64,000 nucleotides of DNA from NCBI RefSeq assembly GCF_039655865.1, contig NZ_JBBYXL010000013.1, forward strand, positions 1 to 64,000, written 5' to 3'. This DNA is from Prosthecobacter sp. SYSU 5D2. Lineage in GTDB: Bacteria; Verrucomicrobiota; Verrucomicrobiia; Verrucomicrobiales; Verrucomicrobiaceae. The notes beneath the pieces are model-generated. The model saw only the letters and a list, made by a program, of their open reading frames with translations, searched no databases and had not been told where the DNA came from. This document shows positions 1 to 64,000 of this stretch, in pieces. The position numbers were made by a program, and so were the translations under genes. Within the stretch, counting starts at the first letter, position 1. Each line of letters begins with the position of its first letter.

Positions 1-1211
1 CCAGCATCGTCACGACGCAAGGATGTAATAAGGTCTGCAAAGCGTGTCTTGTATTCAAGTGACTCGCGGGGGAACAACTCAGCATTGAAGCTGTCGAAAT
101 CATCGACCTCATCTTTGTAGAGTTTGCGTGCACCTACGGGGGACAGCAGATCCACTTGCGGAAAGGCTTCTCGAAGTCCATTAATGATGGAAGCCCGACA
201 CCATGTGTAAACCTCATTGACAGACACTGGAGCTTCATTCAAATCGAGTCGAACCCACGTTGTGGCAGCCACAAGTTCTGGGGCCAGCGCTACGTTCTGC
301 AAGTAGTCCACGAATGTGGATTTCCCTGATCCTACGGCTCCGATAAGTAGGAGAACTTTGTTGCGCAATTCGTTGGGTTGAGACAGGCGAGAAGTTATTT
401 CCTTTGGTGTACCAGTGTCTTCAATGAGCTGGGCCTGAGTTACGACGGGCGGGGCCGATGAACGAATCAAACTGTCAATCTCGTCGACGTATCGGGTTCT
501 TCTTCGCGATGGCACGTAAGCATCCTCGACAATTTTTTTGCGATCTTCCCAGCTACTAGGGTTGAATAAATTCTGGAATCGAGATGTAAGTAAGCGTCCG
601 AATTGATTATATTCGATTTGTTCATTACGAGCGGAAGTGCCACCAATCAGATTCAGCGGTCGTTCGAACTTTCGGGGTTTCAAACGCGCGTGAATCTCAC
701 CAGCACATTGCATTAGCATTTTGCAAGCAAGTGCAGTAACTATTGCAGCAAAGCTTTCCGTACCTGCGTGGGCATCTTGCAGGGAAAATGATTGAATGAC
801 TTCATCACTGTCGCTTTTCCGAAGCTCGGTCACCATGCCGTTCGATACGAGGCAAAAAATGCAGGGATTGATCCCCGAAGGATAGCAACTATTGATTTCG
901 CCTGCATACAACCGGGCTTCGCGGGCGGCTTCTATCAAATCTGCAACATCAGGGGCTTTCGCCTCCACCACGAGCACAGGCAATCCATAGAATACGACAA
1001 GGTAGTCGGGGTAATAAAGTTTGGCAGAGGTGCCTTTCCCGATGCTGAAGGCCCGAATATTGGCCTTGGTAAAGATGCATGTGGGTGGAATTGTCAGGCC
1101 AAAGGGTTGGGCATTTGACAGAAAGGGGGCGAGGAATTTCTGCTCCACATCGCTCTCTGATTCAAGCCCGTCGGCAGTGGACGGGAGCGGAATGATCGAC
1201 TGGTTCGTCAT
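1..1211 (-). CDS. Nuclease-like N-terminus fused to P-loop NTPase (partial, runs off left edge)
   Basis: The reading frame opens at ATG 1211 and stays open to position 1, giving about 403 residues of a truncated protein. Residues about 60-90 carry a PD-(D/E)XK nuclease signature: PD at 68-69, then E83-A-K85 at the end of a hydrophobic strand, as in type I restriction HsdR N-terminal domains. A Walker A motif (GAVGSGKST) sits at about residues 290-299, followed by a WVRLDLNEAP segment. I saw no helicase motifs, so this is not a standard HsdR. A nuclease joined to a P-loop ATPase resembles NTPase-based antiphage proteins, but that role is inference. GC content is clearly lower than in the rest of the window, which suggests transfer. 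The C-terminal part, which would settle the family, is outside the window. Confidence 0.75.
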   Translation of the reverse strand, partial: MTNQSIIPLPSTADGLESESDVEQKFLAPFLSNAQPFGLTIPPTCIFTKANIRAFSIGKGTSAKLYYPDYLVVFYGLPVLVVEAKAPDVADLIEAAREARLYAGEINSCYPSGINPCIFCLVSNGMVTELRKSDSDEVIQSFSLQDAHAGTESFAAIVTALACKMLMQCAGEIHARLKPRKFERPLNLIGGTSARNEQIEYNQFGRLLTSRFQNLFNPSSWEDRKKIVEDAYVPSRRRTRYVDEIDSLIRSSAPPVVTQAQLIEDTGTPKEITSRLSQPNELRNKVLLLIGAVGSGKSTFVDYLQNVALAPELVAATTWVRLDLNEAPVSVNEVYTWCRASIINGLREAFPQVDLLSPVGARKLYKDEVDDFDSFNAELFPRESLEYKTRFADLITSLRRDDA

Positions 1212-1837
1212 AATTTAGGTTGAAGTCTCAGCGCAATGGAGTTCAATACAGGCCCATGTAAACACCACTTGGCCATACCAAGGAGCAATTAATGTATCGC
1301 TGTGACAGCCCGACTTCGGTCGGGCTGTCCTTTTTTGGTTTTTCCGCCATAGTCGCATTTTTCAATCGGGTGGGTTGCCCAGCAGGGATTATTCGTTCAC
1401 TAGCCCTTAATTCATACTCGTTTCGCGAAATCTTGTTCACGTTGAATCCGTTTCAAGACACCACAATAACACGGATCGTTGTACAGTAACTCGCTGTTGG
1501 CCAGAACAAAGTCCTCAAAATTAAGAAATTATTTCAATAATATTTTGGTTATTTTGTCTAGCAAGACGAAATTTTTAAGCCTTTTGGATCTTGCAGAGAT
1601 GCACTCCTCCTCAATCCTTTGACCAAAGCCACACCATATATCAAACCTAAGCCGAGAACAGCGCCCCTTCCCAGAGTGTCAGTTCGTGCCCGGTCCTCAG
1701 GAATTGCGGTCCGTGCGGCGCACGCCCGGCCATACTTGCTCACGATGGCGTCGTCGAACTCCCAACCCCCGCAAACACCCGGTTGATTCAGGGGTTTCCC
1801 GTTCTAGATTTATGTCCGGCTCTCCCGGAGCATCCCG
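1212..1837. other. Gene-free AT-richer junction between the nuclease-NTPase gene and kup
   Basis: This 626-base stretch has no convincing gene. Only ORFs of 60-90 codons without family resemblance cross it. It holds one strong plus-strand terminator (1304-1336) that no complete plus-strand gene in the window accounts for. Composition changes from AT-rich (to about 1650) to GC-rich just before kup. I saw no tRNA or recognisable riboswitch. Confidence 0.6.
1304..1336 (+). terminator. Intrinsic terminator with TTCG tetraloop
   Basis: A perfect 11-bp stem (1304-1314 with 1319-1329) is closed by a TTCG loop and followed by C and six T. The opposite side has no T-tract, so it acts on plus-strand transcripts. 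No plus-strand gene lies upstream in the window. Confidence 0.85.
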
Positions 1838-3721
1838 ATGTCCGAACATAAAGCGTCTAACAACTGGTCCCTGGCCCTGGTGGCCCTGGGTGTGGTCTTT
1901 GGGGACATTGGCACCAGCCCCCTGTATGCCCTGAGGGAAAGCCTGGACCATGCCGGATACGATCCGGCTGTGCACGGGGTGGAGATGGTCTATGGACCCA
2001 TCTCGCTGATGTTCTGGTCCCTGACCATCATGGTCTCCATCAAGTACCTGAGCCTGCTCAGCTATGCCACCGCCCAGGGCGAGGGCGGCATGTTTGCCCT
2101 GCTTTCCCTGCTGCGCTCCAAGAAGGAGGCCCTGTCACCCAGAAGCAAAGGCGTGGTGCTCATGGTGGTGCTGTTTGGGGCGTCCCTGCTCTACGGAGAT
2201 GGCATGATCACCCCCGCCATCTCGGTGCTGTCGGCGGTGGAGGGCCTGAAGCAGCTCAATCCGGAATTCAGCCACTGGGTGGTGCCCATCGCCGTGGGCA
2301 TTCTTATGGGCCTGTTCATGGTGCAGAAGCATGGTACCGCGAAGATCGGCGTGGCCTTTGGGCCGCTGATGATTGTGTGGTTCTTTGCACTGGGCGGGCT
2401 GGGTTTATACCGCTTCCTGGAGCACCCGGAAGTGATCCAGTCCCTCTCCCCGCACTGGGGCATCCTCTATCTGTGGGACCATGGGTATCACGGCATTGTC
2501 ATCATGGGCATGGTGCTGCTGGCGGTGACCGGCTGTGAGGCGCTGTATGCGGACATCGGCCACTTTGGGCACAAGCCGCTCCAGCGTGCCTGGTTCGTCC
2601 TGGTCTGGCCGGCGCTGACGCTGAACTACCTCGGCCAGGGTGCCCTGGTGGTGCATGATCCTGCCGCCCTAGAGCATCCTTTTTTCCACCTGGTGCCGCA
2701 GGGCCTGCTGGTGCCCATGATCATCCTGGCCACCGGGGCCACCATCATCGCCTCCCAGGCCATGATCACCGGCGTCTTCTCCCTGACCCAGCAGGCCGTG
2801 CAGCTCGGTTACCTGCCGCGTTTGAGGATCGTCCATACCAACCCCGATGTGCGCGGCCAGATCTACATGCCGCAGGTGAACTTCATCCTCATGGCGGCCT
2901 GCATCGCCCTCGTCATCGGCTTCCAGACCTCCAGTGCGCTGGCCTCTGCTTATGGCCTTTCCGTTTCCTTGGAGATGCTGCTGACGAGCATCTTGTTCTT
3001 CTTTGTCTCGCGCCGCATTTGGGGCTGGCCTTTCTGGAAGGCCTTTCTCCCGGTCATGGTCTTTGTCACCATCGAGGCCGGGTATGTGGCCGGCAGTCTG
3101 GTGAAGTTTATGCAGGGCGCCTGGTTCCCGCTGGCGATGGCTGCGGTCATCTGGATCATCATGAAAACCTGGATGGACGGGCGGGCGGTGCTCTTCCAGG
3201 CCATGCAGCGTGGCCGGCTGCCGGTGAGCTTCCTGATCGAAGAGATCCAAAAGGACCGCATCATCCGCGTGCCGGGCACCGCTGTGTTCATGTCCGCCAG
3301 TGCGGACGGTCTGCCGCTGGCGCTGCTGCATCACTTGAAGCATAACAAAGCCCTGCACAAACAGGTGGTCCTGCTGACCGTGAAGTTTGAAGACGTCGCC
3401 CATGTGGGCCAGGAGGCCCGTCATGAGATCGAGCAGCACTGCGATGAATTCTACCGCGTGGTGTTGCGCTACGGCTTTGCGGAATCGCCGCGAGTGTTTG
3501 ACGACCTCTGCGACGCCCTCACTGAAAAAACCAAGCTCAAGCGCGGGGCCGTCACCTTTTATCAAAGCCGGGAGATCCTCCTCACCAACGGCCCCGGCAA
3601 GATGGCCCGCTGGCGGAAGAACCTCTTCGTCACCCTCAGCCGCATGTCCCGCCCGGCGACAGGATACTTTGAGCTGCCGCCACGCCAGGTCTGCGAGCTG
3701 GGCATCCAGCTCGAGGTGTGA
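1838..3721 (+). CDS. kup: Kup-type potassium uptake transporter
   Basis: The 627-residue product matches the usual length of the KUP/HAK/KT family, which imports K+ with protons across the inner membrane. The diagnostic GDIGTSPLYAL block is at about residues 23-33 in the first membrane helix. It is followed by about eleven more hydrophobic segments to residue about 440, then a soluble C-terminal domain of about 190 residues. The GEGGMFALLSLL segment typical of the family follows helix 2. The start MSEHKASNNWSL fits the short cytosolic N-terminus. The gene stands alone after a long non-coding stretch; a small downstream gene begins 26 bases after the stop and may be cotranscribed. I found no recognisable K+ or c-di-AMP riboswitch in the leader. 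Confidence 0.95.
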   Translation: MSEHKASNNWSLALVALGVVFGDIGTSPLYALRESLDHAGYDPAVHGVEMVYGPISLMFWSLTIMVSIKYLSLLSYATAQGEGGMFALLSLLRSKKEALSPRSKGVVLMVVLFGASLLYGDGMITPAISVLSAVEGLKQLNPEFSHWVVPIAVGILMGLFMVQKHGTAKIGVAFGPLMIVWFFALGGLGLYRFLEHPEVIQSLSPHWGILYLWDHGYHGIVIMGMVLLAVTGCEALYADIGHFGHKPLQRAWFVLVWPALTLNYLGQGALVVHDPAALEHPFFHLVPQGLLVPMIILATGATIIASQAMITGVFSLTQQAVQLGYLPRLRIVHTNPDVRGQIYMPQVNFILMAACIALVIGFQTSSALASAYGLSVSLEMLLTSILFFFVSRRIWGWPFWKAFLPVMVFVTIEAGYVAGSLVKFMQGAWFPLAMAAVIWIIMKTWMDGRAVLFQAMQRGRLPVSFLIEEIQKDRIIRVPGTAVFMSASADGLPLALLHHLKHNKALHKQVVLLTVKFEDVAHVGQEARHEIEQHCDEFYRVVLRYGFAESPRVFDDLCDALTEKTKLKRGAVTFYQSREILLTNGPGKMARWRKNLFVTLSRMSRPATGYFELPPRQVCELGIQLEV

Positions 3722-3747
3722 GGGCCGGGTTAACCTAAAGTGTAACA

Positions 3748-4176
3748 ATGGACAAGGACCTCCTGGAAAAGCTGAGGAAGATCGAGCGTCTGTACGCAGG
3801 CGCTACTACGGCAGGCGAGAAGGAGGCGGCTGCGGATGCCATGGCACGCATCACCCGCCGGCTCCAGGAAACGGTGCGCACCGAGGCCGCCATCGAATAC
3901 AAGTTCACCCTCACGGATGCCTGGTCCAAGAAGCTCTTCATCGCCCTGCTGCGGCGGTATTCCCTGCGGCCCTACAGGTATGCGCGGCAGAGACGCACCA
4001 CCGTCATGGTGCGCGTGCCGCGCAGTTTTGTGGACCAGACCTTGTGGCCGGAGTTTCTGGAGCTGAGTGCGGTGCTAAAGAACTATCTGGACGAGATGAC
4101 CGAGCAGGTGATCCGCCAGGGAATTCATGAAGATGCTGCTGAAGAAGACGTGGTTAGCGGCGAGTATTTGGACTGA
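3748..4176 (+). CDS. Small protein with DUF2786-like N-terminus
   Basis: This is a 142-residue soluble protein. Its first 45 residues (LLEKLRKIERLYAG, then TAGEKEAAADAMARI) resemble DUF2786, a short helical domain found in phage-related and other bacterial proteins. Residues 55-140 are basic and then acidic, with an SRPY/RYARQRRTTVMVRVP segment; I do not recognise a second domain. It begins 26 bases after kup on the same strand and could share its transcript. Function unknown. Confidence 0.6.
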   Translation: MDKDLLEKLRKIERLYAGATTAGEKEAAADAMARITRRLQETVRTEAAIEYKFTLTDAWSKKLFIALLRRYSLRPYRYARQRRTTVMVRVPRSFVDQTLWPEFLELSAVLKNYLDEMTEQVIRQGIHEDAAEEDVVSGEYLD

Positions 4177-4266
4177 TACTATTCCCAGGATGGGGGAGGA
4201 AAAAGGACGTTAAAATCCCCTTTGACGCCCCAAGCATTCTGTAATTATTTCCCCTCCCCCCAATCC

Positions 4267-5403
4267 ATGCGTCAAAAAACCTCTGATCTGCGTTACTTGT
4301 ACGCTTCCATCATCCTGCATGTGCGAAGCGGCACAGCGACCTCCCGGACCACCCTGGCCAGCACCCTGGGGATCTCGGCTTCGACGGTGGGGATCTATGT
4401 GGACCAGCTTTTGGCCACGGGGCATCTGACCGAAACAGGCCTGGAGCATGGCAGCATGGGAAGGCCTAAGCGGATGCTTAGGACAAGTGCCGTGCCAGGC
4501 TGGTTTGCGGGGGTGGAGTTCACGGCCAACCGAGTGCAACTGACCGGCGTGGACTTTGCTGGAATGGCCATGGGTGCCATGGAAATTCCTTTGCCCAACA
4601 AGCCCGCAGCACCCGAAATCCAGCACCTGATTTTCGATGCTCTCAAACACATGATCCATGAGCAGCCGCTCCGCTTGCTGGGCATCGGCGTGGGAGCACC
4701 CGGTCTGGTCAATACCGGGACCGGCGTCTGTTTGAGGTTTGACTTCATTCCCGGCTGGGAAAACATCCCCCTTCGGGACAGCCTGTATCATCGCTTTGGC
4801 GTGCCGGTGAGGGTGGAAAACAGCCTGCGGGCGATCGCGCTGGCCGAGCGGTGGTTTGGCAGCCACCAGAAGGAGAAGGACTACCTCATTGTCGCTGCCC
4901 GCAGCGGGTTTGGAATCGCCTCCGTGCAAGGTGGCCAGTTGATGCACGGGGCCAATCATGCTGCGGGCGAGATTGGCTTGTGGCCATGGGAGACGGCCGG
5001 GGAAGGCGCGGCCCAGGAGCTGCATCACAGCCTGAGCGCCCCCATGGTGTACCGGCGGCTGGCCGGCCTGAGCGAGACCGCCCCGGTGCCCAAGGACCTG
5101 TACACGGCCCTGTTCAGCCTGGCCCACGAAAGAGGTGAGCGCTGGGACAGGGTGGCAGAAGATTTCGGCCGGGTGCTGGCCTGCGTGCAACTGCTGCTGG
5201 ATCCGCGCCTGTGCCTGCTGCACGGACCCTTGACCGCGCTGGGAGAGCCCTTCTGCCGCGCCATCATGAAGGCGGCGCTGCGCATCGCGCCGGCTTTGAA
5301 CGACATTCCCCTGATCCTGAACTGCACGCAACTGGGTGACGAAGCCGGGGCACTGGGAGCAGCCAGCCTGGCGATGGAAGACTGGTCGCCTAACCACATT
5401 TAA
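4267..5403 (+). CDS. ROK-family transcriptional regulator / sugar kinase-like protein
   Basis: The product has about 378 residues. An N-terminal winged-helix part (about 1-70: TLASTLGISASTVGIYVDQLLATGHL) is followed by a ROK actin-like ATPase fold (GVEFTANRVQLTGVDFAG, then GIGVGAPGLVNTG). This is the architecture of NagC/XylR-type repressors that sense sugars. The CXCGXXGCXE zinc motif of ROK kinases is not evident (the region reads HAAGEIGLWPW), which favours a regulator over an active kinase. ATG 4267 (MRQKTSDLRYLY) is preferred over an upstream TTG at 4222 because family homology begins near it. It converges with the AsmA-like gene, with only 6 bases between the stops. Confidence 0.82.
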   Translation: MRQKTSDLRYLYASIILHVRSGTATSRTTLASTLGISASTVGIYVDQLLATGHLTETGLEHGSMGRPKRMLRTSAVPGWFAGVEFTANRVQLTGVDFAGMAMGAMEIPLPNKPAAPEIQHLIFDALKHMIHEQPLRLLGIGVGAPGLVNTGTGVCLRFDFIPGWENIPLRDSLYHRFGVPVRVENSLRAIALAERWFGSHQKEKDYLIVAARSGFGIASVQGGQLMHGANHAAGEIGLWPWETAGEGAAQELHHSLSAPMVYRRLAGLSETAPVPKDLYTALFSLAHERGERWDRVAEDFGRVLACVQLLLDPRLCLLHGPLTALGEPFCRAIMKAALRIAPALNDIPLILNCTQLGDEAGALGAASLAMEDWSPNHI

Positions 5404-5409
5404 CACCTT

Positions 5410-6951
5410 TTAGCGGCCTAACAAACCGCCCCCGATTCCTTCCAGCAGCCTGACTCCGGTCTCCACGGCCTTGCCTGTCGTATCGGTGGCCTCTTTGATC
5501 ACACCGCCCGGGAGCACTGCGGCTTCCTTGCCCAGAACTGGGGTCAGCAAAAGCTCGCTGCCCTGGCCGACGATCTGGCCGGCACCGTCCAGCACCGCCT
5601 TGCCTGCCGCAGCGGCCAGGCGGGCGCTCAGGTCCTCCTGGGGTGACTGCATGCTGCCGGTGATGCGCAAGGATGTCCATAACATGCCGGCAGGGCCTGT
5701 GGGGTGGGTGCTGGTAAAGACATGCTGCTGCGCGCCGGGGATCCACTTCAGGGTTTCCGGCGTCACGCCTAACAAAAAGTGACCTTCGATCTGGTCACCC
5801 TCGACGAGCAGGTTTCCGTCCAGGTATAACAAACCGTTGGATTGGAGGATAACTTTGTCAAACTGGCGGCGGCTACCGTTGACTGTGACTTCAGAGGTGG
5901 CGACATCCAGCACAATGCGCTTAAAGCGCTCCACGCCGGTATAACTGGCAAGTTCGTCAAGAATGGGAAGGGCGGTGAGCACGCCTTCACGCAATTCCAG
6001 CCGGCCCGAGACCACAGGCGCGGAAAGGCTGCTGCCACGGGCTTTCAGGTCGGCGTCCAGTTTGCCGCTGAGGCGGATGCGCCAGTCCTCCGTCAGGCAT
6101 TCGCGCAGGGGGATGCCGGTGATACTGGCGCTGCCTTCCCAGGTGCCGTCCAGGGGGCGCAGGTGGCCGCGCGCGGTGATCTCGCCCGCCTCCAGCCAGG
6201 TCAGCGTGGCCTCTTTCAGATGCAAGTCATCGCGGCTGACCCGCACGGAGGCCCGGCTGAGGTTCAGCTTCATGGGGACCGTCTGCGCCGGGAGCATGAT
6301 GGGCGTCTCGACAATGCCGCCCTCCACCACGCCTTGCAGGGAGGTCTCCCCCTGCTGCCAGGTGCTGAGGCGAACCCCCGCATCCCGCAGGTTCCACGGT
6401 CCGGGATGAAGCAATGTGAAACGGTCCACGCGGATGCCATCCACCTCTGCCTCGGTGGGCAGATACCGGCGCAGCCAGGCGGGGATGCCGCTGTCCGCAG
6501 CTTCAATCTGGACTTCCGGCGGCGGGGTGGATGCCCTGGCCGGGGCGGGCGCTGCGCCCACGGCCTGAGGCAGATGCTCGACAGTGATGGAATCCACGCC
6601 GGTGCCGACGGTGCGCCATTTGCCCTGGCGGAAGGCGTTCCAGTCCAGCGTGGTGTGGAAGCCGTTCAGGCGGGCCTGCCAGCCGGTGGCGGTGCTCAGG
6701 CCGGCTTCCGTGGCGGTGACTTCGTCGCCCGTCCAGCGCAGAGGGGAGAGGGTGACCTGCGCCTGCATCTGGCGCCCAAAGGCCTGCTCCATCCGGCTGC
6801 GAAAGGCCTCCTCCTGGAGGTAGCCGCGCACCCAGTTCATCACCAGCATGGGCATCAGCAATATCAGCACGATGCCCGTCACCACCAGACCGGCAGCTGC
6901 GAACAGCCAGCGGGAGCTTTTGCCTGAACGACGACGGGTGCGCTTGCTCAT
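5410..6951 (-). CDS. AsmA-like envelope protein
   Basis: The 513-residue protein has a basic N-terminus (MSKRTRRRSGKS), one membrane helix at about residues 14-36, and then a long periplasmic part rich in beta-strand. A GVLTALPILDELASYTGV segment near residue 360 resembles the AsmA C-terminal region. Many repeating short strands (ITARGHLRP, RLSGKLDADLKA, VSGRLELREG) are typical of AsmA/DUF748-type bridge proteins involved in outer-membrane lipid homeostasis. The frame continues upstream, but ATG 6951 is the start that leaves a proper membrane anchor. The tail ends in glycine-rich sequence (GGGLLGR). It diverges from the ABC transporter at 7057. Confidence 0.7.
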   Translation of the reverse strand: MSKRTRRRSGKSSRWLFAAAGLVVTGIVLILLMPMLVMNWVRGYLQEEAFRSRMEQAFGRQMQAQVTLSPLRWTGDEVTATEAGLSTATGWQARLNGFHTTLDWNAFRQGKWRTVGTGVDSITVEHLPQAVGAAPAPARASTPPPEVQIEAADSGIPAWLRRYLPTEAEVDGIRVDRFTLLHPGPWNLRDAGVRLSTWQQGETSLQGVVEGGIVETPIMLPAQTVPMKLNLSRASVRVSRDDLHLKEATLTWLEAGEITARGHLRPLDGTWEGSASITGIPLRECLTEDWRIRLSGKLDADLKARGSSLSAPVVSGRLELREGVLTALPILDELASYTGVERFKRIVLDVATSEVTVNGSRRQFDKVILQSNGLLYLDGNLLVEGDQIEGHFLLGVTPETLKWIPGAQQHVFTSTHPTGPAGMLWTSLRITGSMQSPQEDLSARLAAAAGKAVLDGAGQIVGQGSELLLTPVLGKEAAVLPGGVIKEATDTTGKAVETGVRLLEGIGGGLLGR

Positions 6952-7056
6952 ATGGCCAGCATAACTGCCTAGAATGCCGGTGAACGCAAAAAAATGTTCA
7001 CCCGGAGAGACTTTATCTTGCCACGCGGTTCTCCATACCCGGTATAACAACCGCGT

Positions 7057-8844
7057 ATGCTTGAATCCATCAACATCGGTCTTGAAGTGGATGCCCCTCC
7101 TGGCTCGGAGGCGGAAAGCCTGCACCTTTTGCGCGAGGTCAGCTTCAGCCTGCCGCAGGGTCATTTGATGGCGATCGTCGGCCCATCCGGCTGTGGCAAG
7201 ACGACGCTGCTGAAGGTCATCGCGGGCATTCTTGAGCAGAGTGATGGCGTGCTGAAGTGGGAGAACCGAGACCTCAAGGAGGAGGAGGATTTGCATCCAG
7301 GGGAGCTGGGTTATGTGCCGCAGTTCAGCGTCGCGCATGATCTGCTGACAGTGGAGGAATGCGTGGTCAGCAGCATGTCCTTGCGCACGCAGCTTCCGGG
7401 ATCAGATGACTTTGAAACCAAGCTGGACCACATCCTGGCCGTCACGGGCCTGACGGAGCTGGCGGACCGGCGGGTGAAGGTGCTCTCCGGCGGCCAGAAG
7501 CGGCGGCTGGGCCTGGCGTTGGAGCTCGTCACCAATCCCTGCCTGCTGCTGTGCGATGAGGTGACCAGCGGCCTGGACCCGAAGTCCGAACATGAGATCA
7601 CTTCGCTGCTGCGCGTGCTGGCGCAGGAAAACAAACGCCGGGTGGTGATCAATGTCACCCACAGCCTGGCCAGCCTGGAGGCCTTCGACAGCGTGCTGGT
7701 CATGTATCAGGGGCGGCTCGTTTACCATGGCCCGCCGAAGCTGCTCACTCATTACTTTACCGTGGAGCATCCTGAAGATGTCTATCTGCGCCTGACCCAG
7801 CGCGAGGCCCAGGAGTGGCATGAATCCTGGCAGAAAAAGCGCAGCTATTACGAGCAGATGCTGATGGAAAAGAAGGACATGCCAGAGTTCGGGCCCAAGA
7901 AGGAAATTCTGCGGGAGTCCGGCGCCGGGGAGCCGGAGGACACAGATTCCGACGGGGACAAGCCGCACCCGCTGGCTTCTGAGGAGCTGCCGGGCCTCTT
8001 CAGCCAGGTCTTCACCCTGCTGTCGCGGCGCTGGACGATCTTCCGGCGGGACAAGGGCCAGGTGTGGCTGCATCTGGCCATGCTCTTTGGCTTTCCGCTG
8101 CTGGTGGTCATCTTTGCGCTGGATGGCATCGCCCCGCTGAAGCAGCTCAACCAGCGGCAGGATGGAGATATCGTCTATGAGATGCAAAGGCAGGCCGAGC
8201 ATCAGCTCGAGCAGCTCCAGGCCGGGGGCATCGTCAGCGGGCTCATCATGCTGCAGGTGGTGTTGGTCACGCTGATGGCCAGCAACAACGCCGCGCGCGA
8301 GATCTCCGGTGAACGGCTGATTTTGGAACGCGAGAAACTGGGAGGGCTCAGCACGCTGGCCTATCTCATCAGCAAGGTGCTTTTCCTGGGGGTCTTTGTG
8401 CTGGCGCAAAGCCTGTGGATGGGGCTGTTTGTGGACATGGTCGTCGGTGGCCTGCCAGGGGATCTGCTGGTGAAGCTGGTCCTTTTGGTCCTGGCCTCCG
8501 CCGCGATGACGAGCATCTGCCTGGGCATCAGCGCCCTGAGCCGCAGCCCGGAAAAAGCCACCATCCTCAGTATCTACCTGGTCGGTTTCCAACTGCCCCT
8601 TTCCGGCGCGGTGCTCACGCTGCCAAGCTGGCTGGAAGGCGCGGTGAATCCCTTCATCGCCGCCTTCTGGGCCTGGTCCGGCAGCCTGCGCAGCCTCAGT
8701 GACACCGCCTTTTACGACGCCGTGAAAAAAGTCACCGACACCTCCCTGGTCTCGGCGGAGCTCGCCGCCTTTGTGCTTCTGGCGCATGTGGTCATCGGCC
8801 TGTGTATGGCCTATGTGGGCAGCAAGAACAGCCAGTGGGAGTAG
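7057..8844 (+). CDS. ABC-2 type transporter, fused ATPase and permease
   Basis: This is a 595-residue half-transporter of the ABCG-like order. The nucleotide-binding domain comes first, with Walker A GPSGCGKTT at 42-50, signature LSGGQKRR at about 143, and Walker B CLLLCDE followed by TSGLDP at about 163-175. An acidic linker (about 285-320) leads to a membrane domain with about six helices (340-595). An ALSRSPEKA segment lies in the permease. Cargo cannot be told from sequence; lipid or drug export are the usual roles. It is transcribed divergently from the AsmA-like gene. The TAG stop overlaps the first base of a GAATGAC heptamer. Confidence 0.88.
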   Translation: MLESINIGLEVDAPPGSEAESLHLLREVSFSLPQGHLMAIVGPSGCGKTTLLKVIAGILEQSDGVLKWENRDLKEEEDLHPGELGYVPQFSVAHDLLTVEECVVSSMSLRTQLPGSDDFETKLDHILAVTGLTELADRRVKVLSGGQKRRLGLALELVTNPCLLLCDEVTSGLDPKSEHEITSLLRVLAQENKRRVVINVTHSLASLEAFDSVLVMYQGRLVYHGPPKLLTHYFTVEHPEDVYLRLTQREAQEWHESWQKKRSYYEQMLMEKKDMPEFGPKKEILRESGAGEPEDTDSDGDKPHPLASEELPGLFSQVFTLLSRRWTIFRRDKGQVWLHLAMLFGFPLLVVIFALDGIAPLKQLNQRQDGDIVYEMQRQAEHQLEQLQAGGIVSGLIMLQVVLVTLMASNNAAREISGERLILEREKLGGLSTLAYLISKVLFLGVFVLAQSLWMGLFVDMVVGGLPGDLLVKLVLLVLASAAMTSICLGISALSRSPEKATILSIYLVGFQLPLSGAVLTLPSWLEGAVNPFIAAFWAWSGSLRSLSDTAFYDAVKKVTDTSLVSAELAAFVLLAHVVIGLCMAYVGSKNSQWE

Positions 8845-8857
8845 AATGACGAATGTT
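8844..8857. repeat. Degenerate GAATGAC heptamer pair
   Basis: GAATGAC is followed in register by GAATGTT, starting at the last base of the stop codon of the ABC transporter gene. The same unit forms longer arrays at 15467, 36836 and 61830. Confidence 0.45.
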
Positions 8858-8943
8858 TGTAACGACTCAGGCAGGAGGTGGCAAGTCTGTGAATATGCTG
8901 GGCTCTTTTGTCGCCCCTTTGGGGCTGGTACAGTCCGGTTGCT

Positions 8944-9282
8944 TTATGGGAAGCAACTTGTCTGGGCGTCCAAACCGGCCATCATCTCCTGGATCCGCCC
9001 CCGGTTGACCTCGTTCAACCAGATGGCGGCCTGGGCGCGAAACTGGGGCGTGCCGCAGATTTTAAAGGCTCCCGTCGCCCGATCCAGGTGGACATGATCC
9101 GATTTGGAGAAAACGATGCCGTCCCACATCAAGACTTCTTTTAATGACGTGGTGTTAAGTTTCCGCATCAGCCCATCCAGCTCATGGATCCTGCTGTGGT
9201 TGAGCCCCTGGGTCTGGCAGCGGCTTTCACACGCCTGAAGAAGCATCAATGCCAAAATCTTGAGGACGACGAGTCTCGACAT
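8944..9282 (-). CDS. Small putative exported protein
   Basis: The product has 112 residues if it starts at ATG 9282 (MSRLVVLKILALMLLQACES), which gives a short basic N-terminus, a hydrophobic stretch and a cysteine at about position 16 compatible with a lipoprotein or secretion signal. The longer upstream frame adds 28 residues without signal character. The mature part (HELDGLMRKLNTTSLKEVLMWDGIVFSK, split by charged turns) is not a family I recognise. It diverges from the small gene at 9397. Confidence 0.5.
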   Translation of the reverse strand: MSRLVVLKILALMLLQACESRCQTQGLNHSRIHELDGLMRKLNTTSLKEVLMWDGIVFSKSDHVHLDRATGAFKICGTPQFRAQAAIWLNEVNRGRIQEMMAGLDAQTSCFP

Positions 9283-9396
9283 GCGGTTAGGGGTCGTTGC
9301 CCTTCCTATGGCTTTCAATGGGAAAAAGGCGGACCCCTTCAATATCCTGCATGAGCATACATCCATGGAGCCTGCCTGTTCCTATTCAGAAGCAGA

Positions 9397-9633
9397 ATGA
9401 ATGCGCTCCCTTTTCTGTCCAGGCTTTGGATGATGGTCTTGCTGCCCGCTTTGATGCTCACGACAGCCCTTCTAGGAGCGGAGCCCTCTCCGGTCGTCAT
9501 TGACCCTTTCGAGGCAGAAGCGAAAACGAAAGAGGTCTTGGCGGAGTTCAACGGTTCGCTGGAGGAAGCCACCATCATCACCATTGAATGGGAAGATGTG
9601 ATCATCCAGATCACGCTTCCACCGGAAGTGTAG
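9397..9633 (+). CDS. Small secreted protein
   Basis: This is a 78-residue protein with a clear signal peptide (MNALPFLSRL, then a hydrophobic run to LLGAEP, likely cleavage after about residue 28). The mature part is acidic, about 50 residues (EAEAKTKEVLAEFNGSLEEA, ending ITLPPEV). No recognised family and no cysteines. Its signal peptide and isolated position support a real gene; function unknown. Confidence 0.5.
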   Translation: MNALPFLSRLWMMVLLPALMLTTALLGAEPSPVVIDPFEAEAKTKEVLAEFNGSLEEATIITIEWEDVIIQITLPPEV

Positions 9634-9707
9634 CAGAGCCTGTCAAAAGCCCCGGTCCCTGCGCACATCGGTAAGCCTCCAGGCCTGACGCACTGCAGCC
9701 GTACATT

Positions 9708-10319
9708 TTATTTGGCAAGACGGGCGCTGATCCGTTCCATCTGGCGGCGGTGGAGGCGCATGTGGAAGGCAGACATGAAGTGCCAGTGAGCAGCAGTGAG
9801 GGGGCCGAACCAGGGATGGGGGAATTTGAGGCGAGTTTGGAGGGCGGGGGCGGGGTGGGAGGCGACGGTTTCGCTGAGCTGGTGACAGGCCTGGTCGAAG
9901 GTGGCGATGACGTCCGGGGTGACGTGGGGGCTGGGCTTGACGGCGGCGGTGCTGGCGGCACGAGCGGGCAGGCGGTCCTGCAGGAGGCTGGCAATCACCT
10001 GGGCGATCTGGACGTTGACGATGCGGAGGTGGTCCAGAACCATGAGCAGGGACCAATATCGGCTGCTGTCCTCCAGGCCGGGCAGGCGCTGGATGAGCAC
10101 GGGCTGGGCGAGGTGGGCGGCGGGGGTGCGGTGAATGAGGGCAAGGATGGCGGCCTGCTCCTGAACGAAGGTGACGGCAGCAGCGGCTGACGAGGTGCGG
10201 CGGGCCTGCCAGCGGAAGATGAGCCTGGCGAAGAACATCTCCAGCGGGGGCAGGCCTGCGCCGGGGGGTGCAAGATGGGGGGCGACGGCTGTGGAGGCGG
10301 GATTTGTCAGCTCATTCAT
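9708..10319 (-). CDS. DinB-like / DUF1569 four-helix protein
   Basis: The 203-residue product resembles DinB/DUF1569 proteins. It has a central YWSLLMVLDHLRIVN helix and a C-terminal HPWFGPLTAAHWHFMSAFHMRLHRRQMERI segment with the spaced histidines that usually bind metal in this fold. Such proteins include bacillithiol-type transferases and many uncharacterised stress proteins. ATG 10319 (MNELTN) is chosen; an in-frame TTG at 10334 lies inside the operator. It is divergent from the HxlR regulator at 10381, and the two paired palindromes between them suggest HxlR control of both genes. Confidence 0.65.
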   Translation of the reverse strand: MNELTNPASTAVAPHLAPPGAGLPPLEMFFARLIFRWQARRTSSAAAAVTFVQEQAAILALIHRTPAAHLAQPVLIQRLPGLEDSSRYWSLLMVLDHLRIVNVQIAQVIASLLQDRLPARAASTAAVKPSPHVTPDVIATFDQACHQLSETVASHPAPALQTRLKFPHPWFGPLTAAHWHFMSAFHMRLHRRQMERISARLAK

Positions 10320-10320
10320 A

Positions 10321-10359
10321 CTTGCGATATGCAAGCAAGTTACTTGTTGATTGCAAGTA
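10321..10359. promoter_or_regulatory. Twin inverted repeats, probable HxlR operator
   Basis: There are two palindromes. CTTGC-N5-GCAAG at 10321-10335 and TACTTG-N7-CAAGTA at 10341-10359 share the CTTG/CAAG core. Their centres (10328 and 10350) are 22 bp apart, about two helical turns, so two dimers would bind the same face of the DNA. They fill the gap between the DinB-like gene and the hxlR-type gene. Confidence 0.7.
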
Positions 10360-10380
10360 AAGTTTTAGGCAGGTTGGAGG

Positions 10381-10767
10381 ATGTCTGTTGTGAAGCCGAG
10401 AAAGAAGAATGAGGAGAAGCCAGCGCAGAGCGGCGGGCGGAGGTCGCCGTGCCCGGTGGCCTGCACCCTGGACATCCTGGGAGACCGGTGGACACTGCTG
10501 GTGATCCGGGATCTGCTGCTGGGGAAGGCGCGGTTTAAGGATTTCCTGGCTTCGCCCGAGGGAATTCCGACGAATATTTTGACCGAGCGACTGAAGCGGC
10601 TCCTGGAGCACGAAGTGGTGTGCCAGGTGAGGGATGCGGGGGGATCGCGGCATCTCGCGTATGCGCTGACTGACAAGGGTACGGCGCTGCTGCCGGTGGT
10701 GCGGGCAATGAAGGACTGGGGCCTGGCGTGGGAGGAGGGGACGCGGCTGGGGCTGGTGGGGGATTAA
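10381..10767 (+). CDS. HxlR-family winged-helix regulator
   Basis: This is a 128-residue protein with the full HxlR/MarR-like winged helix: CPVACTLDILGDRWTLLVIRD near residue 22-42, then LTERLKRLLEHEVV and YALTDKGTALLPVV. Cysteines at about 22 and 26 match the redox-sensing position seen in some HypR/HxlR members. Family members sense electrophiles, aldehydes or redox stress and usually control a divergent enzyme gene, here the DinB-like protein. The start is preceded by AGGTTGGAGG, one of the few good ribosome sites in the window. Confidence 0.88.
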   Translation: MSVVKPRKKNEEKPAQSGGRRSPCPVACTLDILGDRWTLLVIRDLLLGKARFKDFLASPEGIPTNILTERLKRLLEHEVVCQVRDAGGSRHLAYALTDKGTALLPVVRAMKDWGLAWEEGTRLGLVGD

Positions 10768-11303
10768 CAGGTAGCGGTTTGGATATCCTCGGGAGACTGG
10801 GGCGTGGGGAAGTGACCTGCCTTGGCGAAGCGCTGGGTGCAGGTGCCGTTGCCTCCAGAGACTCGAACCTCAACCTCCGCACCTTCGCCGATGGCGGTGC
10901 TGACGTGGTAGCAGTGGTGGCAGAAGGTGGGGTGGATTTCGCGGTTGTGGTCGCGGAGGAATTTGATGGCGGGGCAGGTGTGGACCTGGACGGTAACTTC
11001 GCTTTCGGACTCGGTGACTTCGACGTCGGCGCCGGGCTCGGCGGCAAAGAAGGCGCGCCAGTGGGCGGCGACGGCGGGGAGGCCGCCGGCCTGCCAGCGG
11101 CGGGTGACGGGGGCGTAGTAGCTGCGGCCCAGCTCTGCCCAATAACGCAGGAGGCCGTCATGGCCGAGCCGCCGCTGGATGAAGCGGAAAGTGGCGTTGA
11201 CGGCGGTGTAGAAATCGGCTGCGCCGACGGGCTTGACGTCGGTGTAGGGCAGGACGCTGCCGGTTTCGGGGTCAGCCGAGGAGGGACTGGAGCTGTTCGC
11301 CAT
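10764..11303 (-). CDS. L-2-amino-thiazoline-4-carboxylate hydrolase-like protein
   Basis: The product has 179 residues from ATG 11303 (MANSSSPSS). A helical N-terminal half (FIQRRLGHDGLLRYWAELG, YYAPVTRRWQAGG) leads to a C-terminal half with CPAIKFLRDHNREIHPTFCHHCYH, ending GGNGTCTQRF. The ordered cysteines and histidines match the ATC-hydrolase-like family (PF14196), whose namesake hydrolyses a thiazoline to cysteine; many members have no known substrate. The start lies 32 bases inside the end of the upstream aldolase gene, so the two are translationally coupled. It converges with hxlR, the stops overlapping by 4 bases. Confidence 0.6.
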   Translation of the reverse strand: MANSSSPSSADPETGSVLPYTDVKPVGAADFYTAVNATFRFIQRRLGHDGLLRYWAELGRSYYAPVTRRWQAGGLPAVAAHWRAFFAAEPGADVEVTESESEVTVQVHTCPAIKFLRDHNREIHPTFCHHCYHVSTAIGEGAEVEVRVSGGNGTCTQRFAKAGHFPTPQSPEDIQTATC

Positions 11304-12045
11304 TGGATTTGAGGTGGTCGTGGATGCCCCAGAATTCATTGCCCATGGCGAGGATCTGGCAGCCGAGGTCCACGACGGTTTTGGCGTCTTCGATGTTGCC
11401 GACGGGCATGCCCCAGGCTTTGCCGGCGGCTTTGCAAACGGCGGCGAGGCGGGTGGCGGCATCGAGGATCTGGGGATCGCGGATGGAGCCGGTGCAGCCG
11501 AGGCGGAGAGAGAGATCCCCAGGACCGAGGAAGAGGGCATCCACACCGGGAATGGCGATGATGTCGGCCATGGCCTCAAGGGCCTGGGGGGTCTCAATCT
11601 GGAGGATGAGGACGGTTTCGTGGTTGCGCTGCTTAATGTAGTCGTCGCCTTTTTGGATCCAGAAGCCGGCGTCCACACCGGAGCCGTCCAGGCCGCGATC
11701 GCCTACGGGGGGGAATTTGGCGGCTTCCATGAGATGGCGGGCGCGGGCGGTATCATTGACCTGGGGGATCATGAGGGCGGCGACGCCATCCTCCAGGAGG
11801 CGGGAGATGCCGCTTTTCTCCGTGGTGGCGGGACGGAAGAGGCAGTCGATATCGGCCAGATGATGGCGGGCGACGAGCTCGGTAATCTCGCGCGGGTCCC
11901 AGACGCGGTGCTCTCCATCCACCCAGACGCCGTCGTAGCCGAAATGGGCGGCCATTTGGGGATAATAGGGAACATTGGAGCCGAGGGCACAGACGCGGGC
12001 GACCTGACCGGCATCGAGTTTCTGACGGATTTTGGATTTTCTCAT
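11272..12045 (-). CDS. HpcH/HpaI-family aldolase
   Basis: The 257-residue TIM-barrel protein has the family motifs: VWVDGEHRVWDPREI (acid/base region), MIPQVNDTARARHLMEAAKFPPVGDRGLDG, VLILQIETPQALE (metal-binding Glu) and FLGPGDLSLRLG (metal-binding Asp). These class II aldolases cleave 2-keto-3-deoxy acids to pyruvate or a related product with an aldehyde. The exact substrate is unknown. It is the first or second gene of a minus-strand block and overlaps the ATC-hydrolase-like gene by 32 bases. A second, different member of the family is at 55150. Confidence 0.88.
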   Translation of the reverse strand: MRKSKIRQKLDAGQVARVCALGSNVPYYPQMAAHFGYDGVWVDGEHRVWDPREITELVARHHLADIDCLFRPATTEKSGISRLLEDGVAALMIPQVNDTARARHLMEAAKFPPVGDRGLDGSGVDAGFWIQKGDDYIKQRNHETVLILQIETPQALEAMADIIAIPGVDALFLGPGDLSLRLGCTGSIRDPQILDAATRLAAVCKAAGKAWGMPVGNIEDAKTVVDLGCQILAMGNEFWGIHDHLKSNGEQLQSLLG

Positions 12046-12085
12046 GGGTGGGCGGGAGCTGGCAGAAGGGCCGTGAGCAGCGATG

Positions 12086-12736
12086 TCAGGAGCGCAAGGC
12101 CATCATGCGGTAGCCACCGAATACGGTCTCCTGAACGGTGATCTCCCAACCGGTTTCAATTCCTAAAAGATTTGGCAGTTCCTGGCGGCGAAACCCGGCG
12201 CGGATGCTGACCTGCATGTCATACCGGGTGATGTAGTGAAACTGGGCGAGGCTGCAAAGCAGGCGGCCAAGGAGGGTATGGATGCGGTAGCGGGCGGGCT
12301 CGGCCGCGAGGATGACTTTAGTCTCCGCCGGGATGCGTGAGCCAAGCAGGAGGAGCTGCGGGGGCTGAAAGTGATGCAGGAAAAGATTCGCAATGAGGAC
12401 CTGCGAAGGCGGCAGCGGCTGGGCGAAAAGGTCCCCCTGGGTCCAGGCGGCGGCGGAGGGCCAGGTGGCCGGGCGGGGGGCGAGGTCAAAGGCGTGCAAA
12501 TCCGCCTGCTGGCAAAGGCCCTGCCGGACGAGCTGGAGAGAGAGGGCGCCGTCGCCAGCGCCGATTTCCGTGATGCGCCAGCCGGGCCGGGCATGGCGGC
12601 GGAGCATGCGAGCGATCCAGCGATGGTTGCCCATGACGGCATTCACCGTGAGCAGATCCTCCCGGCTGCGCAGGGCATCCGGGTGGTCATGAGGGAGGGT
12701 TTCCAAAAGCTCCGGCTGGACGCTGCGCTGCTGCAT
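12086..12736 (-). CDS. Class I SAM-dependent methyltransferase
   Basis: The product has 216 residues. Motif I is ITEIGAGDGALSLQL at about 55-69, and the acidic strand 2 ends HAFDLAPR. IANLFLHHFQPPQLLLL is the motif IV region. The N-terminal segment (LLETLPHDHPDALRSREDLLTVN) resembles methyltransferases that often sit in pigment or aromatic polyketide loci, but no such genes are nearby, so the substrate is open. It ends 40 bases before the aldolase start and lies 9 bases after the stop of the upstream gene. Confidence 0.8.
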   Translation of the reverse strand: MQQRSVQPELLETLPHDHPDALRSREDLLTVNAVMGNHRWIARMLRRHARPGWRITEIGAGDGALSLQLVRQGLCQQADLHAFDLAPRPATWPSAAAWTQGDLFAQPLPPSQVLIANLFLHHFQPPQLLLLGSRIPAETKVILAAEPARYRIHTLLGRLLCSLAQFHYITRYDMQVSIRAGFRRQELPNLLGIETGWEITVQETVFGGYRMMALRS

Positions 12737-12745
12737 GGGGGCAGG

Positions 12746-13699
12746 TCAGTTTCCGGATGCGCCGCGCAGGATCATCTTGGAGACGTTGATGCTGGAGCGG
12801 GACATGGCTTCGAGCTGTTGCAGATAGGAGTTCAGCGTCTGCCGCTGACCGGCGGTGAGGAATTCCTGGGCACGTTCCGCGACGATGCGGTGGTTGTCCT
12901 GGATCTGGCGCAGCTGCTGGGCGATGACCTCATCGGTGAGGAGGTTGGGGTCGGTGCCGGTCTGGTCATTGAGGCCGCCGACGGAAGAAGGGCTGGTGCG
13001 GACCTGGGCCATGAGAGTGAACAACCGCTGCTCCTGCTCGGGGGAGAGGGGCTCGCCCGAGGCCCCAAAGAGGCTACGACCGATGGTGTCATACTGGGTG
13101 CGCTCCGGCTGCACGGCTTCCCACTGCTGGAAGGTCTGGTAATCGCGGGGTTCGTTCAGGAATTTCTGGATGGAGGCGTTGTACACGGACTGCTGGTTCT
13201 TGGCCTCAGCGATGAGCTCCTGGCGCTGTTCAGGCGTCAGGTTGGGGTTCATGAGCTGGAGGCTGAGATCCGTGAGCGCCTTCTGACGGGCGGTGAGGAG
13301 CTGTTTAAAATTCTGCCTTTCTTCCGGGTTGAGGCCGAGGTGCTCAAAAAGCTGGGCATACCCCACCTCAATCTGCGCGGCCTGCTGCTCGTCAATGACG
13401 GCGCGCATGGCAGGCGTACGAAGCATTTCCTGAAGATTGCCCTGGCTGTCTGTCGCTGCGGTGGCCGGGGCCGGGGAGTCCGTGGCGGCGCTGCCCAGCT
13501 GGGTGGAGGCGGGCTGGGCGGCGGGTTTGCGGGCGAGCTCGGCCCGCAGCTTGGCGATGGTCTGGCGGGCCTCCTGCAGTTCCGATTCCAGCTTCACGGA
13601 TCGGGGATCCACGGAAGCCGGGGTGGCCAAAAGCCAGGCCACGGCACCGATGGAGATGATGCTGACCGCGCCGAGAACGGGGATAAGGAGGTTTTTCAT
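12746..13699 (-). CDS. Membrane-anchored periplasmic coiled-coil protein
   Basis: The 317-residue protein has an N-terminal membrane helix (MKNLLIPVLGAVSIISIGAV), then a coiled coil (about 35-60: LESELQEARQTIAKLRAELA), an Ala/Pro-rich linker and a mostly helical domain with NPEERQNFKQLLTARQKAL and LTPEQRQELIAEAKNQQ. The repeated 'xPEQRQ' pattern resembles Spy/CpxP-like periplasmic helical proteins, but I cannot assign it. It precedes the methyltransferase by 9 bases. Confidence 0.6.
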   Translation of the reverse strand: MKNLLIPVLGAVSIISIGAVAWLLATPASVDPRSVKLESELQEARQTIAKLRAELARKPAAQPASTQLGSAATDSPAPATAATDSQGNLQEMLRTPAMRAVIDEQQAAQIEVGYAQLFEHLGLNPEERQNFKQLLTARQKALTDLSLQLMNPNLTPEQRQELIAEAKNQQSVYNASIQKFLNEPRDYQTFQQWEAVQPERTQYDTIGRSLFGASGEPLSPEQEQRLFTLMAQVRTSPSSVGGLNDQTGTDPNLLTDEVIAQQLRQIQDNHRIVAERAQEFLTAGQRQTLNSYLQQLEAMSRSSINVSKMILRGASGN

Positions 13700-13798
13700 G
13701 CAAAAGGGGGGCTGGTACTAAACAGTCCCCTTTTTATGCACGAGCGTTCATTTTGACCAGACGAAAAATCACCGGGTCAAAGCGGCACCGACGCCAGA

Positions 13799-14815
13799 TC
13801 AGCGGGCGGAGGGTGCCTTCAGCCGGGCGATGAGGTAATCGTAGGTCTGGGCATGCTTCACCTCCGGGGCACCGGGATAAACGAGTTCACAAGGAACGCC
13901 GACGCTCTGGAGCTTTTCCTGGAGCTTAACGCCGAAATTGGCGCTGTGAGTGGGGTCCTTCTGGTCCTGGCCCAGCGCGGGCGGCGCACCATAGGTCATG
14001 TAGATGGGGCAGTCATCGGCGGTGACGTTGGCATAAGGGGAGTATTCCTGAATCCACGGAAGGATCTCCTCACGCCCGGCCAGGAAGAGGGCGAACTGGT
14101 CTTTGCGCTTCTTGGGATCCGTGGTGATGAAACCGAAGGCGTGGCCACCATAGGTGCTGTTGGGCGTCCATTCCACCATCTGCTGGGGGTCCAGGCTGGT
14201 CTGGGCACCGCTGACGGCGGCGCACCAGAGGCGGGTGGACTCGCGGGCGATGGGGTCGCTGCTTTTCGGATCGGCCAGGTCATCATGGAAAGCCAGCCAG
14301 AGGCTGGAGCAGGCACCTGCCGAGCCGCCGGAAGCGCCGATGCGCTCCTTGTCGAGGTTCCACTCGCCGGCCTTGCTGCGGACGAACTGCAAGGCGCGGG
14401 CGGCGTCTTCCAGCGGAGCCTTGACCGGGGGCTTGATGCCTGCGGCGTGGGCCTGGGAGACATAACGATAGTTAATGGAGACGACGGAGATGCCTGCGGC
14501 AAGGTATTTATCCACCGCGATGGCGCGGTTTTTGTCACCCGCCATCCAGCCGCCGCCGTGGATGAAAAACAGCAGCGGGGTGGGCTTATCCGACTCCGCT
14601 TTCCAGAAATCCATGACCTGACGCTCATGCGTGCCATACGCGACGTTGGCCATCGTCGGGGTGGGCAACGGGGCGGTTTTAGGCTTGGCGGCAGCCTTGG
14701 GTTTGGCCGGGGCTTTCGCCGGGGTCTTGGGTTTGACGGGCTTTTCCTGGGCGGAAAGGGAAACGGTTCCGGCAAAGGCGCAGAGGACGGCTAAGGCGAG
14801 ATGGGTTGGACGCAT
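13799..14815 (-). CDS. Secreted alpha/beta-hydrolase (esterase-like)
   Basis: The product has 338 residues from ATG 14815. It has a signal peptide (MRPTHLALAVLCAFAGTVSLSA, cut near residue 22) and a Lys/Pro/Ala-rich linker (KPKTPAKAPAKPKAAAKPK). The hydrolase domain carries the oxyanion motif FFIHGGGWM and the nucleophile elbow GASGGSAGA, and ends with PEVKHAQTYDY, whose His is likely catalytic. This is the BD-FAE/carboxylesterase group often acting on acetylated polysaccharides. The true start is chosen because the upstream frame lacks signal character. Confidence 0.78.
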   Translation of the reverse strand: MRPTHLALAVLCAFAGTVSLSAQEKPVKPKTPAKAPAKPKAAAKPKTAPLPTPTMANVAYGTHERQVMDFWKAESDKPTPLLFFIHGGGWMAGDKNRAIAVDKYLAAGISVVSINYRYVSQAHAAGIKPPVKAPLEDAARALQFVRSKAGEWNLDKERIGASGGSAGACSSLWLAFHDDLADPKSSDPIARESTRLWCAAVSGAQTSLDPQQMVEWTPNSTYGGHAFGFITTDPKKRKDQFALFLAGREEILPWIQEYSPYANVTADDCPIYMTYGAPPALGQDQKDPTHSANFGVKLQEKLQSVGVPCELVYPGAPEVKHAQTYDYLIARLKAPSAR

Positions 14816-14895
14816 GGCAGAAATCATTAACGATGGGGCCGCTGCTGATCTTAACGCAATAAGCGGCCGCATTTGCCAGCGCCAGCATGCGTGGC

Positions 14896-15408
14896 TCAAG
14901 GTTTCCAATTGCCATCCAGCACACCTTTGTCAGTGACGGTGTATTTTTCCCCTTCCATGGCGACGGCCCAGGTGCGGCGTTGGAAGTGCTTTTTATAGGA
15001 CCAGCCAGCCTCGTATTCCCACGAGGTGGGGCTGGTGGTCGTCATCAGGCGGATCTGGATGACGTAAACGGCGATGCCGCGCTCTGGATCCACAATGAGG
15101 TTGTCCAGATCGGAGGTAGTCAGGACGGAGGCACTGATCATGCGCAGATTCAGGTCGTCAAACCGGCGCAGAAAGGGAATGCTGGCGGGGGTGTAGTCGC
15201 GGTTGGGGACGATTTCTCCCAGGGAGATGGAGTAACTTTTCGGCACGCCTGGGTTAGGGTCCGGCAGGGTGCGGATGATCTCCCTCACGAGGGCCTCGGT
15301 GGCGTCGGTTTCATAAGTGTCCAGGCGCAGGCCTTCCCGGTCCACCGGCCCGCAGGCGGTGAGGGTGAGGAGGCAAAGGCTGGCGAGGACAAGGAGGCGT
15401 CGGGTCAT
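14896..15408 (-). CDS. Hypothetical lipoprotein
   Basis: This is a 170-residue protein with a type II signal peptide, [19 protein letters not shown], lipobox LTAC. The mature part ([20 protein letters not shown], then [30 protein letters not shown]) is a compact alpha/beta protein without a family I recognise. It probably attaches to the outer membrane, since the residue after Cys is Gly rather than Asp. It lies 80 bases upstream of the esterase gene on the same strand. Confidence 0.65.
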
Positions 15409-15466
15409 GGGCAGGAGGGTCTGTGGCATGGAATACGCCGCAGGGCAACTGGCGGTGCTGACAGGT

Positions 15467-15501
15467 GAATGAGGAAATCCGAATGACGGAACCTGAATGG
15501 A
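15467..15501. repeat. Degenerate GAATGAC heptamer array, intergenic
   Basis: There are five heptamers in strict register: GAATGAG, GAAATCC, GAATGAC, GGAACCT, GAATGGA. It lies between the lipoprotein gene and hflX. It has the same unit as the valS insert and the 61830 array, but no inverted second arm is evident. Confidence 0.5.
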
Positions 15502-15562
15502 GATGGGGTGGGGGTGAGCGGACCGGGCTTGGCAAGTGAGCGATGCTCGGTATAGGTAGCCG

Positions 15563-16891
15563 ATGTTTGATATTCGTGAAAAGCCTCAGAACGTGGACCG
15601 TGCCTTTCTTGTCGGGGCTTATTTTGACCGCCGGAAGGTGCAGGAATCCACCGATCTGCTGGAAGAGCTGAAGGAACTGGTGGAGACGCTGGGCATCGAG
15701 GTGGTGGCGACGGAGCTGGTCTTTGCGCGGGAAATGACGGCGCGGCATCTCATCGGCAAAGGCAAGGCCAAGGAGCTGATGGACGCGGCCAAGGAAGCCG
15801 GGGCAGAGTGCATCGTCTTCGACAACGAATTCTCCCCGGCCCAGCAGCGGGCCTGGGAAAGCGAATCCGGCCTGTGCGTGATTGACCGCCATGAGGTGAT
15901 TTTGGACATCTTCAACATGCGGGCGAAGACCCGCGAGGCGCGGCTGCAGGTGGAGCTGGCACGCATGGAATACTCCATCCCGCGCCTGACGCGGATGTGG
16001 GCTCACCTTGACCGTCAAGGCGGTGGTGCAGGCGGTGGTGTCGGCGGTGCTGGCGCGGCCCGTGGTGAGGGTGAAACCCAGCTCGAAGTGGACAGGCGGA
16101 TGGCCTACAAAAAGCTGGACCGCGTGAAGGCGGAGCTGGAGGAGGTGAAAAAGCAGCGCGATACAATGCGCAAAGAGCGCAGCCGCGTGCCGGTTCCTCA
16201 CGCCGCCATCGTTGGTTATACCAATGCGGGGAAATCCTCCCTGCTGAACAGGTTGACGGATGCGGATGCGTATGTGGAGAACCAGCTTTTCGCCACTCTG
16301 GACACGACGACGCGGCGGATGGAGTTGCCGGACGGCCAGGCCATGCTGGTGACGGATACGGTGGGTTTTGTTCGCAACCTGCCGCATGATCTGGTGCAGA
16401 GCTTCCGGGCCACCCTGGAGGAGGCTGTGCTGGCGGATTTCCTGATCCATGTAGTGGATGCCAGTTCACCCCATGCATTTAGCTTTTATCAAACCACCAC
16501 CGAGGTACTGGCCGAGCTGGGCGCAGGGGACAAGCGGGTGGTCCTGGCATTGAACAAAGCCGACCTCATTGACGATGAGCGGCAGACAGAACTGCGACGC
16601 CAGTTCCCCGAAGGCATCTTCATCTCCGTGAAGACCGGCCAGGGCATGGAGGATCTTTTCCACCGCGTCCATGACATGCTGATCGACCGCGTGGTGCGGC
16701 TGGACCTCAGCATCCCCCTGGACCGAATGGACCTGGTGGCATTGGCGCATCAGGAGGGCAAGGTGCTGGCGGAAAATTACGACCGCGGCCTGGCTGAGAT
16801 CCAGTGTGTGGTACCGAAACGTTTTGAGTCCCGCTTCACCAGCTTTTTGGTAAAAAAGAAAAAAGCGGGCAAAGCCGTGCCGGCGAGCTGA
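15563..16891 (+). CDS. hflX: GTPase HflX
   Basis: The 442-residue protein has HflX architecture. The N-terminal ribosome-binding domain has IGKGKAKEL and [13 protein letters not shown] glycine-rich loop ([12 protein letters not shown]) precedes the [12 protein letters not shown] signature and a long helix. The G domain has G1 GYTNAGKSS at about 216, G3 DTVGF and G4 NKAD. HflX binds the 50S subunit and splits stalled or hibernating ribosomes, as known in other bacteria. The C-terminal basic tail ([13 protein letters not shown]) is lineage-specific. It converges with yaeQ, 12 bases apart. Confidence 0.95.
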
Positions 16892-16903
16892 CGCCGCCGG
16901 GAC

Positions 16904-17464
16904 TTATTCTGGACCGCCTTGCAAAGATTGCAGGGTGATCTCCACGGATTCCGTGCCATCGCCAATCCAGAGGGCTCCGTCCTGAAGCGTGATCTGCAGG
17001 CTCATGGAGCGCTGGCACATGGCGGCGAGCTTCTGGCTCTGGTCCGCCGGGACCTGCCACACGGTGAGGTTGCGGAGACGGGTGAGCTTGCCAGCGATGC
17101 CTGCCCACCAGGTGGCGGTGCTGGAGCTGAAGCTGTAAACGGTGACGCGGGCGGCGCGGCTGCACAGACGGGTGATGCGTTTTTCATCCGGCTGGCCGAC
17201 CTCGATCCAATGGACGACCAACCCGGTGAGGTCGCGCTGCCAGAGACAGGCTTCATCAGGCTCCCACATGTCTTTGCCAAATTCGAGGGTGCCCTGGTCG
17301 TTGTTGTCCGGGGCATTGAGGGCAAAGGCCAGGAGGCGGATCATCATGCGCTCATCCGTTTCCGAAGGATGGCGTGCCAGGGTGAGGTTGTGATCGCTGT
17401 ACTGGTTGCGATCAATGTCGGAGATCTCGAGGCTGGCTTTGTGGATGGTGGCTTTGAGTGCCAT
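16904..17464 (-). CDS. yaeQ: YaeQ family protein
   Basis: The 186-residue protein matches YaeQ throughout: MALKATIHKASLEISDIDRN at the start, ARHPSETDERMMIRLLAFAL, GKDMWEPDEACLW and IEVGQPDEKR. YaeQ has a PD-(D/E)XK nuclease-like fold; the E-x-G-Q-P-D-E-K-R stretch carries the conserved acidic and lysine residues. Its cellular role is not settled. Length is normal for the family. It converges with hflX. Confidence 0.9.
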   Translation of the reverse strand: MALKATIHKASLEISDIDRNQYSDHNLTLARHPSETDERMMIRLLAFALNAPDNNDQGTLEFGKDMWEPDEACLWQRDLTGLVVHWIEVGQPDEKRITRLCSRAARVTVYSFSSSTATWWAGIAGKLTRLRNLTVWQVPADQSQKLAAMCQRSMSLQITLQDGALWIGDGTESVEITLQSLQGGPE

Positions 17465-17596
17465 AAGGGGCCGCCACCTTACAGCGGCTGGCGTCAGTCA
17501 CAAGATGTGTCTTGGAAACGGTTTTGCAAAACCGGGTGACAGGACGGGGATCACATGACGTTGACGGAGCTTCGCTTTGCCACGTATTGAGATGAG

Positions 17597-19957
17597 ATGA
17601 AAAAACGCCGCCAGGACGCCAGCCCGCCACAGACTCCGCCACCGCCTTCGGGTGGAGGAGAGCCTGCGCAGGGAGGCATGAAGATGGCAGGATTTGTCAT
17701 CGCCATGGTGGCCGTTGTGGGGCTGATAGGCTGGGCCATGTGGCCGAAGAAGAACTACACGCCCGTGCCGGTGGCTGCCACCGTGAAGGGGGGGCCTACA
17801 AAGAAGAAAATCGAGCCGTTTGTCATGCGGGATGAAAAGGAGGCCTATGCGGAGTATGCGGGCTCCCAGTCCTGCAAGGAATGTCATGCGGGAGAGTTTG
17901 AAAAATGGGAGAGCTCCAACCACGGGCTGGCCGAAAGGCTGCCGGATGACAAGCTGGACCTGGCCGGGTTTGAACCGCCTCAGGCCTTCAAGCACGGCAC
18001 GCAGACGACTGAGGCGCGGAAGAAGGACGGCATTTATGAAATCCTGTCGCTGGGTTTTGGCGGCGAAAAGGAGGCCTATCCGGTGCAGCGGGTCATCGGC
18101 CATGAACCGCTGAGGCAGTTCCTGGTGGAAGGGGAAAGAGGGCGGCTGCATGCCATGGAGGCCTGCTACGACCCGAAGGTGCGCGACTGGTTCAATGTCT
18201 ATGGCGACGAGGACCGGGTGCCAGGGGAATGGGGCCACTGGACCGGACGCGGCATGGTGTGGAACCAGATGTGCGCGAGCTGCCACAACACCCGTGTGCG
18301 GAAAAACTACGACCTGGAGACCGACAGTTACCGGACGAGCATGACGGAGCTGACCGTGAGCTGTGAATCCTGCCACGGGCCGATGAAAGCCCATGATGAC
18401 TGGCAGCGTGAATACAAGGACAGTGGGAAAAAGGACCCCACCCTGGTGGAATGGAGCCGTGACCAGCATGTGGAAAACTGCGCCGGCTGCCACGCGCGGC
18501 GCGGGGAGATCACGGGTGATTTTGTGCCCGGAGATTCCTTTTGGGACCACTACCTGCTGACCATCACGGACCACACGGATGTCTATTATCCAGACGGGCA
18601 GATCCGGGATGAGAACTATGAATTTGCCAGCTTCTTCAGCAGCCGGATGTACCACGCCGGTGTGCGCTGCATGGACTGCCATGACATGCACAGCATGAAG
18701 ACCGTGCTGCCGGGCAACAATCTCTGCATGCGCTGCCACACACCGGGCGGCTTCCCGAATGCGCCGGTGATCCTGCCGGAGATGCACAGCTTTCACCAGG
18801 CCAAGAGCACCGGCAATGAATGCATCAACTGCCACATGCCGCAGACCACCTACATGCAGCGCGATCCCCGGCATGACCACGGCTTCACCATTCCAGATCC
18901 GCTGCTGACCAAGGAATACGGCGTGCCGAATGCCTGCAACAAGTGCCACACGGACCAGACCGTGGACTGGGCGCTGGAAGCGACTAACCAATGGTATGGT
19001 GAAAAAATGAACCGCAAGACACGCACGCGGGCCATCACCATCGCCAAAGCGCGGCAGGGTAATCCGGAGGCGCGGGATGAGCTGCTGGCCCTGCTGGAGA
19101 GCGATGAAATTCCGCACTGGAAAGCCAGCGCTACCCTGCTGCTGGACCGTTGGATGAGCGAGCCGCAGGTGCAGCAGGCGGTGGCGAAACAGCTGGAGCA
19201 TGAGCACCCGCTGGTGCGCCAGTCCGCCGCCCGCATGCTGGAGCCGGTTTTGCAGGAAAGCTCCCTGCGCCAGGCCACGGAGAAGCTGTTGGAGGATCCG
19301 GTCCGCAGCGTCCGCGTGACGGCGGCCTGGTCCCTGCGGGACCGCCTGAACCTGGACAGCGCTGCGGGCATGGACCTGCAGCACATGCTGCGCCTCAATG
19401 CCGACCAGCCGAGCGGCCAGATGCAGATGGGCCAGTTTTATTACGCGATCCGGGATGTGCCCCGTGCCATCAAGCACATGCAAACGGCCATTGATTGGGA
19501 CCCCAACTCACCGCCATTCCATCACGATCTGGCCATGCTCTACAGCGCCGCCGGGAATACGCCGAAGGTGATCGAGAAACTCCGGGATGCCATCAAGCTG
19601 GCCCCGAATGAAGGCCAGTATCATTATGAACTGGGCCTGGCCCTGAGCGAAACCGGCGACATGGAGGCCACGGTGGCCGCATTGAAAGAATGCGTGCGCG
19701 TGGCCCCAATGTATGCCCGTGCCTGGTATAACCTGGGCCTGGCCCTGAACGGCCTGGGCCGCACCGCCGAGGCCATGGATGCACTGCGCCGTGGAGAGGC
19801 CGCCGATCCCCGAGACCCCGGCATTCCGTATGCCCGGGCGACGATTCTCGCCCAGCTTGGACAGAAGCAGGAGGCCATCGCCGCCACGCAGAAGGCCCTG
19901 AGCATCAACCCCGGCTTCCAGGAAGCGCGTCAGCTCCTGATGATGCTGAGCCGGTAA
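17597..19957 (+). CDS. Octaheme c-type cytochrome with HEAT and TPR repeats
   Basis: The product has 786 residues. A basic proline-rich N-terminus and one membrane helix (about 31-50) anchor it with the rest in the periplasm. Eight CxxCH heme sites follow: CKECH (93), CASCH, CESCH, CAGCH, CMDCH, CMRCH, CINCH, and CNKCH at about 446. The middle (about 470-590) has HEAT-like helices (DEIPHWKASATLLLDRWM, HPLVRQSAARML, DPVRSVRVTAAWSL). The C-terminal 190 residues are TPRs (FYYAIRDVPRAIKHMQTAIDWDPN, YHYELGLALSETGDMEATVAAL and others). This is the cytochrome c554-like/multiheme group with protein-binding repeats seen in Planctomycetota and Verrucomicrobiota. An electron-transfer role is likely; substrate unknown. 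No cytochrome maturation genes lie nearby. Confidence 0.85.
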   Translation: MKKRRQDASPPQTPPPPSGGGEPAQGGMKMAGFVIAMVAVVGLIGWAMWPKKNYTPVPVAATVKGGPTKKKIEPFVMRDEKEAYAEYAGSQSCKECHAGEFEKWESSNHGLAERLPDDKLDLAGFEPPQAFKHGTQTTEARKKDGIYEILSLGFGGEKEAYPVQRVIGHEPLRQFLVEGERGRLHAMEACYDPKVRDWFNVYGDEDRVPGEWGHWTGRGMVWNQMCASCHNTRVRKNYDLETDSYRTSMTELTVSCESCHGPMKAHDDWQREYKDSGKKDPTLVEWSRDQHVENCAGCHARRGEITGDFVPGDSFWDHYLLTITDHTDVYYPDGQIRDENYEFASFFSSRMYHAGVRCMDCHDMHSMKTVLPGNNLCMRCHTPGGFPNAPVILPEMHSFHQAKSTGNECINCHMPQTTYMQRDPRHDHGFTIPDPLLTKEYGVPNACNKCHTDQTVDWALEATNQWYGEKMNRKTRTRAITIAKARQGNPEARDELLALLESDEIPHWKASATLLLDRWMSEPQVQQAVAKQLEHEHPLVRQSAARMLEPVLQESSLRQATEKLLEDPVRSVRVTAAWSLRDRLNLDSAAGMDLQHMLRLNADQPSGQMQMGQFYYAIRDVPRAIKHMQTAIDWDPNSPPFHHDLAMLYSAAGNTPKVIEKLRDAIKLAPNEGQYHYELGLALSETGDMEATVAALKECVRVAPMYARAWYNLGLALNGLGRTAEAMDALRRGEAADPRDPGIPYARATILAQLGQKQEAIAATQKALSINPGFQEARQLLMMLSR

Positions 19958-20049
19958 AAGGAGGCCGTTAGATAGATTTGGGAAAAACGCACGGTGATGG
20001 TTGCCCTGCGGGGCCGGGTCCGTTAGACTCGACAAAATTCCTAAATCAC

Positions 20050-20448
20050 ATGGCAAGACGCGCTCAGTCCGGACTTAAACCTATGCACCTCATCGGCCTG
20101 CTGGCCCTGCTGGGGGCGGGCATTGGCGGGGGCTATGCGCTGCTGAACCGCACGACTGACCCGATGACGGGGATCACTGCTCTCAGCACGGAGGAGTATC
20201 TGGAAAGCTCCACGGCCTTGAGCGGCAATACCTATAAGGTCGAAGGCACGGTGGATGACCGGCTGGACAACTGGCGGGCGGCCGACGGACGGCTTTTCAG
20301 CGTGCAGGTATCCGAGGCTGGCTCATTTGTCCCTGTGTGGGTGCCGGCTGGCCTGGAAACCAATATTCAGAGAGGTCAGCGCTACGTTTTTAAGGTGCGG
20401 GTGTTGGAAACGGGAGTGTTGGAAGTGTTGGAAATGTTGAAAGCCTGA
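20050..20448 (+). CDS. Small membrane-anchored protein, OB-fold-like
   Basis: The product has 132 residues from ATG 20050. A membrane helix at about 12-34 (MHLIGLLALLGAGIGGGYAL) is followed by a periplasmic part with SGNTYKVEGTVDDRL, FSVQVSE and RYVFKVRVLETG, a beta-strand pattern reminiscent of OB folds; this is inference. The last 15 residues come from a short DNA repeat of GTGTTGGAA units and read VLETGVLEVLEMLK. It is followed after 7 bases by the 641-residue gene, so the two are probably cotranscribed. Confidence 0.6.
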   Translation: MARRAQSGLKPMHLIGLLALLGAGIGGGYALLNRTTDPMTGITALSTEEYLESSTALSGNTYKVEGTVDDRLDNWRAADGRLFSVQVSEAGSFVPVWVPAGLETNIQRGQRYVFKVRVLETGVLEVLEMLKA

Positions 20449-20455
20449 TGATGAT

Positions 20456-22381
20456 ATGAACAATCTGAGTTTCACCCTAGCCTGCCTGATGACCGGGACG
20501 TTGACCGCCCAGGTATTGCCCCCGCCCGCCGCCCCTGCACCGGCACCGGCACCTGCCAGCGCTCCCGCATCAGGCGGGGGCGGTGCTGGAGGAGGTGGCG
20601 GCCAGCAGTCCATCTTCGGCGGTCTGGTGCCGCATGTGGACGGCGGCAGCGAGACGGTGACCTGGGATGGCAAGATGTGGAACATGAATAACAACCGCAT
20701 CGCGCGGGCGAAGTTCGAAATCTACCTGGCCACGCCCGAGGCCAAGAGCGCGGAAGACCAGGCCTACCGGGACATCATGGCGCAGATCACGCTGCTGCTG
20801 GCCCCGACACGGCAGGGCGGGCCGGACGTGTCCAAGGCCCTGGCGCTGCTGCCAGAGGCAGGTGCCTATCCGATTGACGGCGGCATTTCCAACACCATTG
20901 CCAACGGCGTGTGGGACGTGTGGCTGGCCCAGCGCAAGGTGACCAATCTGCGGCAGACCAACGAAGCGATGCTGAAGCGGCGGAAGGATCTGGAATGGAA
21001 CACGGAGATGGGAATGAACAGCGTCCCGCTGGCACCCAGCACGACAGGCGGGTCCACCAAAGGCGGTGGCCAGGGGAGTGCACGGCAGCAGGCAGTCAAA
21101 GAACAAAAGTCAGACAGCATGACTTATGGCCGCCTTTCCGGTTACATCAAAAGCATCGCCGACATTGAGGCCCGGATGAAGATGAATGACACGGCCATCG
21201 GCCTGTCCGAGGTGACGAGCAAGACGCAGTTTCAGGCGCTGATGGTGCAGCTTTTTATGCAGCGGCGGTTTGAGCACGCCATCATAGCCTGCCGGCTGTA
21301 TCCGCACATGTTCCGGGACGGTGACAGTGTTCTTCAGCTGGATGACAACTCCGACCTGAAGAAGATGTTTTCCGCCAGCATGGGCGTGCCGCCGACGGTG
21401 AGCCTGATTGACGGCTTCGCGGCCGAGGCGATCCGGGGGGTGGATGAGGCAGTGGTGGCCTTTGAGCAGCTCGTTCTCCGGCAGGACTATGACAGCGCCA
21501 GCAAGCGGCTGATGGAGGCCTATGCCATCGGCGAATACCTGCCGCGCATCCGCCGGCTGCCGATGGACATCAAGCTGAAGGTCCTTGACTATGTGCGCGA
21601 TGGCAACCAGCTCATCAATGCCCTGGAGATGCGGGATTTCGGCCTGGCGGAAGAGCTGGTGAAAAAACTCCGCCTGTCCTCCAGCGACTTTGATTATTCC
21701 AAACCCCTGGCCGCCATCGAGACAGCGCGCACGCTGAGTGACATGCGGCTGACCGCCGCCCGCGCGGCAGCAGTGAAAGGCGACCAGGCGGGGGTCGCCG
21801 CCGAGCTGAAAGGCGCGGCGGAGATCTGGCCAACCAATCCCAAGCTGCGGGAGGTTTCCAACATGATCGGCCAGAACAGCGATGTGCAGGCTCAGGCACT
21901 GCTGGATCTGGACCGGCTGCTGAGCCAGCGAAACTTCCGCCAGGTGTTCAATGACCAGGGCCGCTTTCTGGCCTCGGCGCTCAATGACCCGGTGCGGCAG
22001 GAGCAGCTCAAGCAAGTCCTGACAGACATGAACCGCGTGAACATGGTGGTACATGCCGCTGGCGAGGCGGCCCGCAATGGCAACAGCTTCGGTGCCTGGG
22101 AGGCGATCGAGCGGGAGTATGAGCAGTTCCCGGAAGATCCGGAGATCACCAAGATGCGCTCAGACCTGAGTGTGAAGGCCAGCGAGTTTGTGAGTGCGAT
22201 TGAAAAGGCCAAGACCCATGAGCAGCGCAAGCAGAGCGGCTCCGCGATTGCCTGGTACCTGAAAGCCCGCCGCCTCTATCCGCCGAGCGAATTCGCCCGC
22301 AATGGCATTCAGCGGCTGGTGCAGGGCCTCAAGGCTGGAGACAGCACAGAGGCTGGAGGCAGCTTCGAGAGCAATCCTTGA
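20456..22381 (+). CDS. Large secreted protein of unknown function
   Basis: The 641-residue protein has a signal peptide (MNNLSFTLACLMTGTLTAQ) and a Pro/Ala/Gly-rich linker at about 20-48. A large, mainly helical region has TPR-like spacing toward the end (NFRQVFNDQGRFLASALNDP, NGNSFGAWEAIEREYEQFPEDPEI, GSAIAWYLKARRLYPPSEFARNG). No catalytic motif is visible. A structural or scaffold role in the periplasm is plausible but unproven. It lies 7 bases after the small membrane protein and converges with the gene at 22384, 2 bases between stops. Confidence 0.7.
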   Translation: MNNLSFTLACLMTGTLTAQVLPPPAAPAPAPAPASAPASGGGGAGGGGGQQSIFGGLVPHVDGGSETVTWDGKMWNMNNNRIARAKFEIYLATPEAKSAEDQAYRDIMAQITLLLAPTRQGGPDVSKALALLPEAGAYPIDGGISNTIANGVWDVWLAQRKVTNLRQTNEAMLKRRKDLEWNTEMGMNSVPLAPSTTGGSTKGGGQGSARQQAVKEQKSDSMTYGRLSGYIKSIADIEARMKMNDTAIGLSEVTSKTQFQALMVQLFMQRRFEHAIIACRLYPHMFRDGDSVLQLDDNSDLKKMFSASMGVPPTVSLIDGFAAEAIRGVDEAVVAFEQLVLRQDYDSASKRLMEAYAIGEYLPRIRRLPMDIKLKVLDYVRDGNQLINALEMRDFGLAEELVKKLRLSSSDFDYSKPLAAIETARTLSDMRLTAARAAAVKGDQAGVAAELKGAAEIWPTNPKLREVSNMIGQNSDVQAQALLDLDRLLSQRNFRQVFNDQGRFLASALNDPVRQEQLKQVLTDMNRVNMVVHAAGEAARNGNSFGAWEAIEREYEQFPEDPEITKMRSDLSVKASEFVSAIEKAKTHEQRKQSGSAIAWYLKARRLYPPSEFARNGIQRLVQGLKAGDSTEAGGSFESNP

Positions 22382-22383
22382 AT

Positions 22384-23130
22384 TTACTCCTTCGCGGGTT
22401 CTTCAGAGGCCGTTTCGTCATCCTCCCCAGGGGGTTCTGCTTCTGAATCTGAAGCAGGCGTTTTTGCTGAGGAGAGGTCTTCTTCCGCAGGTTCGTCTGC
22501 GGTTGTGTTTTCGGGTTCCGCTGAAGCTGCGTCTGCAACTTCAGCAACCTCAGGAGCATCCGCCTTCTCCAGCTTGCCCTCGGGTGTGAATTTCATGCCG
22601 GCGGCTTTGGCTGCTTCCGCCGCCGGGCCGCCGAAGCCGAGGAGCATGGCCACTTCATCCTGCATCTGGGCGAGCTCATCCAGGCGAAGCTCGGGGTCGC
22701 GGATCATGAAGACCTCGCTGGTTTTTTTGTTTTCATAAAACAGCATCCGGCCCTGCTCGGTCTCCTTGGTGGCAGTGGGGGAGAGGATGCGTTTGCGCTC
22801 CAGCATGAGGGCCAGGATGTAGCGGGCGTCCTCGGTCTGCGGCTCGTCCTCTTCAATGAAACGCTGCAGCAGGGCCATGGCGCTTTCCTTGCTGGTGACC
22901 TCGGGCCGCTGCTCGACAATGTGCGGTGTGTAAGTGGTGCGCCAATAGGCGATGGGGGTGCGCTCGGCCAGCTCATTTTTCCAGGCATCCAGGCCGACAT
23001 CGCGGCGCAGGTATCCTCCCGTTTCGGGGTCGAAGTAAATGGCGGTATGGAAGACCTCCCCTTCCACAAAGGGGCGGGCGGAGTGGGCGCATTGATGGGC
23101 GCGGGAGCGGATGGACCAGTTCTGGATCAT
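22384..23130 (-). CDS. Hypothetical protein with acidic low-complexity tail
   Basis: The product has 248 residues from ATG 23130 (MIQNWSIRSRAHQCAHSARPFVEGE). The first about 165 residues form a compact domain with HTAIYFDPETGGYLRRDVGLDAW, a pattern I associate with an uncharacterised family of soluble proteins; R-x-H-x-C-x-H near the start could be a metal site. Residues about 165-248 are Glu/Ala/Pro/Asp-rich and probably disordered. It lies 19 bases after the LptF/G-type gene on the same strand, so it is probably translated from the same message. Confidence 0.6.
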   Translation of the reverse strand: MIQNWSIRSRAHQCAHSARPFVEGEVFHTAIYFDPETGGYLRRDVGLDAWKNELAERTPIAYWRTTYTPHIVEQRPEVTSKESAMALLQRFIEEDEPQTEDARYILALMLERKRILSPTATKETEQGRMLFYENKKTSEVFMIRDPELRLDELAQMQDEVAMLLGFGGPAAEAAKAAGMKFTPEGKLEKADAPEVAEVADAASAEPENTTADEPAEEDLSSAKTPASDSEAEPPGEDDETASEEPAKE

Positions 23131-23149
23131 CAAGGTATGACGGGTTTTA

Positions 23150-24871
23150 TCAGGATGCCGTCCTGGCATTGCGCGGGCGGGCGATCTGGGCCTTGCGTTT
23201 CTTCAAGAATCCCAGGGAAATCCGGGGGAGGTCTTTGTTCTGGGAACGGTAATGCAGCAGGACCATGCCGAGAACGCCGAACAAAAGATGTGGAATCCAC
23301 GGGCTGAACCAGGGCGGAACGTGGCCGCCTTTGCCCAGGTTCAGGCAGAGGTTGTTGAGGAAGAGGATGGCGAAGAAGATGAAAATGGAGCCGGCGATGC
23401 CGCCCACGGCCCCGCGCCGGGAATAGGCGATGCCCAATGGCGCGGCCACCAGGGCGAGGGCGAAACTCTGCCAGGGCAGGGCGAAGCGCTGATGATAATG
23501 CGTGAAGAAGGGCGCGAGGCGTTCTTTGGGGTCCTTGGGATGCGCTTTGAGGTAGGAGACGATTTCCGGCACGCCCATGTAATCGGGCTGGAGAGCGTAA
23601 CTGACCATGCCCCAGGGAGTTTCGTCATAGTTTTTCACATCCAGCGAATGGCGGCCTTCGGCATCCGTTGGGAAGGGATTGACGGAGGTGGGTTTACCCT
23701 CGCTGTAGAGGACTTCCTTGCCATCGTAAAAGCGCCACAGGCCGCCAGGCCACCACATGGCGGAGTCCGCATGGATCACGCGGACGGGTTTGCCGTCTTT
23801 GCCGATTTCTCGCACCTGCACCCCGCGCAGGCGGTCACCACGCAGGGAAAATGGCAGGGTGGAGAGGTACCAGACGCGCTCGGAAATGGGGTCCCGGTAA
23901 AGCACGGCGGCGGCCATGATGGAATCCCGCTGCTTGGCACCCAGGGCGCGCATGACGGCCTCGCGATTGCCTTCGGCACGGGGTGCCCAGTGGTAATTGG
24001 CGGCCAGGCTGATGGTGGAGACGGCGATGACGACGACAAAGATGGGCTGCAGAATCTGCCCCACGCTGCGCCCTGCGGTCAGCATGGCCACGATCTCATT
24101 GGCCCGGGACATTTTCGTCAGGGTATAGAGCACCGCCAGCAGGAGGGAGGCAGGCATCACGGAGACAAAGATGAACGGGATGACGCTGAAGTAGAATTTC
24201 ACCACTCGGCCCAGGCCGGAATCAGCTTCCTGAAACTCTTTGAGATTATCCAGCAGATCCATGATGATCCACAGGGAGCAGAAGGCCACAAAGCAGAAGA
24301 CCAGCGGAGCCAGAAAGGTGCGCAGGGTATATCGTTCTAAGGCACCGCTGCGGACATAATAATGAATGAGCAGCGGCACGGTGATGCAGGCCACATAGAT
24401 CATGACCATCTTCATCCAGTAGGCGGTCATCGCCAGGGGCTCGCCCAGCTCCGTCATTTGCATGGCACCGAGCTGATGTGCAATATCCGTGCCGATGGCC
24501 CAAGCGGCCACCGAGATGCCGGCCACCCAGGTGGGAAAGACCAGTTTGGGCGGATTTCCCCACTGACGCAGGAGGATGAAGAGGTAAACGGCCCCGCCGA
24601 CCAGGATCCAGCTATCCAGGTAAGGCAGGACGAGGGAGACGGTTTTGAGGACCGGACCCGCCGGACTCACGCCTTGCTGGGCGATGAGCTTCCCTGCCTG
24701 AATGTCATAACCGGCCACTTCTGGAGGGTGGTCCAGGTGATGGCCCTGGGTGACGAGCAGGATCATGACCAGCAGCGCCAGCGAGAAAGCCGACCGACCT
24801 AAATAAGGCCACACGCGCACCCTGTGTGCGAGCATCCGAAGCTTTTTAAGGAGTGTGGGGAGCCAGGTCAT
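23150..24871 (-). CDS. LptF/LptG-family permease with extra N-terminal membrane domain
   Basis: Residues about 215-555 of this 573-residue protein match the YjgP/YjgQ (LptF/LptG) fold: LERYTLRTFLAPLVFCFVAF at the start, DLLDNLKEF, a periplasmic beta-jellyroll stretch (about 330-430) and final helices with LPWQSFALALVAAPLGIAYS. LptF and LptG with LptB extract lipopolysaccharide from the inner membrane. The family is usually about 360 residues; here about 200 residues with about four more membrane helices precede it. Only one such gene is in the window. Nearby acyltransferase-GT9 and mannose genes agree with an envelope-lipid role. Confidence 0.85.
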   Translation of the reverse strand: MTWLPTLLKKLRMLAHRVRVWPYLGRSAFSLALLVMILLVTQGHHLDHPPEVAGYDIQAGKLIAQQGVSPAGPVLKTVSLVLPYLDSWILVGGAVYLFILLRQWGNPPKLVFPTWVAGISVAAWAIGTDIAHQLGAMQMTELGEPLAMTAYWMKMVMIYVACITVPLLIHYYVRSGALERYTLRTFLAPLVFCFVAFCSLWIIMDLLDNLKEFQEADSGLGRVVKFYFSVIPFIFVSVMPASLLLAVLYTLTKMSRANEIVAMLTAGRSVGQILQPIFVVVIAVSTISLAANYHWAPRAEGNREAVMRALGAKQRDSIMAAAVLYRDPISERVWYLSTLPFSLRGDRLRGVQVREIGKDGKPVRVIHADSAMWWPGGLWRFYDGKEVLYSEGKPTSVNPFPTDAEGRHSLDVKNYDETPWGMVSYALQPDYMGVPEIVSYLKAHPKDPKERLAPFFTHYHQRFALPWQSFALALVAAPLGIAYSRRGAVGGIAGSIFIFFAILFLNNLCLNLGKGGHVPPWFSPWIPHLLFGVLGMVLLHYRSQNKDLPRISLGFLKKRKAQIARPRNARTAS

Positions 24872-24959
24872 TCTTTCTGCCCCTCAGAGATGGCGAGGAT
24901 GGACCGGGAGGCAAGGGCGGAGGCAGCCCGGAATACAGTCCGGGCGGATCAGGGTCAAC

Positions 24960-25607
24960 TCAGTGCCGCTTGGCGCTCTTGAGGATCTCTTTCAGGCAAG
25001 TGCTGACTTTGGGCATCTTTTCCGGGTCCAGCCAGGCACGTTTCACCCAAAAACCGGCAATGCTGGTGCTATGGATCTTTTCGGTCCCTGCGGAAAATTC
25101 CTCCAGCAAGTCACCTGCGCGGCGGAAAAACCTGTGCGCGAGCTTGTCCGGATCCAACACCCAGTATTCCTGCACATCGTGGAGTTCATACGCGGCGAAC
25201 TTCATTCCCAGGTCCCGTTTTGCCGTCGAAGGAGAAAGGGCTTCGGCCACGAAGATGGGCGCAAAGGCAGCATGTGTCGTGCCCATCCGGGTCACCTGGG
25301 AGGCAGTGAAATAACCCAAGTCCGGCATAAAAGTCTCACGGGCGCTGAGTCGAACAGCGACGGTTTCCCGATGAAGTGCGCCGCCAAGGTCGGCTTCTTC
25401 GAGATAAGCCGCCAGCAGTCGGTCCAGAAAATTCACCAAAGTGGCATGTCGTAGGTTGACGGGCGAGTGCATAAAAACCTGGCCTCCGATCAGATCCGCC
25501 AATGTTCCGGGCTCAAGCCAGTCAAGAAATTCCTCAGAAGTGAGCATCCTTCCAGGGACCTTGGGCGCAGCAACCTTGGGGCGCGGTTTGGAAAGGACGG
25601 CAGGCAT
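24960..25607 (-). CDS. Uma2-family PD-(D/E)XK nuclease-like protein
   Basis: This is a 215-residue Uma2/DUF820 protein. It shows LTSEEFLDWLEPG, then FMPDLGYF (PD of the nuclease core), FVAEALSPSTAKRDLGMKFAAYE (E of the core with the typical SPSxxxxDxxxK pattern) and YWVLDPDKL. Uma2 proteins are common in cyanobacteria and Planctomycetota/Verrucomicrobiota; cellular function is not established. It is 9 bases downstream of the acyltransferase-GT9 fusion, sharing its strand. Confidence 0.85.
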   Translation of the reverse strand: MPAVLSKPRPKVAAPKVPGRMLTSEEFLDWLEPGTLADLIGGQVFMHSPVNLRHATLVNFLDRLLAAYLEEADLGGALHRETVAVRLSARETFMPDLGYFTASQVTRMGTTHAAFAPIFVAEALSPSTAKRDLGMKFAAYELHDVQEYWVLDPDKLAHRFFRRAGDLLEEFSAGTEKIHSTSIAGFWVKRAWLDPEKMPKVSTCLKEILKSAKRH

Positions 25608-25616
25608 GATTTGAAA

Positions 25617-27671
25617 TTACGTCTGAAGTGGCTGGCTGGCAAGCCTGTCCTCCACCGCCGCCGCGACCTGGCCGGGGGTGATGAGGGTCATGCAGTTGTA
25701 GTGGCCAAAGGGGCACTCGCGCTTGAAGCAGGGGCTGCACGGCACGTGATGGCGGATGACGGTGTGCTGGGGGCCGAGCGGGCCGGTGAGGACGGGTTCG
25801 GTGGAGCCGAAGATGCTGACAGTGGGCACGCCCAGGGCGGCGGCCAGGTGCATGGTGCCGGTATCGTTGGTGACGAGCAGGCGGCAGGTGCGCAGCTCGG
25901 TGATGAGGGCGGAGAGTTTGGTTTTGCCAACGAGGTTTGTATGCCTCACCTCGCCCACCATTTGGGAAAGCTGCTCACCCATCGCCGCCTCGCCCGGAGC
26001 ACCGAAGAAAACCCATTCGATCTCCGGATAGCGGGCGGAGACCTGTTTCATCACCTCTGCAAAGCGGTCCATGGGCCAGCGCTTGGCCTGCCCGTATTCC
26101 GCCCCGGCGCAGATGCCGACACGCACGGCAGTGTTCAGTGTTCGGTTTTCAGTATTCAGTATTCCGTTTTCAGTATTCAGCCTGCCCTCGGACTGAATAC
26201 TGCCTCCTGAAGACTGAACACTGGAGACTGAAAACTGAATACTGTTCTCCGTATCCGCCCCGCAAGTCTTGGCCACATGCAGATACCGCAGCGTATGATG
26301 CATCGGCGGTCCGGCGACTTTCTTCGGCTCTTTGACGATCTGGGTGAGAAAGCGGGAGCGCAGGGAGCCTTTGTAGCCGACGAGGCGGGGGATGCCGGCG
26401 AGCCAGAATTCCAGCGTGCTGCGGGTGGAATTGGTGAGCAGGATGGCGGCATCAAAACGGATGCCTGTTTTCTTGATGCGGCGGGCGACGCTCAACAGGC
26501 CCTCCTTGTTCTCCTTGCCAATGTAGCGGTCCACCTCGGGCTGGGATTCCCACAGCTCACGCAGTTTTTCAGGACCGAAGACGGTCACTTTGCAGTCCGG
26601 GCGGCCTGCCTTCATGGCACGTACGGTGGGGAAGGCCATGCAGGCATCTCCCAGCCAGTTCGGCGAGCGGACCAGCAGCTCAAAGGGCTGCAATTTGGAA
26701 TGGTCGTAGTCTGCCGGATAAGCGATGCCGCGCTTATACCCTTGGAGGAGAAAGCGGGGCTTGGGCAGCTTCCAGCGGTTATGCACCCAGAACCAGTTTT
26801 CCGGCTGGCGGCGCACCATCATTTCCACGCTGCGGTTCATCCAGGTGGTCAGGCCGTCCACGGATTGCTTGATCTCCTCCGTATCCACTGGCGGACTGCA
26901 CACCATGCGCCAGCGGCCGGGACCGTCATCATAAATGGCCAGCGGCATCAGCACTCCGCGGCTGCGCTGGGCCATCATCGCTGCGATGGGGGTGGTGGAG
27001 GCCAGGCGGTCGAAAAAGGGCACCCAGACTCCGTGATCCCCGGCATGCTGGTCCACCAGCACGCCCAGGCAGCCGCCTTCCTTCATATGCCTCATGGGGC
27101 CGGTGAAGCCATCCTGGCGGTCAAAAAGGGTATATCCCAGCTTGCGGCGGCGGCGCAGGACCAGGGCATTCAAAAAGGGATTGCGCAGCGGCTGATAAAC
27201 CGTGGCTGGTTTGCGGTCGAAGACGAATAGTGAAGGCACCTGGGTTAGAATCTCCCAGCAGCTCAGGTGGCAGATCAGGTAAAGGATGGGCTTCTTTTTA
27301 GCCATCGCCTCATGGGTGTGGTTCATCCCCTCCACAGTGACGCGGCGCAGCACGTCCTCCTTGTCCATCATGGGCAGTTTGAAGCCGCATAAAACATTCG
27401 TCACCAGGGACTGGAAGTGCGCCTTGGCCGTATGGTGGATCCAATGCGCCGACTTTTCCCGGCCAAAGGCGATTTGGAGGTTATGCTTGGCCAGCCGCCG
27501 GTATTTTGGCAGGATGTAAAAGCCGATGCTGCCCAGGACGCGCCCCAGGTACCAGATGAACTCCACCGGCAGCAGCCACAGCAGGCCCTCGATGCAGCGA
27601 AACAGCGCATACACCAGCCAGTGGCTGATGAGCTGGAGAGTTTTGTTTTTCGGGGTGGAGGCCTTGCCCAT
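25617..27671 (-). CDS. Fusion of LpxL-like acyltransferase and GT9 (heptosyltransferase-like) glycosyltransferase
   Basis: The product has 684 residues. Residues 1-310 match lipid A acyltransferases (LpxL/HtrB): N-terminal membrane helix, catalytic H135-x4-E140 (HLSCWE), VLVDQHAGDHGVWVPFF and ENWFWVHNRWK. From about 331 a GT9 domain begins (ELLVRSPNWLGDACMAFPTV) and ends with TNDTGTMHLAAALGVPTVSIFGSTEP. So acyl transfer to lipid A and addition of a heptose-like sugar may be linked in one membrane-bound protein. Both halves keep their motifs, so both could be active. Residues about 476-515, between the two Rossmann halves of the GT9 domain, are encoded by a palindromic heptamer repeat (26129-26244). 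Neighbours are Uma2 and the LptF/G-type permease. Confidence 0.88.
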   Translation of the reverse strand: MGKASTPKNKTLQLISHWLVYALFRCIEGLLWLLPVEFIWYLGRVLGSIGFYILPKYRRLAKHNLQIAFGREKSAHWIHHTAKAHFQSLVTNVLCGFKLPMMDKEDVLRRVTVEGMNHTHEAMAKKKPILYLICHLSCWEILTQVPSLFVFDRKPATVYQPLRNPFLNALVLRRRRKLGYTLFDRQDGFTGPMRHMKEGGCLGVLVDQHAGDHGVWVPFFDRLASTTPIAAMMAQRSRGVLMPLAIYDDGPGRWRMVCSPPVDTEEIKQSVDGLTTWMNRSVEMMVRRQPENWFWVHNRWKLPKPRFLLQGYKRGIAYPADYDHSKLQPFELLVRSPNWLGDACMAFPTVRAMKAGRPDCKVTVFGPEKLRELWESQPEVDRYIGKENKEGLLSVARRIKKTGIRFDAAILLTNSTRSTLEFWLAGIPRLVGYKGSLRSRFLTQIVKEPKKVAGPPMHHTLRYLHVAKTCGADTENSIQFSVSSVQSSGGSIQSEGRLNTENGILNTENRTLNTAVRVGICAGAEYGQAKRWPMDRFAEVMKQVSARYPEIEWVFFGAPGEAAMGEQLSQMVGEVRHTNLVGKTKLSALITELRTCRLLVTNDTGTMHLAAALGVPTVSIFGSTEPVLTGPLGPQHTVIRHHVPCSPCFKRECPFGHYNCMTLITPGQVAAAVEDRLASQPLQT
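26129..26244. repeat. Heptamer-periodic palindromic insert inside the LpxL-GT9 gene
   Basis: The left arm 26129-26180 is seven heptamers (CAGTGTT, CAGTGTT, CGGTTTT, CAGTATT, CAGTATT, CCGTTTT, CAGTATT) plus CAG. The right arm 26191 onward is the reverse-complement type (AATACTG, CCTCCTG, AAGACTG, AACACTG, GAGACTG, AAAACTG, AATACTG). The arms match in register at about 40 of 52 positions around a 10-base loop. The gene reads through it without a stop. Confidence 0.85.
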
Positions 27672-27760
27672 GCGTCCCGCCTCCTATGGCTCAACGCATT
27701 GGGTTACGCAACCCCGCGCCTGCATCAGGGTGGGCACAGGGGCAGGTCGAGGAGAGCTTC

Positions 27761-28666
27761 TCAGCTCCAGCCCATCCACTCCTTCAGCACCTTCAGGTCG
27801 CGCAGATGCGCTTCGCGGCATTCTTTGATGAAGGCCGGGCTCTTGGCATCGCCTTTCAGATACTCCAGGTGCAGGGAAATGGGGCCGCTGTAGTTATTTT
27901 TGACCAGCATTTTGGCAAAGGCCGGATTCACCTGGCCGGTGCCCAGCGGGCAGGTCTGGGATTTGCGGCCAATCCACTGGAAGTCCTTGAAATAAACGGC
28001 ACCCCAATGCCCTTCGGTCAGCTTGGCATTGATGGGCCAGGCGGAACCGCCCTCCACGGTGGCATGGAGAATGTCGAAGACGAAGGAGAACTGCTTGGGA
28101 TCGTATTCGCGCATGATGGAATACATGTCCCAGATGGGCGCGGCCACGTAGTCCTTGCCGGAATGGTTCTGGAACAGCGGCTGGATGCCGATCTCCTGGC
28201 AGAGCTGGACGAGGTCTTTGATTTTCGGTTTGATGTCCTGGAGCTGGGGCCAGATGGGCTTGTCCAGATCATACTTGAAGTAGCTCATGCGGAAGCGCTT
28301 GATGCCCAGCCCGGCGGCGGTGCGAAGGACTTTTTCCGTATGCTGCTCCGCGCTGACCTCATTGATGCCAGAGGTCATGATGCTGAGGTTAAGCCCCTGT
28401 TTTTTCAGGGCTTCGACGAATTTAGGCAGCTCAGTTTCCACAGCCTCAGGCTCGATGTGACCTTTGGGGCGGATAGGGGCCTCAATGCCGTTCACGCCCA
28501 TTTCCACCGCTAGGCTGGCGATCTCATCATAGGGCAGGCCCTGGAGGTGCTTGGTGAAAAAGCACAGTTCATTGGTCCGGGGTTTGGCCGCGAGAGCGGG
28601 GCTGCCGAGGGCGAGGGATCCGCCGATAAGGGCGGCGTTTTTCAAAAAGGAGCGGCGGTCAGACAT
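27761..28666 (-). CDS. Secreted sugar phosphate isomerase/epimerase-like TIM barrel
   Basis: The 301-residue protein begins with a twin-arginine-like signal (MSDRRSFLKNAALIGGSLALGSPALA), so it is probably exported folded. The rest matches AP endonuclease family 2 / xylose isomerase-like TIM barrels (VEMGVNGIEAPIRPKGHIEP, IQPLFQNHSGKDYV, FVFDILHATVEGG, YFKDFQWIGRK) with the usual metal-binding His, Asp and Glu positions. Such exported proteins are abundant in Planctomycetota and Verrucomicrobiota and are assumed to act on sugars; substrate unknown. Close neighbours are unrelated. Confidence 0.82.
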   Translation of the reverse strand: MSDRRSFLKNAALIGGSLALGSPALAAKPRTNELCFFTKHLQGLPYDEIASLAVEMGVNGIEAPIRPKGHIEPEAVETELPKFVEALKKQGLNLSIMTSGINEVSAEQHTEKVLRTAAGLGIKRFRMSYFKYDLDKPIWPQLQDIKPKIKDLVQLCQEIGIQPLFQNHSGKDYVAAPIWDMYSIMREYDPKQFSFVFDILHATVEGGSAWPINAKLTEGHWGAVYFKDFQWIGRKSQTCPLGTGQVNPAFAKMLVKNNYSGPISLHLEYLKGDAKSPAFIKECREAHLRDLKVLKEWMGWS

Positions 28667-28705
28667 GGTGAAAGGAAAACCCGTGAGAAAGTCGAATCTT
28701 GCAGC

Positions 28706-29449
28706 TCATCCGTCAAGAGTCTGCAAAGGGTACACCTTCACCTCCACCCCGGAGGAGGCGAGGACGTGATCAGGAGTCCGGTCGGGCACGGGCAGGCCAT
28801 TGAGAACAAAGGGACGGGTGTCCCATTGACGAAGTTCCGCCCTGGCCAACGGATACGGCCGGTGATGCACACGCCCCATGCGCAGTCCGCGCGGCGTTTT
28901 GGAAAAAAGCAGGTATCGTTCTGCCAGATGAAACTCCAGGCTGCCCGGTGCGGCTTCAAAGCTTTCGCCAGCCGGTTGATATTTAAACTTTGAGACCACT
29001 TCATCCCCTGCCCTCTGCGAAGCATACTTGTAAAGGCCATCAGCGGCCTTTCCCGAAGTCATGCGCGCATGCTGATAAGGCAGATGAAAAAGACTACGGG
29101 CGATCTTCACCGCGAGCGGCTGGTTGCAATCCAGGGAATAAAACCACACCCCTGCCCGACCATGGTCATCATGCACATAGGTCCGGAGGTTTAGTTCCAA
29201 AAAATTGCTTATGCCTCCCACGGCAGGCAGGAAGCGCGGACGGATGCCCCGCATCAGAAAGGGCACGATGGCCACCCAGGCCTGGCCATCAAAGGCATCC
29301 ACCGTCAGACCGGGAGGCAGGGTCTTCTGGATCAGCCCAGGCTCAAACGCCCAATGCAAAAAGAGCAGCTTCTCCCACTTCTGATACATCACCGCCGGCA
29401 GGGGTGGAATCTCGCGGAGCAGGAGACGGGAGGCGGGCGTGGGAACCAT
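28706..29449 (-). CDS. DUF2071 (YqjF-like) protein
   Basis: The product has 247 residues from ATG 29449 (MVPTPASRLLLREIPP). It matches DUF2071: KLLFLHWAFEPGLIQKTLPPGLTVDAFDGQAWVAIVPF (split by turns), NLRTYVHDDHGRAGVWFYSLD and HLPYQHARMT. The fold resembles acetoacetate decarboxylase-like proteins, but no reaction is established for the family. A longer upstream frame was not used since it overlaps the cyclase gene. It begins 22 bases after that gene's stop, same strand. Confidence 0.82.
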   Translation of the reverse strand: MVPTPASRLLLREIPPLPAVMYQKWEKLLFLHWAFEPGLIQKTLPPGLTVDAFDGQAWVAIVPFLMRGIRPRFLPAVGGISNFLELNLRTYVHDDHGRAGVWFYSLDCNQPLAVKIARSLFHLPYQHARMTSGKAADGLYKYASQRAGDEVVSKFKYQPAGESFEAAPGSLEFHLAERYLLFSKTPRGLRMGRVHHRPYPLARAELRQWDTRPFVLNGLPVPDRTPDHVLASSGVEVKVYPLQTLDG

Positions 29450-29471
29450 GGACGGGATACGCCGCCGCAGG

Positions 29472-30392
29472 TCACTCCAGCACAGGATTGCTCTCAACCA
29501 GGGCGTAAACTTCCACCGGCTCAGGCTGGCCTTTGACAGGATGGATGCCGACGTTTTTATAGTCCTTGAGACCATCGGGCCAGCCAGCCAGGAAGGAGGC
29601 ACCGGCCAGCACAGGGACCTGAAGCTTGCGGGTCAGGCTTTCGATGCGGAAGGTCACATTCACGGCCTCGCCGACGGCGGTATTCACCCCGCGGCCCATG
29701 GCCCCGAGTGCGACGCCACCGATGTTCAGACCAACATGGCAATAGACTTCCATGTTCATGTCATCGCGCATCATTTTGCGCACTGGGGATTCGCTGGCCT
29801 CCGGGCTGCTGAGCAGGCGGGCGGCCTCCGTGGCCTGGCTGCGGATCTCTGCGGAATCCCCCACCCAGTAGGCGAAGACACCGTCGCCGATGAACTTGTC
29901 AATGATGGCCCCGCGCGGCTTCAGAATGCGCTCGCAGTCTGCATACCACTCGCGCAGCATGGTGGCCACCTGTTCGGCGCTGAGCCGGGCGGAAAGGTTG
30001 GTGAAATTGCGCAGGTCTCCTACCAGGAGGGTGGCTGTGACACTGCGCATGGGCAGGGCCACCGTATGCAGCATCTGCGTGCCGCTGCCGCCGCTCTGGG
30101 CACCTTCGCCTTCATCCGTCTCAAAAATGAAAATGCAGGTGCCGAGCTGGATGCGGTCCCCATGCCGGAGGGCGCGCGCGGTGGTCACGGCCACGTCATT
30201 GACGAAGCTGCCATTGGCGCTGCCCAGGTCAGACACCCAGTAGAGAGTGCCGTCACGGCGGATAGTGGCGTGCTGCCGGGAGACACCTGCATCAGTGAGG
30301 CGGATGGTGGCATCAGGGCTACGGCCCAGGAGCGTGAAGTCCTCGAGTGAGTGCTCCACTCCTTTGTCGTGAGCTCGGAGAAAGGCAGGCAT
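29472..30392 (-). CDS. FHA domain plus class III adenylate/guanylate cyclase
   Basis: The product has 306 residues from ATG 30392. The FHA domain (1-90) has the phosphothreonine-binding residues G23-R24-S25, S38-R39-x-H41 and N60-G61. A class III cyclase domain follows (about 115-300): LLVGDLRNFT carries the first metal Asp and DKFIGDGVFAYW the second, and VNVTFRIESLT is the catalytic Asn/Arg region. It probably makes cAMP in response to a phosphorylated partner. No kinase is next to it. Soluble and cytoplasmic. It diverges from the PQQ-propeller gene, with 262 bases of non-coding sequence between. Confidence 0.88.
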   Translation of the reverse strand: MPAFLRAHDKGVEHSLEDFTLLGRSPDATIRLTDAGVSRQHATIRRDGTLYWVSDLGSANGSFVNDVAVTTARALRHGDRIQLGTCIFIFETDEGEGAQSGGSGTQMLHTVALPMRSVTATLLVGDLRNFTNLSARLSAEQVATMLREWYADCERILKPRGAIIDKFIGDGVFAYWVGDSAEIRSQATEAARLLSSPEASESPVRKMMRDDMNMEVYCHVGLNIGGVALGAMGRGVNTAVGEAVNVTFRIESLTRKLQVPVLAGASFLAGWPDGLKDYKNVGIHPVKGQPEPVEVYALVESNPVLE

Positions 30393-30654
30393 GATATTTA
30401 GTCGGACAACTCTTGAAGCAACTGGCGTGAAGGAAGTCAAGCACCCAGACGGAAGTTTTCCGAAATACGTGGCCTCCCGCACCATTTGGAGCACGAATTG
30501 ACGCGTAAAGACCCTAAGTTCTTCGAAAAATCAGCTCTCCTGCGCATTATTATGGCTGATCCAGGCTTGAGCTTGCCTGACAGGGGTGATCAGGATTCTC
30601 CCAGATGCAGGACGCTTTGTGCTGGCGCGGTGAAGACGCGGCGTATGGTATCCC

Positions 30655-31896
30655 ATGCGGTTTGCCTTCCTTTTCCTTTCTGTCAGTGCCCTCGCTTCGT
30701 CGCTTTTGATGGCAGCGGACTGGCCACAGTTTCTGGGACCCCAGCGCAATGGCATCGCCGCTGCTGAAGAGCCTGCTTTGAATGGCCACTTCAAGAGTGA
30801 CATCCAGCCGCTTTGGGAAAAGAACATCGGTGCCGGTTTCGCAGGCCCGGTGGTCAGCGGCGGCAAAGTCATCCTCTTTCATCGTGAAGGAAGTGACATG
30901 ACCACCGAGGCCGTCGAGGCAAAAACCGGCAAGGTGCTCTGGCGCACCGTTTACATCACCGACTACGTGGACAGCTTCGGCTTCGACAACGGCCCACGCG
31001 CGGTGCCTGCCGTGGCAGATGGGCGCGTCTTCACCCATGGTCCTGAGGGGCGTGTGACCGCGATGGACCTGGAAACAGGCAAAGAAATCTGGGCCTATGA
31101 CACCGCCTCCGCCGTGAACTCCCAGCCCGGTTTCTTTGGCCGCGCACCCTCGCCCCTGGTGGTGGGGGACAAGGTCATCATCGCCGCCGGCGGCAGTCTC
31201 GATGACAAACCGGCGGGCCTGATCGCCTTGGATGTGGCCACAGGCAAGCTGGTCTGGAACAGCACCGATGACGAGGCCGGTTATGCTTCCCCGGTTATTT
31301 TGGGAGACATGGTCCTGTCCTGGATGCGCAACAAGCTCTGGCTGGTGAATCCTGAAACCGGGTTCGTGCTCGCTAGCATCCCCCTGCGCGCCAGCATGGA
31401 GGCCTCCGTGAATGCCGCCACTCCCATCCCCTGCGGCGATGGGCGCTGGTTTGTCACCGCCGGTTATGGCGTGGGAGCTAATTTATACAAAATCTCCCCG
31501 TTGAAGCAGCCCACCTTTGAGCCTGTGTGGCAGAAGCAGGACGTCATGGACTGCCATTACAGCACGCCCGTTTATCATGACGGGTATCTGTATGGCTTTG
31601 ATGGCCGCCAGGAGACCGGGCAGAAGCTGCGCTGCATTCAGGTGGCCACCGGCAAAGTCTGCTGGGATTCCCCCGGCATCCCTGGCGGTACCCTGCTCCT
31701 GGCCGGGGACAAGCTCCTGGTCGTGACCGAGCAAGGAGAACTCTGGATCGTGAAGGCCACACCGGAAAAATTCGACCAGCTCACCGCCATCCAGATCCTG
31801 CGCTCCAGCCACCGCAGCCACGCGGCCTTTGCGAATGGCATTTTGTATGCACGCGATACCGAAAAGGTGGTGGCCATCCCGCTGGGTGGGGAGTGA
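30655..31896 (+). CDS. PQQ-like beta-propeller secreted protein
   Basis: The product has 413 residues with a signal peptide (MRFAFLFLSVSALASSLLMA, cut near 21). It starts its mature part with DWPQFLGPQRNG, the hallmark of outer-surface/periplasmic PQQ-like repeat proteins in Planctomycetota and Verrucomicrobiota. Blades repeat as VEAKTGKVLWRTV, MDLETGKEIWAYD, LDVATGKLVWNS and IQVATGKVCWDS. No PQQ-binding dehydrogenase active site is evident, so it is likely a structural or BamB-like propeller and not a quinoprotein enzyme. Confidence 0.85.
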   Translation: MRFAFLFLSVSALASSLLMAADWPQFLGPQRNGIAAAEEPALNGHFKSDIQPLWEKNIGAGFAGPVVSGGKVILFHREGSDMTTEAVEAKTGKVLWRTVYITDYVDSFGFDNGPRAVPAVADGRVFTHGPEGRVTAMDLETGKEIWAYDTASAVNSQPGFFGRAPSPLVVGDKVIIAAGGSLDDKPAGLIALDVATGKLVWNSTDDEAGYASPVILGDMVLSWMRNKLWLVNPETGFVLASIPLRASMEASVNAATPIPCGDGRWFVTAGYGVGANLYKISPLKQPTFEPVWQKQDVMDCHYSTPVYHDGYLYGFDGRQETGQKLRCIQVATGKVCWDSPGIPGGTLLLAGDKLLVVTEQGELWIVKATPEKFDQLTAIQILRSSHRSHAAFANGILYARDTEKVVAIPLGGE

Positions 31897-31941
31897 ACGG
31901 ACAGCATTTGCCCTGCGCCCATCCCTGGCCAAATTGAAGCC

Positions 31942-32673
31942 ATGTCCCTCAGCCGCTTTTATCTTCCCGCCGCCGACTGGCAGCCGGAAACCCTGACTCT
32001 GGGCGGTGATGAAGCCGCCCACTGTGCCCGCGTGCTGCGCCGCCAGGTGGGTGATGCGGTGGAGGTCTTCGATGGCGAAGGCCGGGTTGCCCAGGCAGAA
32101 ATCACCGCCGTGAGCAAGAGCAGCGTAGCCCTGCGCATCACCTCGGAAAAACGGCATGATCCCCTGCCCTTCCGCATTCATCTGCTGCCCGCGATGATCA
32201 AGGCCGAGCCCTTCGAGTGGCTGCTGGAAAAGGCCGTGGAGTTGGGTGCCACCAGCATTCAGCCCATCCTCACTGAGCGCTGCATCGTGCATCTGGCCGG
32301 AGAGCATCTGGAAAAGAAGATGCTCAAATGGCAGCGGCACATGATCGAGTCCGCCAAACAGTGCCACACCCCCTTCATCACCCGCCTGGAAAAACCCCGC
32401 CCCTTTGCCCAGGTGATCGCCGGCCTGCCCGCAAACAGCCTTAAAATCCTGCCCGCCCTCAGCGAGCACAGCCGAACTCTCCACGGCATCGCTGCCGGGC
32501 ATCAGGAAGCCTGCATCGCCATCGGCCCGGAGGGTGACTTCACTGCTGCCGAGGAAGCTTTGGCCCAGCAGCAGGGGTTCATTCCAGTGACGCTTGGCCC
32601 CTTGATTCTCAGGGCGGAGACGGCGGCCATTTCAAGCTTGGCGGTGTTGGGGCATGAGTTCTCAGGCGGATAA
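31942..32673 (+). CDS. rsmE: 16S rRNA (uracil1498-N3)-methyltransferase
   Basis: The product has 243 residues with the RsmE layout: an N-terminal PUA-like domain (RVLRRQVGDAVEVFDGEG) and a SPOUT knot with LLEKAVELGATSIQPILTERC and AIGPEGDFTAAEEALAQQQGF, ending LGPLILRAETAA. RsmE methylates U1498 of 16S rRNA. The start MSLSRFYLPAADW is typical. It lies 45 bases after the PQQ-propeller gene. Confidence 0.93.
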   Translation: MSLSRFYLPAADWQPETLTLGGDEAAHCARVLRRQVGDAVEVFDGEGRVAQAEITAVSKSSVALRITSEKRHDPLPFRIHLLPAMIKAEPFEWLLEKAVELGATSIQPILTERCIVHLAGEHLEKKMLKWQRHMIESAKQCHTPFITRLEKPRPFAQVIAGLPANSLKILPALSEHSRTLHGIAAGHQEACIAIGPEGDFTAAEEALAQQQGFIPVTLGPLILRAETAAISSLAVLGHEFSGG

Positions 32674-32684
32674 TAGCAAATTAG

Positions 32685-33191
32685 CTATTTCGCTGGATGG
32701 AAGATTGCCTCCAGTTTCCTTGCCAGTTCCTTACGATAGTTAACATCTCGAATTTTTTCAATGGATCGGGGATCTCCCACAATCAAACCTTCATCGGGGA
32801 GCAATGATCTTAGCACACCCAAACAGTCATCTTCAAATATGGGTGGCGGCATACTGCCAACGTATGGCCGATCCGGAGTCGCATCAAATGGCCATCTTTC
32901 CTGCAGAAGAGTATAAACAACCTCATTTTTAAATTGCCCGGCTGGCAGCTTAACAAACTCACCAACGAATATCCCATGTACGTTGGGTGCCCGGAAGCAC
33001 GCAGCGATTGAATCAAGGCGTTTTGAATGAAAAACCCGTTCTACCAGTTGGGTTGCCTTCGCTCCTGTGTTTGCGCTTTTCGCTTCCGCTAGGACGGCAT
33101 CCGGCGTCATGTTTTGAGCAAATGATGATTCATCGGCAACCCCACGTGAAAAGAGGCAAACAAAGAACAAAAAGGTAAGCAGTGTTTTCAT
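32685..33191 (-). CDS. Small secreted protein of unknown function
   Basis: The product has 168 residues from ATG 33191. A signal peptide (MKTLLTFLFFVCLFSRGVAD) is followed by a mature part with NMTPDAVLAEAKSANTGAK, IAACFRAPNVHGIFVGEF and FEDDCLGVLRSLLPDEGL. The local AT content is higher than in the neighbours, which hints at a different origin. No family recognised. It lies between rsmE and folC, on the opposite strand. Confidence 0.6.
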   Translation of the reverse strand: MKTLLTFLFFVCLFSRGVADESSFAQNMTPDAVLAEAKSANTGAKATQLVERVFHSKRLDSIAACFRAPNVHGIFVGEFVKLPAGQFKNEVVYTLLQERWPFDATPDRPYVGSMPPPIFEDDCLGVLRSLLPDEGLIVGDPRSIEKIRDVNYRKELARKLEAIFHPAK

Positions 33192-33280
33192 ACGCGCCAC
33201 ATGCAGCCGCTGGAAAGATAAACCGACTGGGAGGCTAGTGGAGTCTCGGCCCGGTATTTGATGGAGCTTCGAGGACTTGC

Positions 33281-34561
33281 ATGATGGACAAGGATACCAG
33301 GAGGGGCCACTTTCAGCAAATTCAATCTTCCATGGCATCTCCCGCACTCGACTGGCTCTACAGCACGCAACTTTACGGCATCAAACTCGGTCTCGAGAAT
33401 GTCCATAAACTGCTGGAAGCCATGTCGCTGCCGCAGGCGGGCATGAAGTTCATCCATGTGGCGGGCACGAATGGCAAAGGGAGCACCTGTGCTTTCATGC
33501 ATGCGATTTTGAAGGAGTCCGGCATCAATGCAGGGCTGTTCACCTCGCCGCACCTGATCCGGTTCAATGAACGCATCCGCGATACGGAGAGGGAGATCAG
33601 TGACGAGGAGCTGGAGGCCGGGCTGGACAAGATCCGCCGCCTGGTGGCGGACTGGGATCCGCACCCGACGTTCTTCGAGATTGCCCTGGCGCTAGCGCTG
33701 GATTGGTTCCGCATGCGGGGCAATGAATGGGTGGTTTTGGAGACGGGCCTTGGCGGCCGCCTGGATGCCACGAATGCCATCACGCCAGAGGTGAGCGTGC
33801 TCACCCGCATCGGCATGGACCACCGCGAGCAGCTCGGGGATACTTTGGCGAAGATCGCTGGCGAAAAAGCGGGCATCATCAAGCCGGGCGTGCCGGTGGT
33901 TTCTGCATCGCAGGATGAGCCAGCCCTGAAGGTGATCGAGCGGACGGCCAAGTCGCTGAAGTCCCCTTTCACGCTGGTGGACGGACCTTTGACAAACGTG
34001 AAGTTAGGCCTCATGGGGCCGCACCAGGCCTGGAATGCTGCGGTGGCGCTGGAGGCCCTGCGCGAGGCCGGCATCCGGGTGCCTGCGGTGGTGCTGGAGG
34101 CAGCACTGCAAAAGGTGCATTGGGCCGGGCGTTTTCATCAACTGGAAGAGGGCCGTGTCATCGTGGACGGGGCGCACAATGGCGATGCCGCCCTGGCCCT
34201 GGCCTGGACCTGGAAGACGGAATTCCCCGGCAAAAAGGCCACGATCATCTTTGGCGGCTCCACGGGCAAAGACCTGGTGGAAGTGATGTGGCCGCTGGCA
34301 GAGATCGCCGAGCGCTGGGTGCTCACGCCTTTTGCCTCGCCCCGTTCGGTGCCGGTGGAAACCCTGTCCGAGGCCCTGGCGGAAGCCCTGGCCGACAGCG
34401 ATGGTGAGGTGGAATCCATGGAGGCGCGGAATCTCGACGATGCCTATGAAGTCGCCCGCCAGTTCCCGGAGCGCGTGCTGGTCACCGGCTCGCTTTTCCT
34501 GGTGGGCGAGTTTCTCAGCAAAGTGAGTGCTTCAGGCGGATATCAGGCGAGCGTGCAGTGA
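33281..34561 (+). CDS. folC: Folylpolyglutamate synthase / dihydrofolate synthase
   Basis: The product is 426 residues from 33281, or 409 if ATG 33332 (MASPALDWLYSTQLYG) is used; family homology starts at the second. Mur-ligase ATP-binding loop HVAGTNGKGST, then LFTSPHLIRFNERI, TGLGGRLDATNAI and the Lys/His region (GMDHREQLGDTLAKIAGEKAGIIKPG) are present. The C-terminal domain includes VDGAHNGDAALAL. It adds glutamate to dihydropteroate and folates. Confidence 0.93.
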   Translation: MMDKDTRRGHFQQIQSSMASPALDWLYSTQLYGIKLGLENVHKLLEAMSLPQAGMKFIHVAGTNGKGSTCAFMHAILKESGINAGLFTSPHLIRFNERIRDTEREISDEELEAGLDKIRRLVADWDPHPTFFEIALALALDWFRMRGNEWVVLETGLGGRLDATNAITPEVSVLTRIGMDHREQLGDTLAKIAGEKAGIIKPGVPVVSASQDEPALKVIERTAKSLKSPFTLVDGPLTNVKLGLMGPHQAWNAAVALEALREAGIRVPAVVLEAALQKVHWAGRFHQLEEGRVIVDGAHNGDAALALAWTWKTEFPGKKATIIFGGSTGKDLVEVMWPLAEIAERWVLTPFASPRSVPVETLSEALAEALADSDGEVESMEARNLDDAYEVARQFPERVLVTGSLFLVGEFLSKVSASGGYQASVQ

Positions 34562-34585
34562 GGTGGGAGCGGGGCTCTGTAGTCC

Positions 34586-35479
34586 TCAATCCGCTTTCTT
34601 GACGCGAAAGGCCTCCAGCTTCTCCTTCATACCGGTCAGCTCCGCTTCCAGTTCTGCAATCTTCTTCTCCAAAGAAGTGCAGTATTTCTCCGGGTTGCGC
34701 TGCTGAATGCGCTCGAAGAGGTTAAACAGCAGGGCCAATCTTAGCAACCGGCTGTTCAAGGTGCGCAGGCGGTAAGCACGGAGCAGTTTTCCCGCGCGGA
34801 AAAAGCGGGCGAAGCGGAAAACGGCCAGGACCCGGAGGAAGGCCAGGAGCGGCAGCAGGATGATGACGAGATTGATCCAGTGGCGCAGGCAGTAGCCCAG
34901 CTTTTGCGGTGTGGCGGAGATCATCCAGACAAACTCAGCCACGAAACCGATCCAGATGAGGCAGGTGGTCAGATGCACTGCCAGGGCCCAGGTGGGCCGC
35001 TTATCCAAAGCCTCCCCGGCGCCCAGTTCAGCTCCCAATACGGGGAGAACCAGAAGGGTCAGGAAGAGCATCGGCAGGGCCAGCTTTTGCTCCAGGCGTT
35101 CCGTTGTTTTCGGGCCGGTGGGCCGCCAGCCGGCACCGGGCAGCCACAGCCAGCCGGGCGGCGTGCTGGTGGCCGTGGTCATGCGGATCGGCGGCAGGAG
35201 GGTGATCAGCAGCAGGCGCTTCAGCCGCGCAGGCCAAGCATCTGCCGCCAAAAATAGGCCGGCCAGGCTTTCCAGTGCGATGAAGGCCCAGGCACCCAGC
35301 AGGACCGTGAGATAAGCCGGGTGCAGCCGCGCCGCCTCCCGAAAACTGTCCCCGCTGTCCCCATGCGGCAGGACGATGGCGACCAGCAGCAGAAACAGCA
35401 GCGCGACGACGAGCATGACCCCGTGACGCAGGGGGGCTGCGGGTGGGGGCGCGGAAAGGACCTTTTCGGGAGCGCTCAT
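34586..35479 (-). CDS. Voltage-sensor-like membrane protein with C-terminal coiled coil
   Basis: The product has 297 residues from ATG 35479. Two N-terminal helices (about 20-38, 55-78) precede a four-helix unit that reads like a voltage-sensing domain. The S1 segment is 134-152. S2 (166-188) has F179 and E182 at the F-x-x-E charge-transfer spacing, and S3 (196-214) has N203. S4 has basic residues at 222, 225, 228, 231, 234 and 237 (every third) plus R216. The usual S3 Asp is absent. No pore helix or selectivity filter follows; instead a charged coiled coil (about 255-293) ends the protein, as in Hv1-type proteins. Function, if a channel, is inference. It diverges from valS. Confidence 0.6.
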   Translation of the reverse strand: MSAPEKVLSAPPPAAPLRHGVMLVVALLFLLLVAIVLPHGDSGDSFREAARLHPAYLTVLLGAWAFIALESLAGLFLAADAWPARLKRLLLITLLPPIRMTTATSTPPGWLWLPGAGWRPTGPKTTERLEQKLALPMLFLTLLVLPVLGAELGAGEALDKRPTWALAVHLTTCLIWIGFVAEFVWMISATPQKLGYCLRHWINLVIILLPLLAFLRVLAVFRFARFFRAGKLLRAYRLRTLNSRLLRLALLFNLFERIQQRNPEKYCTSLEKKIAELEAELTGMKEKLEAFRVKKAD

Positions 35480-35552
35480 GTCGGCCGACTTTCTACACCA
35501 CACCCTCTGCATTTGCAAAAAGCGCAGTTTCCCCCATCTTGGCAGCCCTTTT

Positions 35553-38288
35553 ATGCCTGAACTGCCCAAGACCTACACGCCGAGCGAAGCCGAAGAACGC
35601 TGGTACCAGCGCTGGCTGGACGACAAGTGCTTTGAAGCCAACCCGGCCCGCGTCAGCGAAAAACGTCCAGCGTATTCCATCGTCATTCCGCCACCGAACG
35701 TTACGGGCGTGCTGCACATGGGCCATGTGCTCAACAACACCATTCAGGACATCCTCTGCCGCCATGCCCGCATGATGGGGAAGGAAGTGCTGTGGCTGCC
35801 CGGCACCGACCACGCCGGCCTTGCCACCCAGAACGTGGTGGAAAAGACGCTCAAGAAGCAGGGCGTGATCAAGCATCGCGACGACCTCGGCCGTGAAAAG
35901 CTGATCGAAAAAATCTGGGAGTGGAAGGACAAGCAAGGTGACATCATCATCCAGCAGCTCAAAAAACTGGGCGCTTCCTGCGACTGGAGCCGCCAGCGTT
36001 TCACCTTCGACGAAGACTACAACCGCTGCGTGATGCAGGTGTTTGTGGACCTTTACAAAAAAGGCCTCATCTACCGTGGCAAGCGCATGGTGAACTGGTG
36101 CCCCTCCTCCCTCACCGCGCTGAGCGATGAGGAGGTGGAGATGAAGCAGCAGAACGGTTTTATGTATCATTTCAAGGTGCAGGTGGTGGAGGAGCCGGAC
36201 ACCTGGCTGACCATCGCCACCACGCGCCCCGAGACCATCCCAGGCGACACCGCCGTGGCCGTGAACCCGAATGACGAGCGCTACAAGCACCTCATCGGTA
36301 AACACATCCGCCGCCCCCTGCCGCTGGAAAACCAGGCGCCAATCCCGATCGTGGGCGATGAGCATGTGGATTTCGAATTCGGCACCGGCGTGCTGAAGGT
36401 GACCCCGGCGCATGACAAGGCCGACTTTGAAATCGGCCAGCGTCACGGTCTGGAGATCATTGACATCCTGCATCCGAATGCCGTGCTCAATGACCTGGCA
36501 GGCAAAGACCTCGCCGGGCTGGAGCGCTTCGAAGGTCGCAAGAAAGCGGTTGAGCTGCTGAAGGAAATGGAAGCTCTCATCAAGGAGGAGCCGCATCAGA
36601 ACAACGTTGGTTATTCCGAGCGCGCCGGTGTGCCCATCGAGCCGCGCCTCAGCGAGCAGTGGTTCCTGAAGTATCCGAGCGTGAAGGAATCTCAGGACGT
36701 GGTGGCCAAGGGCGAGATGAAGTTTTACCCCGATCGCTGGGCCAAGGTGTACGACCATTGGATGGGCGGCCTCCAGGACTGGTGCATCAGCCGCCAGGTG
36801 TGGTGGGGGCACCGTGTGCCGGTGTGGTACAGAAAGAATGACGAATCCCGAATGACGAATGACGAAAAGTCAGATTCATCATTCGTCATTCCTCATTCGT
36901 CATTGTCTGATGCCGACATTTATTGCGGCATCGAGCCACCTTCCGATCCCGAAAATTGGGAGCAGGACCCCGACGTTCTCGACACCTGGTTCAGCTCCTG
37001 GCTGTGGCCGTTTGCCACCATGGGCTGGCCTAACAAGACGGATGATCTGAAGGCTTTCTACCCGACCACGGATCTGGTGACCGGGCCAGACATCATTTTC
37101 TTCTGGGTGGCCCGCATGATCATGGCGGGATATGAGTGGATGGGTGAGATGCCGTTTAAGAACGTGTACTTCACCGGCATCATCCGCGACAAGCAGGGCC
37201 GCAAGATGTCGAAATCCCTCGGCAACTCGCCGGATCCGCTGGACCTCATTGCCAACTACAGTGCAGACGCTCTCCGCTTCGGCATCATGCGTAGCGCGCC
37301 GCTGGGCCAGGACATCTGCTTTGACGAGAAGAACGTGGAGCTGGGCCGCAACTTCTGCACGAAGCTGTGGAACGCCTCCCGCTTCCGCCAGATGCAAGGC
37401 GGCACGACGGAAACGGAGATCAGCGCCGAGCTGCTCAGCAGCGACGACAAGTGGATCCTGCTGCGCCTCAATACCGCCATCGCGGAAGTCACCACCGCTC
37501 TGGAAGAATACCGTTTCAGCGATGCCACCGCCACGCTCTACCGCTTCTTCTGGAGCGAGTACTGCGACTGGTATGTGGAGGCCTCCAAGGCGGTGCTTCA
37601 GGGCACGGACGAGAAGCGCAAGGCCAATACCCTGGCCGTGATTGACTTCGTTCTCGGCAATACCCTGCGCCTGTTTCACCCCTTCCTGCCTTTCATCACG
37701 GAGGAGCTGTGGCACGGCATGGGCTTCAATGAAGACCTGCCAGAAAACCAGGGTGGCAAGAGCATCATGTTCGCCCCCTGGCCGAAGCCTCTGAACGCGG
37801 ATGAACTCGCCTACTTTGGCATCCTGCCGGAAGATGAAAAAGCGGCTAACGAAAAGTATGAGGCCGTGAACCTGGGCCGTGGTCTGAAGAGCAGCTTCAA
37901 CATCACCAAGAAGGTTCGCTTCGTCCTCAAACCCAGCCAAGAACTGCCTGAGCATGAGATCGAAGTGTTGCGCATCCTGCTGAATGCCGAACCCCTGGAT
38001 GTGGATGCCGCCTACGCCGCGCCGAAAGGCACTCCGAGCGCCCTCACCCCGCTAGGCACCATTTACCTGCCACTGGATGGCCTCATTGACGTGGAAGCCG
38101 AGCGCGCCCGCATCACCAAGGAACTCGACAAAGCGAACACGGAACTTCAAAAAGTCTGCGCCAAGCTGGCCGATGAAAACTTCACCGCCAAGGTCCCGCA
38201 AAAGGTGCTGGATGAGCACCAGCAGCGCAAAGCCGACTGGAAGGAGAAGAAAGCCAAGCTGGAAGAGATGATGAGTGCGCTGGGGTGA
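35553..38288 (+). CDS. valS: Valyl-tRNA synthetase
   Basis: The product has 911 residues from ATG 35553 (MPELPKTYTPSEAEERWYQRW). Class I signatures are present: H55-M-G-H in PPNVTGVLHMGH, and KMSKS in KQGRKMSKSLGNSPDP. It has the editing domain (TTRPETIPGDTAVAVNP), the tRNA anticodon-binding region and a C-terminal coiled coil (ITKELDKANTELQKVCAKL). It charges tRNA-Val and edits Thr. At residues about 427-453, just after the WWGHRVPVWY motif, the DNA is a 70-base palindromic heptamer insert that is translated through. Otherwise length and motifs are normal, so the enzyme should be active. Confidence 0.95.
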   Translation: MPELPKTYTPSEAEERWYQRWLDDKCFEANPARVSEKRPAYSIVIPPPNVTGVLHMGHVLNNTIQDILCRHARMMGKEVLWLPGTDHAGLATQNVVEKTLKKQGVIKHRDDLGREKLIEKIWEWKDKQGDIIIQQLKKLGASCDWSRQRFTFDEDYNRCVMQVFVDLYKKGLIYRGKRMVNWCPSSLTALSDEEVEMKQQNGFMYHFKVQVVEEPDTWLTIATTRPETIPGDTAVAVNPNDERYKHLIGKHIRRPLPLENQAPIPIVGDEHVDFEFGTGVLKVTPAHDKADFEIGQRHGLEIIDILHPNAVLNDLAGKDLAGLERFEGRKKAVELLKEMEALIKEEPHQNNVGYSERAGVPIEPRLSEQWFLKYPSVKESQDVVAKGEMKFYPDRWAKVYDHWMGGLQDWCISRQVWWGHRVPVWYRKNDESRMTNDEKSDSSFVIPHSSLSDADIYCGIEPPSDPENWEQDPDVLDTWFSSWLWPFATMGWPNKTDDLKAFYPTTDLVTGPDIIFFWVARMIMAGYEWMGEMPFKNVYFTGIIRDKQGRKMSKSLGNSPDPLDLIANYSADALRFGIMRSAPLGQDICFDEKNVELGRNFCTKLWNASRFRQMQGGTTETEISAELLSSDDKWILLRLNTAIAEVTTALEEYRFSDATATLYRFFWSEYCDWYVEASKAVLQGTDEKRKANTLAVIDFVLGNTLRLFHPFLPFITEELWHGMGFNEDLPENQGGKSIMFAPWPKPLNADELAYFGILPEDEKAANEKYEAVNLGRGLKSSFNITKKVRFVLKPSQELPEHEIEVLRILLNAEPLDVDAAYAAPKGTPSALTPLGTIYLPLDGLIDVEAERARITKELDKANTELQKVCAKLADENFTAKVPQKVLDEHQQRKADWKEKKAKLEEMMSALG
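36836..36905. repeat. Heptamer-periodic palindromic insert inside valS
   Basis: The left arm 36836-36866 is four heptamers plus GAA (GAATGAC, GAATCCC, GAATGAC, GAATGAC). The right arm 36875-36905 is its reverse complement type (GTCATTC units). Arms of 31 bases match at 26 positions around an 8-base loop. The valS frame stays open because the second heptamer is GAATCCC, which replaces an in-frame TGA by TCC. Confidence 0.88.
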
Positions 38289-38298
38289 TCCTCCTGTC

Positions 38299-38781
38299 AT
38301 GGCATTCATTTTGACAGATCAGCTTGATGAAGATCCTCAGGGCTCTTTTGCGAAGTATTGGCGTTACCTGGACCAAAACCGGCATCGGTTTCCTCCAGGT
38401 GCGCTCTCTCTCGTTGATTCGGACTGGTATTTCTCCGATGATCCTCGAAATCCCCATGATGCGTGGTTGGAATCAGCCACGATCACTGAACACTCTTCCG
38501 GTGAACGTCATGAGGAACGCTGGACCTCCATCACGCTAAAGCTGCTGGGAGCCTATCACGATGGGCACCTAGTTTTTCACTACCCACGGGTCTTTAGCTA
38601 CTCTTTTGATACCCACAACTCTTCCAGAGGTCACCTCGATTGGCGTTACAATGAATTCCGCCTGTCTGAGGAAAACCATCTGATACATGAAATCGAGTGG
38701 TGTGGACCTCAACCCACGGCAAGATGGATCATCGAAAGTGACGACGTAAAGTGTCAATGGCTACCCCTTGAAGATTCGTAA
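38299..38781 (+). CDS. Hypothetical soluble protein
   Basis: The product has 160 residues from ATG 38299 (MAFILTDQLDEDPQGSFAKYW). It is rich in Trp, His and Tyr, with HDAWLESATITEHSSG, LLGAYHDGHLVFHYPRVFSYSF and HEIEWCGPQ. No signal peptide, membrane helix or recognised domain. Codon use is less GC-biased than valS. It starts 10 bases after valS and precedes RidA by 31 bases; sharing the valS transcript is likely. Confidence 0.55.
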   Translation: MAFILTDQLDEDPQGSFAKYWRYLDQNRHRFPPGALSLVDSDWYFSDDPRNPHDAWLESATITEHSSGERHEERWTSITLKLLGAYHDGHLVFHYPRVFSYSFDTHNSSRGHLDWRYNEFRLSEENHLIHEIEWCGPQPTARWIIESDDVKCQWLPLEDS

Positions 38782-38812
38782 CCCTATAAACCCATTCTCC
38801 ACCGAACCCACC

Positions 38813-39253
38813 ATGTCCTACCAAAAAAACGCCGAAGCCCAGGGAATCACCTTTGAAAAGCAGACTCCTGGCTACCTGAACCTCTGCATCAAATCGGGCA
38901 ACCAGCTCATCACGTCCGGTCACGTCAGTGATCTTAAAGGCAAGCTGGGCGATGGCACCAGTGTGGATGACGGTTACAAAGCCGCCCGCAACTGCATGGA
39001 GAAGATCCTGAAATCCGTCTGGAACACCCACGGCACCCTGGACGGCCTGCGAGTGATCAAGGTGCTCGGCTGCGTGAATTCCACCCTGGACTTCACGGAC
39101 CAGCATCTGGTCATCAATGGCGCGTCAGATCTGCTGCACGTCATATTTGGCAAAGAGGGTGACGGTTACCATGCCCGCAGCGCCCTGGGGTTTGCCCAGC
39201 TGCCCACCGGTGCAGCGGTGGAGGTGGAGGCGATTTTCGAAATCGTCAGCTAA
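38813..39253 (+). CDS. RidA/YjgF family protein
   Basis: The product has 146 residues from ATG 38813 (MSYQKNAEAQGITFEK). It shows the Rid fold: LITSGHVSDLKGKLGD, RNCMEKILKSVWNTHGTLDGLRVIKVLGCVNST and GYHARSALGFAQLPTGAAVEVEAIFEI, in which the conserved Arg and terminal Glu are kept. Rid proteins hydrolyse reactive enamine/imine intermediates. This member is of the longer YER057c-like subgroup and differs from the canonical RidA at 58012. Confidence 0.85.
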   Translation: MSYQKNAEAQGITFEKQTPGYLNLCIKSGNQLITSGHVSDLKGKLGDGTSVDDGYKAARNCMEKILKSVWNTHGTLDGLRVIKVLGCVNSTLDFTDQHLVINGASDLLHVIFGKEGDGYHARSALGFAQLPTGAAVEVEAIFEIVS

Positions 39254-39375
39254 AGGTGAGGACGGACAAAGCGCTGCGTTTGACGCATCTCTTTGACTCC
39301 CGCCCATATAAAGACGAACATTCATCTGAATAAGGCGTATTCCACGCCCGTCTTAGCCTTTGCCATTCCTAAAAC

Positions 39376-39987
39376 ATGCCCGCCTCCACTGCGCCTGATC
39401 CTGGCGAAGTCCCGGACTCCGACCTGGTCAAGCGCTGCCAGGCGGGCGACACGCGGGCATTTGATGTCCTTGTGAACCGTTACCGGGGAAGGATATACGC
39501 GATGACTTACCACATGATCCAGAACGAGACCGAGGCCTGGGACCTCGCGCAGGAGGCCTTCATCAAGGCCTGGCGCGCGCTGCCGCGGTTCAAACTGGAT
39601 TCGAGTTTCTACACCTGGCTCTACCGGATCGCCCATAACGTGACCTATGACTGGCTGCGGAAGAAGAAGATCCAGGGCGACGGGGAGTTTGATGATTCCC
39701 GCACGGAGCACAAGATCGCCGCCGGGGCGGAGGCCGTGCCGCGAGGGGATGATGCGCCGGATACGGCCATGAACAATGCGGAACTGGGGGAGCGCATCCG
39801 CGCCGCCATCGCCCAGCTCAGCCCGGACCACCGGCAGGTCATCCTGCTGCGCGAGGTGGAAGGCATGCAGTATGAGGAAATCGCCGCCACCATCCCGTGC
39901 TCCCTGGGCACGGTGATGAGCCGCCTTTTTTACGCCCGAAAGAAACTCCAGGAAATGCTGAAGGACACTTATGAAAACGCCATCTGA
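39376..39987 (+). CDS. ECF (sigma-70 family) sigma factor
   Basis: The 203-residue product has region 2 (FDVLVNRYRGRIYAMTYHMI, then DLAQEAFIKAWRALPRF and FYTWLYRIAHNVTYDWLRKKK) and region 4 (LSPDHRQVILLREVEGMQYEEIAATIPCSLGTVMSRLFYARKKL). A charged linker separates them. It is RpoE-like. The anti-sigma gene starts 17 bases inside its end, so the two are coupled. It probably transcribes its own operon and others. Confidence 0.92.
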   Translation: MPASTAPDPGEVPDSDLVKRCQAGDTRAFDVLVNRYRGRIYAMTYHMIQNETEAWDLAQEAFIKAWRALPRFKLDSSFYTWLYRIAHNVTYDWLRKKKIQGDGEFDDSRTEHKIAAGAEAVPRGDDAPDTAMNNAELGERIRAAIAQLSPDHRQVILLREVEGMQYEEIAATIPCSLGTVMSRLFYARKKLQEMLKDTYENAI

Positions 39988-40618
39988 AGACCATGACCTG
40001 ATCCGCTGGCTGGACGGGGAGATGAATTCGGCGGAGCTCGCCCGCTTCACCGCCCGTCTGGAGTCTGACCCTGCTTTGAAATCGGAAGCGGAAATGATGC
40101 AGCGCATGAGCAATGACGTGCGCAGCAGCCTGCCAGCAGAGATGCAGGTGCCGTTTGGGGACTTTTTTAATTCCCAGATCCAGATCCGCATTTCCCAGGA
40201 AGAGAACAACGAGCGCGCCGCCCCAGCCGCCCGGGCCTCCTGGCTGGACTGGTTCCACCTGCCGGGATTCGCCACCATTGCCGCCGTGAGCGCTGCCGTG
40301 GTGATCGCAGCGGTGATGATTTTCCAACAGAGCCCGACGGGTGACAGTTACGTCCTGAGCACCTATGCGCCGAACCAGAAGGTGCAAGTCAATGCCTACC
40401 ACTCGGCAGAGGCCCACGCCACCGTGCTCATGCTGAACGGCCTGGAAGATCTGCCTGCCGACCGCAAGGTGGTGGGATATCACATCGAGCGAAGCGAAAC
40501 CGAGCAGGCAGTGGCCACGACCACCCTTTATGGTGACCGTGGTGAAGTGGTGCTGGTCGTCTCCAAAGATGCCCGCAACCAGCCTCGCCTGCTGGCTGCT
40601 GCGAATCCACGCGGATGA
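39971..40618 (+). CDS. Probable membrane-bound anti-sigma factor
   Basis: The product has 215 residues. The N-terminal cytoplasmic part (DLIRWLDGEMNSAELARFTARLESDPAL) has the helix pattern of anti-sigma domains without the zinc-binding HxxxCxxC. One membrane helix at about 97-117 (ATIAAVSAAVVIAAVMIF) leads to a periplasmic region of about 95 residues (SYVLSTYAPNQKVQVNAYHS, then IERSETEQAVATTTLYG). It overlaps the sigma gene by 17 bases and the next gene by 4 (ATGA), all in one operon. Confidence 0.75.
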   Translation: MKTPSEDHDLIRWLDGEMNSAELARFTARLESDPALKSEAEMMQRMSNDVRSSLPAEMQVPFGDFFNSQIQIRISQEENNERAAPAARASWLDWFHLPGFATIAAVSAAVVIAAVMIFQQSPTGDSYVLSTYAPNQKVQVNAYHSAEAHATVLMLNGLEDLPADRKVVGYHIERSETEQAVATTTLYGDRGEVVLVVSKDARNQPRLLAAANPRG

Positions 40619-41118
40619 AAAAGCTGCTCCCCATCGCCCTGGCTATCCTGCTGGCCCCCGTTACTCAGGCGGCAGCCCAGAGTACCGCGCCGGCTGGAGC
40701 GCAGCAGCTGCCTGCAGTAAAACCTGCTACCGACGGGAAAGTCTGGGGCGCGCTCGTCTTCGCCAGCAATGAGCCGGCCAAGGGCGGGGGGACAGAGCAG
40801 CCACCGGATAATCTGAAGGACCTGCCGCAGCGATTGGGCAAGGTTTTTAATTACCAGCACTTCGAGATCCTGGGCCAGCATCTTCAGGATGTGTTTCGCG
40901 AGTATGAATCTTGGGTGGTGCCGTCCAAGGACCTTTTTTTAAAGGTGGACTCCAAAGGACCGGCGGCGGGCGGCGGGGTGAACTTGCACCTTCAATTTTG
41001 GCGCGACCAGCAAGTGCTGGTGAAAACGGATGCGGTGCTGCGGGCAGGAAGCCCGCTGTTCATTGGCGGGCCCAAATGGCGCAACGGCCAGCTCATTTTC
41101 GTACTGGTTTTGCAGTAA
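40615..41118 (+). CDS. Secreted protein in the sigma/anti-sigma operon
   Basis: The product has 167 residues with a signal peptide (MKKLLPIALAILLAPVTQAAA). The mature domain has WGALVFASNEPAKGG, LPQRLGKVFNYQHFEILGQ and QFWRDQQVLVKTDAVLRAGSPLFIGGPKWRNGQLIFVL. It overlaps the anti-sigma gene by 4 bases, so it is likely part of the same signalling unit, possibly as a periplasmic sensor or a target. No known family. Confidence 0.65.
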   Translation: MKKLLPIALAILLAPVTQAAAQSTAPAGAQQLPAVKPATDGKVWGALVFASNEPAKGGGTEQPPDNLKDLPQRLGKVFNYQHFEILGQHLQDVFREYESWVVPSKDLFLKVDSKGPAAGGGVNLHLQFWRDQQVLVKTDAVLRAGSPLFIGGPKWRNGQLIFVLVLQ

Positions 41119-41222
41119 AGCTGCAACTCGTCATCCCAGGATGAGCGAAAACCACCCTCCCTAAGGCCGAACGGCCTGAATAATGCTCAATCGTGGACGC
41201 TTTTCGCCCATCTTTGCCTCTT

Positions 41223-41251
41223 TTGAGTGGCTAATAAAGGATTCCTTTATA
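41223..41251 (+). promoter_or_regulatory. Putative promoter with overlapping palindrome upstream of sulP-CA
   Basis: TTGAGT (41223-41228), a 17-base spacer and TTTATA (41246-41251) form a plausible housekeeping promoter. A perfect palindrome with 8-bp arms and a single central base, ATAAAGGA-T-TCCTTTAT (41234-41250), covers most of the spacer and reaches into the -10. A repressor site there could control the gene 115 bases downstream. Confidence 0.45.
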
Positions 41252-41365
41252 TACAGATAAGTGTCAACCGGGCACATTTTTAGCGGAAAAGGGTTTCGTG
41301 ATGTGCGTATTTTGGCGTCCCAATCCAACCACTTAAGTCAAGGCTTCCTCCGGCTTCAAAAATCT

Positions 41366-43645
41366 ATGACGACCATCAATCCCCTCTCTCCAAAAACTGT
41401 GCCCCGCGATCTCCTCGCCGGCCTTGTGGTCTTTCTTGTGGCGCTGCCGCTTTGTCTCGGGGTAGCACTGGCCTCCAATGCTCCGCTTTTCTCCGGGATT
41501 CTGGCCGGGATTGTGGGGGGGCTGCTGGTGGGCGTTTTAAGCGGATCCCATACCAGCGTCAGCGGCCCTGCTGCCGGCCTGACGGCGGTGGTGGCGGCAC
41601 AGATCGGCAACCTGGGAACGTTTGAGGCCTTCCTGGTCGCCGTGGTTCTGGCCGGGGTCATCCAGATTGTGCTTGGCATCTTCAAAGCAGGTTTTATCGC
41701 CGCTTTCTTCCCGTCCAGCGTGATCAAAGGGCTGCTGGCCGCCATCGGGGTGATTCTGATCTTGAAGCAGATTCCGCATGTGGTCGGTCATGATGCCGAC
41801 CCGATGGGCAACAAATCCTTCCTCCAGGCTGACAACGAAAACACGTTTACCGAGCTGGGAGCAGCCTTGTTTGACATTCAGCCAGGAGCCGCCCTGGTGG
41901 GCATCCTGTCGCTCCTGTTGATGATCTTTTGGGAGAGAATCAAAGTTCTCAAAAAATCTCCGATTCCAGCCCCGCTGGTCGTCGTGATCTTCGGCGTCGT
42001 GCTCAGCCTCTTCCTGCGCACCTTCGGCAGCTACTGGACTATCGAAACCAGCCATCTGGTGCAGGTTCCCGTGTCAAACAGTCCTCAGGAATTCTTCAGT
42101 TTTCTGACTTATCCCGATTTCAGCGCTCTGAGCAATCCGGCGGTTTACATGGCGGCCATTACCATTGCAATCGTGGCTTCCTTGGAAACCCTGCTCAATC
42201 TTGACGCGGTGGACAAACTGGACCCTGAGCAGCGGAGCAGCCCCCCCAACCGTGAACTGCTGGCACAGGGCGTGGGCAATCTGGCCGTGGGTCTCATCGG
42301 CGGACTGCCGATGACGAGTGTCATCGTCCGCAGCTCGGTCAACATAAACGCTGGGGTAAAGACCAAGCTGAGTGCCATCTTCCATGGTGTGCTACTCCTG
42401 AGCTGCGTTATGTTTGTGCCGACCATGCTGAATGAGATCCCCCTCTCAGCCCTGGCGGCCATCCTTCTGATGACCGGTCTGAAACTGGCCAGCCCGAAAC
42501 TGCTGAAACAGATGTGGAGCGAAGGCCGCACCCAGTTCCTGCCGTTCATCATCACGGTCGTGGCCATCGTCCTCACCGACCTCCTGGTCGGGATCCTCAT
42601 CGGCCTCGCCGTGGCCATCGGCTTTATTCTGCACAGCAACATGCGCCGCCCGCTGCGGAAGGTCATGGAAAAACATGCCACCGGCGATGTGCTGCGCATC
42701 GAGCTGGCCAACCAAGTGAGCTTCTTCACCCGGGCCACACTGGAAGAAACTCTGCGCAGTGTGCCCCGCGGCGGCCACGTCCTGCTGGATGCACGCAACA
42801 CAGACTACATTGACCCGGACATCATGGACCTGATCCGGGATTTCCGCGATACCACCGCATCGGTTCACGGGGTGGAAGTCAGCTTCATGGGCTTCAAGGA
42901 CAAGTATCCACAGCTTGAAGACCGCATCCAGTTTGTGGATTTCAGCAGCCGGGACGTGCAGAGCGCCCTTACCCCCCAGCGCGTGCTGGAAATCTTTCAG
43001 CAGGGCAACGAGCGCTTCCGTAACGGCACCCGCCTGACCCGTGATCTGGGCAAGCAGGTGGGCTCAACGGCCGCCGGCCAGTTCCCGATGGCGGTGGTGC
43101 TGAGCTGCATTGACTCCCGCACCCCCACAGAACTCGTCTTTGACCTCGGTCTGGGGGATATCTTCAGCGTCCGCATCGCTGGCAACATCGCCCGCGACAA
43201 GGTGCTGGGCAGCATGGAATACAGCTGTGCCGTGGCCGGGGCCAAGCTGGTGCTGGTGATGGGCCATACCTCTTGCGGGGCGGTGAATGCAGCTGTGGAC
43301 CTTATTTGCAGCAATAAAACAGCCGCCGAAGCGACCGGCTGTGTGAACCTGGACTCCCTGATCACAGAGATCCAGAAGTCCGTGGACATGGGCACCTGCA
43401 AGCAGCCTGACAAATGGCTGGACGGAGAGAAACAGGCCTATGCCAATGAAGTCTCCCGCCGCAATGTGCTGCGCACGATGCGCAAAATCCGGGAACGGAG
43501 CAGCACCCTGGACGGGCTGGTGCGCGAAGGCAAAATTGCCATTGTCGGTGGGATGTATGACGTTTCCACCGGTCAGGTCTCTTTCTTCCAGACTCCGGAG
43601 TCCAGCCAGGCTCCGCTGCCAGTCGCCATGGTCACGATGGTCTGA
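41366..43645 (+). CDS. SulP-family anion transporter fused to beta-carbonic anhydrase
   Basis: The product has 759 residues from ATG 41366. Residues 1-430 are a SulP transporter (DLLAGLVVFLVALPLCLGVALA, GSHTSVSGPAAGL; about 11-12 helices). About 440-560 is STAS-like (VLLDARNTDYIDPDIMDLIRDF). From about 570 there is a beta-carbonic anhydrase with zinc ligands C581 (CIDSR, with D583 and R585), H634 and C637 (HTSC). Known fusions of this type are thought to couple bicarbonate uptake to CO2 hydration. All catalytic residues are kept. It stands alone with its own promoter and terminator. Confidence 0.93.
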   Translation: MTTINPLSPKTVPRDLLAGLVVFLVALPLCLGVALASNAPLFSGILAGIVGGLLVGVLSGSHTSVSGPAAGLTAVVAAQIGNLGTFEAFLVAVVLAGVIQIVLGIFKAGFIAAFFPSSVIKGLLAAIGVILILKQIPHVVGHDADPMGNKSFLQADNENTFTELGAALFDIQPGAALVGILSLLLMIFWERIKVLKKSPIPAPLVVVIFGVVLSLFLRTFGSYWTIETSHLVQVPVSNSPQEFFSFLTYPDFSALSNPAVYMAAITIAIVASLETLLNLDAVDKLDPEQRSSPPNRELLAQGVGNLAVGLIGGLPMTSVIVRSSVNINAGVKTKLSAIFHGVLLLSCVMFVPTMLNEIPLSALAAILLMTGLKLASPKLLKQMWSEGRTQFLPFIITVVAIVLTDLLVGILIGLAVAIGFILHSNMRRPLRKVMEKHATGDVLRIELANQVSFFTRATLEETLRSVPRGGHVLLDARNTDYIDPDIMDLIRDFRDTTASVHGVEVSFMGFKDKYPQLEDRIQFVDFSSRDVQSALTPQRVLEIFQQGNERFRNGTRLTRDLGKQVGSTAAGQFPMAVVLSCIDSRTPTELVFDLGLGDIFSVRIAGNIARDKVLGSMEYSCAVAGAKLVLVMGHTSCGAVNAAVDLICSNKTAAEATGCVNLDSLITEIQKSVDMGTCKQPDKWLDGEKQAYANEVSRRNVLRTMRKIRERSSTLDGLVREGKIAIVGGMYDVSTGQVSFFQTPESSQAPLPVAMVTMV

Positions 43646-43664
43646 TACTCTTTACCCCCCTCCG

Positions 43665-43698
43665 CCCCGGCCCTGGCAACAGGTCCGGGGCTTTTTTT
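43665..43698 (+). terminator. Intrinsic terminator after the SulP-carbonic anhydrase gene
   Basis: CCCCGG-c-CCTG pairs with CAGG-t-CCGGGG around a GCAA loop, giving a 10-bp stem with one mismatch, followed by C and seven T (43692-43698). It ends the plus-strand gene. Confidence 0.88.
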
Positions 43699-43717
43699 GT
43701 CACCCATCCTGGCCGGA

Positions 43718-44467
43718 CTACCGCGCAGGTCCACGCTCACCATGCAGCCCGAAGATCTGGCGAAGGGAGGCCAGCATGTCCCCCACCTTTCCCCAATACG
43801 GGCGGCGTGGGGTGATGACCGTTACATCATGCTCCGGGAAGTGTTTCCGCAAGCCGCTGCTTGGATGCACCAGGATGCGGTTGCCACAGAACTCCAGCAG
43901 GGGGATGTCAGCGGCACTGTCGCTGTAGGCCCAGCAGTGGAAGCGCTGCTCATCCGTCAGGGCCGCCACTCCAGGAATGGCGGCCTTCATGGCGGCAATC
44001 TTTACCTCTCTTTTGTTATTCGTGGTCGTCAGGGGGGGGCGGAGAGGCACGATGGTGCCGATTTTGAAGCCGGTGGCCACGCAATGGTCAAAGTCCAGAA
44101 CGGCGGCGATCTCCTCGGCATAAAAGTCCGGACTGGCCGTGTTCAGCACCAGCTTGCGGCCCTGATGCTTGTGCCGGAGGATCTCCGCGCGCAGTTCCGG
44201 ATAGATCCAGGTGTCCACACAATCATGGGCAAAGTCACGCGCCAGGCGCCGCAGGTGCGCCCGCTTCATGCCCCAGAGATAGGACAGGAAGGCCCGCTTG
44301 GCCAGGGCAGTATCCACCAGCCCCACAGCCCTGCCCAGGGCAAATGGCACAAACCAGGCGTGCAAAACGATCCGCCAGGGATGCCGGTGCAGGACGTAGT
44401 TGCAGAACAGCGTCTGCGTATCAAAAGGCAGCAGGGTGTGGTCGAGGTCGAAAAAGGCGTATCGCAT
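43718..44467 (-). CDS. HAD-IB family hydrolase
   Basis: The product has 249 residues. HAD motifs: AFFDLDHTL (nucleophile D7 and acid D9), VLNTASPDFY (motif II) and AYSDSAADIPLLEF (motif IV), with K at about 176 as motif III. It belongs to the SerB/CicA-like group of phosphatases; substrate unknown, possibly phosphoserine or a lysophosphatidate. It lies just upstream of the mannose-1-phosphate gene's stop but is a separate cistron 54 bases away. Confidence 0.85.
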   Translation of the reverse strand: MRYAFFDLDHTLLPFDTQTLFCNYVLHRHPWRIVLHAWFVPFALGRAVGLVDTALAKRAFLSYLWGMKRAHLRRLARDFAHDCVDTWIYPELRAEILRHKHQGRKLVLNTASPDFYAEEIAAVLDFDHCVATGFKIGTIVPLRPPLTTTNNKREVKIAAMKAAIPGVAALTDEQRFHCWAYSDSAADIPLLEFCGNRILVHPSSGLRKHFPEHDVTVITPRRPYWGKVGDMLASLRQIFGLHGERGPAR

Positions 44468-44521
44468 CGGGAGAAGGCTTCAACGCCTTAGTATGGCAGG
44501 ATTGATCCAGGCGACCGCCGT

Positions 44522-45607
44522 TTAGTGCAGTTCCTTGGGAAGCTGGTCCGCCAGTTTCTTGATGTTTTCCGCATGCGCCCTTGAGGTGATCAGCAGAGCG
44601 TCCTTGGACGATACAATAATGAGATCCTGCACACCGAGGAGCGCCACATGCTGGCCGGTCTGGGTGAAAACCAGATTGTCCGCCGCATCCAGCTGGGACA
44701 GCGCACAGTTGTGCTGGTTGTTATCCGCATCCGTTTTCAGATACTTGCCCACGGATGTCCAGTTGCCCACGTCATCCCAGTCAAAGGTGGCCTCGATGTT
44801 CAGCACCCGTGAAGCGCGCTCCATGAGCGCATAGTCAATGGAGAGCTTGGGCAGCTTGGAAAACTGCCGCATCACGGTAGCATTGAAATCCTTGGAGCCG
44901 CGCAGCTCTGAAACAAAATCCGCCAGGGCCGGACAATGGCGGGAAAGCTCGCTGAAAATGGCAGGGATGGTCCAGATGAACATGCCGGCATTCCAGGTGA
45001 AATTTCCCTGGGCAATGAAGTGCTCCGCCAGATCCGGATTGGGCTTTTCACGGAAGCGGGCCACTTCGTAGATGGCGACATCGCTGACGCCGAGCACGGA
45101 AGTGCGTTTTCCCCGCTCCACATACCCGTAGCTGGGGCAGGCCCAGGTGGGTTTGATGCCCACCGTGACCAGGCTGCTGGCGGATTCCGCCGCCTGGGCG
45201 GCGCAAAGAAGCACTTTTTGAAATTCCGCCGTGTTTTGGATCAGGTGGTCCGCAGGCAACACCATCATGGTGGCACCAGGATCCCGCGCCACGACCCAGC
45301 CGACGCCCAGGGCGATCGCAGGGGCCGTATCACGTTTTTCCGGCTCGGCGATGATGTTTTCCGCAGGAAGCTGCGGCAGCAGGGCACGCACCGCCGCCTC
45401 CTGCTGCCTGTTGGTCAGAATGACGATGTTTTCCTTCGGGACAACACCCTCAAGACGCTCCACCGTCATCTCCAGCAGGGTTTTCCCGCCGAACAGTTTC
45501 AGAAGCTGCTTGGGCAGGGCATCCCGGCTGACGGGCCAAAAACGTTGTCCGCTGCCCCCTGCTAAAATGAGGGCATATCGTGAGGGTGAGGCAGGCTGGC
45601 TCATCAA
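44522..45607 (-). CDS. manC: Mannose-1-phosphate guanylyltransferase
   Basis: The product has 361 residues. The nucleotidyltransferase signature is LILAGGSGQRFWPVSRDALPKQ at about 14-35. VLPADHLI and SYGYVERG follow, and the C-terminal part includes TFDWDDVGNW. It makes GDP-mannose from mannose-1-phosphate and GTP. It is the single-domain type, without the C-terminal isomerase of bifunctional enzymes. GDP-mannose would feed surface polysaccharide synthesis. The start is ATG 45607 or the adjacent ATG 45604. Confidence 0.9.
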   Translation of the reverse strand: MMSQPASPSRYALILAGGSGQRFWPVSRDALPKQLLKLFGGKTLLEMTVERLEGVVPKENIVILTNRQQEAAVRALLPQLPAENIIAEPEKRDTAPAIALGVGWVVARDPGATMMVLPADHLIQNTAEFQKVLLCAAQAAESASSLVTVGIKPTWACPSYGYVERGKRTSVLGVSDVAIYEVARFREKPNPDLAEHFIAQGNFTWNAGMFIWTIPAIFSELSRHCPALADFVSELRGSKDFNATVMRQFSKLPKLSIDYALMERASRVLNIEATFDWDDVGNWTSVGKYLKTDADNNQHNCALSQLDAADNLVFTQTGQHVALLGVQDLIIVSSKDALLITSRAHAENIKKLADQLPKELH

Positions 45608-45681
45608 GAATCATGGAGCAATCGGGCCGTGGATCAAATTCCACTTTAGAGAATCTGCATGAATGCTATCTTGGCAATGAT

Positions 45682-46002
45682 ATGCCACCCGAGACCACCG
45701 CCGAACGCCACTACGAAACCTACGCCAGCATGATCGCTCCTGCCGCTGCAGGCTGTGCTCTGGGCATCCTCTTTGGGCGCGGCATGGGGCGTGGCACGTC
45801 CAACATCGTCTCCCTTTCCCTTCTGGCCGCCAGCGCTGCCATTGCGGCTCCGCTGATCACAGACATCGTCTCCCGCACGGCCAACCGCCCCACCTCAGCA
45901 CGGGGCAGCCGCCGCCGCCTGGAAGGCATCCGCAACGGCGCCCTCCCTGATGACGGGCTGAAGGAATTTTACGTGGACTCCCCTAACCCATTGCTGCCCT
46001 GA
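45682..46002 (+). CDS. Small membrane protein
   Basis: The product has 106 residues from ATG 45682 (MPPETTAERHYETYASMIAP). Two hydrophobic segments (about 17-31 and 37-57: NIVSLSLLAASAAIAAPLIT) separated by GRGMGRGTS suggest a hairpin in the membrane. The basic tail (SARGSRRRLEGIRNG) is cytoplasmic. Unknown function. It diverges from manC. Confidence 0.6.
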   Translation: MPPETTAERHYETYASMIAPAAAGCALGILFGRGMGRGTSNIVSLSLLAASAAIAAPLITDIVSRTANRPTSARGSRRRLEGIRNGALPDDGLKEFYVDSPNPLLP

Positions 46003-46183
46003 GCTGCAGTGAGGGTGAAACTTAAAACCAGGTGAATCCGCAGCCACGTTGCTGCCGGACAAAGGAATCAACTGCCATACAACCAGCCTGAAGTGTGCTG
46101 GCGAATAACTGTGTCTGCCGCCTGAGACAGGGCTGCCAGTCCTGGCAGGTGGCGGCTTCAAAAAAACTGATTCCTACCCCATT

Positions 46184-46576
46184 ATGAAAACATTGATCCA
46201 GTCCCTGGCATTTGCATGCCTCAGTCTTTGCGTCGTGAACACCAGCTTTGGTGCCGATGATAAAGACAAAGCCGCCAAAATGGCGGAGAAGGCCGCCGAG
46301 ATGAACCACATCGCCATGAAAGATGGCAAGCTGTGGGTCATGAAAGACGGCAAGACCACTGAGCTGACCGAAACCGTCACCCTGATGGACGGCACCCAGG
46401 TCATGCAAGACGGCTCCTACATGGAGAAAGCCGGTGCTGAAAAGAAGATGCTCAAGGAAGGTGAAGCCATCACCTGGAAGGGCAAGGTGACCGACCATGA
46501 CAAAGTCATGAAGGACATCGAAAAGCACAAGGAGAAGAAGGCTGCGAAAGCCGCCAAGGAAGCTGAAAAGAAATAA
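46184..46576 (+). CDS. DUF6799-like secreted protein
   Basis: The 130-residue protein has a signal peptide (MKTLIQSLAFACLSLCVVNTSFGA). The central IAMKDGKLWVMKDGKTTELTETVTLMDGTQVMQDGSYM (two short repeats) matches DUF6799, and a strongly charged helical tail (HKEKKAAKAAKEAEKK) ends it. It is short and lysine-rich, probably periplasmic. It is followed by a strong terminator at 46639. Confidence 0.75.
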   Translation: MKTLIQSLAFACLSLCVVNTSFGADDKDKAAKMAEKAAEMNHIAMKDGKLWVMKDGKTTELTETVTLMDGTQVMQDGSYMEKAGAEKKMLKEGEAITWKGKVTDHDKVMKDIEKHKEKKAAKAAKEAEKK

Positions 46577-46638
46577 GCGGATGAGGCAGCTTCCCTGATG
46601 GCTTTACCTCAGGAAATCCATGCTTCCTCCATTCCACC

Positions 46639-46674
46639 AAGCGCGAAGGCATCCCCTTCGCGCTTGTTTTTTTT
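46639..46674 (+). terminator. Intrinsic terminator
   Basis: A perfect 11-bp stem (46639-46649 with 46655-46665, core AAGCGCGAAGG) and 5-base loop are followed by G and eight T (46667-46674). It ends the DUF6799-like gene and lies just before the stop of the convergent micropeptide gene. Confidence 0.92.
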
Positions 46675-46686
46675 GTCTGGCCTTCT

Positions 46687-46782
46687 CTAAATCTTGAGTC
46701 CGAAAGGTGTAAAAAGCTCGAAAATGAGGTAGATTACAGCCAGCGCCACCAAGATGAGTCCGGGCATCTTCATGGCCTTCAT
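46687..46782 (-). CDS. 31-residue single-pass membrane peptide
   Basis: From ATG 46782 the frame reads MKAMKMPGLILVALAVIYLI and ends FELFTPFGLKI, TAG. A basic N-terminus and a 19-residue hydrophobic helix make a classic small membrane protein. It starts 11 bases after the stop of the VWA gene on the same strand, and it ends before the terminator of the convergent gene, so it is probably cotranscribed with the VWA protein. No homologue known to me. Confidence 0.5.
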   Translation of the reverse strand: MKAMKMPGLILVALAVIYLIFELFTPFGLKI

Positions 46783-46793
46783 GATGCGATGAC

Positions 46794-48491
46794 TTACCGG
46801 GCCTGCAAAGTCACGGATGAGGCTTCCCCTGCTTTGACGGCGGCCTCTGCGGAAACCGTTTCTTTGCCAATCTTCGCTTCCAGATAATAGTCTCCCGCAG
46901 GGATGATGAATGAAGTGTTGGAGCTGGCGGTGATGCGGGTGCGTTTGCCCTCCAGGTTTGTTTTGGCAGTGTACACTGTCGTGTAGGATTTCACCACGGC
47001 TCCGGATGCGTCCTTGAGCGTGACATTGAGCACTCCACCCGGCAACAAAACGTGGGCTTCGGTGACCTCTCCAGCTTTCACCTCGGCCTCGGTCTCGCCA
47101 GTGACTTCGCCCCATTTGGCCTGAATGAGGTAACGTCCGGCCGGCACCTGATGATCGCTGGAGCTTCCGCCTCCGATGCGCTGGCGGCTGCCGTCCAGCT
47201 TGGCGCTTGCGGACAGAATGGTGTAATAAGCTTTCAGCGGCTCGCCTCCCTCCACCGGGGAGGCCGTCAGTTTCAGCACTCCGGCATTGGCGATCAATTC
47301 CCCCTCCGTCACCTCACCGGGCGTGACTTCGAACATGCCTTCTGCCTGGGAGCCGCCCCACTTGGCCTGCACGTGATATTCCCCGGCAGGCAGTTTGTAT
47401 TCATCACCCGAGCCGCCTGCTACGCGGGGCCGGTTGCCTTTGAGGTCTTTTCCAGCCCGGGAGATGGTGAAGTAGGCCTTGAGTTTTTCTCCCCCTTCAC
47501 GGGCCAGGGCTTGCAGCCGGAGAATGCCGGCATTGTAAACCAGGGTGATTTGCGGATCAGGCTCGGCCGGGACGGTGACCGCTTCCGTGATGACCGCGGT
47601 GCCCCAGGTGGCCTTCACCTGATATTTGCCAGGGGCCAGCTTGTAGCTTTCACCAGACCCGCGCGCCACCATCTTGGTCTCCCCATCTGGAGTAATGTTA
47701 AAGTAGCTCTTCACAGCTTCGCCGCCCTCTGAGAGCAGCGTGATGAAGGTCACGTTCGCCATGTCCACCTCCGGCTTGGGTGCCGGTGCCGGTGCAGGAG
47801 GCTCGGGTTTCGGAGCAGGGGCGGGCATCACCTCCGGGGCAGCCGCCTGGGGATCTGCGGTTTTGACCAGCGCTGTGGCCAGCGCATTGAGAAGGGTGGG
47901 CGCGTCAGACGCTGCCAGAAATTCACCCCCGGTCGTTTCAGCGATGCAGCGGATGGCATCCTGCTCGTCGCTCCCCAGGTCAAAACCCACCACATGAGCT
48001 GTAAAGTCAATGCCCAGGCTCTCCAGTTCCTTCACGGCCAGGCAGGGATCCTCGTCACAAGTTTCGATGCCGTCACTCACCAGGATGACCGTTGCTTTTT
48101 GTTCGGCATTTTTCAGGGCCTCCGCAGCCTGAATCAAGGAACCTGTGAGCGGGGTGCGTCCCTTGGGGATGAGAGCGTTCACGGTCTTGATGAAGGCCGT
48201 CTTGTCCACCGGGCCGGGCTGGATCAGCATCTCCATGTCCGCGCAGTCACCGCGCTTGCGATGCCCATAAACCATCAGTCCGAGATGCAGATTCGTATCC
48301 AGGCCTTCGATGATCTGCGCGACCGCAGCCCGGGCGATGTCAATCTTGGCACGTCCCTGGATCTTTCCCCACATGCTGCCGGAGCAGTCCAGGATCAATA
48401 CCGCGCGTGCAGGAGTCGCCAGCTCTTGGGCGAACCCTGGATGAAGCAAGGAAACCAGTGCCAGGAGGGCTATCAGAAAACGATTTTTCAT
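46794..48491 (-). CDS. Secreted VWA protein with four tandem C-terminal domains
   Basis: The product has 565 residues with a signal peptide (MKNRFLIALLALVSLLHPGFA). The VWA domain (about 29-215) has an intact MIDAS, D35-x-S37-x-S39, and TPLTGSLIQAAEAL. A Pro/Ala-rich linker (APAPKPEPPAPAPAPKP) joins four repeats of about 80 residues from about 250. Each has (K)SY/AYxTI near the middle and a 'PAGxYxxxAKWG' end (the first reads APGKYQVKATWG, the last PAGDYYLEAKIG). These look like surface adhesion or bacterial Ig-like modules. It is exported; ligands unknown. Confidence 0.8.
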   Translation of the reverse strand: MKNRFLIALLALVSLLHPGFAQELATPARAVLILDCSGSMWGKIQGRAKIDIARAAVAQIIEGLDTNLHLGLMVYGHRKRGDCADMEMLIQPGPVDKTAFIKTVNALIPKGRTPLTGSLIQAAEALKNAEQKATVILVSDGIETCDEDPCLAVKELESLGIDFTAHVVGFDLGSDEQDAIRCIAETTGGEFLAASDAPTLLNALATALVKTADPQAAAPEVMPAPAPKPEPPAPAPAPKPEVDMANVTFITLLSEGGEAVKSYFNITPDGETKMVARGSGESYKLAPGKYQVKATWGTAVITEAVTVPAEPDPQITLVYNAGILRLQALAREGGEKLKAYFTISRAGKDLKGNRPRVAGGSGDEYKLPAGEYHVQAKWGGSQAEGMFEVTPGEVTEGELIANAGVLKLTASPVEGGEPLKAYYTILSASAKLDGSRQRIGGGSSSDHQVPAGRYLIQAKWGEVTGETEAEVKAGEVTEAHVLLPGGVLNVTLKDASGAVVKSYTTVYTAKTNLEGKRTRITASSNTSFIIPAGDYYLEAKIGKETVSAEAAVKAGEASSVTLQAR

Positions 48492-48774
48492 AGGTCGCAG
48501 GTGCAGTGAATGATACCCCCTTTCCGATGGCTTCGTTTCAGTATTCTCCTGAATGCAAATGATGCCCGCAGCATTGCATGGAAAAAAATCCCGGCCAGTG
48601 ACTTCGACCGTATCATCGTCGGAAACAGCAATGTATTGAAAAGGATGGCAAAGCCCGCTGAAGCGCGCGCTCGCCGATGCCGGTGCGGGCGGATTTTGAA
48701 GACTGCGGCCGTCTCAGCCAGAGCGGTTGACACCGGAACCAGCCAAAAGGCATAATTAGTTAGGCGATATGTTC

Positions 48775-49581
48775 TCACTCTTCCGCCAGCACGCAGCGGA
48801 AGCCCACGCTGTCACTCCGGTAGTTTTCAGGATCATGCGTGCGATGGGAGGTCAGCAGTGTTTCCCGGCGTGCGCTTTTCCAGGAGCCGCCGCGCAGCAC
48901 CCGCCAGTCCTTGTCCTCACGGTAGCGGTCCTGACACCATTCCCACACATTGCCGCCCAGGTCATAGAGGCCGTAGGGGTTCGGCCCGGAGGCCCGCGCA
49001 TGCACCTCGCCACCGGACCAGGCATCCTGGTAGCCGGCGATGAAGTTGTCCGGGAAGTCGCCAGCCGACTCCTCCCCGCAGAGGTTGCCCGCATCCTGTG
49101 GCGGTGGCCAGGCTCTGCCCCAGGGGTAATGGCCGGGAAGGCGGTTGGATTTTTCCTCCGGTCGCCTGGTGGCTGATTCCAGATGTCCAATGCCTGCCGC
49201 GCAGCTCCATTCATGATCCGAGGGCAGGCGGTAGCGCTGTCGGAAACTGAGCCCCCCCGCCGCCCGTTCCCGTTGAGTGAGCCAGTCGCAAAAGGCCACC
49301 GCCTCCGTCCAGCTCACCTGGGTGGCGGGGCGTGCCGCATGTGAAAAAGGCTGATTCCGCGAGCGGCGAAACAGAGCCAGATGCCGCTCCTGCGTCTCCT
49401 CCCTTGCCACCAGGATGCTCCCCGTCCCCACAGGCACCTCTGCAAAGGACATGCCCAGGCTGTTGATCCAGGCCGCATGATTTACAGGCTTAGGATCCAT
49501 GGAAACGCAGCCGCTGACCGCAATCATGAGCACTGTGACTGGCAGCCATCGGAAGACGGTCGGGAGACAAAAGCAGTTCAT
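48775..49581 (-). CDS. SUMF1/formylglycine-generating-enzyme-like lipoprotein
   Basis: The product has 268 residues from ATG 49581. A lipoprotein signal (MNCFCLPTVFRWLPVTVLMIAVSGC, lipobox VSGC) precedes a SUMF1 domain with VSWTEAVAFCDWL, YRLPSDHEWSCAAG, PNPYGLYDLGGNVWEWCQD and VLRGGSWKSARRE, ending VGFRCVL. The family includes sulfatase-maturing enzymes, but most members lack the catalytic Cys pair and serve other roles. Here the relevant positions are not clearly conserved, so activity is uncertain. No sulfatase gene lies near. Confidence 0.82.
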   Translation of the reverse strand: MNCFCLPTVFRWLPVTVLMIAVSGCVSMDPKPVNHAAWINSLGMSFAEVPVGTGSILVAREETQERHLALFRRSRNQPFSHAARPATQVSWTEAVAFCDWLTQRERAAGGLSFRQRYRLPSDHEWSCAAGIGHLESATRRPEEKSNRLPGHYPWGRAWPPPQDAGNLCGEESAGDFPDNFIAGYQDAWSGGEVHARASGPNPYGLYDLGGNVWEWCQDRYREDKDWRVLRGGSWKSARRETLLTSHRTHDPENYRSDSVGFRCVLAEE

Positions 49582-50045
49582 AGGTGCAACGGCCAGGATG
49601 TTCGGGAGCAAGGACCGTGATGAACCAGTGACGGCCTGGAAAATCACCCGTCAACCGATTCGTGGAGTCTGAATGCTGCTGTGACCGCGTGGGGTTTGAT
49701 CATTTCCGGCAAGTATAGCCTAGCCTATTTTCAAGGATTGCCCGCCTGGTTGAGGAGCTTCTCAGAGGCCCGGCAGAACTTGGTGTCCGCCATAAAGATG
49801 GTTCATCCGCGAAGTCATGTGTGCCTTGGATATCGTGCAAAAGTCTGAATCACCAGGAAATGTGCTGCAAATGGCAACATAAAAGCACCTCATTAAAGCG
49901 GCCATAAATTATGCTTAATATGCTCATATTCAACACATTATACAGGATCCAGACACCCTCGGCACGCATCTCGCTGGAGAGAATAAGCGAGCAGGCCGCC
50001 AGTTCTTGACCGGCCTTCATTTCAAAACCTAACCAACCCACCCAA
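49582..50045. other. Gene-free stretch upstream of a small lipoprotein gene
   Basis: This 464-base stretch has no convincing gene. It is AT-rich from about 49860 to 49950 and holds a palindrome AATATG-CT-CATATT near 49917-49930. This probably contains the promoters for the SUMF1 gene (minus strand) and the lipoprotein at 50046 (plus strand). I saw no RNA gene in it. Confidence 0.45.
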
Positions 50046-50402
50046 ATGAAACGCATTTTCCAAATTCTCTTTCTTGCCGTGGCCGTCCTGGGTCTGTCCA
50101 GTTGTGCGACTTATGACCAAGGTTATGTCTCCTCACGTCCAGTCGGTCACTACCGCAGTTCCAGCTTGAACCAGGGGGTTCTTTATACCAGCAGCAACCG
50201 TTACTACCGGGGCAGCCCCGTCTCCTACCGGAGTTCTTCGCGCTACGGTCATCGGGATTATGGCCGTCGAGATCGTCATGACCGTTATGACCGCGACCGC
50301 CATGACGGCCACCGCAATGTCCGTTACAGCCCTCGCAGCAGCCGCAGCTCACGCAGTGCAGTGGACGCCCGCGTGAGAACCAACCTTGGAATCTTCCGTT
50401 AA
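50046..50402 (+). CDS. Small Arg/Ser/Tyr-rich lipoprotein
   Basis: The 118-residue product has a lipobox signal, MKRIFQILFLAVAVLGLSSC (LSSC). The mature part is rich in Ser, Tyr and Arg (YSSRP, YRSSSRYGHRDYGRRDRHDRYD and similar), low in hydrophobic residues and probably disordered. Unknown function; such proteins may bind cell-wall or surface polymers. It is followed after 33 bases by a second small lipoprotein gene. Confidence 0.65.
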   Translation: MKRIFQILFLAVAVLGLSSCATYDQGYVSSRPVGHYRSSSLNQGVLYTSSNRYYRGSPVSYRSSSRYGHRDYGRRDRHDRYDRDRHDGHRNVRYSPRSSRSSRSAVDARVRTNLGIFR

Positions 50403-50435
50403 CGGTCAGCATTCTCAGCCAACCATATACGCATC

Positions 50436-50606
50436 ATGAAACACCTCGTCACCCTCGGTCTCCTCACCACTCTGGCCTTGGCCGCTCCAAGTTGCAGCAC
50501 CAGTGTCAATTCCAACTCCCGCGTTGGCGTTAAAAAATCCAAAGCTTCCCACAACCGTTCCGACACCAGTGTCCGGGCGAATGTGGGAACCTCCATTGGC
50601 CTGTAA
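50436..50606 (+). CDS. 56-residue small lipoprotein
   Basis: ATG 50436 reads MKHLVTLGLLTTLALAAPSC, with a lipobox-like APSC after a hydrophobic run. The mature part is about 37 residues, Ser/Asn/Arg/Val-rich (STSVNSNSRVGVKKSKA), ending TSIGL before TAA 50604. It is too short for most gene finders. It lies 33 bases after the larger lipoprotein gene, and the terminator at 50628 follows it. Confidence 0.65.
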   Translation: MKHLVTLGLLTTLALAAPSCSTSVNSNSRVGVKKSKASHNRSDTSVRANVGTSIGL

Positions 50607-50627
50607 CCAGGAGACTTTAAAACCCCC

Positions 50628-50667
50628 ACGGGGCGGATGGCACCAGTCCATCCGCCCCGTTTTCTTT
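50628..50667 (+). terminator. Intrinsic terminator after the small lipoprotein genes
   Basis: A perfect 13-bp stem (50628-50640 with 50648-50660, core ACGGGGCGGATGG) with a 7-base loop is followed by TTTCTTT. It reaches the stop codon of the convergent AraC gene (50666), so it may serve both strands, though the minus side has only a short T run. Confidence 0.85.
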
Positions 50668-51409
50668 ATACTGGTGCATGACGCTGACGGAACTGCCGGG
50701 GTGTCATACCCGTGCGTTTGCGGAACTGCTGCGTAAACGCGCTCTGGTCGCAAAATCCATGGTTTAGCGCAATGTCCGCCAGGCTGTCGCCCGTATTCGT
50801 CAGCGCCTCCGCCGCTGCCTGAATGCGCATCCGTACCATCAGCTCATGCGGGGTGGTTCCCAGGGCCTCGCGCAGCTTGCGGTGAAGCTGCCGCTCGGAA
50901 ACTCCGACGGCCACGGCCACATCCGCAGCGCTCAGGCTTTCATGCAGATGCGCCTGCAAATAAGCCACCGCCGCCGTCACTTCACGCGCGGTGTGTCTTG
51001 TAGCCTGCTCATCATAACGACGGCTCAGGCCCATGATGCCGATGATCTTCCCGCCCTTGCCCTGGATGGGCAGCTTGGTCGTCATGAACCAGTTCAGCAC
51101 CCGCTGCTCATCCAGCCACAGTTCCAGCCGGTTCACCACCGGGCGGCCCGTGCGGATGATCTCCTGGTCATCTTTGCGAAAGGCCACGGCCACGTCCGGC
51201 GGGAAAAAATCATCATCCGTCTTGCCAACGATCTCCCGCTCACTCTTCAGCCTCAGGCGCTCCAGCTTGGCCGCATTCGCCGTGATCATCCGCCCCTGCG
51301 CGTCTTTCACAAAAAAGAACACCCCAGGCAGATGGTCGAACATCGTCCGCATCGCCTGCGGATCGGACATGCGGGAGAAAAAGTCAGTCTGGAGCCGGGG
51401 TCGGTTCAT
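50666..51409 (-). CDS. AraC-family regulator with PAS sensor domain
   Basis: The product has 247 residues. A PAS domain occupies about 15-130 (MFDHLPGVFFFVKDAQGRMITAN, VGKTDDDFFPPDVAVAF, and GIMGLSRRYDE at its end). An AraC DNA-binding domain of two helix-turn-helix units follows at about 145-247 (SLSAADVAVAVGVSERQLHRKL and SLADIALNHGFCDQSAFTQQFRKRTGMTPRQFR). It is transcribed away from the FAD oxidoreductase gene at 51482, 72 bases between starts, and probably controls it in response to a ligand or redox signal. Confidence 0.88.
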   Translation of the reverse strand: MNRPRLQTDFFSRMSDPQAMRTMFDHLPGVFFFVKDAQGRMITANAAKLERLRLKSEREIVGKTDDDFFPPDVAVAFRKDDQEIIRTGRPVVNRLELWLDEQRVLNWFMTTKLPIQGKGGKIIGIMGLSRRYDEQATRHTAREVTAAVAYLQAHLHESLSAADVAVAVGVSERQLHRKLREALGTTPHELMVRMRIQAAAEALTNTGDSLADIALNHGFCDQSAFTQQFRKRTGMTPRQFRQRHAPV

Positions 51410-51481
51410 GGCAGGGATTTAACAAAAATTGGCGCTCACTCACAAGACGCAGTCCGTTTACCTCTGCTATTTCTTAAAGTC

Positions 51482-53509
51482 ATGCGCACTCTGATTTTCT
51501 CATTGCTCACCCTCACGCCATTGCTCGGCGCGCAGGAAACCGACCTCGTCATCTATGGCGGCACACCAGCCGGCATCAGTGCCGGAGTCACCGCCGCCCG
51601 TGAAGGTGCATCCGTGGTCATCATCGAACCCACGAAGTGGATTGGAGGCATGGTCACCGGTGGCCTCAGCCGCACAGACAAAGGCAAGGAACAGACCATA
51701 GGCGGCTTTCCGCGTGAGTTCTTCACCCGCGCCGCCGCCGCCAAACCGGACACCGTCATGTGGTATGCCGAACCCAAAGTGAATCTGGCCACCTATCAGG
51801 AAATGCTGAAGGAAGCCGGGGTCAAAGTCATCACCGCCCAGTCCTTAAAATCCATCACCCAAGACGGCACCCGCATCACCAGCCTGACCACCAGCGATGG
51901 CAGCACCTACAAAGGCAAAATGTTCGTCGATGCCACCTATGAGGGCGACCTCATGGCCGCCGCCAAAGTCAGTTACATCGTGGGTCGCGAAAGCCGCGCG
52001 CAGTATGGCGAGCCACTTGCCGGCTACTACCCCATGCCCATCCGCCCGCGCACCGTGGAAGTGATGGAGAGCGATTGCCCCAGCATCGGCGGCACCGGCC
52101 CTGCCTATGTCCACGGCACCCCCATCGCCATCCCGGCCCTGGATGACGCCGGCAAACCCATCTTCGGCGTCTATGAAGATCCCAAGCTGGAACCCGGCAG
52201 CGCCGACCACCGCACCCAGGCTTATAACTTCCGCCTTTGTGTCACCCAGCGCCCGGACATCATGATCCCCTTCCCCAAGCCGGCGAACTACGAACCCCAC
52301 AAATACGAGCTTCTCCTGCGCCTCATCAAAGCCTTCCCTGGCATCCGTTTTGGCCGCATCTTCCACATCGGCAGCACTTCCCATGGCAAATTTGACCTCA
52401 ATGCCCAGGGCCTGTTTTCCACCGACTATCCCGGTGCGAACACCGAGTATCCCGATGGCGATGCCGCCACCCGCGCCCGCATCTGGCAGGATCACGTGGA
52501 CTTCATCCAGGGCATGCTGTGGTTCCTCGGCCACGATGAGCGCGTGCCGCAAACCCTGCGCGACCAGGCCAATTCCTGGGGGCTTTGCAAAGATGAATTT
52601 GCCGATAACAACCACTGGCCCTACGCCCTCTACATCCGCGAAGGCCGCCGCATGATCGGCGAATACGTCATGATCCAGGGCGACCTGCAAAACGACATCT
52701 TCAAGGACGATTCCATCGCCATGGGCTCCTTCCTCATTGATTGCCACATCGTCCAGCGCATCGTCGCTGAGGACGGCACCGTCCGCGATGAAGGCAGCTT
52801 CCCGGATGATCCCGCCATGGCCTACCAAATCGCCTACCGCAGCCTCACGCCCAAGCGCTCCGAGTGTGAAAACCTGCTCGTCCCCGTCTGCCTTTCCGCC
52901 AGCCACATTGCCTATTGCTCCCTGCGCATGGAGCCCGTGTATATGGCGATGGGTCATGCCTCCGGCCTGGCAGCCGTGATGGCCATTCAAAGTGGCAGCT
53001 CCGTGCAGACCATTGATGTCCCAGCTTTGCGAGAAAAGTTAAAGAAACAAAAAGCCGTCATCGAACTGACGGAAATGGCCAATCTCATCCGCTCCTCCAA
53101 GCTGCCCGGCCTCGTCATGGATGACAAAGCTGCCGAGCTCATCGGAGACTGGTCCTCCAGCAATTATGGTGCCCCGGTGGATGCTACCAGCCGCCATGAC
53201 AAAAACACGGACAAAGGCGAAAAAAGCATCATCTACCGTCTCCAGATCCCTGCCGATGGCAGCTACGAAGTACGCGTGTCCTATGCTCATGCGCCCAACC
53301 GCGCCACCAATGTACCCGTCACCATCCAGCACGCCAATGGCAGTGAAACCGTCTTGGTGAACCAAAAAAAGAAACCCACCGTGGAGAAAATCTTCACCAG
53401 CCTCGGCACCTTCACCTTCAGCGCCGACAAGCCCGCCATCATCACCATCAGCAACAAAGACACCGACGGCATCGTCGGCGCCGACGCCGTGCAGTTGCTG
53501 AATAAGTAA
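51482..53509 (+). CDS. FAD-dependent oxidoreductase with C-terminal golvesin-like domain, secreted
   Basis: The product has 675 residues from ATG 51482 with a signal peptide (MRTLIFSLLTLTPLLGAQ). A FAD_oxidored domain begins DLVIYGGTPAGISAGVTAAREG (dinucleotide motif), then KWIGGMVTGGLSRTD and FVDATYEGDLMAAAKV. The last about 125 residues (IGDWSSSNYGAPVDATSRH, YRLQIPADGSYEVRVSYAHAPNRATNVPV) resemble golvesin/xanthan-lyase C-terminal modules that bind polysaccharide. This group is frequent in Planctomycetota/Verrucomicrobiota polysaccharide loci. A longer upstream frame crosses the AraC gene and is not used. Confidence 0.88.
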   Translation: MRTLIFSLLTLTPLLGAQETDLVIYGGTPAGISAGVTAAREGASVVIIEPTKWIGGMVTGGLSRTDKGKEQTIGGFPREFFTRAAAAKPDTVMWYAEPKVNLATYQEMLKEAGVKVITAQSLKSITQDGTRITSLTTSDGSTYKGKMFVDATYEGDLMAAAKVSYIVGRESRAQYGEPLAGYYPMPIRPRTVEVMESDCPSIGGTGPAYVHGTPIAIPALDDAGKPIFGVYEDPKLEPGSADHRTQAYNFRLCVTQRPDIMIPFPKPANYEPHKYELLLRLIKAFPGIRFGRIFHIGSTSHGKFDLNAQGLFSTDYPGANTEYPDGDAATRARIWQDHVDFIQGMLWFLGHDERVPQTLRDQANSWGLCKDEFADNNHWPYALYIREGRRMIGEYVMIQGDLQNDIFKDDSIAMGSFLIDCHIVQRIVAEDGTVRDEGSFPDDPAMAYQIAYRSLTPKRSECENLLVPVCLSASHIAYCSLRMEPVYMAMGHASGLAAVMAIQSGSSVQTIDVPALREKLKKQKAVIELTEMANLIRSSKLPGLVMDDKAAELIGDWSSSNYGAPVDATSRHDKNTDKGEKSIIYRLQIPADGSYEVRVSYAHAPNRATNVPVTIQHANGSETVLVNQKKKPTVEKIFTSLGTFTFSADKPAIITISNKDTDGIVGADAVQLLNK

Positions 53510-53530
53510 GCCGGCCCGCCAACAAGGCGT

Positions 53531-53570
53531 GAGGGCATCTTGCCCTCAACCTGAGGCCGGGACAGCCTCA
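53531..53570. repeat. Pair of short hairpins in the intergenic region
   Basis: GAGGGCA-TCT-TGCCCTC (53531-53547) and TGAGGC-N7-GCCTCA (53552-53570) are perfect inverted repeats, followed at 53585 by the terminator hairpin. GGGCATCTTGCCC-type palindromes recur as dispersed elements in other bacterial genomes, so this may be one; I see only this copy here. Confidence 0.4.
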
Positions 53571-53584
53571 CACCTTGGATACCC

Positions 53585-53634
53585 AACCGGTTTCCCTGGC
53601 CTCACAATGTGACCAGGGGAACCGGTTGTTTTTT
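53585..53634 (+). terminator. Long intrinsic terminator after the FAD oxidoreductase gene
   Basis: A stem of about 15 bp (53585-53599 with 53613-53627, AACCGG core) around a 13-base loop is followed by G and six T (53629-53634). It separates the FAD oxidoreductase gene from the downstream operon, which therefore has its own promoter. Confidence 0.85.
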
Positions 53635-53670
53635 CAGCAGCCTGCGGCGTTTGTTCCTCACCTGCCTTTT

Positions 53671-55101
53671 ATGAAAACGCTGCTCCCCTTTGCTCTGCTG
53701 CTGACCACGGCGCTGCTGTCCGCAGCCGACCCCGCCAAGCCTCTCGATCTCGGGTCCCGCTGGGAACTGTTTTTGGATGAGCATCTCATTGCCAAAAAAG
53801 AAGGCGTCTCCCTGAAGCTGCACGAACCGGTCCGCCGCGAGGTGGTGCTGACCACCGACAAGCCCTGGGAAGGCCCCACCTGCGCGTACTTTTCTGCCGT
53901 GCAGGATGGAAAAAAAGTGCGGCTTTATTATCGTGGCTCATCGGGCGGATCGGACCACTCGGCAGACCAGGTCACCTGTGTGGTGGAAAGCGAGGACGGC
54001 ATCCATTTCACCCGCCCCAATCTCAACCTCATCGAAGCCGGCGGCACGAAGGAAAACAATGTCCTCTGGCGCGGTGTCGAGTCCCATAACTTCGCCGCTT
54101 TTCTCGATACCAACCCCGCTGCCAGGCCGGAGGAGCGCTTCAAGGCCCTCGGTGGCGTCAAGCAGCCCGGCAAGAACTGGCAGACTGGCGAGACTCCCGG
54201 CGGCCTCTATGCCTTTGCCTCCGCAGACGGCCTCACCTGGCGCAAGATGCGCCCGGAAACCGTCATGACCAAAGGCGCTTTTGACTCCCAAAACATCGCC
54301 TTCTGGGATGCGCCAAACAACCGCTACACCAGCTACACCCGCATCTTCAGCAACCGCACCCGCGCCATCCAGAGCAGCTCTTCACCCGACTTTCTGAGCT
54401 GGGGTGACTCCACTCAAAACCGCTATGCGGAAGACGCACCCCGGGAGCACTTTTACACCTCCGCCACCGTTCCCTGCCCGACAGCTCCGCACCTCTACCT
54501 GGCCTTTCCCAAACGCTTCGTCCAGACCCGCAAGAAGATTCCCGATCACAAGATTGGAGGCGTCTCAGACACCATCTTCATGACCAGCCGCGATGGTGTG
54601 AAGTGGGACCGGCCTTTCCTGGAAGCCTGGCTGCGCCCCGGCCCGGATCCCCTCAACTGGACGGACCGCAACAACATGGTCGCCTCCGGCATTGTCGAAA
54701 CCGGCCCCGGCGAATGGTCCCTCTATGCCAGTGAGCACTACCGCTACCCCGACCACCGCCTGCGCCGCCTCACCGTCCGCAAGCAGGGTTTCGCCTCCGT
54801 CCATGCCGATGCCAGAGGCGGCGAGTTTGTGACGCCGCCGCTCACTTTTACCGGCCAAAAGCTGCTGCTCAATTACGCCACCTCCGCCAGCGGCAGCGTG
54901 CAGATCGAGATTCAGGATGCCTCCGGTCAGCCCCTCCCCGGCTTTGCATTGACAGACATGGCTGAGCTTTATGGCGATGAATTTGAAGCCGCCGCCACCT
55001 GGAAAAACGGCACTTCCCTCTCCACGCTCAACGGCCAGACCGTCCGCCTGCGCATCGTCCTGCGTGATGCTGACCTTTACGCCCTGCGATTTGCCGAATA
55101 A
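53671..55101 (+). CDS. Secreted beta-propeller protein, putative glycosidase
   Basis: The product has 476 residues from ATG 53671 with a signal peptide (MKTLLPFALLLTTALLSAAD). The mature part begins LDLGSRWELFLDEHLIAKKEGVSLKLHEPVRRE, which is common at the start of exported GH32/GH43-like propellers in Planctomycetota/Verrucomicrobiota. Five-blade pattern is suggested by repeated VRLYYRG, CVVESEDGIHFTRPNL, YAFASADGLTWRKM and FMTSRDGVKWDRPF. Catalytic Asp/Glu cannot be assigned with confidence. It is the first gene of a run of four plus-strand genes. Confidence 0.65.
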   Translation: MKTLLPFALLLTTALLSAADPAKPLDLGSRWELFLDEHLIAKKEGVSLKLHEPVRREVVLTTDKPWEGPTCAYFSAVQDGKKVRLYYRGSSGGSDHSADQVTCVVESEDGIHFTRPNLNLIEAGGTKENNVLWRGVESHNFAAFLDTNPAARPEERFKALGGVKQPGKNWQTGETPGGLYAFASADGLTWRKMRPETVMTKGAFDSQNIAFWDAPNNRYTSYTRIFSNRTRAIQSSSSPDFLSWGDSTQNRYAEDAPREHFYTSATVPCPTAPHLYLAFPKRFVQTRKKIPDHKIGGVSDTIFMTSRDGVKWDRPFLEAWLRPGPDPLNWTDRNNMVASGIVETGPGEWSLYASEHYRYPDHRLRRLTVRKQGFASVHADARGGEFVTPPLTFTGQKLLLNYATSASGSVQIEIQDASGQPLPGFALTDMAELYGDEFEAAATWKNGTSLSTLNGQTVRLRIVLRDADLYALRFAE

Positions 55102-55149
55102 CACTGGCTGCCGTGTTGCGCCCAGGCCTTTTTCTTTGTCCACTCCCAC

Positions 55150-55959
55150 ATGAAACTCCGCCCTTCCCGAATCCTTCGCGAACTCCGTGCCGGTCAGAAT
55201 CCCACTGTCTTCAAACTCAACCTCATAGATCCGCGCATCATCGAGCTCGCCGGCCTCGCCGGGGCCTCCGCTGTGTGGCTTTGCAATGAGCACGTGCCCA
55301 ATGACTGGCTGAACCTGGAGCATCAGATCCGCGCCGCCAAGCTCCATGACATGGACACCATCGTGCGCGTGAACAAAGGCGGCTACAGCGAATATGTGAA
55401 ACCCTTCGAGTGCGATGCAACCGCCATCATGGTGCCTCACATCACCAGTGCCGAAGAAGCCCGCAATGTCGTGGACATGGTGCGCTGCCGCCCGCTGGGC
55501 AGCAAGGCCCTGGACGGCGGCAACATGGACGGTCTTTTCTGCCAGGTGTCCCTGGCCGACTACGTGACCCACTGCAATACCGAAAAGTTGGTTATTCTCC
55601 AGATCGAATCCCCCGAGGCCCTGGAGCAGGTGGACGAGATTGCCGCCGTCCCCGGTTATGATGCGCTCCTCTTTGGCGCGGGTGATTACAGCCACCGCGT
55701 CGGCCTGCTAGGCCAGGCCACGCATCCGGATGTCGTCGCCGCCCGCAAGCGTGTGGCCGCCGCCGCGCTGAAGCATGGCAAGCACGTCGCCGTCGCCTCC
55801 CTCTTTGGCCAGAAGGAACAGCTCATCGAAGAAGGCACCCGCATCTTCACCCTCGGTGCCGACGTGATTGAACTGGGCAATGCCCTGCGCAAAATGGTCA
55901 CCAGTTTCCATGGCGATGCTCCCGCAGCCGCCGCCGATTCCGTGTACGCCTCCAAATAA
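55150..55959 (+). CDS. HpcH/HpaI-family aldolase
   Basis: The product has 269 residues: FKLNLIDPRIIELAGLAGASAVWLCNEHVP at the start, TAIMVPHITSAEEARNVVD, VILQIESPEALEQVDEI (metal Glu) and LLFGAGDYSHRVGLLG (metal Asp). It differs clearly from the other member at 11272. Its place after a putative glycosidase and before an SDR suggests a 2-keto-3-deoxy sugar acid pathway, with pyruvate plus an aldehyde as products. It is 48 bases after the propeller gene and 15 bases before the SDR gene. Confidence 0.88.
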   Translation: MKLRPSRILRELRAGQNPTVFKLNLIDPRIIELAGLAGASAVWLCNEHVPNDWLNLEHQIRAAKLHDMDTIVRVNKGGYSEYVKPFECDATAIMVPHITSAEEARNVVDMVRCRPLGSKALDGGNMDGLFCQVSLADYVTHCNTEKLVILQIESPEALEQVDEIAAVPGYDALLFGAGDYSHRVGLLGQATHPDVVAARKRVAAAALKHGKHVAVASLFGQKEQLIEEGTRIFTLGADVIELGNALRKMVTSFHGDAPAAAADSVYASK

Positions 55960-55974
55960 CCGCTGCGCTCTGCC

Positions 55975-56748
55975 ATGCTTCCTTCCTTCTCCCTCAAAGA
56001 TCACACCGTCCTGCTCACCGGAGCCGCCGGCTTGTTCGGTCGCGGACTGGCCAGCGCCCTGGCCGAGGCCGGTGCCACGCTCATCATCGCCTCCCGCAGT
56101 GCGGACAAGTTGCAGGCCGTGGCGGAGGAAGAAACCGCACGCGGCCACCGTGTCCTCGCCGAAGCTTTTGATCAGGGAGATGAAGCCTCCATCCTGGCAT
56201 TGAAGTCACGCATTGAAGAAAAATTCGGCCCACTTCATGGCCTGGTCAACAACTCCGTCCTGCGCCCCATGAAAGGGGCCAATGGCAGCGTGGAGCAGTG
56301 GGAGGACTCCATGCGGGTCAATGCCACCGGCGTCATGCTCATGCACCGCCACTTCGGCAGCTCCATGGCCGCCGCCGGACGCGGCAGCATTGTGAATATC
56401 GGCAGCATCCAGGGCAGCATCGGCCCCAGTTATGAACTGTATGCAGGCACGAATATGGGCGACATGCCGCCCGATTATTTCTTCCACAAAGGCGGCATGG
56501 TCAACCTCACCCGCTTTTACGCCGCCCTCTACGGACCTAACAATGTGCGTGTCAACTGCCTCGCCCCCGGCGGTTTCTTCAACAACCAGCCCGAGCTCTT
56601 CGTCCAGCGCTACAGCGAGCACACCATGCTCAACCGCATGGCCGATAACGACGACCTGGGCGGCTCCGTCGTCTTCCTCCTCAGCGCCGCCTCCCGCTAC
56701 ATCACCGGCGTCAACCTCCCCGTGGATGGCGGTTACACGGCGAAGTAG
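55975..56748 (+). CDS. SDR-family oxidoreductase
   Basis: The 257-residue product is a classical short-chain dehydrogenase: LLTGAAGLFGRGLASALAEAG (nucleotide loop TGxxxGxG variant), LVNNSVL, VNIGSIQGS with the catalytic Ser, and Y-F-F-H-K (YxxxK). VNCLAPGGFF follows. It ends ITGVNLPVDGGYTAK, the standard SDR end. It probably oxidises or reduces a sugar-acid intermediate of the adjacent aldolase gene, 15 bases upstream. NAD(P) preference is not decided. Confidence 0.9.
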   Translation: MLPSFSLKDHTVLLTGAAGLFGRGLASALAEAGATLIIASRSADKLQAVAEEETARGHRVLAEAFDQGDEASILALKSRIEEKFGPLHGLVNNSVLRPMKGANGSVEQWEDSMRVNATGVMLMHRHFGSSMAAAGRGSIVNIGSIQGSIGPSYELYAGTNMGDMPPDYFFHKGGMVNLTRFYAALYGPNNVRVNCLAPGGFFNNQPELFVQRYSEHTMLNRMADNDDLGGSVVFLLSAASRYITGVNLPVDGGYTAK

Positions 56749-56787
56749 AGGATGGACCTTTGATCCCGGATCCTTCATGATCGGGGC

Positions 56788-58005
56788 ATGAAATGGATTC
56801 TGTTCGCCGTCTCCAGCCTCAGTCTCTCCGCAGCTGAGCCGCTCACCCTGCCCTTGTGGCCAGACGGTGCCCCTGGCGTGATGACCGCACCCTCGGAAGC
56901 CACGGCAGAATTCATTCGCAAGCGGTCCGGCAAGAACACCGTCACAAATGTCACCTCGCCCACCCTCACGGTATATCGCCCGGAGAAGCCGAACGGCACC
57001 AGCGTCATCGTCGCCCCCGGCGGAGCCTATGCCTTTCTCTCCGCTGTCCACGAAGGCACCCAGGTCTGCGAATGGCTGAACACCCTCGGCGTCACCGGCA
57101 TCCTTCTTACCTATCGCACCCCCACCCGTGACGAACCCTCACTTCATGAAAAGCCGGTACAGGATGCACAAAGAGCACTGGAGATCATCCGCCAGCACGC
57201 TGCGGAATGGAAGCTGAACCCTGACCGCATCGGCCTCCTTGGCTTCAGTGCAGGCGGCAATCTCCTGGCCCATCTGGCCTGCCACCGGGATCTGGAAAAC
57301 TATCCTCAAAATCACGATCTCAACGCCCAGAAACCGCGCCCCAACTTTGGCATCATGATCTATGGCGGTGGACTTCTGGACCCCGCCGATCCCATGAAAC
57401 TGAAAGCTGGCTTCACCGTTCCTCCCGATGCCCCGCCCCTGTTCATGGCCTGTGCGAGCGATGATGGAAACAACCCCATTGCCGCCACACTGCTCTACCT
57501 CGAATACAAGAAGCACAACCTCCCCGTCGAACTTCATCTATTCTCAAAAGGCGGCCACGGCTTCGGAATGCGTGACAACGGTCACCCCATCAATGCCTGG
57601 CCCGCCCGCTGCGCCGAATGGATGGACAGCAATGGCTGGCTTCCCACCATTGCAAAACTGGATGCGGCTATTCAGAGCGCGGAAAATGAGTTGCAAACAA
57701 TCCACCACAACCTCCAAAAGTTTGGATGCGCGGACGAACTGCCCATTATTCTCCGCGAGATAGCCCAGGTCAAAAGTGAACTCGCCGAATCATCAATCGC
57801 CTCTGATAGTAAGAGGCGGAAACATCTCGAAGACAAGCTGAAGGAGATGCACATGGCCGTCGAAAAACTGAAGCGAGAACTTCAGCCTTCACTCAACGCT
57901 GAGAAGTTGATTGAGACTACCAACCGCCTCAAAACCGACATCGTCCGGCTACAAGCCGAGCGCGAATGGCTCCAGCAAATCCAGCAATCTGCCTCTTCCC
58001 AATAA
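56788..58005 (+). CDS. Secreted alpha/beta-hydrolase (esterase) with C-terminal coiled coil
   Basis: The product has 405 residues with a short signal peptide (MKWILFAVSSLSLSAAEP). The hydrolase domain (about 20-285) has SVIVAPGGAYAFL (oxyanion site), LGFSAGGNLLAHLA (nucleophile elbow) and GGHGFGMRDNGHP (His). It resembles acetylxylan esterase-like hydrolases. Residues about 290-405 are an added charged helical region with heptad spacing (LQTIHHNLQKFG, KHLEDKLKEMHMAVEKLKREL, LKTDIVRLQAEREWLQQI), likely a coiled coil. This extension is less GC-rich and does not belong to the usual family. Confidence 0.82.
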   Translation: MKWILFAVSSLSLSAAEPLTLPLWPDGAPGVMTAPSEATAEFIRKRSGKNTVTNVTSPTLTVYRPEKPNGTSVIVAPGGAYAFLSAVHEGTQVCEWLNTLGVTGILLTYRTPTRDEPSLHEKPVQDAQRALEIIRQHAAEWKLNPDRIGLLGFSAGGNLLAHLACHRDLENYPQNHDLNAQKPRPNFGIMIYGGGLLDPADPMKLKAGFTVPPDAPPLFMACASDDGNNPIAATLLYLEYKKHNLPVELHLFSKGGHGFGMRDNGHPINAWPARCAEWMDSNGWLPTIAKLDAAIQSAENELQTIHHNLQKFGCADELPIILREIAQVKSELAESSIASDSKRRKHLEDKLKEMHMAVEKLKRELQPSLNAEKLIETTNRLKTDIVRLQAEREWLQQIQQSASSQ

Positions 58006-58011
58006 CACACC

Positions 58012-58410
58012 TCACGCGTTTTTTGCCTTCACCGCTACCGCCTCGATCTCATACCGCAGTGAAGGCGGCAGGCAGTTGGTGATGGTCGTGCGGGCCGGAA
58101 AAGGCGCGCTAAAATATTCACGATACAGTTGGTTAAACGTCGTCACATCCTCCGCATCGCGCACATAGTTGCGCGTCTGCACCACATGGGCCAGATCACT
58201 GCCCGCCGCCTCCAGCACCTTGCGCAGATTTTCCACCGACCGGCGGAATTCCCCCTCAAAGCTGTCCCCCACGATCTTCCCCGTCTCATCCACTGACGCC
58301 TGCCCCGAAACAAAAATCAAATCCCCCACCACCACACTCGGGCTGAACGGCAGATGCGAGGTCGGCGTGTCCGGATTTTGCGGATAGGAAATGAGAGGAT
58401 GGGTCATCAT
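58012..58410 (-). CDS. RidA family deaminase
   Basis: The product has 132 residues from ATG 58410. It shows the canonical RidA features: IFVSGQASVDETGKIVGDSFEGEFRRSVENLRKVLEAAGSDLAHV, TRNYVRDAEDVTTFNQLYREYF and PARTTITNCLPPSLRYEIEAVAV, with the conserved Arg and Glu that act on imines. It converges with the esterase, stops 6 bases apart. It probably clears reactive imine or enamine products. Confidence 0.88.
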   Translation of the reverse strand: MMTHPLISYPQNPDTPTSHLPFSPSVVVGDLIFVSGQASVDETGKIVGDSFEGEFRRSVENLRKVLEAAGSDLAHVVQTRNYVRDAEDVTTFNQLYREYFSAPFPARTTITNCLPPSLRYEIEAVAVKAKNA

Positions 58411-58514
58411 GTTATGGAGATCAGGACCTGCCATGCTGGCCTGGTTTTTCAAACTGAAATTGCCTGTGCTCTCCTTTCATCACCTTGACGTCACACCTCA
58501 CGGGTGGGACAACA

Positions 58515-59468
58515 ATGTCTCTTCACGTCACCGCGTTCCTCATGTCCCACCAGCCCCACAACATCCATGCCGGCACCCAGATTGTCACCCGGGTGAGTGT
58601 GCATGGCAGCAACAACGCCCTCATTCATCCCTGCGGAGCCGTGGGCATCGTCACGCGCACGCCTTGCGGGGAGGAGCAGCGTTACCTCATCCGTTTCCCG
58701 GACGGTTTTGAGGCCGCCCTGCTGCCTGATGAGATGGAGGTGCTCAAGCATTTCAAAGACCGGCTGGACGGAGAGTCTCCTTCGCTTCAGGACTTCTCAT
58801 TGGAAGACCATGTCATCTACCGGTGCATCGTGGGTTCACGAGCTTACGGTCTGGAGACAGAGGCTTCGGACACCGATCTGCGTGGCATTTACCTCGCCCC
58901 TGCGGAGCTTCACTGGTCGCTCTACGGTGCCCCCGAACAGTTTGAAGACAATGAACAGCAGGCCTGTTATTGGGAGCTGCAAAAGTTCATCACCATGGCC
59001 CTCAAAGCCAACCCAAACATCCTGGAATGCCTCTATTCACCCCTGGTTGAAAAGGCCACGCCCATCGCCCAGGAACTCCTGGCCATGCGTGACAAGTTTC
59101 TCTCCCAGATGATCTTCCAGACCTTCAATGGGTACGCCCTCAGCCAGTTCAAAAAGATCGGGCAGGACCTCCGCAACCAGGGCCAGGTGCGCTGGAAGCA
59201 TGCCATGCACCTCCTCCGCCTCCTCATGACCGGCGCCGCCACCCTGCGCGAAGGCCGCGTCCCCGTGCACGTCGGCACCCACCGCGAAGAACTCCTCGCC
59301 GTAAAGCGTGGCGAACTCACCTGGGACCAGGTGGATGCCTGGCGCCAGCGCCTGCACCGCGATTTCGAACAAGCGCTTGCCGAAACCAAACTCCCCGAAA
59401 GACCCGACTACGAAGCCGCCAACCGCGTTCTCATCACCGCCAGAACAGCCGCCGCACCTAAAACATAA
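58515..59468 (+). CDS. RlaP-family nucleotidyltransferase, copy 1
   Basis: The product has 317 residues from ATG 58515. An N-terminal beta-rich module (about 10-75: THVSxHGSNNALIHP-like, then RFPDGFEAALLPDEMEVL) is followed by a DNA polymerase beta-type domain with GSRAYGLETEASDTDLRGIY, the G-S and D-x-D of the family (PF10127). Helical C-terminal part includes LKANPNILECLYSP and RWKHAMHLLRLLMTGAATL. PF10127 members include RlaP of RNA-repair loci, but no RtcB or Rtc genes are near. The next gene is a second member, 19 bases downstream. Confidence 0.82.
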   Translation: MSLHVTAFLMSHQPHNIHAGTQIVTRVSVHGSNNALIHPCGAVGIVTRTPCGEEQRYLIRFPDGFEAALLPDEMEVLKHFKDRLDGESPSLQDFSLEDHVIYRCIVGSRAYGLETEASDTDLRGIYLAPAELHWSLYGAPEQFEDNEQQACYWELQKFITMALKANPNILECLYSPLVEKATPIAQELLAMRDKFLSQMIFQTFNGYALSQFKKIGQDLRNQGQVRWKHAMHLLRLLMTGAATLREGRVPVHVGTHREELLAVKRGELTWDQVDAWRQRLHRDFEQALAETKLPERPDYEAANRVLITARTAAAPKT

Positions 59469-59487
59469 CGTATTCTCCACCCTCACC

Positions 59488-60252
59488 ATGACCGATGACC
59501 CCCGCCTCCAGCGCATCACTTCCGCGCAGCCGTATCCGCTGCTGTTTGCGACCATCAGCGGCGCGCATCTGTATGGCTTCCCTTCCCCGGATTCGGATGT
59601 GGATCTGCGGGGCGCACATGTGCTGCCCTTGAAGGAAGTTCTGGGCCTGGATGCCAGACACGAAACAATAGAAGACTCCCGCATTATCGAGGGACTGGAG
59701 ATGGACATCGTCAGTCACGATGTGAAGAAGTTTTTCAGCCTGCTGCTGAAGAAAAACGGTTACGTGCTGGAGCAGCTTTATTCCCCGCTCATCGTCCATA
59801 CCACACCGGAACATGCTGAGCTGAAGGAGATCGCCAAAGGCTGCATCACAAGACATCATTCGCATCATTACCTGGGTTTTGTGCACACGCAGTGGGAGCT
59901 GTTTTTGAAGGAGTCCCCGCATCGTGTGAAGCCGCTGCTCTATGTCTATCGCGTGCTGCTGACCGGCATCTGGATGATGCGCACGGGCGAGGTGGAAGCG
60001 AACCTGGTCGTGCTGAATGAAACCTTCCGCCTGCCTTATCTCAATGACCTCATTGCCCTCAAGCTGACCGGACCCGAGCAGGGCACGCTGGACGATGCCA
60101 GCCTGGCCTTCCATCAAAGCGAATTCGAACGTCTCCGTGCCGAGCTCCAGTCGGCCCACGAAGCCAGCACCCTGCGCGAAACACCCGAAGAATCCGCCCG
60201 CGCCGCCATCAACGACCTCCTCATCCGCATCCGCCTCGCTCACGGGATCTGA
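59488..60252 (+). CDS. RlaP-family nucleotidyltransferase, copy 2
   Basis: The product has 254 residues from ATG 59488 (MTDDPRLQRITSAQPYP). The core is FATISGAHLYGFPSPDSDVDLRGAHVLP: the G-S position is SGA, and D-x-D is kept. The C-terminal helices (RVKPLLYVYRVLLTGIWMM) parallel copy 1. It lacks the N-terminal module of copy 1. The two may act as a pair with separated roles, or as a duplicated unit. It converges with the TIGR03790 gene, overlapping by 13 bases. Confidence 0.82.
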   Translation: MTDDPRLQRITSAQPYPLLFATISGAHLYGFPSPDSDVDLRGAHVLPLKEVLGLDARHETIEDSRIIEGLEMDIVSHDVKKFFSLLLKKNGYVLEQLYSPLIVHTTPEHAELKEIAKGCITRHHSHHYLGFVHTQWELFLKESPHRVKPLLYVYRVLLTGIWMMRTGEVEANLVVLNETFRLPYLNDLIALKLTGPEQGTLDDASLAFHQSEFERLRAELQSAHEASTLRETPEESARAAINDLLIRIRLAHGI

Positions 60253-61805
60253 CTGTGGATCAGCCGGGCGGCCTGGGCGGCGGGCAGGTCTTTCTGATCG
60301 GGATCGGCGAGCATTTTTTGCAGGGTCGCCTTGGCATCGGTGGGGCGGTTTTCATCCAGATAGAGCCGCGCCTGATACAGATGGGCGCGGGCTTTATCCG
60401 CAGCGATGACGTAGAGGCTCAGGGCATGTTCCAGAAGGTCAATGGCCTCGGCGTTCCGGCCCTCGCTGGCGGAGAGGAGGGCGGTCAGCTCCAGCAGGTG
60501 TGGTTTGATGCGGGTCTCTGCGAGACCGGTGAGGGCCTCTTTCAGCGGGCGGCTGTCCTCACCGGAAAGGCGGATGGCGGTGCCTTGGTAGAGGGCGTAG
60601 TCGCGGTCGCGGCCGTCGCCCATGCTGGAGCCGGGGCCTTTGGCATAGGGCCGGTATAAAGGGTCCCCACAGATCACATTCATCCAGGACAGCACCGGCG
60701 TGGCATTCCAGGCGGCCTCGGCCAGAGTATAGCCTTCCAGCAGGCGCTTGTTCAAGATGTCAAAATGGACCGTCAGGCTCAAGTAGGGCTCAAAAACATT
60801 CCCCAGCGCCGCCGCCGCTCCCTGGCGCAGCAACGGTCCCACCCAGTGCCGGTCCGGCGACCGCAAGGCGGCACCGCTAAAAGAATGCAGATGGCAGGCG
60901 ATGGCACCCGGCTGAAATTTAAATGACGGGCTGGAGATGGCCCCGCTCGCGTTCGTAGTGTACCAGCCGAAATAAAAGGCGGTATCCGGCAGCGGCCAGT
61001 GGTCCTGAATCACCTTCTCCGCCTTGTCCACATACACCGGAATACCTTTTTCCCGGAACAGAATGGCACTGCGGGCCAGCCAGTCCTCCCCCTCCTGATA
61101 AGCCCCGTCTTTTTGCGCCAGGTCAATGACCGCCCGTCCCCGCAAGCCGTTCGCCTCCGCCTCCAGCGAATCGTCAATCATCCGTTTCACCGTATCTGCA
61201 TCCGGACCGTCAAGCCGACCCACCAGGAGGAGCCCCGGGGTGCCCTGAAACATCTGGAAGCGCATGTCCTGGCCGTAATACGGATTGCGCAGCGCACCCG
61301 CGATGGGCTGTCGCGGCAGGCCTAACAAACTAAGCTCACTGTCCACACTGGCCTCATCCTCCTGGGTGTTTTTGGGGTTTTGGGCATCCCGCTGAATTTG
61401 GAAGGGGATGCCGTGCATCAGCACCACCACCCGCACAGCCGATTCCGCCACGGTCATGGCCGGCATGGACTTGCCCGTCACGGGATCTTTTAGCTCCTGC
61501 TGTCCCAGCCGCCACCAGCCCCGGCGCACAAACTCCTCAAACAGCGGCTTGCGCAAAAGTTCGTTATACTCCTGCCGCGTCATCGAATCCTTGATCGGGC
61601 AGTCGAGCCCGATAAGCCGCTCCTTTGGAATGCCGCGCTTCTCCGCATAGTATTCCGCCAGCTCCCGCGACTGCGCAAAGTCCCGGTTATACACCACCAC
61701 CGTCTCCCCGTTTAAATCCAGCGCGGGCTCCGGGTCCTGCGCGCAGAGCCAGGGTAAAAACCCGATAAGAACAGCCGCCACCAGAAGCGTCACGCCTCTC
61801 ATCAT
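60240..61805 (-). CDS. TIGR03790 family protein with C-terminal TPR-like helices
   Basis: The product has 521 residues from ATG 61805 with a signal peptide (MMRGVTLLVAAVLIGFLPWLC). The body matches TIGR03790: VVVYNRDFAQSRELAEYYAEKRGIPKERLIGLDCPI, MTRQEYNELLRKPLFEEF, VVVLMHGIPF and RFQMFQGTPGLLLVGRLDGPD. The family is exported and common in Planctomycetota/Verrucomicrobiota; function unknown. The final about 110 residues (LELTALLSASEGRNAEAIDLLEHALSLYV, KARAHLYQARLYLDENRPTDAKATL) are TPR-like helices. The upstream frame to 61859 overlaps a repeat and is not used. Confidence 0.85.
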   Translation of the reverse strand: MMRGVTLLVAAVLIGFLPWLCAQDPEPALDLNGETVVVYNRDFAQSRELAEYYAEKRGIPKERLIGLDCPIKDSMTRQEYNELLRKPLFEEFVRRGWWRLGQQELKDPVTGKSMPAMTVAESAVRVVVLMHGIPFQIQRDAQNPKNTQEDEASVDSELSLLGLPRQPIAGALRNPYYGQDMRFQMFQGTPGLLLVGRLDGPDADTVKRMIDDSLEAEANGLRGRAVIDLAQKDGAYQEGEDWLARSAILFREKGIPVYVDKAEKVIQDHWPLPDTAFYFGWYTTNASGAISSPSFKFQPGAIACHLHSFSGAALRSPDRHWVGPLLRQGAAAALGNVFEPYLSLTVHFDILNKRLLEGYTLAEAAWNATPVLSWMNVICGDPLYRPYAKGPGSSMGDGRDRDYALYQGTAIRLSGEDSRPLKEALTGLAETRIKPHLLELTALLSASEGRNAEAIDLLEHALSLYVIAADKARAHLYQARLYLDENRPTDAKATLQKMLADPDQKDLPAAQAARLIHSQIP

Positions 61806-61829
61806 GCCGCCCAAGGCCAATGGTAATCG

Positions 61830-61857
61830 GTCATTCGTCATTCTGAATTCGTCATTC
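61830..61857. repeat. GAATGAC heptamer array between the MBL and TIGR03790 genes
   Basis: There are four heptamers in register (on the plus strand GTCATTC, GTCATTC, TGAATTC, GTCATTC). The array overlaps the TGA stop of the MBL gene (61856-61858). Same unit as in valS; no complete second arm. Confidence 0.6.
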
Positions 61858-62644
61858 ACACATCCCAGTTCAACTCCAGCCCATCATAAGCAATTTTCAC
61901 CCCCGCCGGCAGCAACGGCTCCGCCCGTGAGTGCATGATCTCGCATTGCAGATGGGTCAGATACGTGCGGCGCGGTTTCAGCCGCTCCTGCACCGCCAGA
62001 GCTTCGACAAAGTTCATGTGAGTAGGATGCTCCGTATGGCGCAGCGCATCAAGGATGAGCGTGTCCACCCCTTCCAGCGCCTCCAATGTTTCCGGCGGAA
62101 TGACCTTCGCATCGGGGATGTACGCGCACAGCTTGATGTCACGCCTGCTAAACAGGTAGCCAATGGTCTCCACCTTGCCATGCTGGACCGGCAGCGGTGT
62201 GACCAGTGTTTCCCCCAGATGAAACGGGCCGTGGATGGGCTTCGGAAACGGTTTCAAATAACCCCGGTAACGGTTCTCCCCGTTAAAGGCAAAGGTGAAC
62301 ATGCGCTCCAGCATGGCCAGGCACGAGGGCATCCCATAAATGGGCATGAACTGGTCTGGCTCGATGGTGAACCGGCGCAGGTCGTCGAAACCCGTCAGGT
62401 GGTCCATGTGCGGATGGGTGAACAGCGCCGCATCCACCCGGCGGATGCCCGCACGCAGCACCTGGGTGCGAAAGTCCGGCCCCGTGTCCACCACCCAGCT
62501 CTGCTCCGGTGTGCGCAGCCACAGGCTGGAGCGCAGGCGGTTGTCGCGCGGATCCAGGCTGCGGCAGGTCTCGCAGTCGCAGCCGATCATCGGGATGCCG
62601 ACGGAGGTGCCGGTGCCGAGGAATGTAAGCGTTAGATCTGGCAT
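61856..62644 (-). CDS. MBL-fold metallohydrolase (PhnP-like)
   Basis: The product has 262 residues from ATG 62644 (MPDLTLTFLGTGTSVGIPMIGCDCETC). Metal motif HPHMDHL (HxHxDH) follows WVVDTGPDFR. The CxCxxC near the start resembles PhnP-type zinc-binding phosphodiesterases; family members act on cyclic phosphates or, as in LipB-fused forms, are of unknown use. The C-terminal HLQCEIMHSRAEPLLP has the last conserved His. The gene lies upstream of the TIGR03790 gene on the same strand. Confidence 0.88.
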   Translation of the reverse strand: MPDLTLTFLGTGTSVGIPMIGCDCETCRSLDPRDNRLRSSLWLRTPEQSWVVDTGPDFRTQVLRAGIRRVDAALFTHPHMDHLTGFDDLRRFTIEPDQFMPIYGMPSCLAMLERMFTFAFNGENRYRGYLKPFPKPIHGPFHLGETLVTPLPVQHGKVETIGYLFSRRDIKLCAYIPDAKVIPPETLEALEGVDTLILDALRHTEHPTHMNFVEALAVQERLKPRRTYLTHLQCEIMHSRAEPLLPAGVKIAYDGLELNWDV

Positions 62645-62746
62645 GTCAGGGTTAACGTATAGCGGTAAATTGGCCCATGGAACGCAAAGAATACAGCGAG
62701 TGATTTTTTGCCTTGCCTGAGGCTTTTTACGACTATGAAAGGAGGC

Positions 62747-63544
62747 ATGACAGAAAGTTATCTTCAGCGATTTGGCGGCATCGCCCGGCTGTATGGCGCG
62801 CAGGCCCTGCCGCGCTTCCATGGTGCGCGGGTGGCTGTCATCGGTGTCGGCGGGGTCGGCTCCTGGGTGGTGGAGGCGCTGGCCCGCAGTGGCATCGGCT
62901 CCCTGACGCTCATGGACATGGACGATGTCTGCATCACCAACACCAACCGCCAGCTCCCCGCCCTGGCCCACACCATCGGCTATCCCAAGGTGGATGTGCT
63001 GGCCCGCCGCGTGGCCGAGATCCACCCCGAATGCCACGTCCAGGCCGTGCCGGAATTCTTCCTGGAAAGCAGTGCCGACCGCCTCCTCGCCCCCGGTTTT
63101 GACTGCTTGGTGGATGCCGTGGACAGCACGAATATCAAAGCCCTCATTATCGCCAAGGCGCGGGCGCTGGGCATTCCCGTTGTCGTTTCCGGCAGCGCCG
63201 GTGGACGGCGCGACCCGACCCAGATCAAAGTCGCCGATCTCGGCCAGGCCGGCGCCGATCCCCTCCTGCAGCAGGTGCGCCGCCGCCTGCGCGAGGCTCA
63301 CGGCTTCCCCAAAAGCCCCGAAGGCAAACCCATGCACTGGGACGTGCCCTGCGTCTATTCCACGGAAAAAGCCGTCTATCCACAGCCCGATGGAACCTGC
63401 TCCACTCAGCGCGAGACGGGTACTGAAACCGGCCTCCGCCTCGATTGCGCTGCGGGCTTCGGTGCCGCCACCTTCGTCACCGGCACCTTCGGCTTCGCTC
63501 TGGCTGCGGAGGTGCTGCGGGTGCTGCTCAGTCCGTCACGGTGA
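62747..63544 (+). CDS. tcdA: tRNA threonylcarbamoyladenosine dehydratase TcdA
   Basis: The product has 265 residues from ATG 62747 (MTESYLQRFGGIARLYG). ThiF/E1-like features: VAVIGVGGVGSWVVEALARSGIG (ATP site), LMDMDDVCITNTNRQLPAL and SGSAGGRRDPTQIKVADL. TcdA (CsdL) closes the t6A side chain to ct6A at tRNA position 37 using ATP. It diverges from the MBL gene, and its last bases overlap the minus-strand membrane protein gene by 9. Confidence 0.93.
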   Translation: MTESYLQRFGGIARLYGAQALPRFHGARVAVIGVGGVGSWVVEALARSGIGSLTLMDMDDVCITNTNRQLPALAHTIGYPKVDVLARRVAEIHPECHVQAVPEFFLESSADRLLAPGFDCLVDAVDSTNIKALIIAKARALGIPVVVSGSAGGRRDPTQIKVADLGQAGADPLLQQVRRRLREAHGFPKSPEGKPMHWDVPCVYSTEKAVYPQPDGTCSTQRETGTETGLRLDCAAGFGAATFVTGTFGFALAAEVLRVLLSPSR

Positions 63545-63814
63545 TTGTTGTCCCATCGGGCGCGCTGAATAACCAGCAGTAAGCAAAGAAAGCCCCATAA
63601 ATCCCGCGAATGCATAAGCGAGATCACCGAGCATGAATAGCACCGGCAGGAAAATCAAATAAGGCGCACCAATGGTAGCGAAAAGGCTGGTCTTCCTCGA
63701 CTTCCCTCTTTCCACTTTGCGCAGATCACGCCGGTAAAACCACCCAATTACCCACCCCGCAGGGATGCCAGCCAGGACCAGCAGCACTTGATAGAATATC
63801 AGGGGCGAATTCAT
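63536..63814 (-). CDS. Small membrane protein
   Basis: The 92-residue protein has two membrane segments (about 5-26, LIFYQVLLVLAGIPAGWVIGWF, and about 46-76, with IGAPYLIFLPVLFMLGDLAYAFAGFMGL). A basic loop (RRDLRKVERGKSRKTS) lies between. No known family. It is immediately downstream of the truncated gene at 63829 on the same strand. Confidence 0.6.
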   Translation of the reverse strand: MNSPLIFYQVLLVLAGIPAGWVIGWFYRRDLRKVERGKSRKTSLFATIGAPYLIFLPVLFMLGDLAYAFAGFMGLSLLTAGYSARPMGQQSP

Positions 63815-63828
63815 CCTTGATCATTTCT

Positions 63829-64000
63829 TCATCCTACAGGCGTCAGCACCACCTTCTGCACATCCAGCACGGCCGATTTCACCTTGTTCACCGGATTGAT
63901 CTGCAAGCGCTGCTTGCCCGGGGCCTTGATCTCGATCTCGCCCAGCGGGACGTCCTGCCAGTTTTGAAATCCGCCCGTGTCCTGCGTGGTGAATTTCAGC
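63829..64000 (-). CDS. C-terminus of a gene cut by the right edge
   Basis: About 57 codons read toward TGA 63829: LKFTTQDTGGFQNWQDV, then IEIKAPGKQRLQINPV and VLDVQKVVLTPVG. The strand-rich tail with NWQDVPLG and LxIxP-type ends looks like the last sheet of a carbohydrate-binding or jelly-roll module of a glycosidase, such as fucosidase-like proteins, but the main part is missing. Inference only. Confidence 0.5.
   Translation of the reverse strand, partial: LKFTTQDTGGFQNWQDVPLGEIEIKAPGKQRLQINPVNKVKSAVLDVQKVVLTPVG

Follow-up and report, generated by a model that had tools for sequence, protein, structure and literature searches.

The valyl-tRNA synthetase gene (valS) of Prosthecobacter sp. 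SYSU 5D2 carries, in frame, a palindromic array of GAATGAC heptamers, which raises the question of how such an array came to lie within a core gene and how the enzyme accommodates it. The window analysed here is a stretch of 64,000 nucleotides of this genome; its features, together with the copies judged to lie inside genes, are collected in Table 1. The valS array probably belongs to a dispersed family of non-autonomous palindromic GAATGAC repeats, which are kept where they are harmless.

The heptamer palindrome of valS and its site

The palindrome and the periodicity at 36836-36905 are real and beyond chance. The two arms (36837-36866 and 36875-36904) are 30 nt long, are complementary at 26/30 positions (87%), and are separated by 8 nt, while Tandem Repeats Finder gives a period of 7 in both, in agreement with the in-frame heptamer palindrome described in the original prediction. 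Two-unit GAATGAC matches with at most two mismatches occur eight times in the window (six in the valS palindrome and two elsewhere) versus 0.41 expected, and none of 100 shuffles of the window reaches eight. The corresponding RNA hairpin has a calculated energy of -36.1 kcal/mol (z -6.5). Cyanobacterial STRR elements have a period of 7 and a variable number of units, and each valS arm likewise consists of tandem heptamers, the arms being mutually inverted; the likeness to STRR that had been suggested holds for the period of 7 and goes no further.

The array lies in frame in the 936-aa ValS ORF, in which conserved homology begins near the ATG at 35553, the first ATG being that at 35478. The insert had been placed at residue 427 or so; it lies at about residue 454 counted from the first ATG and at about 429, near the former figure, counted from the second. 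The 69 nt at 36836-36904 correspond to 23 residues and not to the roughly 27 first given; their removal leaves, by eye, an unbroken frame with the linker WYRKSDADIYCG, the exact borders of the insert being uncertain by some bases. The account of an avoided stop codon is correct, as the second unit reads GAATCCC and a GAATGAC in its place would give an in-frame TGA. The loop is translated as KSDSS, resembling the SDSS present in linkers of relatives. Six ValS matches were obtained in the own genome, of which the single strong one is the window valS, and four others among those listed show a weak identity of 24-35%. The AlphaFold model of the window ValS is uninformative (mean pLDDT 63, with values under 50 over much of the catalytic domain). 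Most likely, this ValS carries a flexible additional stretch of about 23 residues.

Table 1. Features of the window and copies of the repeat judged to lie inside genes
Feature	Position or locus	Strand	Remarks
valS, valyl-tRNA synthetase, 936 aa	35478..38288	+	TIGR00422, NF004349, PDB 1gax
Palindrome, left arm	36836..36866	+	units GAATGAC, GAATCCC, GAATGAC, GAATGAC, then GAA; translated (K)NDESRMTNDE
Palindrome, 8-nt loop	36867..36874	none	
Palindrome, right arm	36875..36905	-	same heptamers on opposite strand; translated SSFVIPHSSL
Second palindrome, GAANACT (CAGTATT) heptamers	26115..26258	none	in frame; hairpin z -7.4
Lipid A acyltransferase (PF03279) + heptosyltransferase (PF01075) gene	25617..27671	-	carries the GAANACT palindrome
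Short GAATGAC array	61830..61857	-	array also present at the syntenic place of sister genome G013, with alignment on both flanks
In-gene copy, window ValS			
In-gene copy, ValS of a Phycisphaerales MAG	L201		
In-gene copies, IleS of two Planctomycetota	L174, L186		
In-gene copy, AlaS of a congener	L140		
In-gene copy, UvrA	L188		
In-gene copy, HemW	L184		
In-gene copy, HrpB-like helicase	L152		score just below NCBIfam cut-off
In-gene copy, error-prone DNA polymerase	L159		
In-gene copy, DNA ligase fusion	L134		
In-gene copies, two kinases	L124, L168		
In-gene copies, two PSCyt2 proteins	L028, L029		own genome
In-gene copy, ABC-type ATPase	L154		weak Pfam

The same region was compared throughout the genus, where 48 genomes yielded 40 matches and 30 valS loci, 29 of them readable from WWGH through DTWFSS, while L385 was excluded from the linker set as the motif was not obtained. 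This stretch comprises 66 residues in the own ValS, 40-51 residues in 15/28 other congeners, and 95-120 residues of unrelated sequence in the remaining 13/28. The heptamer peptide is found in 0/28 of these linkers and the insert is also lacking in three further congener valS genes (L042, L045, and L048), so the insert appears confined to this species among the congeners read. Because the congener linkers vary in both length and sequence, the site after WWGHRxPVWY of ValS is, as judged from the linkers read, a hypervariable and tolerant loop. The original prediction is partly supported, the insert being absent from the relatives read but long unrelated sequence being present in the same place in 13 of them. 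The claim of a recent mobile or slippage-derived insertion is favoured by its presence in this species only (0/28 and 0/3) and by the multi-copy nature of the repeat, but the site is not a constant core. The valS genes of genomes G010, G011, and G016 show gaps of about 930-950 nt with an open frame near residue 240; their ORFs reach 1291-1404 aa, and large in-frame insertions are possible there.

Distribution of the repeat and its copies inside genes

The own genome contains 57 exact occurrences of the 14-mer GAATGACGAATGAC and none of its reversed control. In the genus, 21-mer arrays with at most one mismatch are present in 35/48 genomes, own genome included, with the reversed control in none, and the number of array places per genome ranges from 0 to 145. 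In a sample of the phylum, the repeat is patchy, the 14-mer being found in 28/387 genomes, many with one or two places; since the reversed control is found in 11, single 14-mer matches outside the genus mean little. A scan of genome contigs gave at least 118 stretches in at least 80 loci, with exact palindromes under six phylum labels among the matches listed. By title, these labels are Verrucomicrobiota (31), Planctomycetota (24), Bacteroidota (12), Patescibacteria (9, all in one MAG), Chloroflexota (3), and Acidobacteriota (1), counts that differ from frequencies and may include errors of MAG binning. Many arrays are without a clear second arm. Among the 20 inverted repeats of at least 18 nt in 864 kb sampled from the own genome, four are heptameric, two of the four being in the window; full palindromes are thus fewer than arrays. 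Further short GAATGAC-like stretches are located in the window at 15466-15499 and 8844-8857.

Reading frames were tested for 164 distinct elements, arrays and palindromes together, with 36 near locus ends left out, and in 24/164 one frame stays open for 120 codons or more on either side. After checks with Pfam (all 23 ORFs), NCBIfam (nine), and PDB (five), 15 of the 24 cases were judged to lie inside real genes. A replicase identity for the ORF of L159 was rejected, since NCBIfam assigns it to error-prone polymerase; seven cases were set aside as not convincingly in a gene (L030, L163, L175, L179, L183, L324, and L340) and two as uncertain (L108 and the second site of L188). The original prediction held that core essential genes rarely carry such an element; the valS copy is not unique, as similar in-frame copies, some of them in core genes, occur in other genera and phyla.

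The peptides (N)DExRMTNDE and SSFVIRHSS are encoded by many of the in-gene copies. Reading as AAT-GAC-GAA accounts for 13/18 open readings in 11 in-gene palindromes versus 38/103 in the others, and a second frame is often open too. Nevertheless, design for translation was rejected, since elements are open less often per frame than shuffled letters (0.175 versus 0.25) and 75/104 palindromes that do not belong to the in-gene set have an open frame as well. The openness below that of shuffled letters indicates that the in-frame copies represent survival and not design. The IleS proteins of L174 and L186 are 75% identical and have the insertion place in common, which means that a copy can persist or that the site was hit twice. 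In the Phycisphaerales locus (L201:3880-4050), the ValS palindrome lies, by eye, between the halves of what seems a further inverted repeat, G-rich on one side and C-rich on the other; the other loci examined do not contain a 19-nt segment taken from its right half.

Anatomy and possible origin of the repeat

A common form of the element is AATGACGAA-xxxx-GAATGACGAATGACGAA, followed by a loop and then the inverse, with a span of about 40-160 bp between the outermost units (69 bp in valS). The variable unit is not the same in all lineages, and in several pairs it changes along with its partner. In 52 palindromes, with related rows at full weight, an average of 10.4 of the outer 17 nt are paired in the covariation analysis, compared with a shuffled mean of 8.5 and a maximum of 10.04 among 500 shuffles. 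Array length varies by whole 7-nt units, stable hairpins were obtained in 4/4 stretches folded, and some copies are located, by eye, between a stop codon and the next start codon. Loops usually differ from copy to copy. For 42 loops of eight selected genomes, likeness is greater within genomes than between them, a difference reached by 0/2000 permutations, with the loop strings including stem parts that raise likeness in general; this within-genome likeness is due chiefly to P. debontii and to a single MAG of Chthoniobacteraceae, and the loops are hardly alike in six of the eight genomes. Several P. debontii copies have common loops, in both orientations. Regarding the target site, 16 of 114 elements share 2-3 bases versus about 11.6 when shuffled, and none shares more than three; a clear target-site duplication, which characterises MITEs moved by DDE transposases, is thus not observed.

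The enzymes and vehicles that could carry such a repeat were considered as well. Y1 transposase matches are present in 47/48 genus genomes, but at 20 loci examined out of 55 matches no flanking array occurs within 1.5 kb, a single heptamer pair with two mismatches being near one of them, and four Y1 flanks contain no heptamers by eye. Moreover, array and Y1 counts across the 48 genomes are weakly correlated (rho 0.39, p 0.006; 0.22 given genome size). Given that Y1 genes are common in the genus, are not array-flanked at these 20 loci, and correlate weakly with the arrays, Y1/RAYT was rejected as the mover, and the arrangement typical of REP/REPIN, a RAYT gene flanked by its repeat, is not seen. 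Plasmid or viral carriage was also rejected, as an 81-nt query had no plasmid DNA match (a weak result, since BLAST masks simple repeats), a protein search returned one poor match, and viral contigs contained one stretch. In L120 (16544-18757, minus strand), a Y1/RAYT-like domain is placed in frame in an ORF that resembles, by eye, a glycosyltransferase.

The repeat is apparently mobile, because it is multi-copy in the own genome and in the genus and the valS insert is seen in this species only. A dispersed repeat is further favoured by the patchy distribution in the phylum sample, the sites that differ between the own genome and its sister G013, the in-gene copies elsewhere, the covarying arms, and the likeness of loops within genomes. 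Movement would depend on a trans-acting enzyme, perhaps through a single-stranded hairpin, and arrays would later grow by slippage of 7 nt. A gene-borne copy would survive only if its length keeps the frame and if the arm reading GAATGAC has no in-frame TGA, owing to a variant unit, as in valS, or to a short arm; it would also need a tolerant loop, in ValS the hypervariable linker, and the peptide would be retained in the mature enzyme as a near-neutral addition. Against a mobile repeat stand the facts that no mobilising enzyme was found among the Y1 loci examined and that there is no clear target duplication, together with the low openness of the elements per frame, the many arrays without a clear second arm, and the mere four full heptameric palindromes of the 864-kb sample. 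A serious rival is, indeed, a local origin that dispenses with any mobile element: replication slippage would lengthen a heptamer seed, and the inverted arm would be generated when synthesis switches template across the nascent strand, with host sequence as the loop. Its weight comes from loops that mostly differ and from arrays that change in steps of 7 nt: a clear target duplication is lacking, the dissimilar loops in six of eight genomes mean that arms may form around host sequence, several arrays of a second heptamer family (see the last section) are uniform per locus, the valS loop resembles the linker of relatives, and heptamer slippage has already been proposed in the available text of PMC4692102. 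However, the same GAATGAC unit recurs in distant phyla among the matches listed and forms arrays in most genomes of the genus, where its reversed control is absent, while the common loops of P. debontii in both orientations and the L201 copy between two halves of what seems, by eye, another inverted repeat also speak against local growth, and we regard this origin as unlikely.

Two other explanations deserve consideration. The stable folds, the covarying arms, and the copies between stop and start codons would suit a functional RNA hairpin that controls how valS and other genes are translated or how stable their mRNAs are, the role suggested for the TAACTGA heptamers of Beggiatoaceae, but this role is improbable for an element that is missing from 28 other valS linkers, is patchy between species, and lies mid-gene in valS, away from the start. 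An old neutral linker with a coincidental heptamer look could appeal to the varying linker length among the congeners read; nonetheless, the periodicity, the palindrome, and the genome copies are far beyond chance, and in our view those copies already refute this practically impossible reading. As for the dispersed repeat, a wider and doubtful extension would regard GAATGAC palindromes and the sister family GAANACT as a cross-phylum class of mobile repeats built of heptamers, whose movement leaves no target duplication and relies on an enzyme, perhaps one that copies a short template into 7-nt repeats. Core proteins, with aminoacyl-tRNA synthetases among the commonest seen, would repeatedly gain a similar peptide (NDExRMTNDE ... 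SSFVIRHSS) from these repeats, and their arrays would act as landing sites for a further element.

Known systems and related repeats

The closest working analogue of the GAATGAC palindrome would be the Rickettsia palindromic element (RPE). RPE-named NCBIfam models exist, and none is among the families listed for nine proteins at E 0.001. In the available text of PMC2229807, RPEs are short palindromes of 105-146 bp that form long hairpins, occur between and inside genes, and encode in-frame peptides in conserved proteins. The GAATGAC palindrome shares the long hairpin, both kinds of location, and the open frame; however, RPE sequences appear to be different, that text mentions no heptamer units, and RPEs belong to Rickettsia whereas the GAATGAC repeat spans several phyla. 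REP/REPIN and the GTAG-/CGTC-tagged palindromes are described in the accessible part of PMC3733652 as multi-copy in PVC bacteria and sometimes placed in genes, e.g., uvrA, also in the verrucomicrobium O. terrae; they have 5-13 bp stems plus the tag, and GTAG repeats accompany transposase genes. The GAATGAC repeat is similarly palindromic, multi-copy, and sometimes in genes, but its heptamer arms reach about 30 nt, and the Y1 loci examined are not flanked by arrays (0/20).

Among heptamer repeats, TAACTGA is patchily distributed across phyla (Beggiatoaceae, Cyanobacteria, and Bacteroidetes), mostly intergenic with some copies in ORFs, and the main genome described has 169 direct sets and one inverted, mostly directly upstream of start codons (PMC4679880, available text). 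The unit length and the patchy, cross-phylum distribution resemble those of GAATGAC, whereas the sequence and the direct arrangement differ. The GGGAATC heptamers of Xanthomonas have a period of 7, a variable unit number, and inverted pairs, and are G-rich, quadruplex-forming, and mainly intergenic; the available part of PMC4692102 makes no mention of core genes with palindromes in frame. Literature searches by DNA and peptide strings and by topic, mostly without subscription papers and with partial texts, returned no description of the GAATGAC repeat, the string search giving a fungal match. In-frame gene palindromes are already known from Rickettsia and, as REPs, from several species, one of them a verrucomicrobium (PMC3733652 and PMC2229807, as available); the present case adds one heptamer-built repeat that occurs in several phyla in frame in valS, ileS, alaS, and uvrA, among others. 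It provides a concrete group of important enzymes whose loop insertions can be tested, and it bears on the means by which 7-nt repeats move or grow; the recurring peptide can confuse gene annotation.

The window contains a palindrome of the second heptamer family, GAANACT, exact three-unit arrays of which are present in 9/48 genus genomes, with the reversed control in one genome. In the comparison with the sister genome G013, which involves small numbers, the valS site and the site at 26115 are filled in the own genome only, with both flanks aligned and unrelated sequence in G013 at the latter; two sites are filled in both genomes, and at four sites G013 has a copy while none is seen at the corresponding own place, each with one aligned flank.

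A further repeat of G013 (loci L389-L418) is placed directly in heptamer arrays; none was seen in the own-genome stretches examined or among the 80 loci listed. It measures about 164 nt in two whole copies (L345:3065-3228 and L336:2991-3154) and has the ends TCGTTAAGTTAAG. Considering 30 of its 37 places, an array lies just outside 27/29 distinct ends, compared with 0.065% of random stretches, and the heptamer arrays look, at the sequence level, like landing sites of this repeat.
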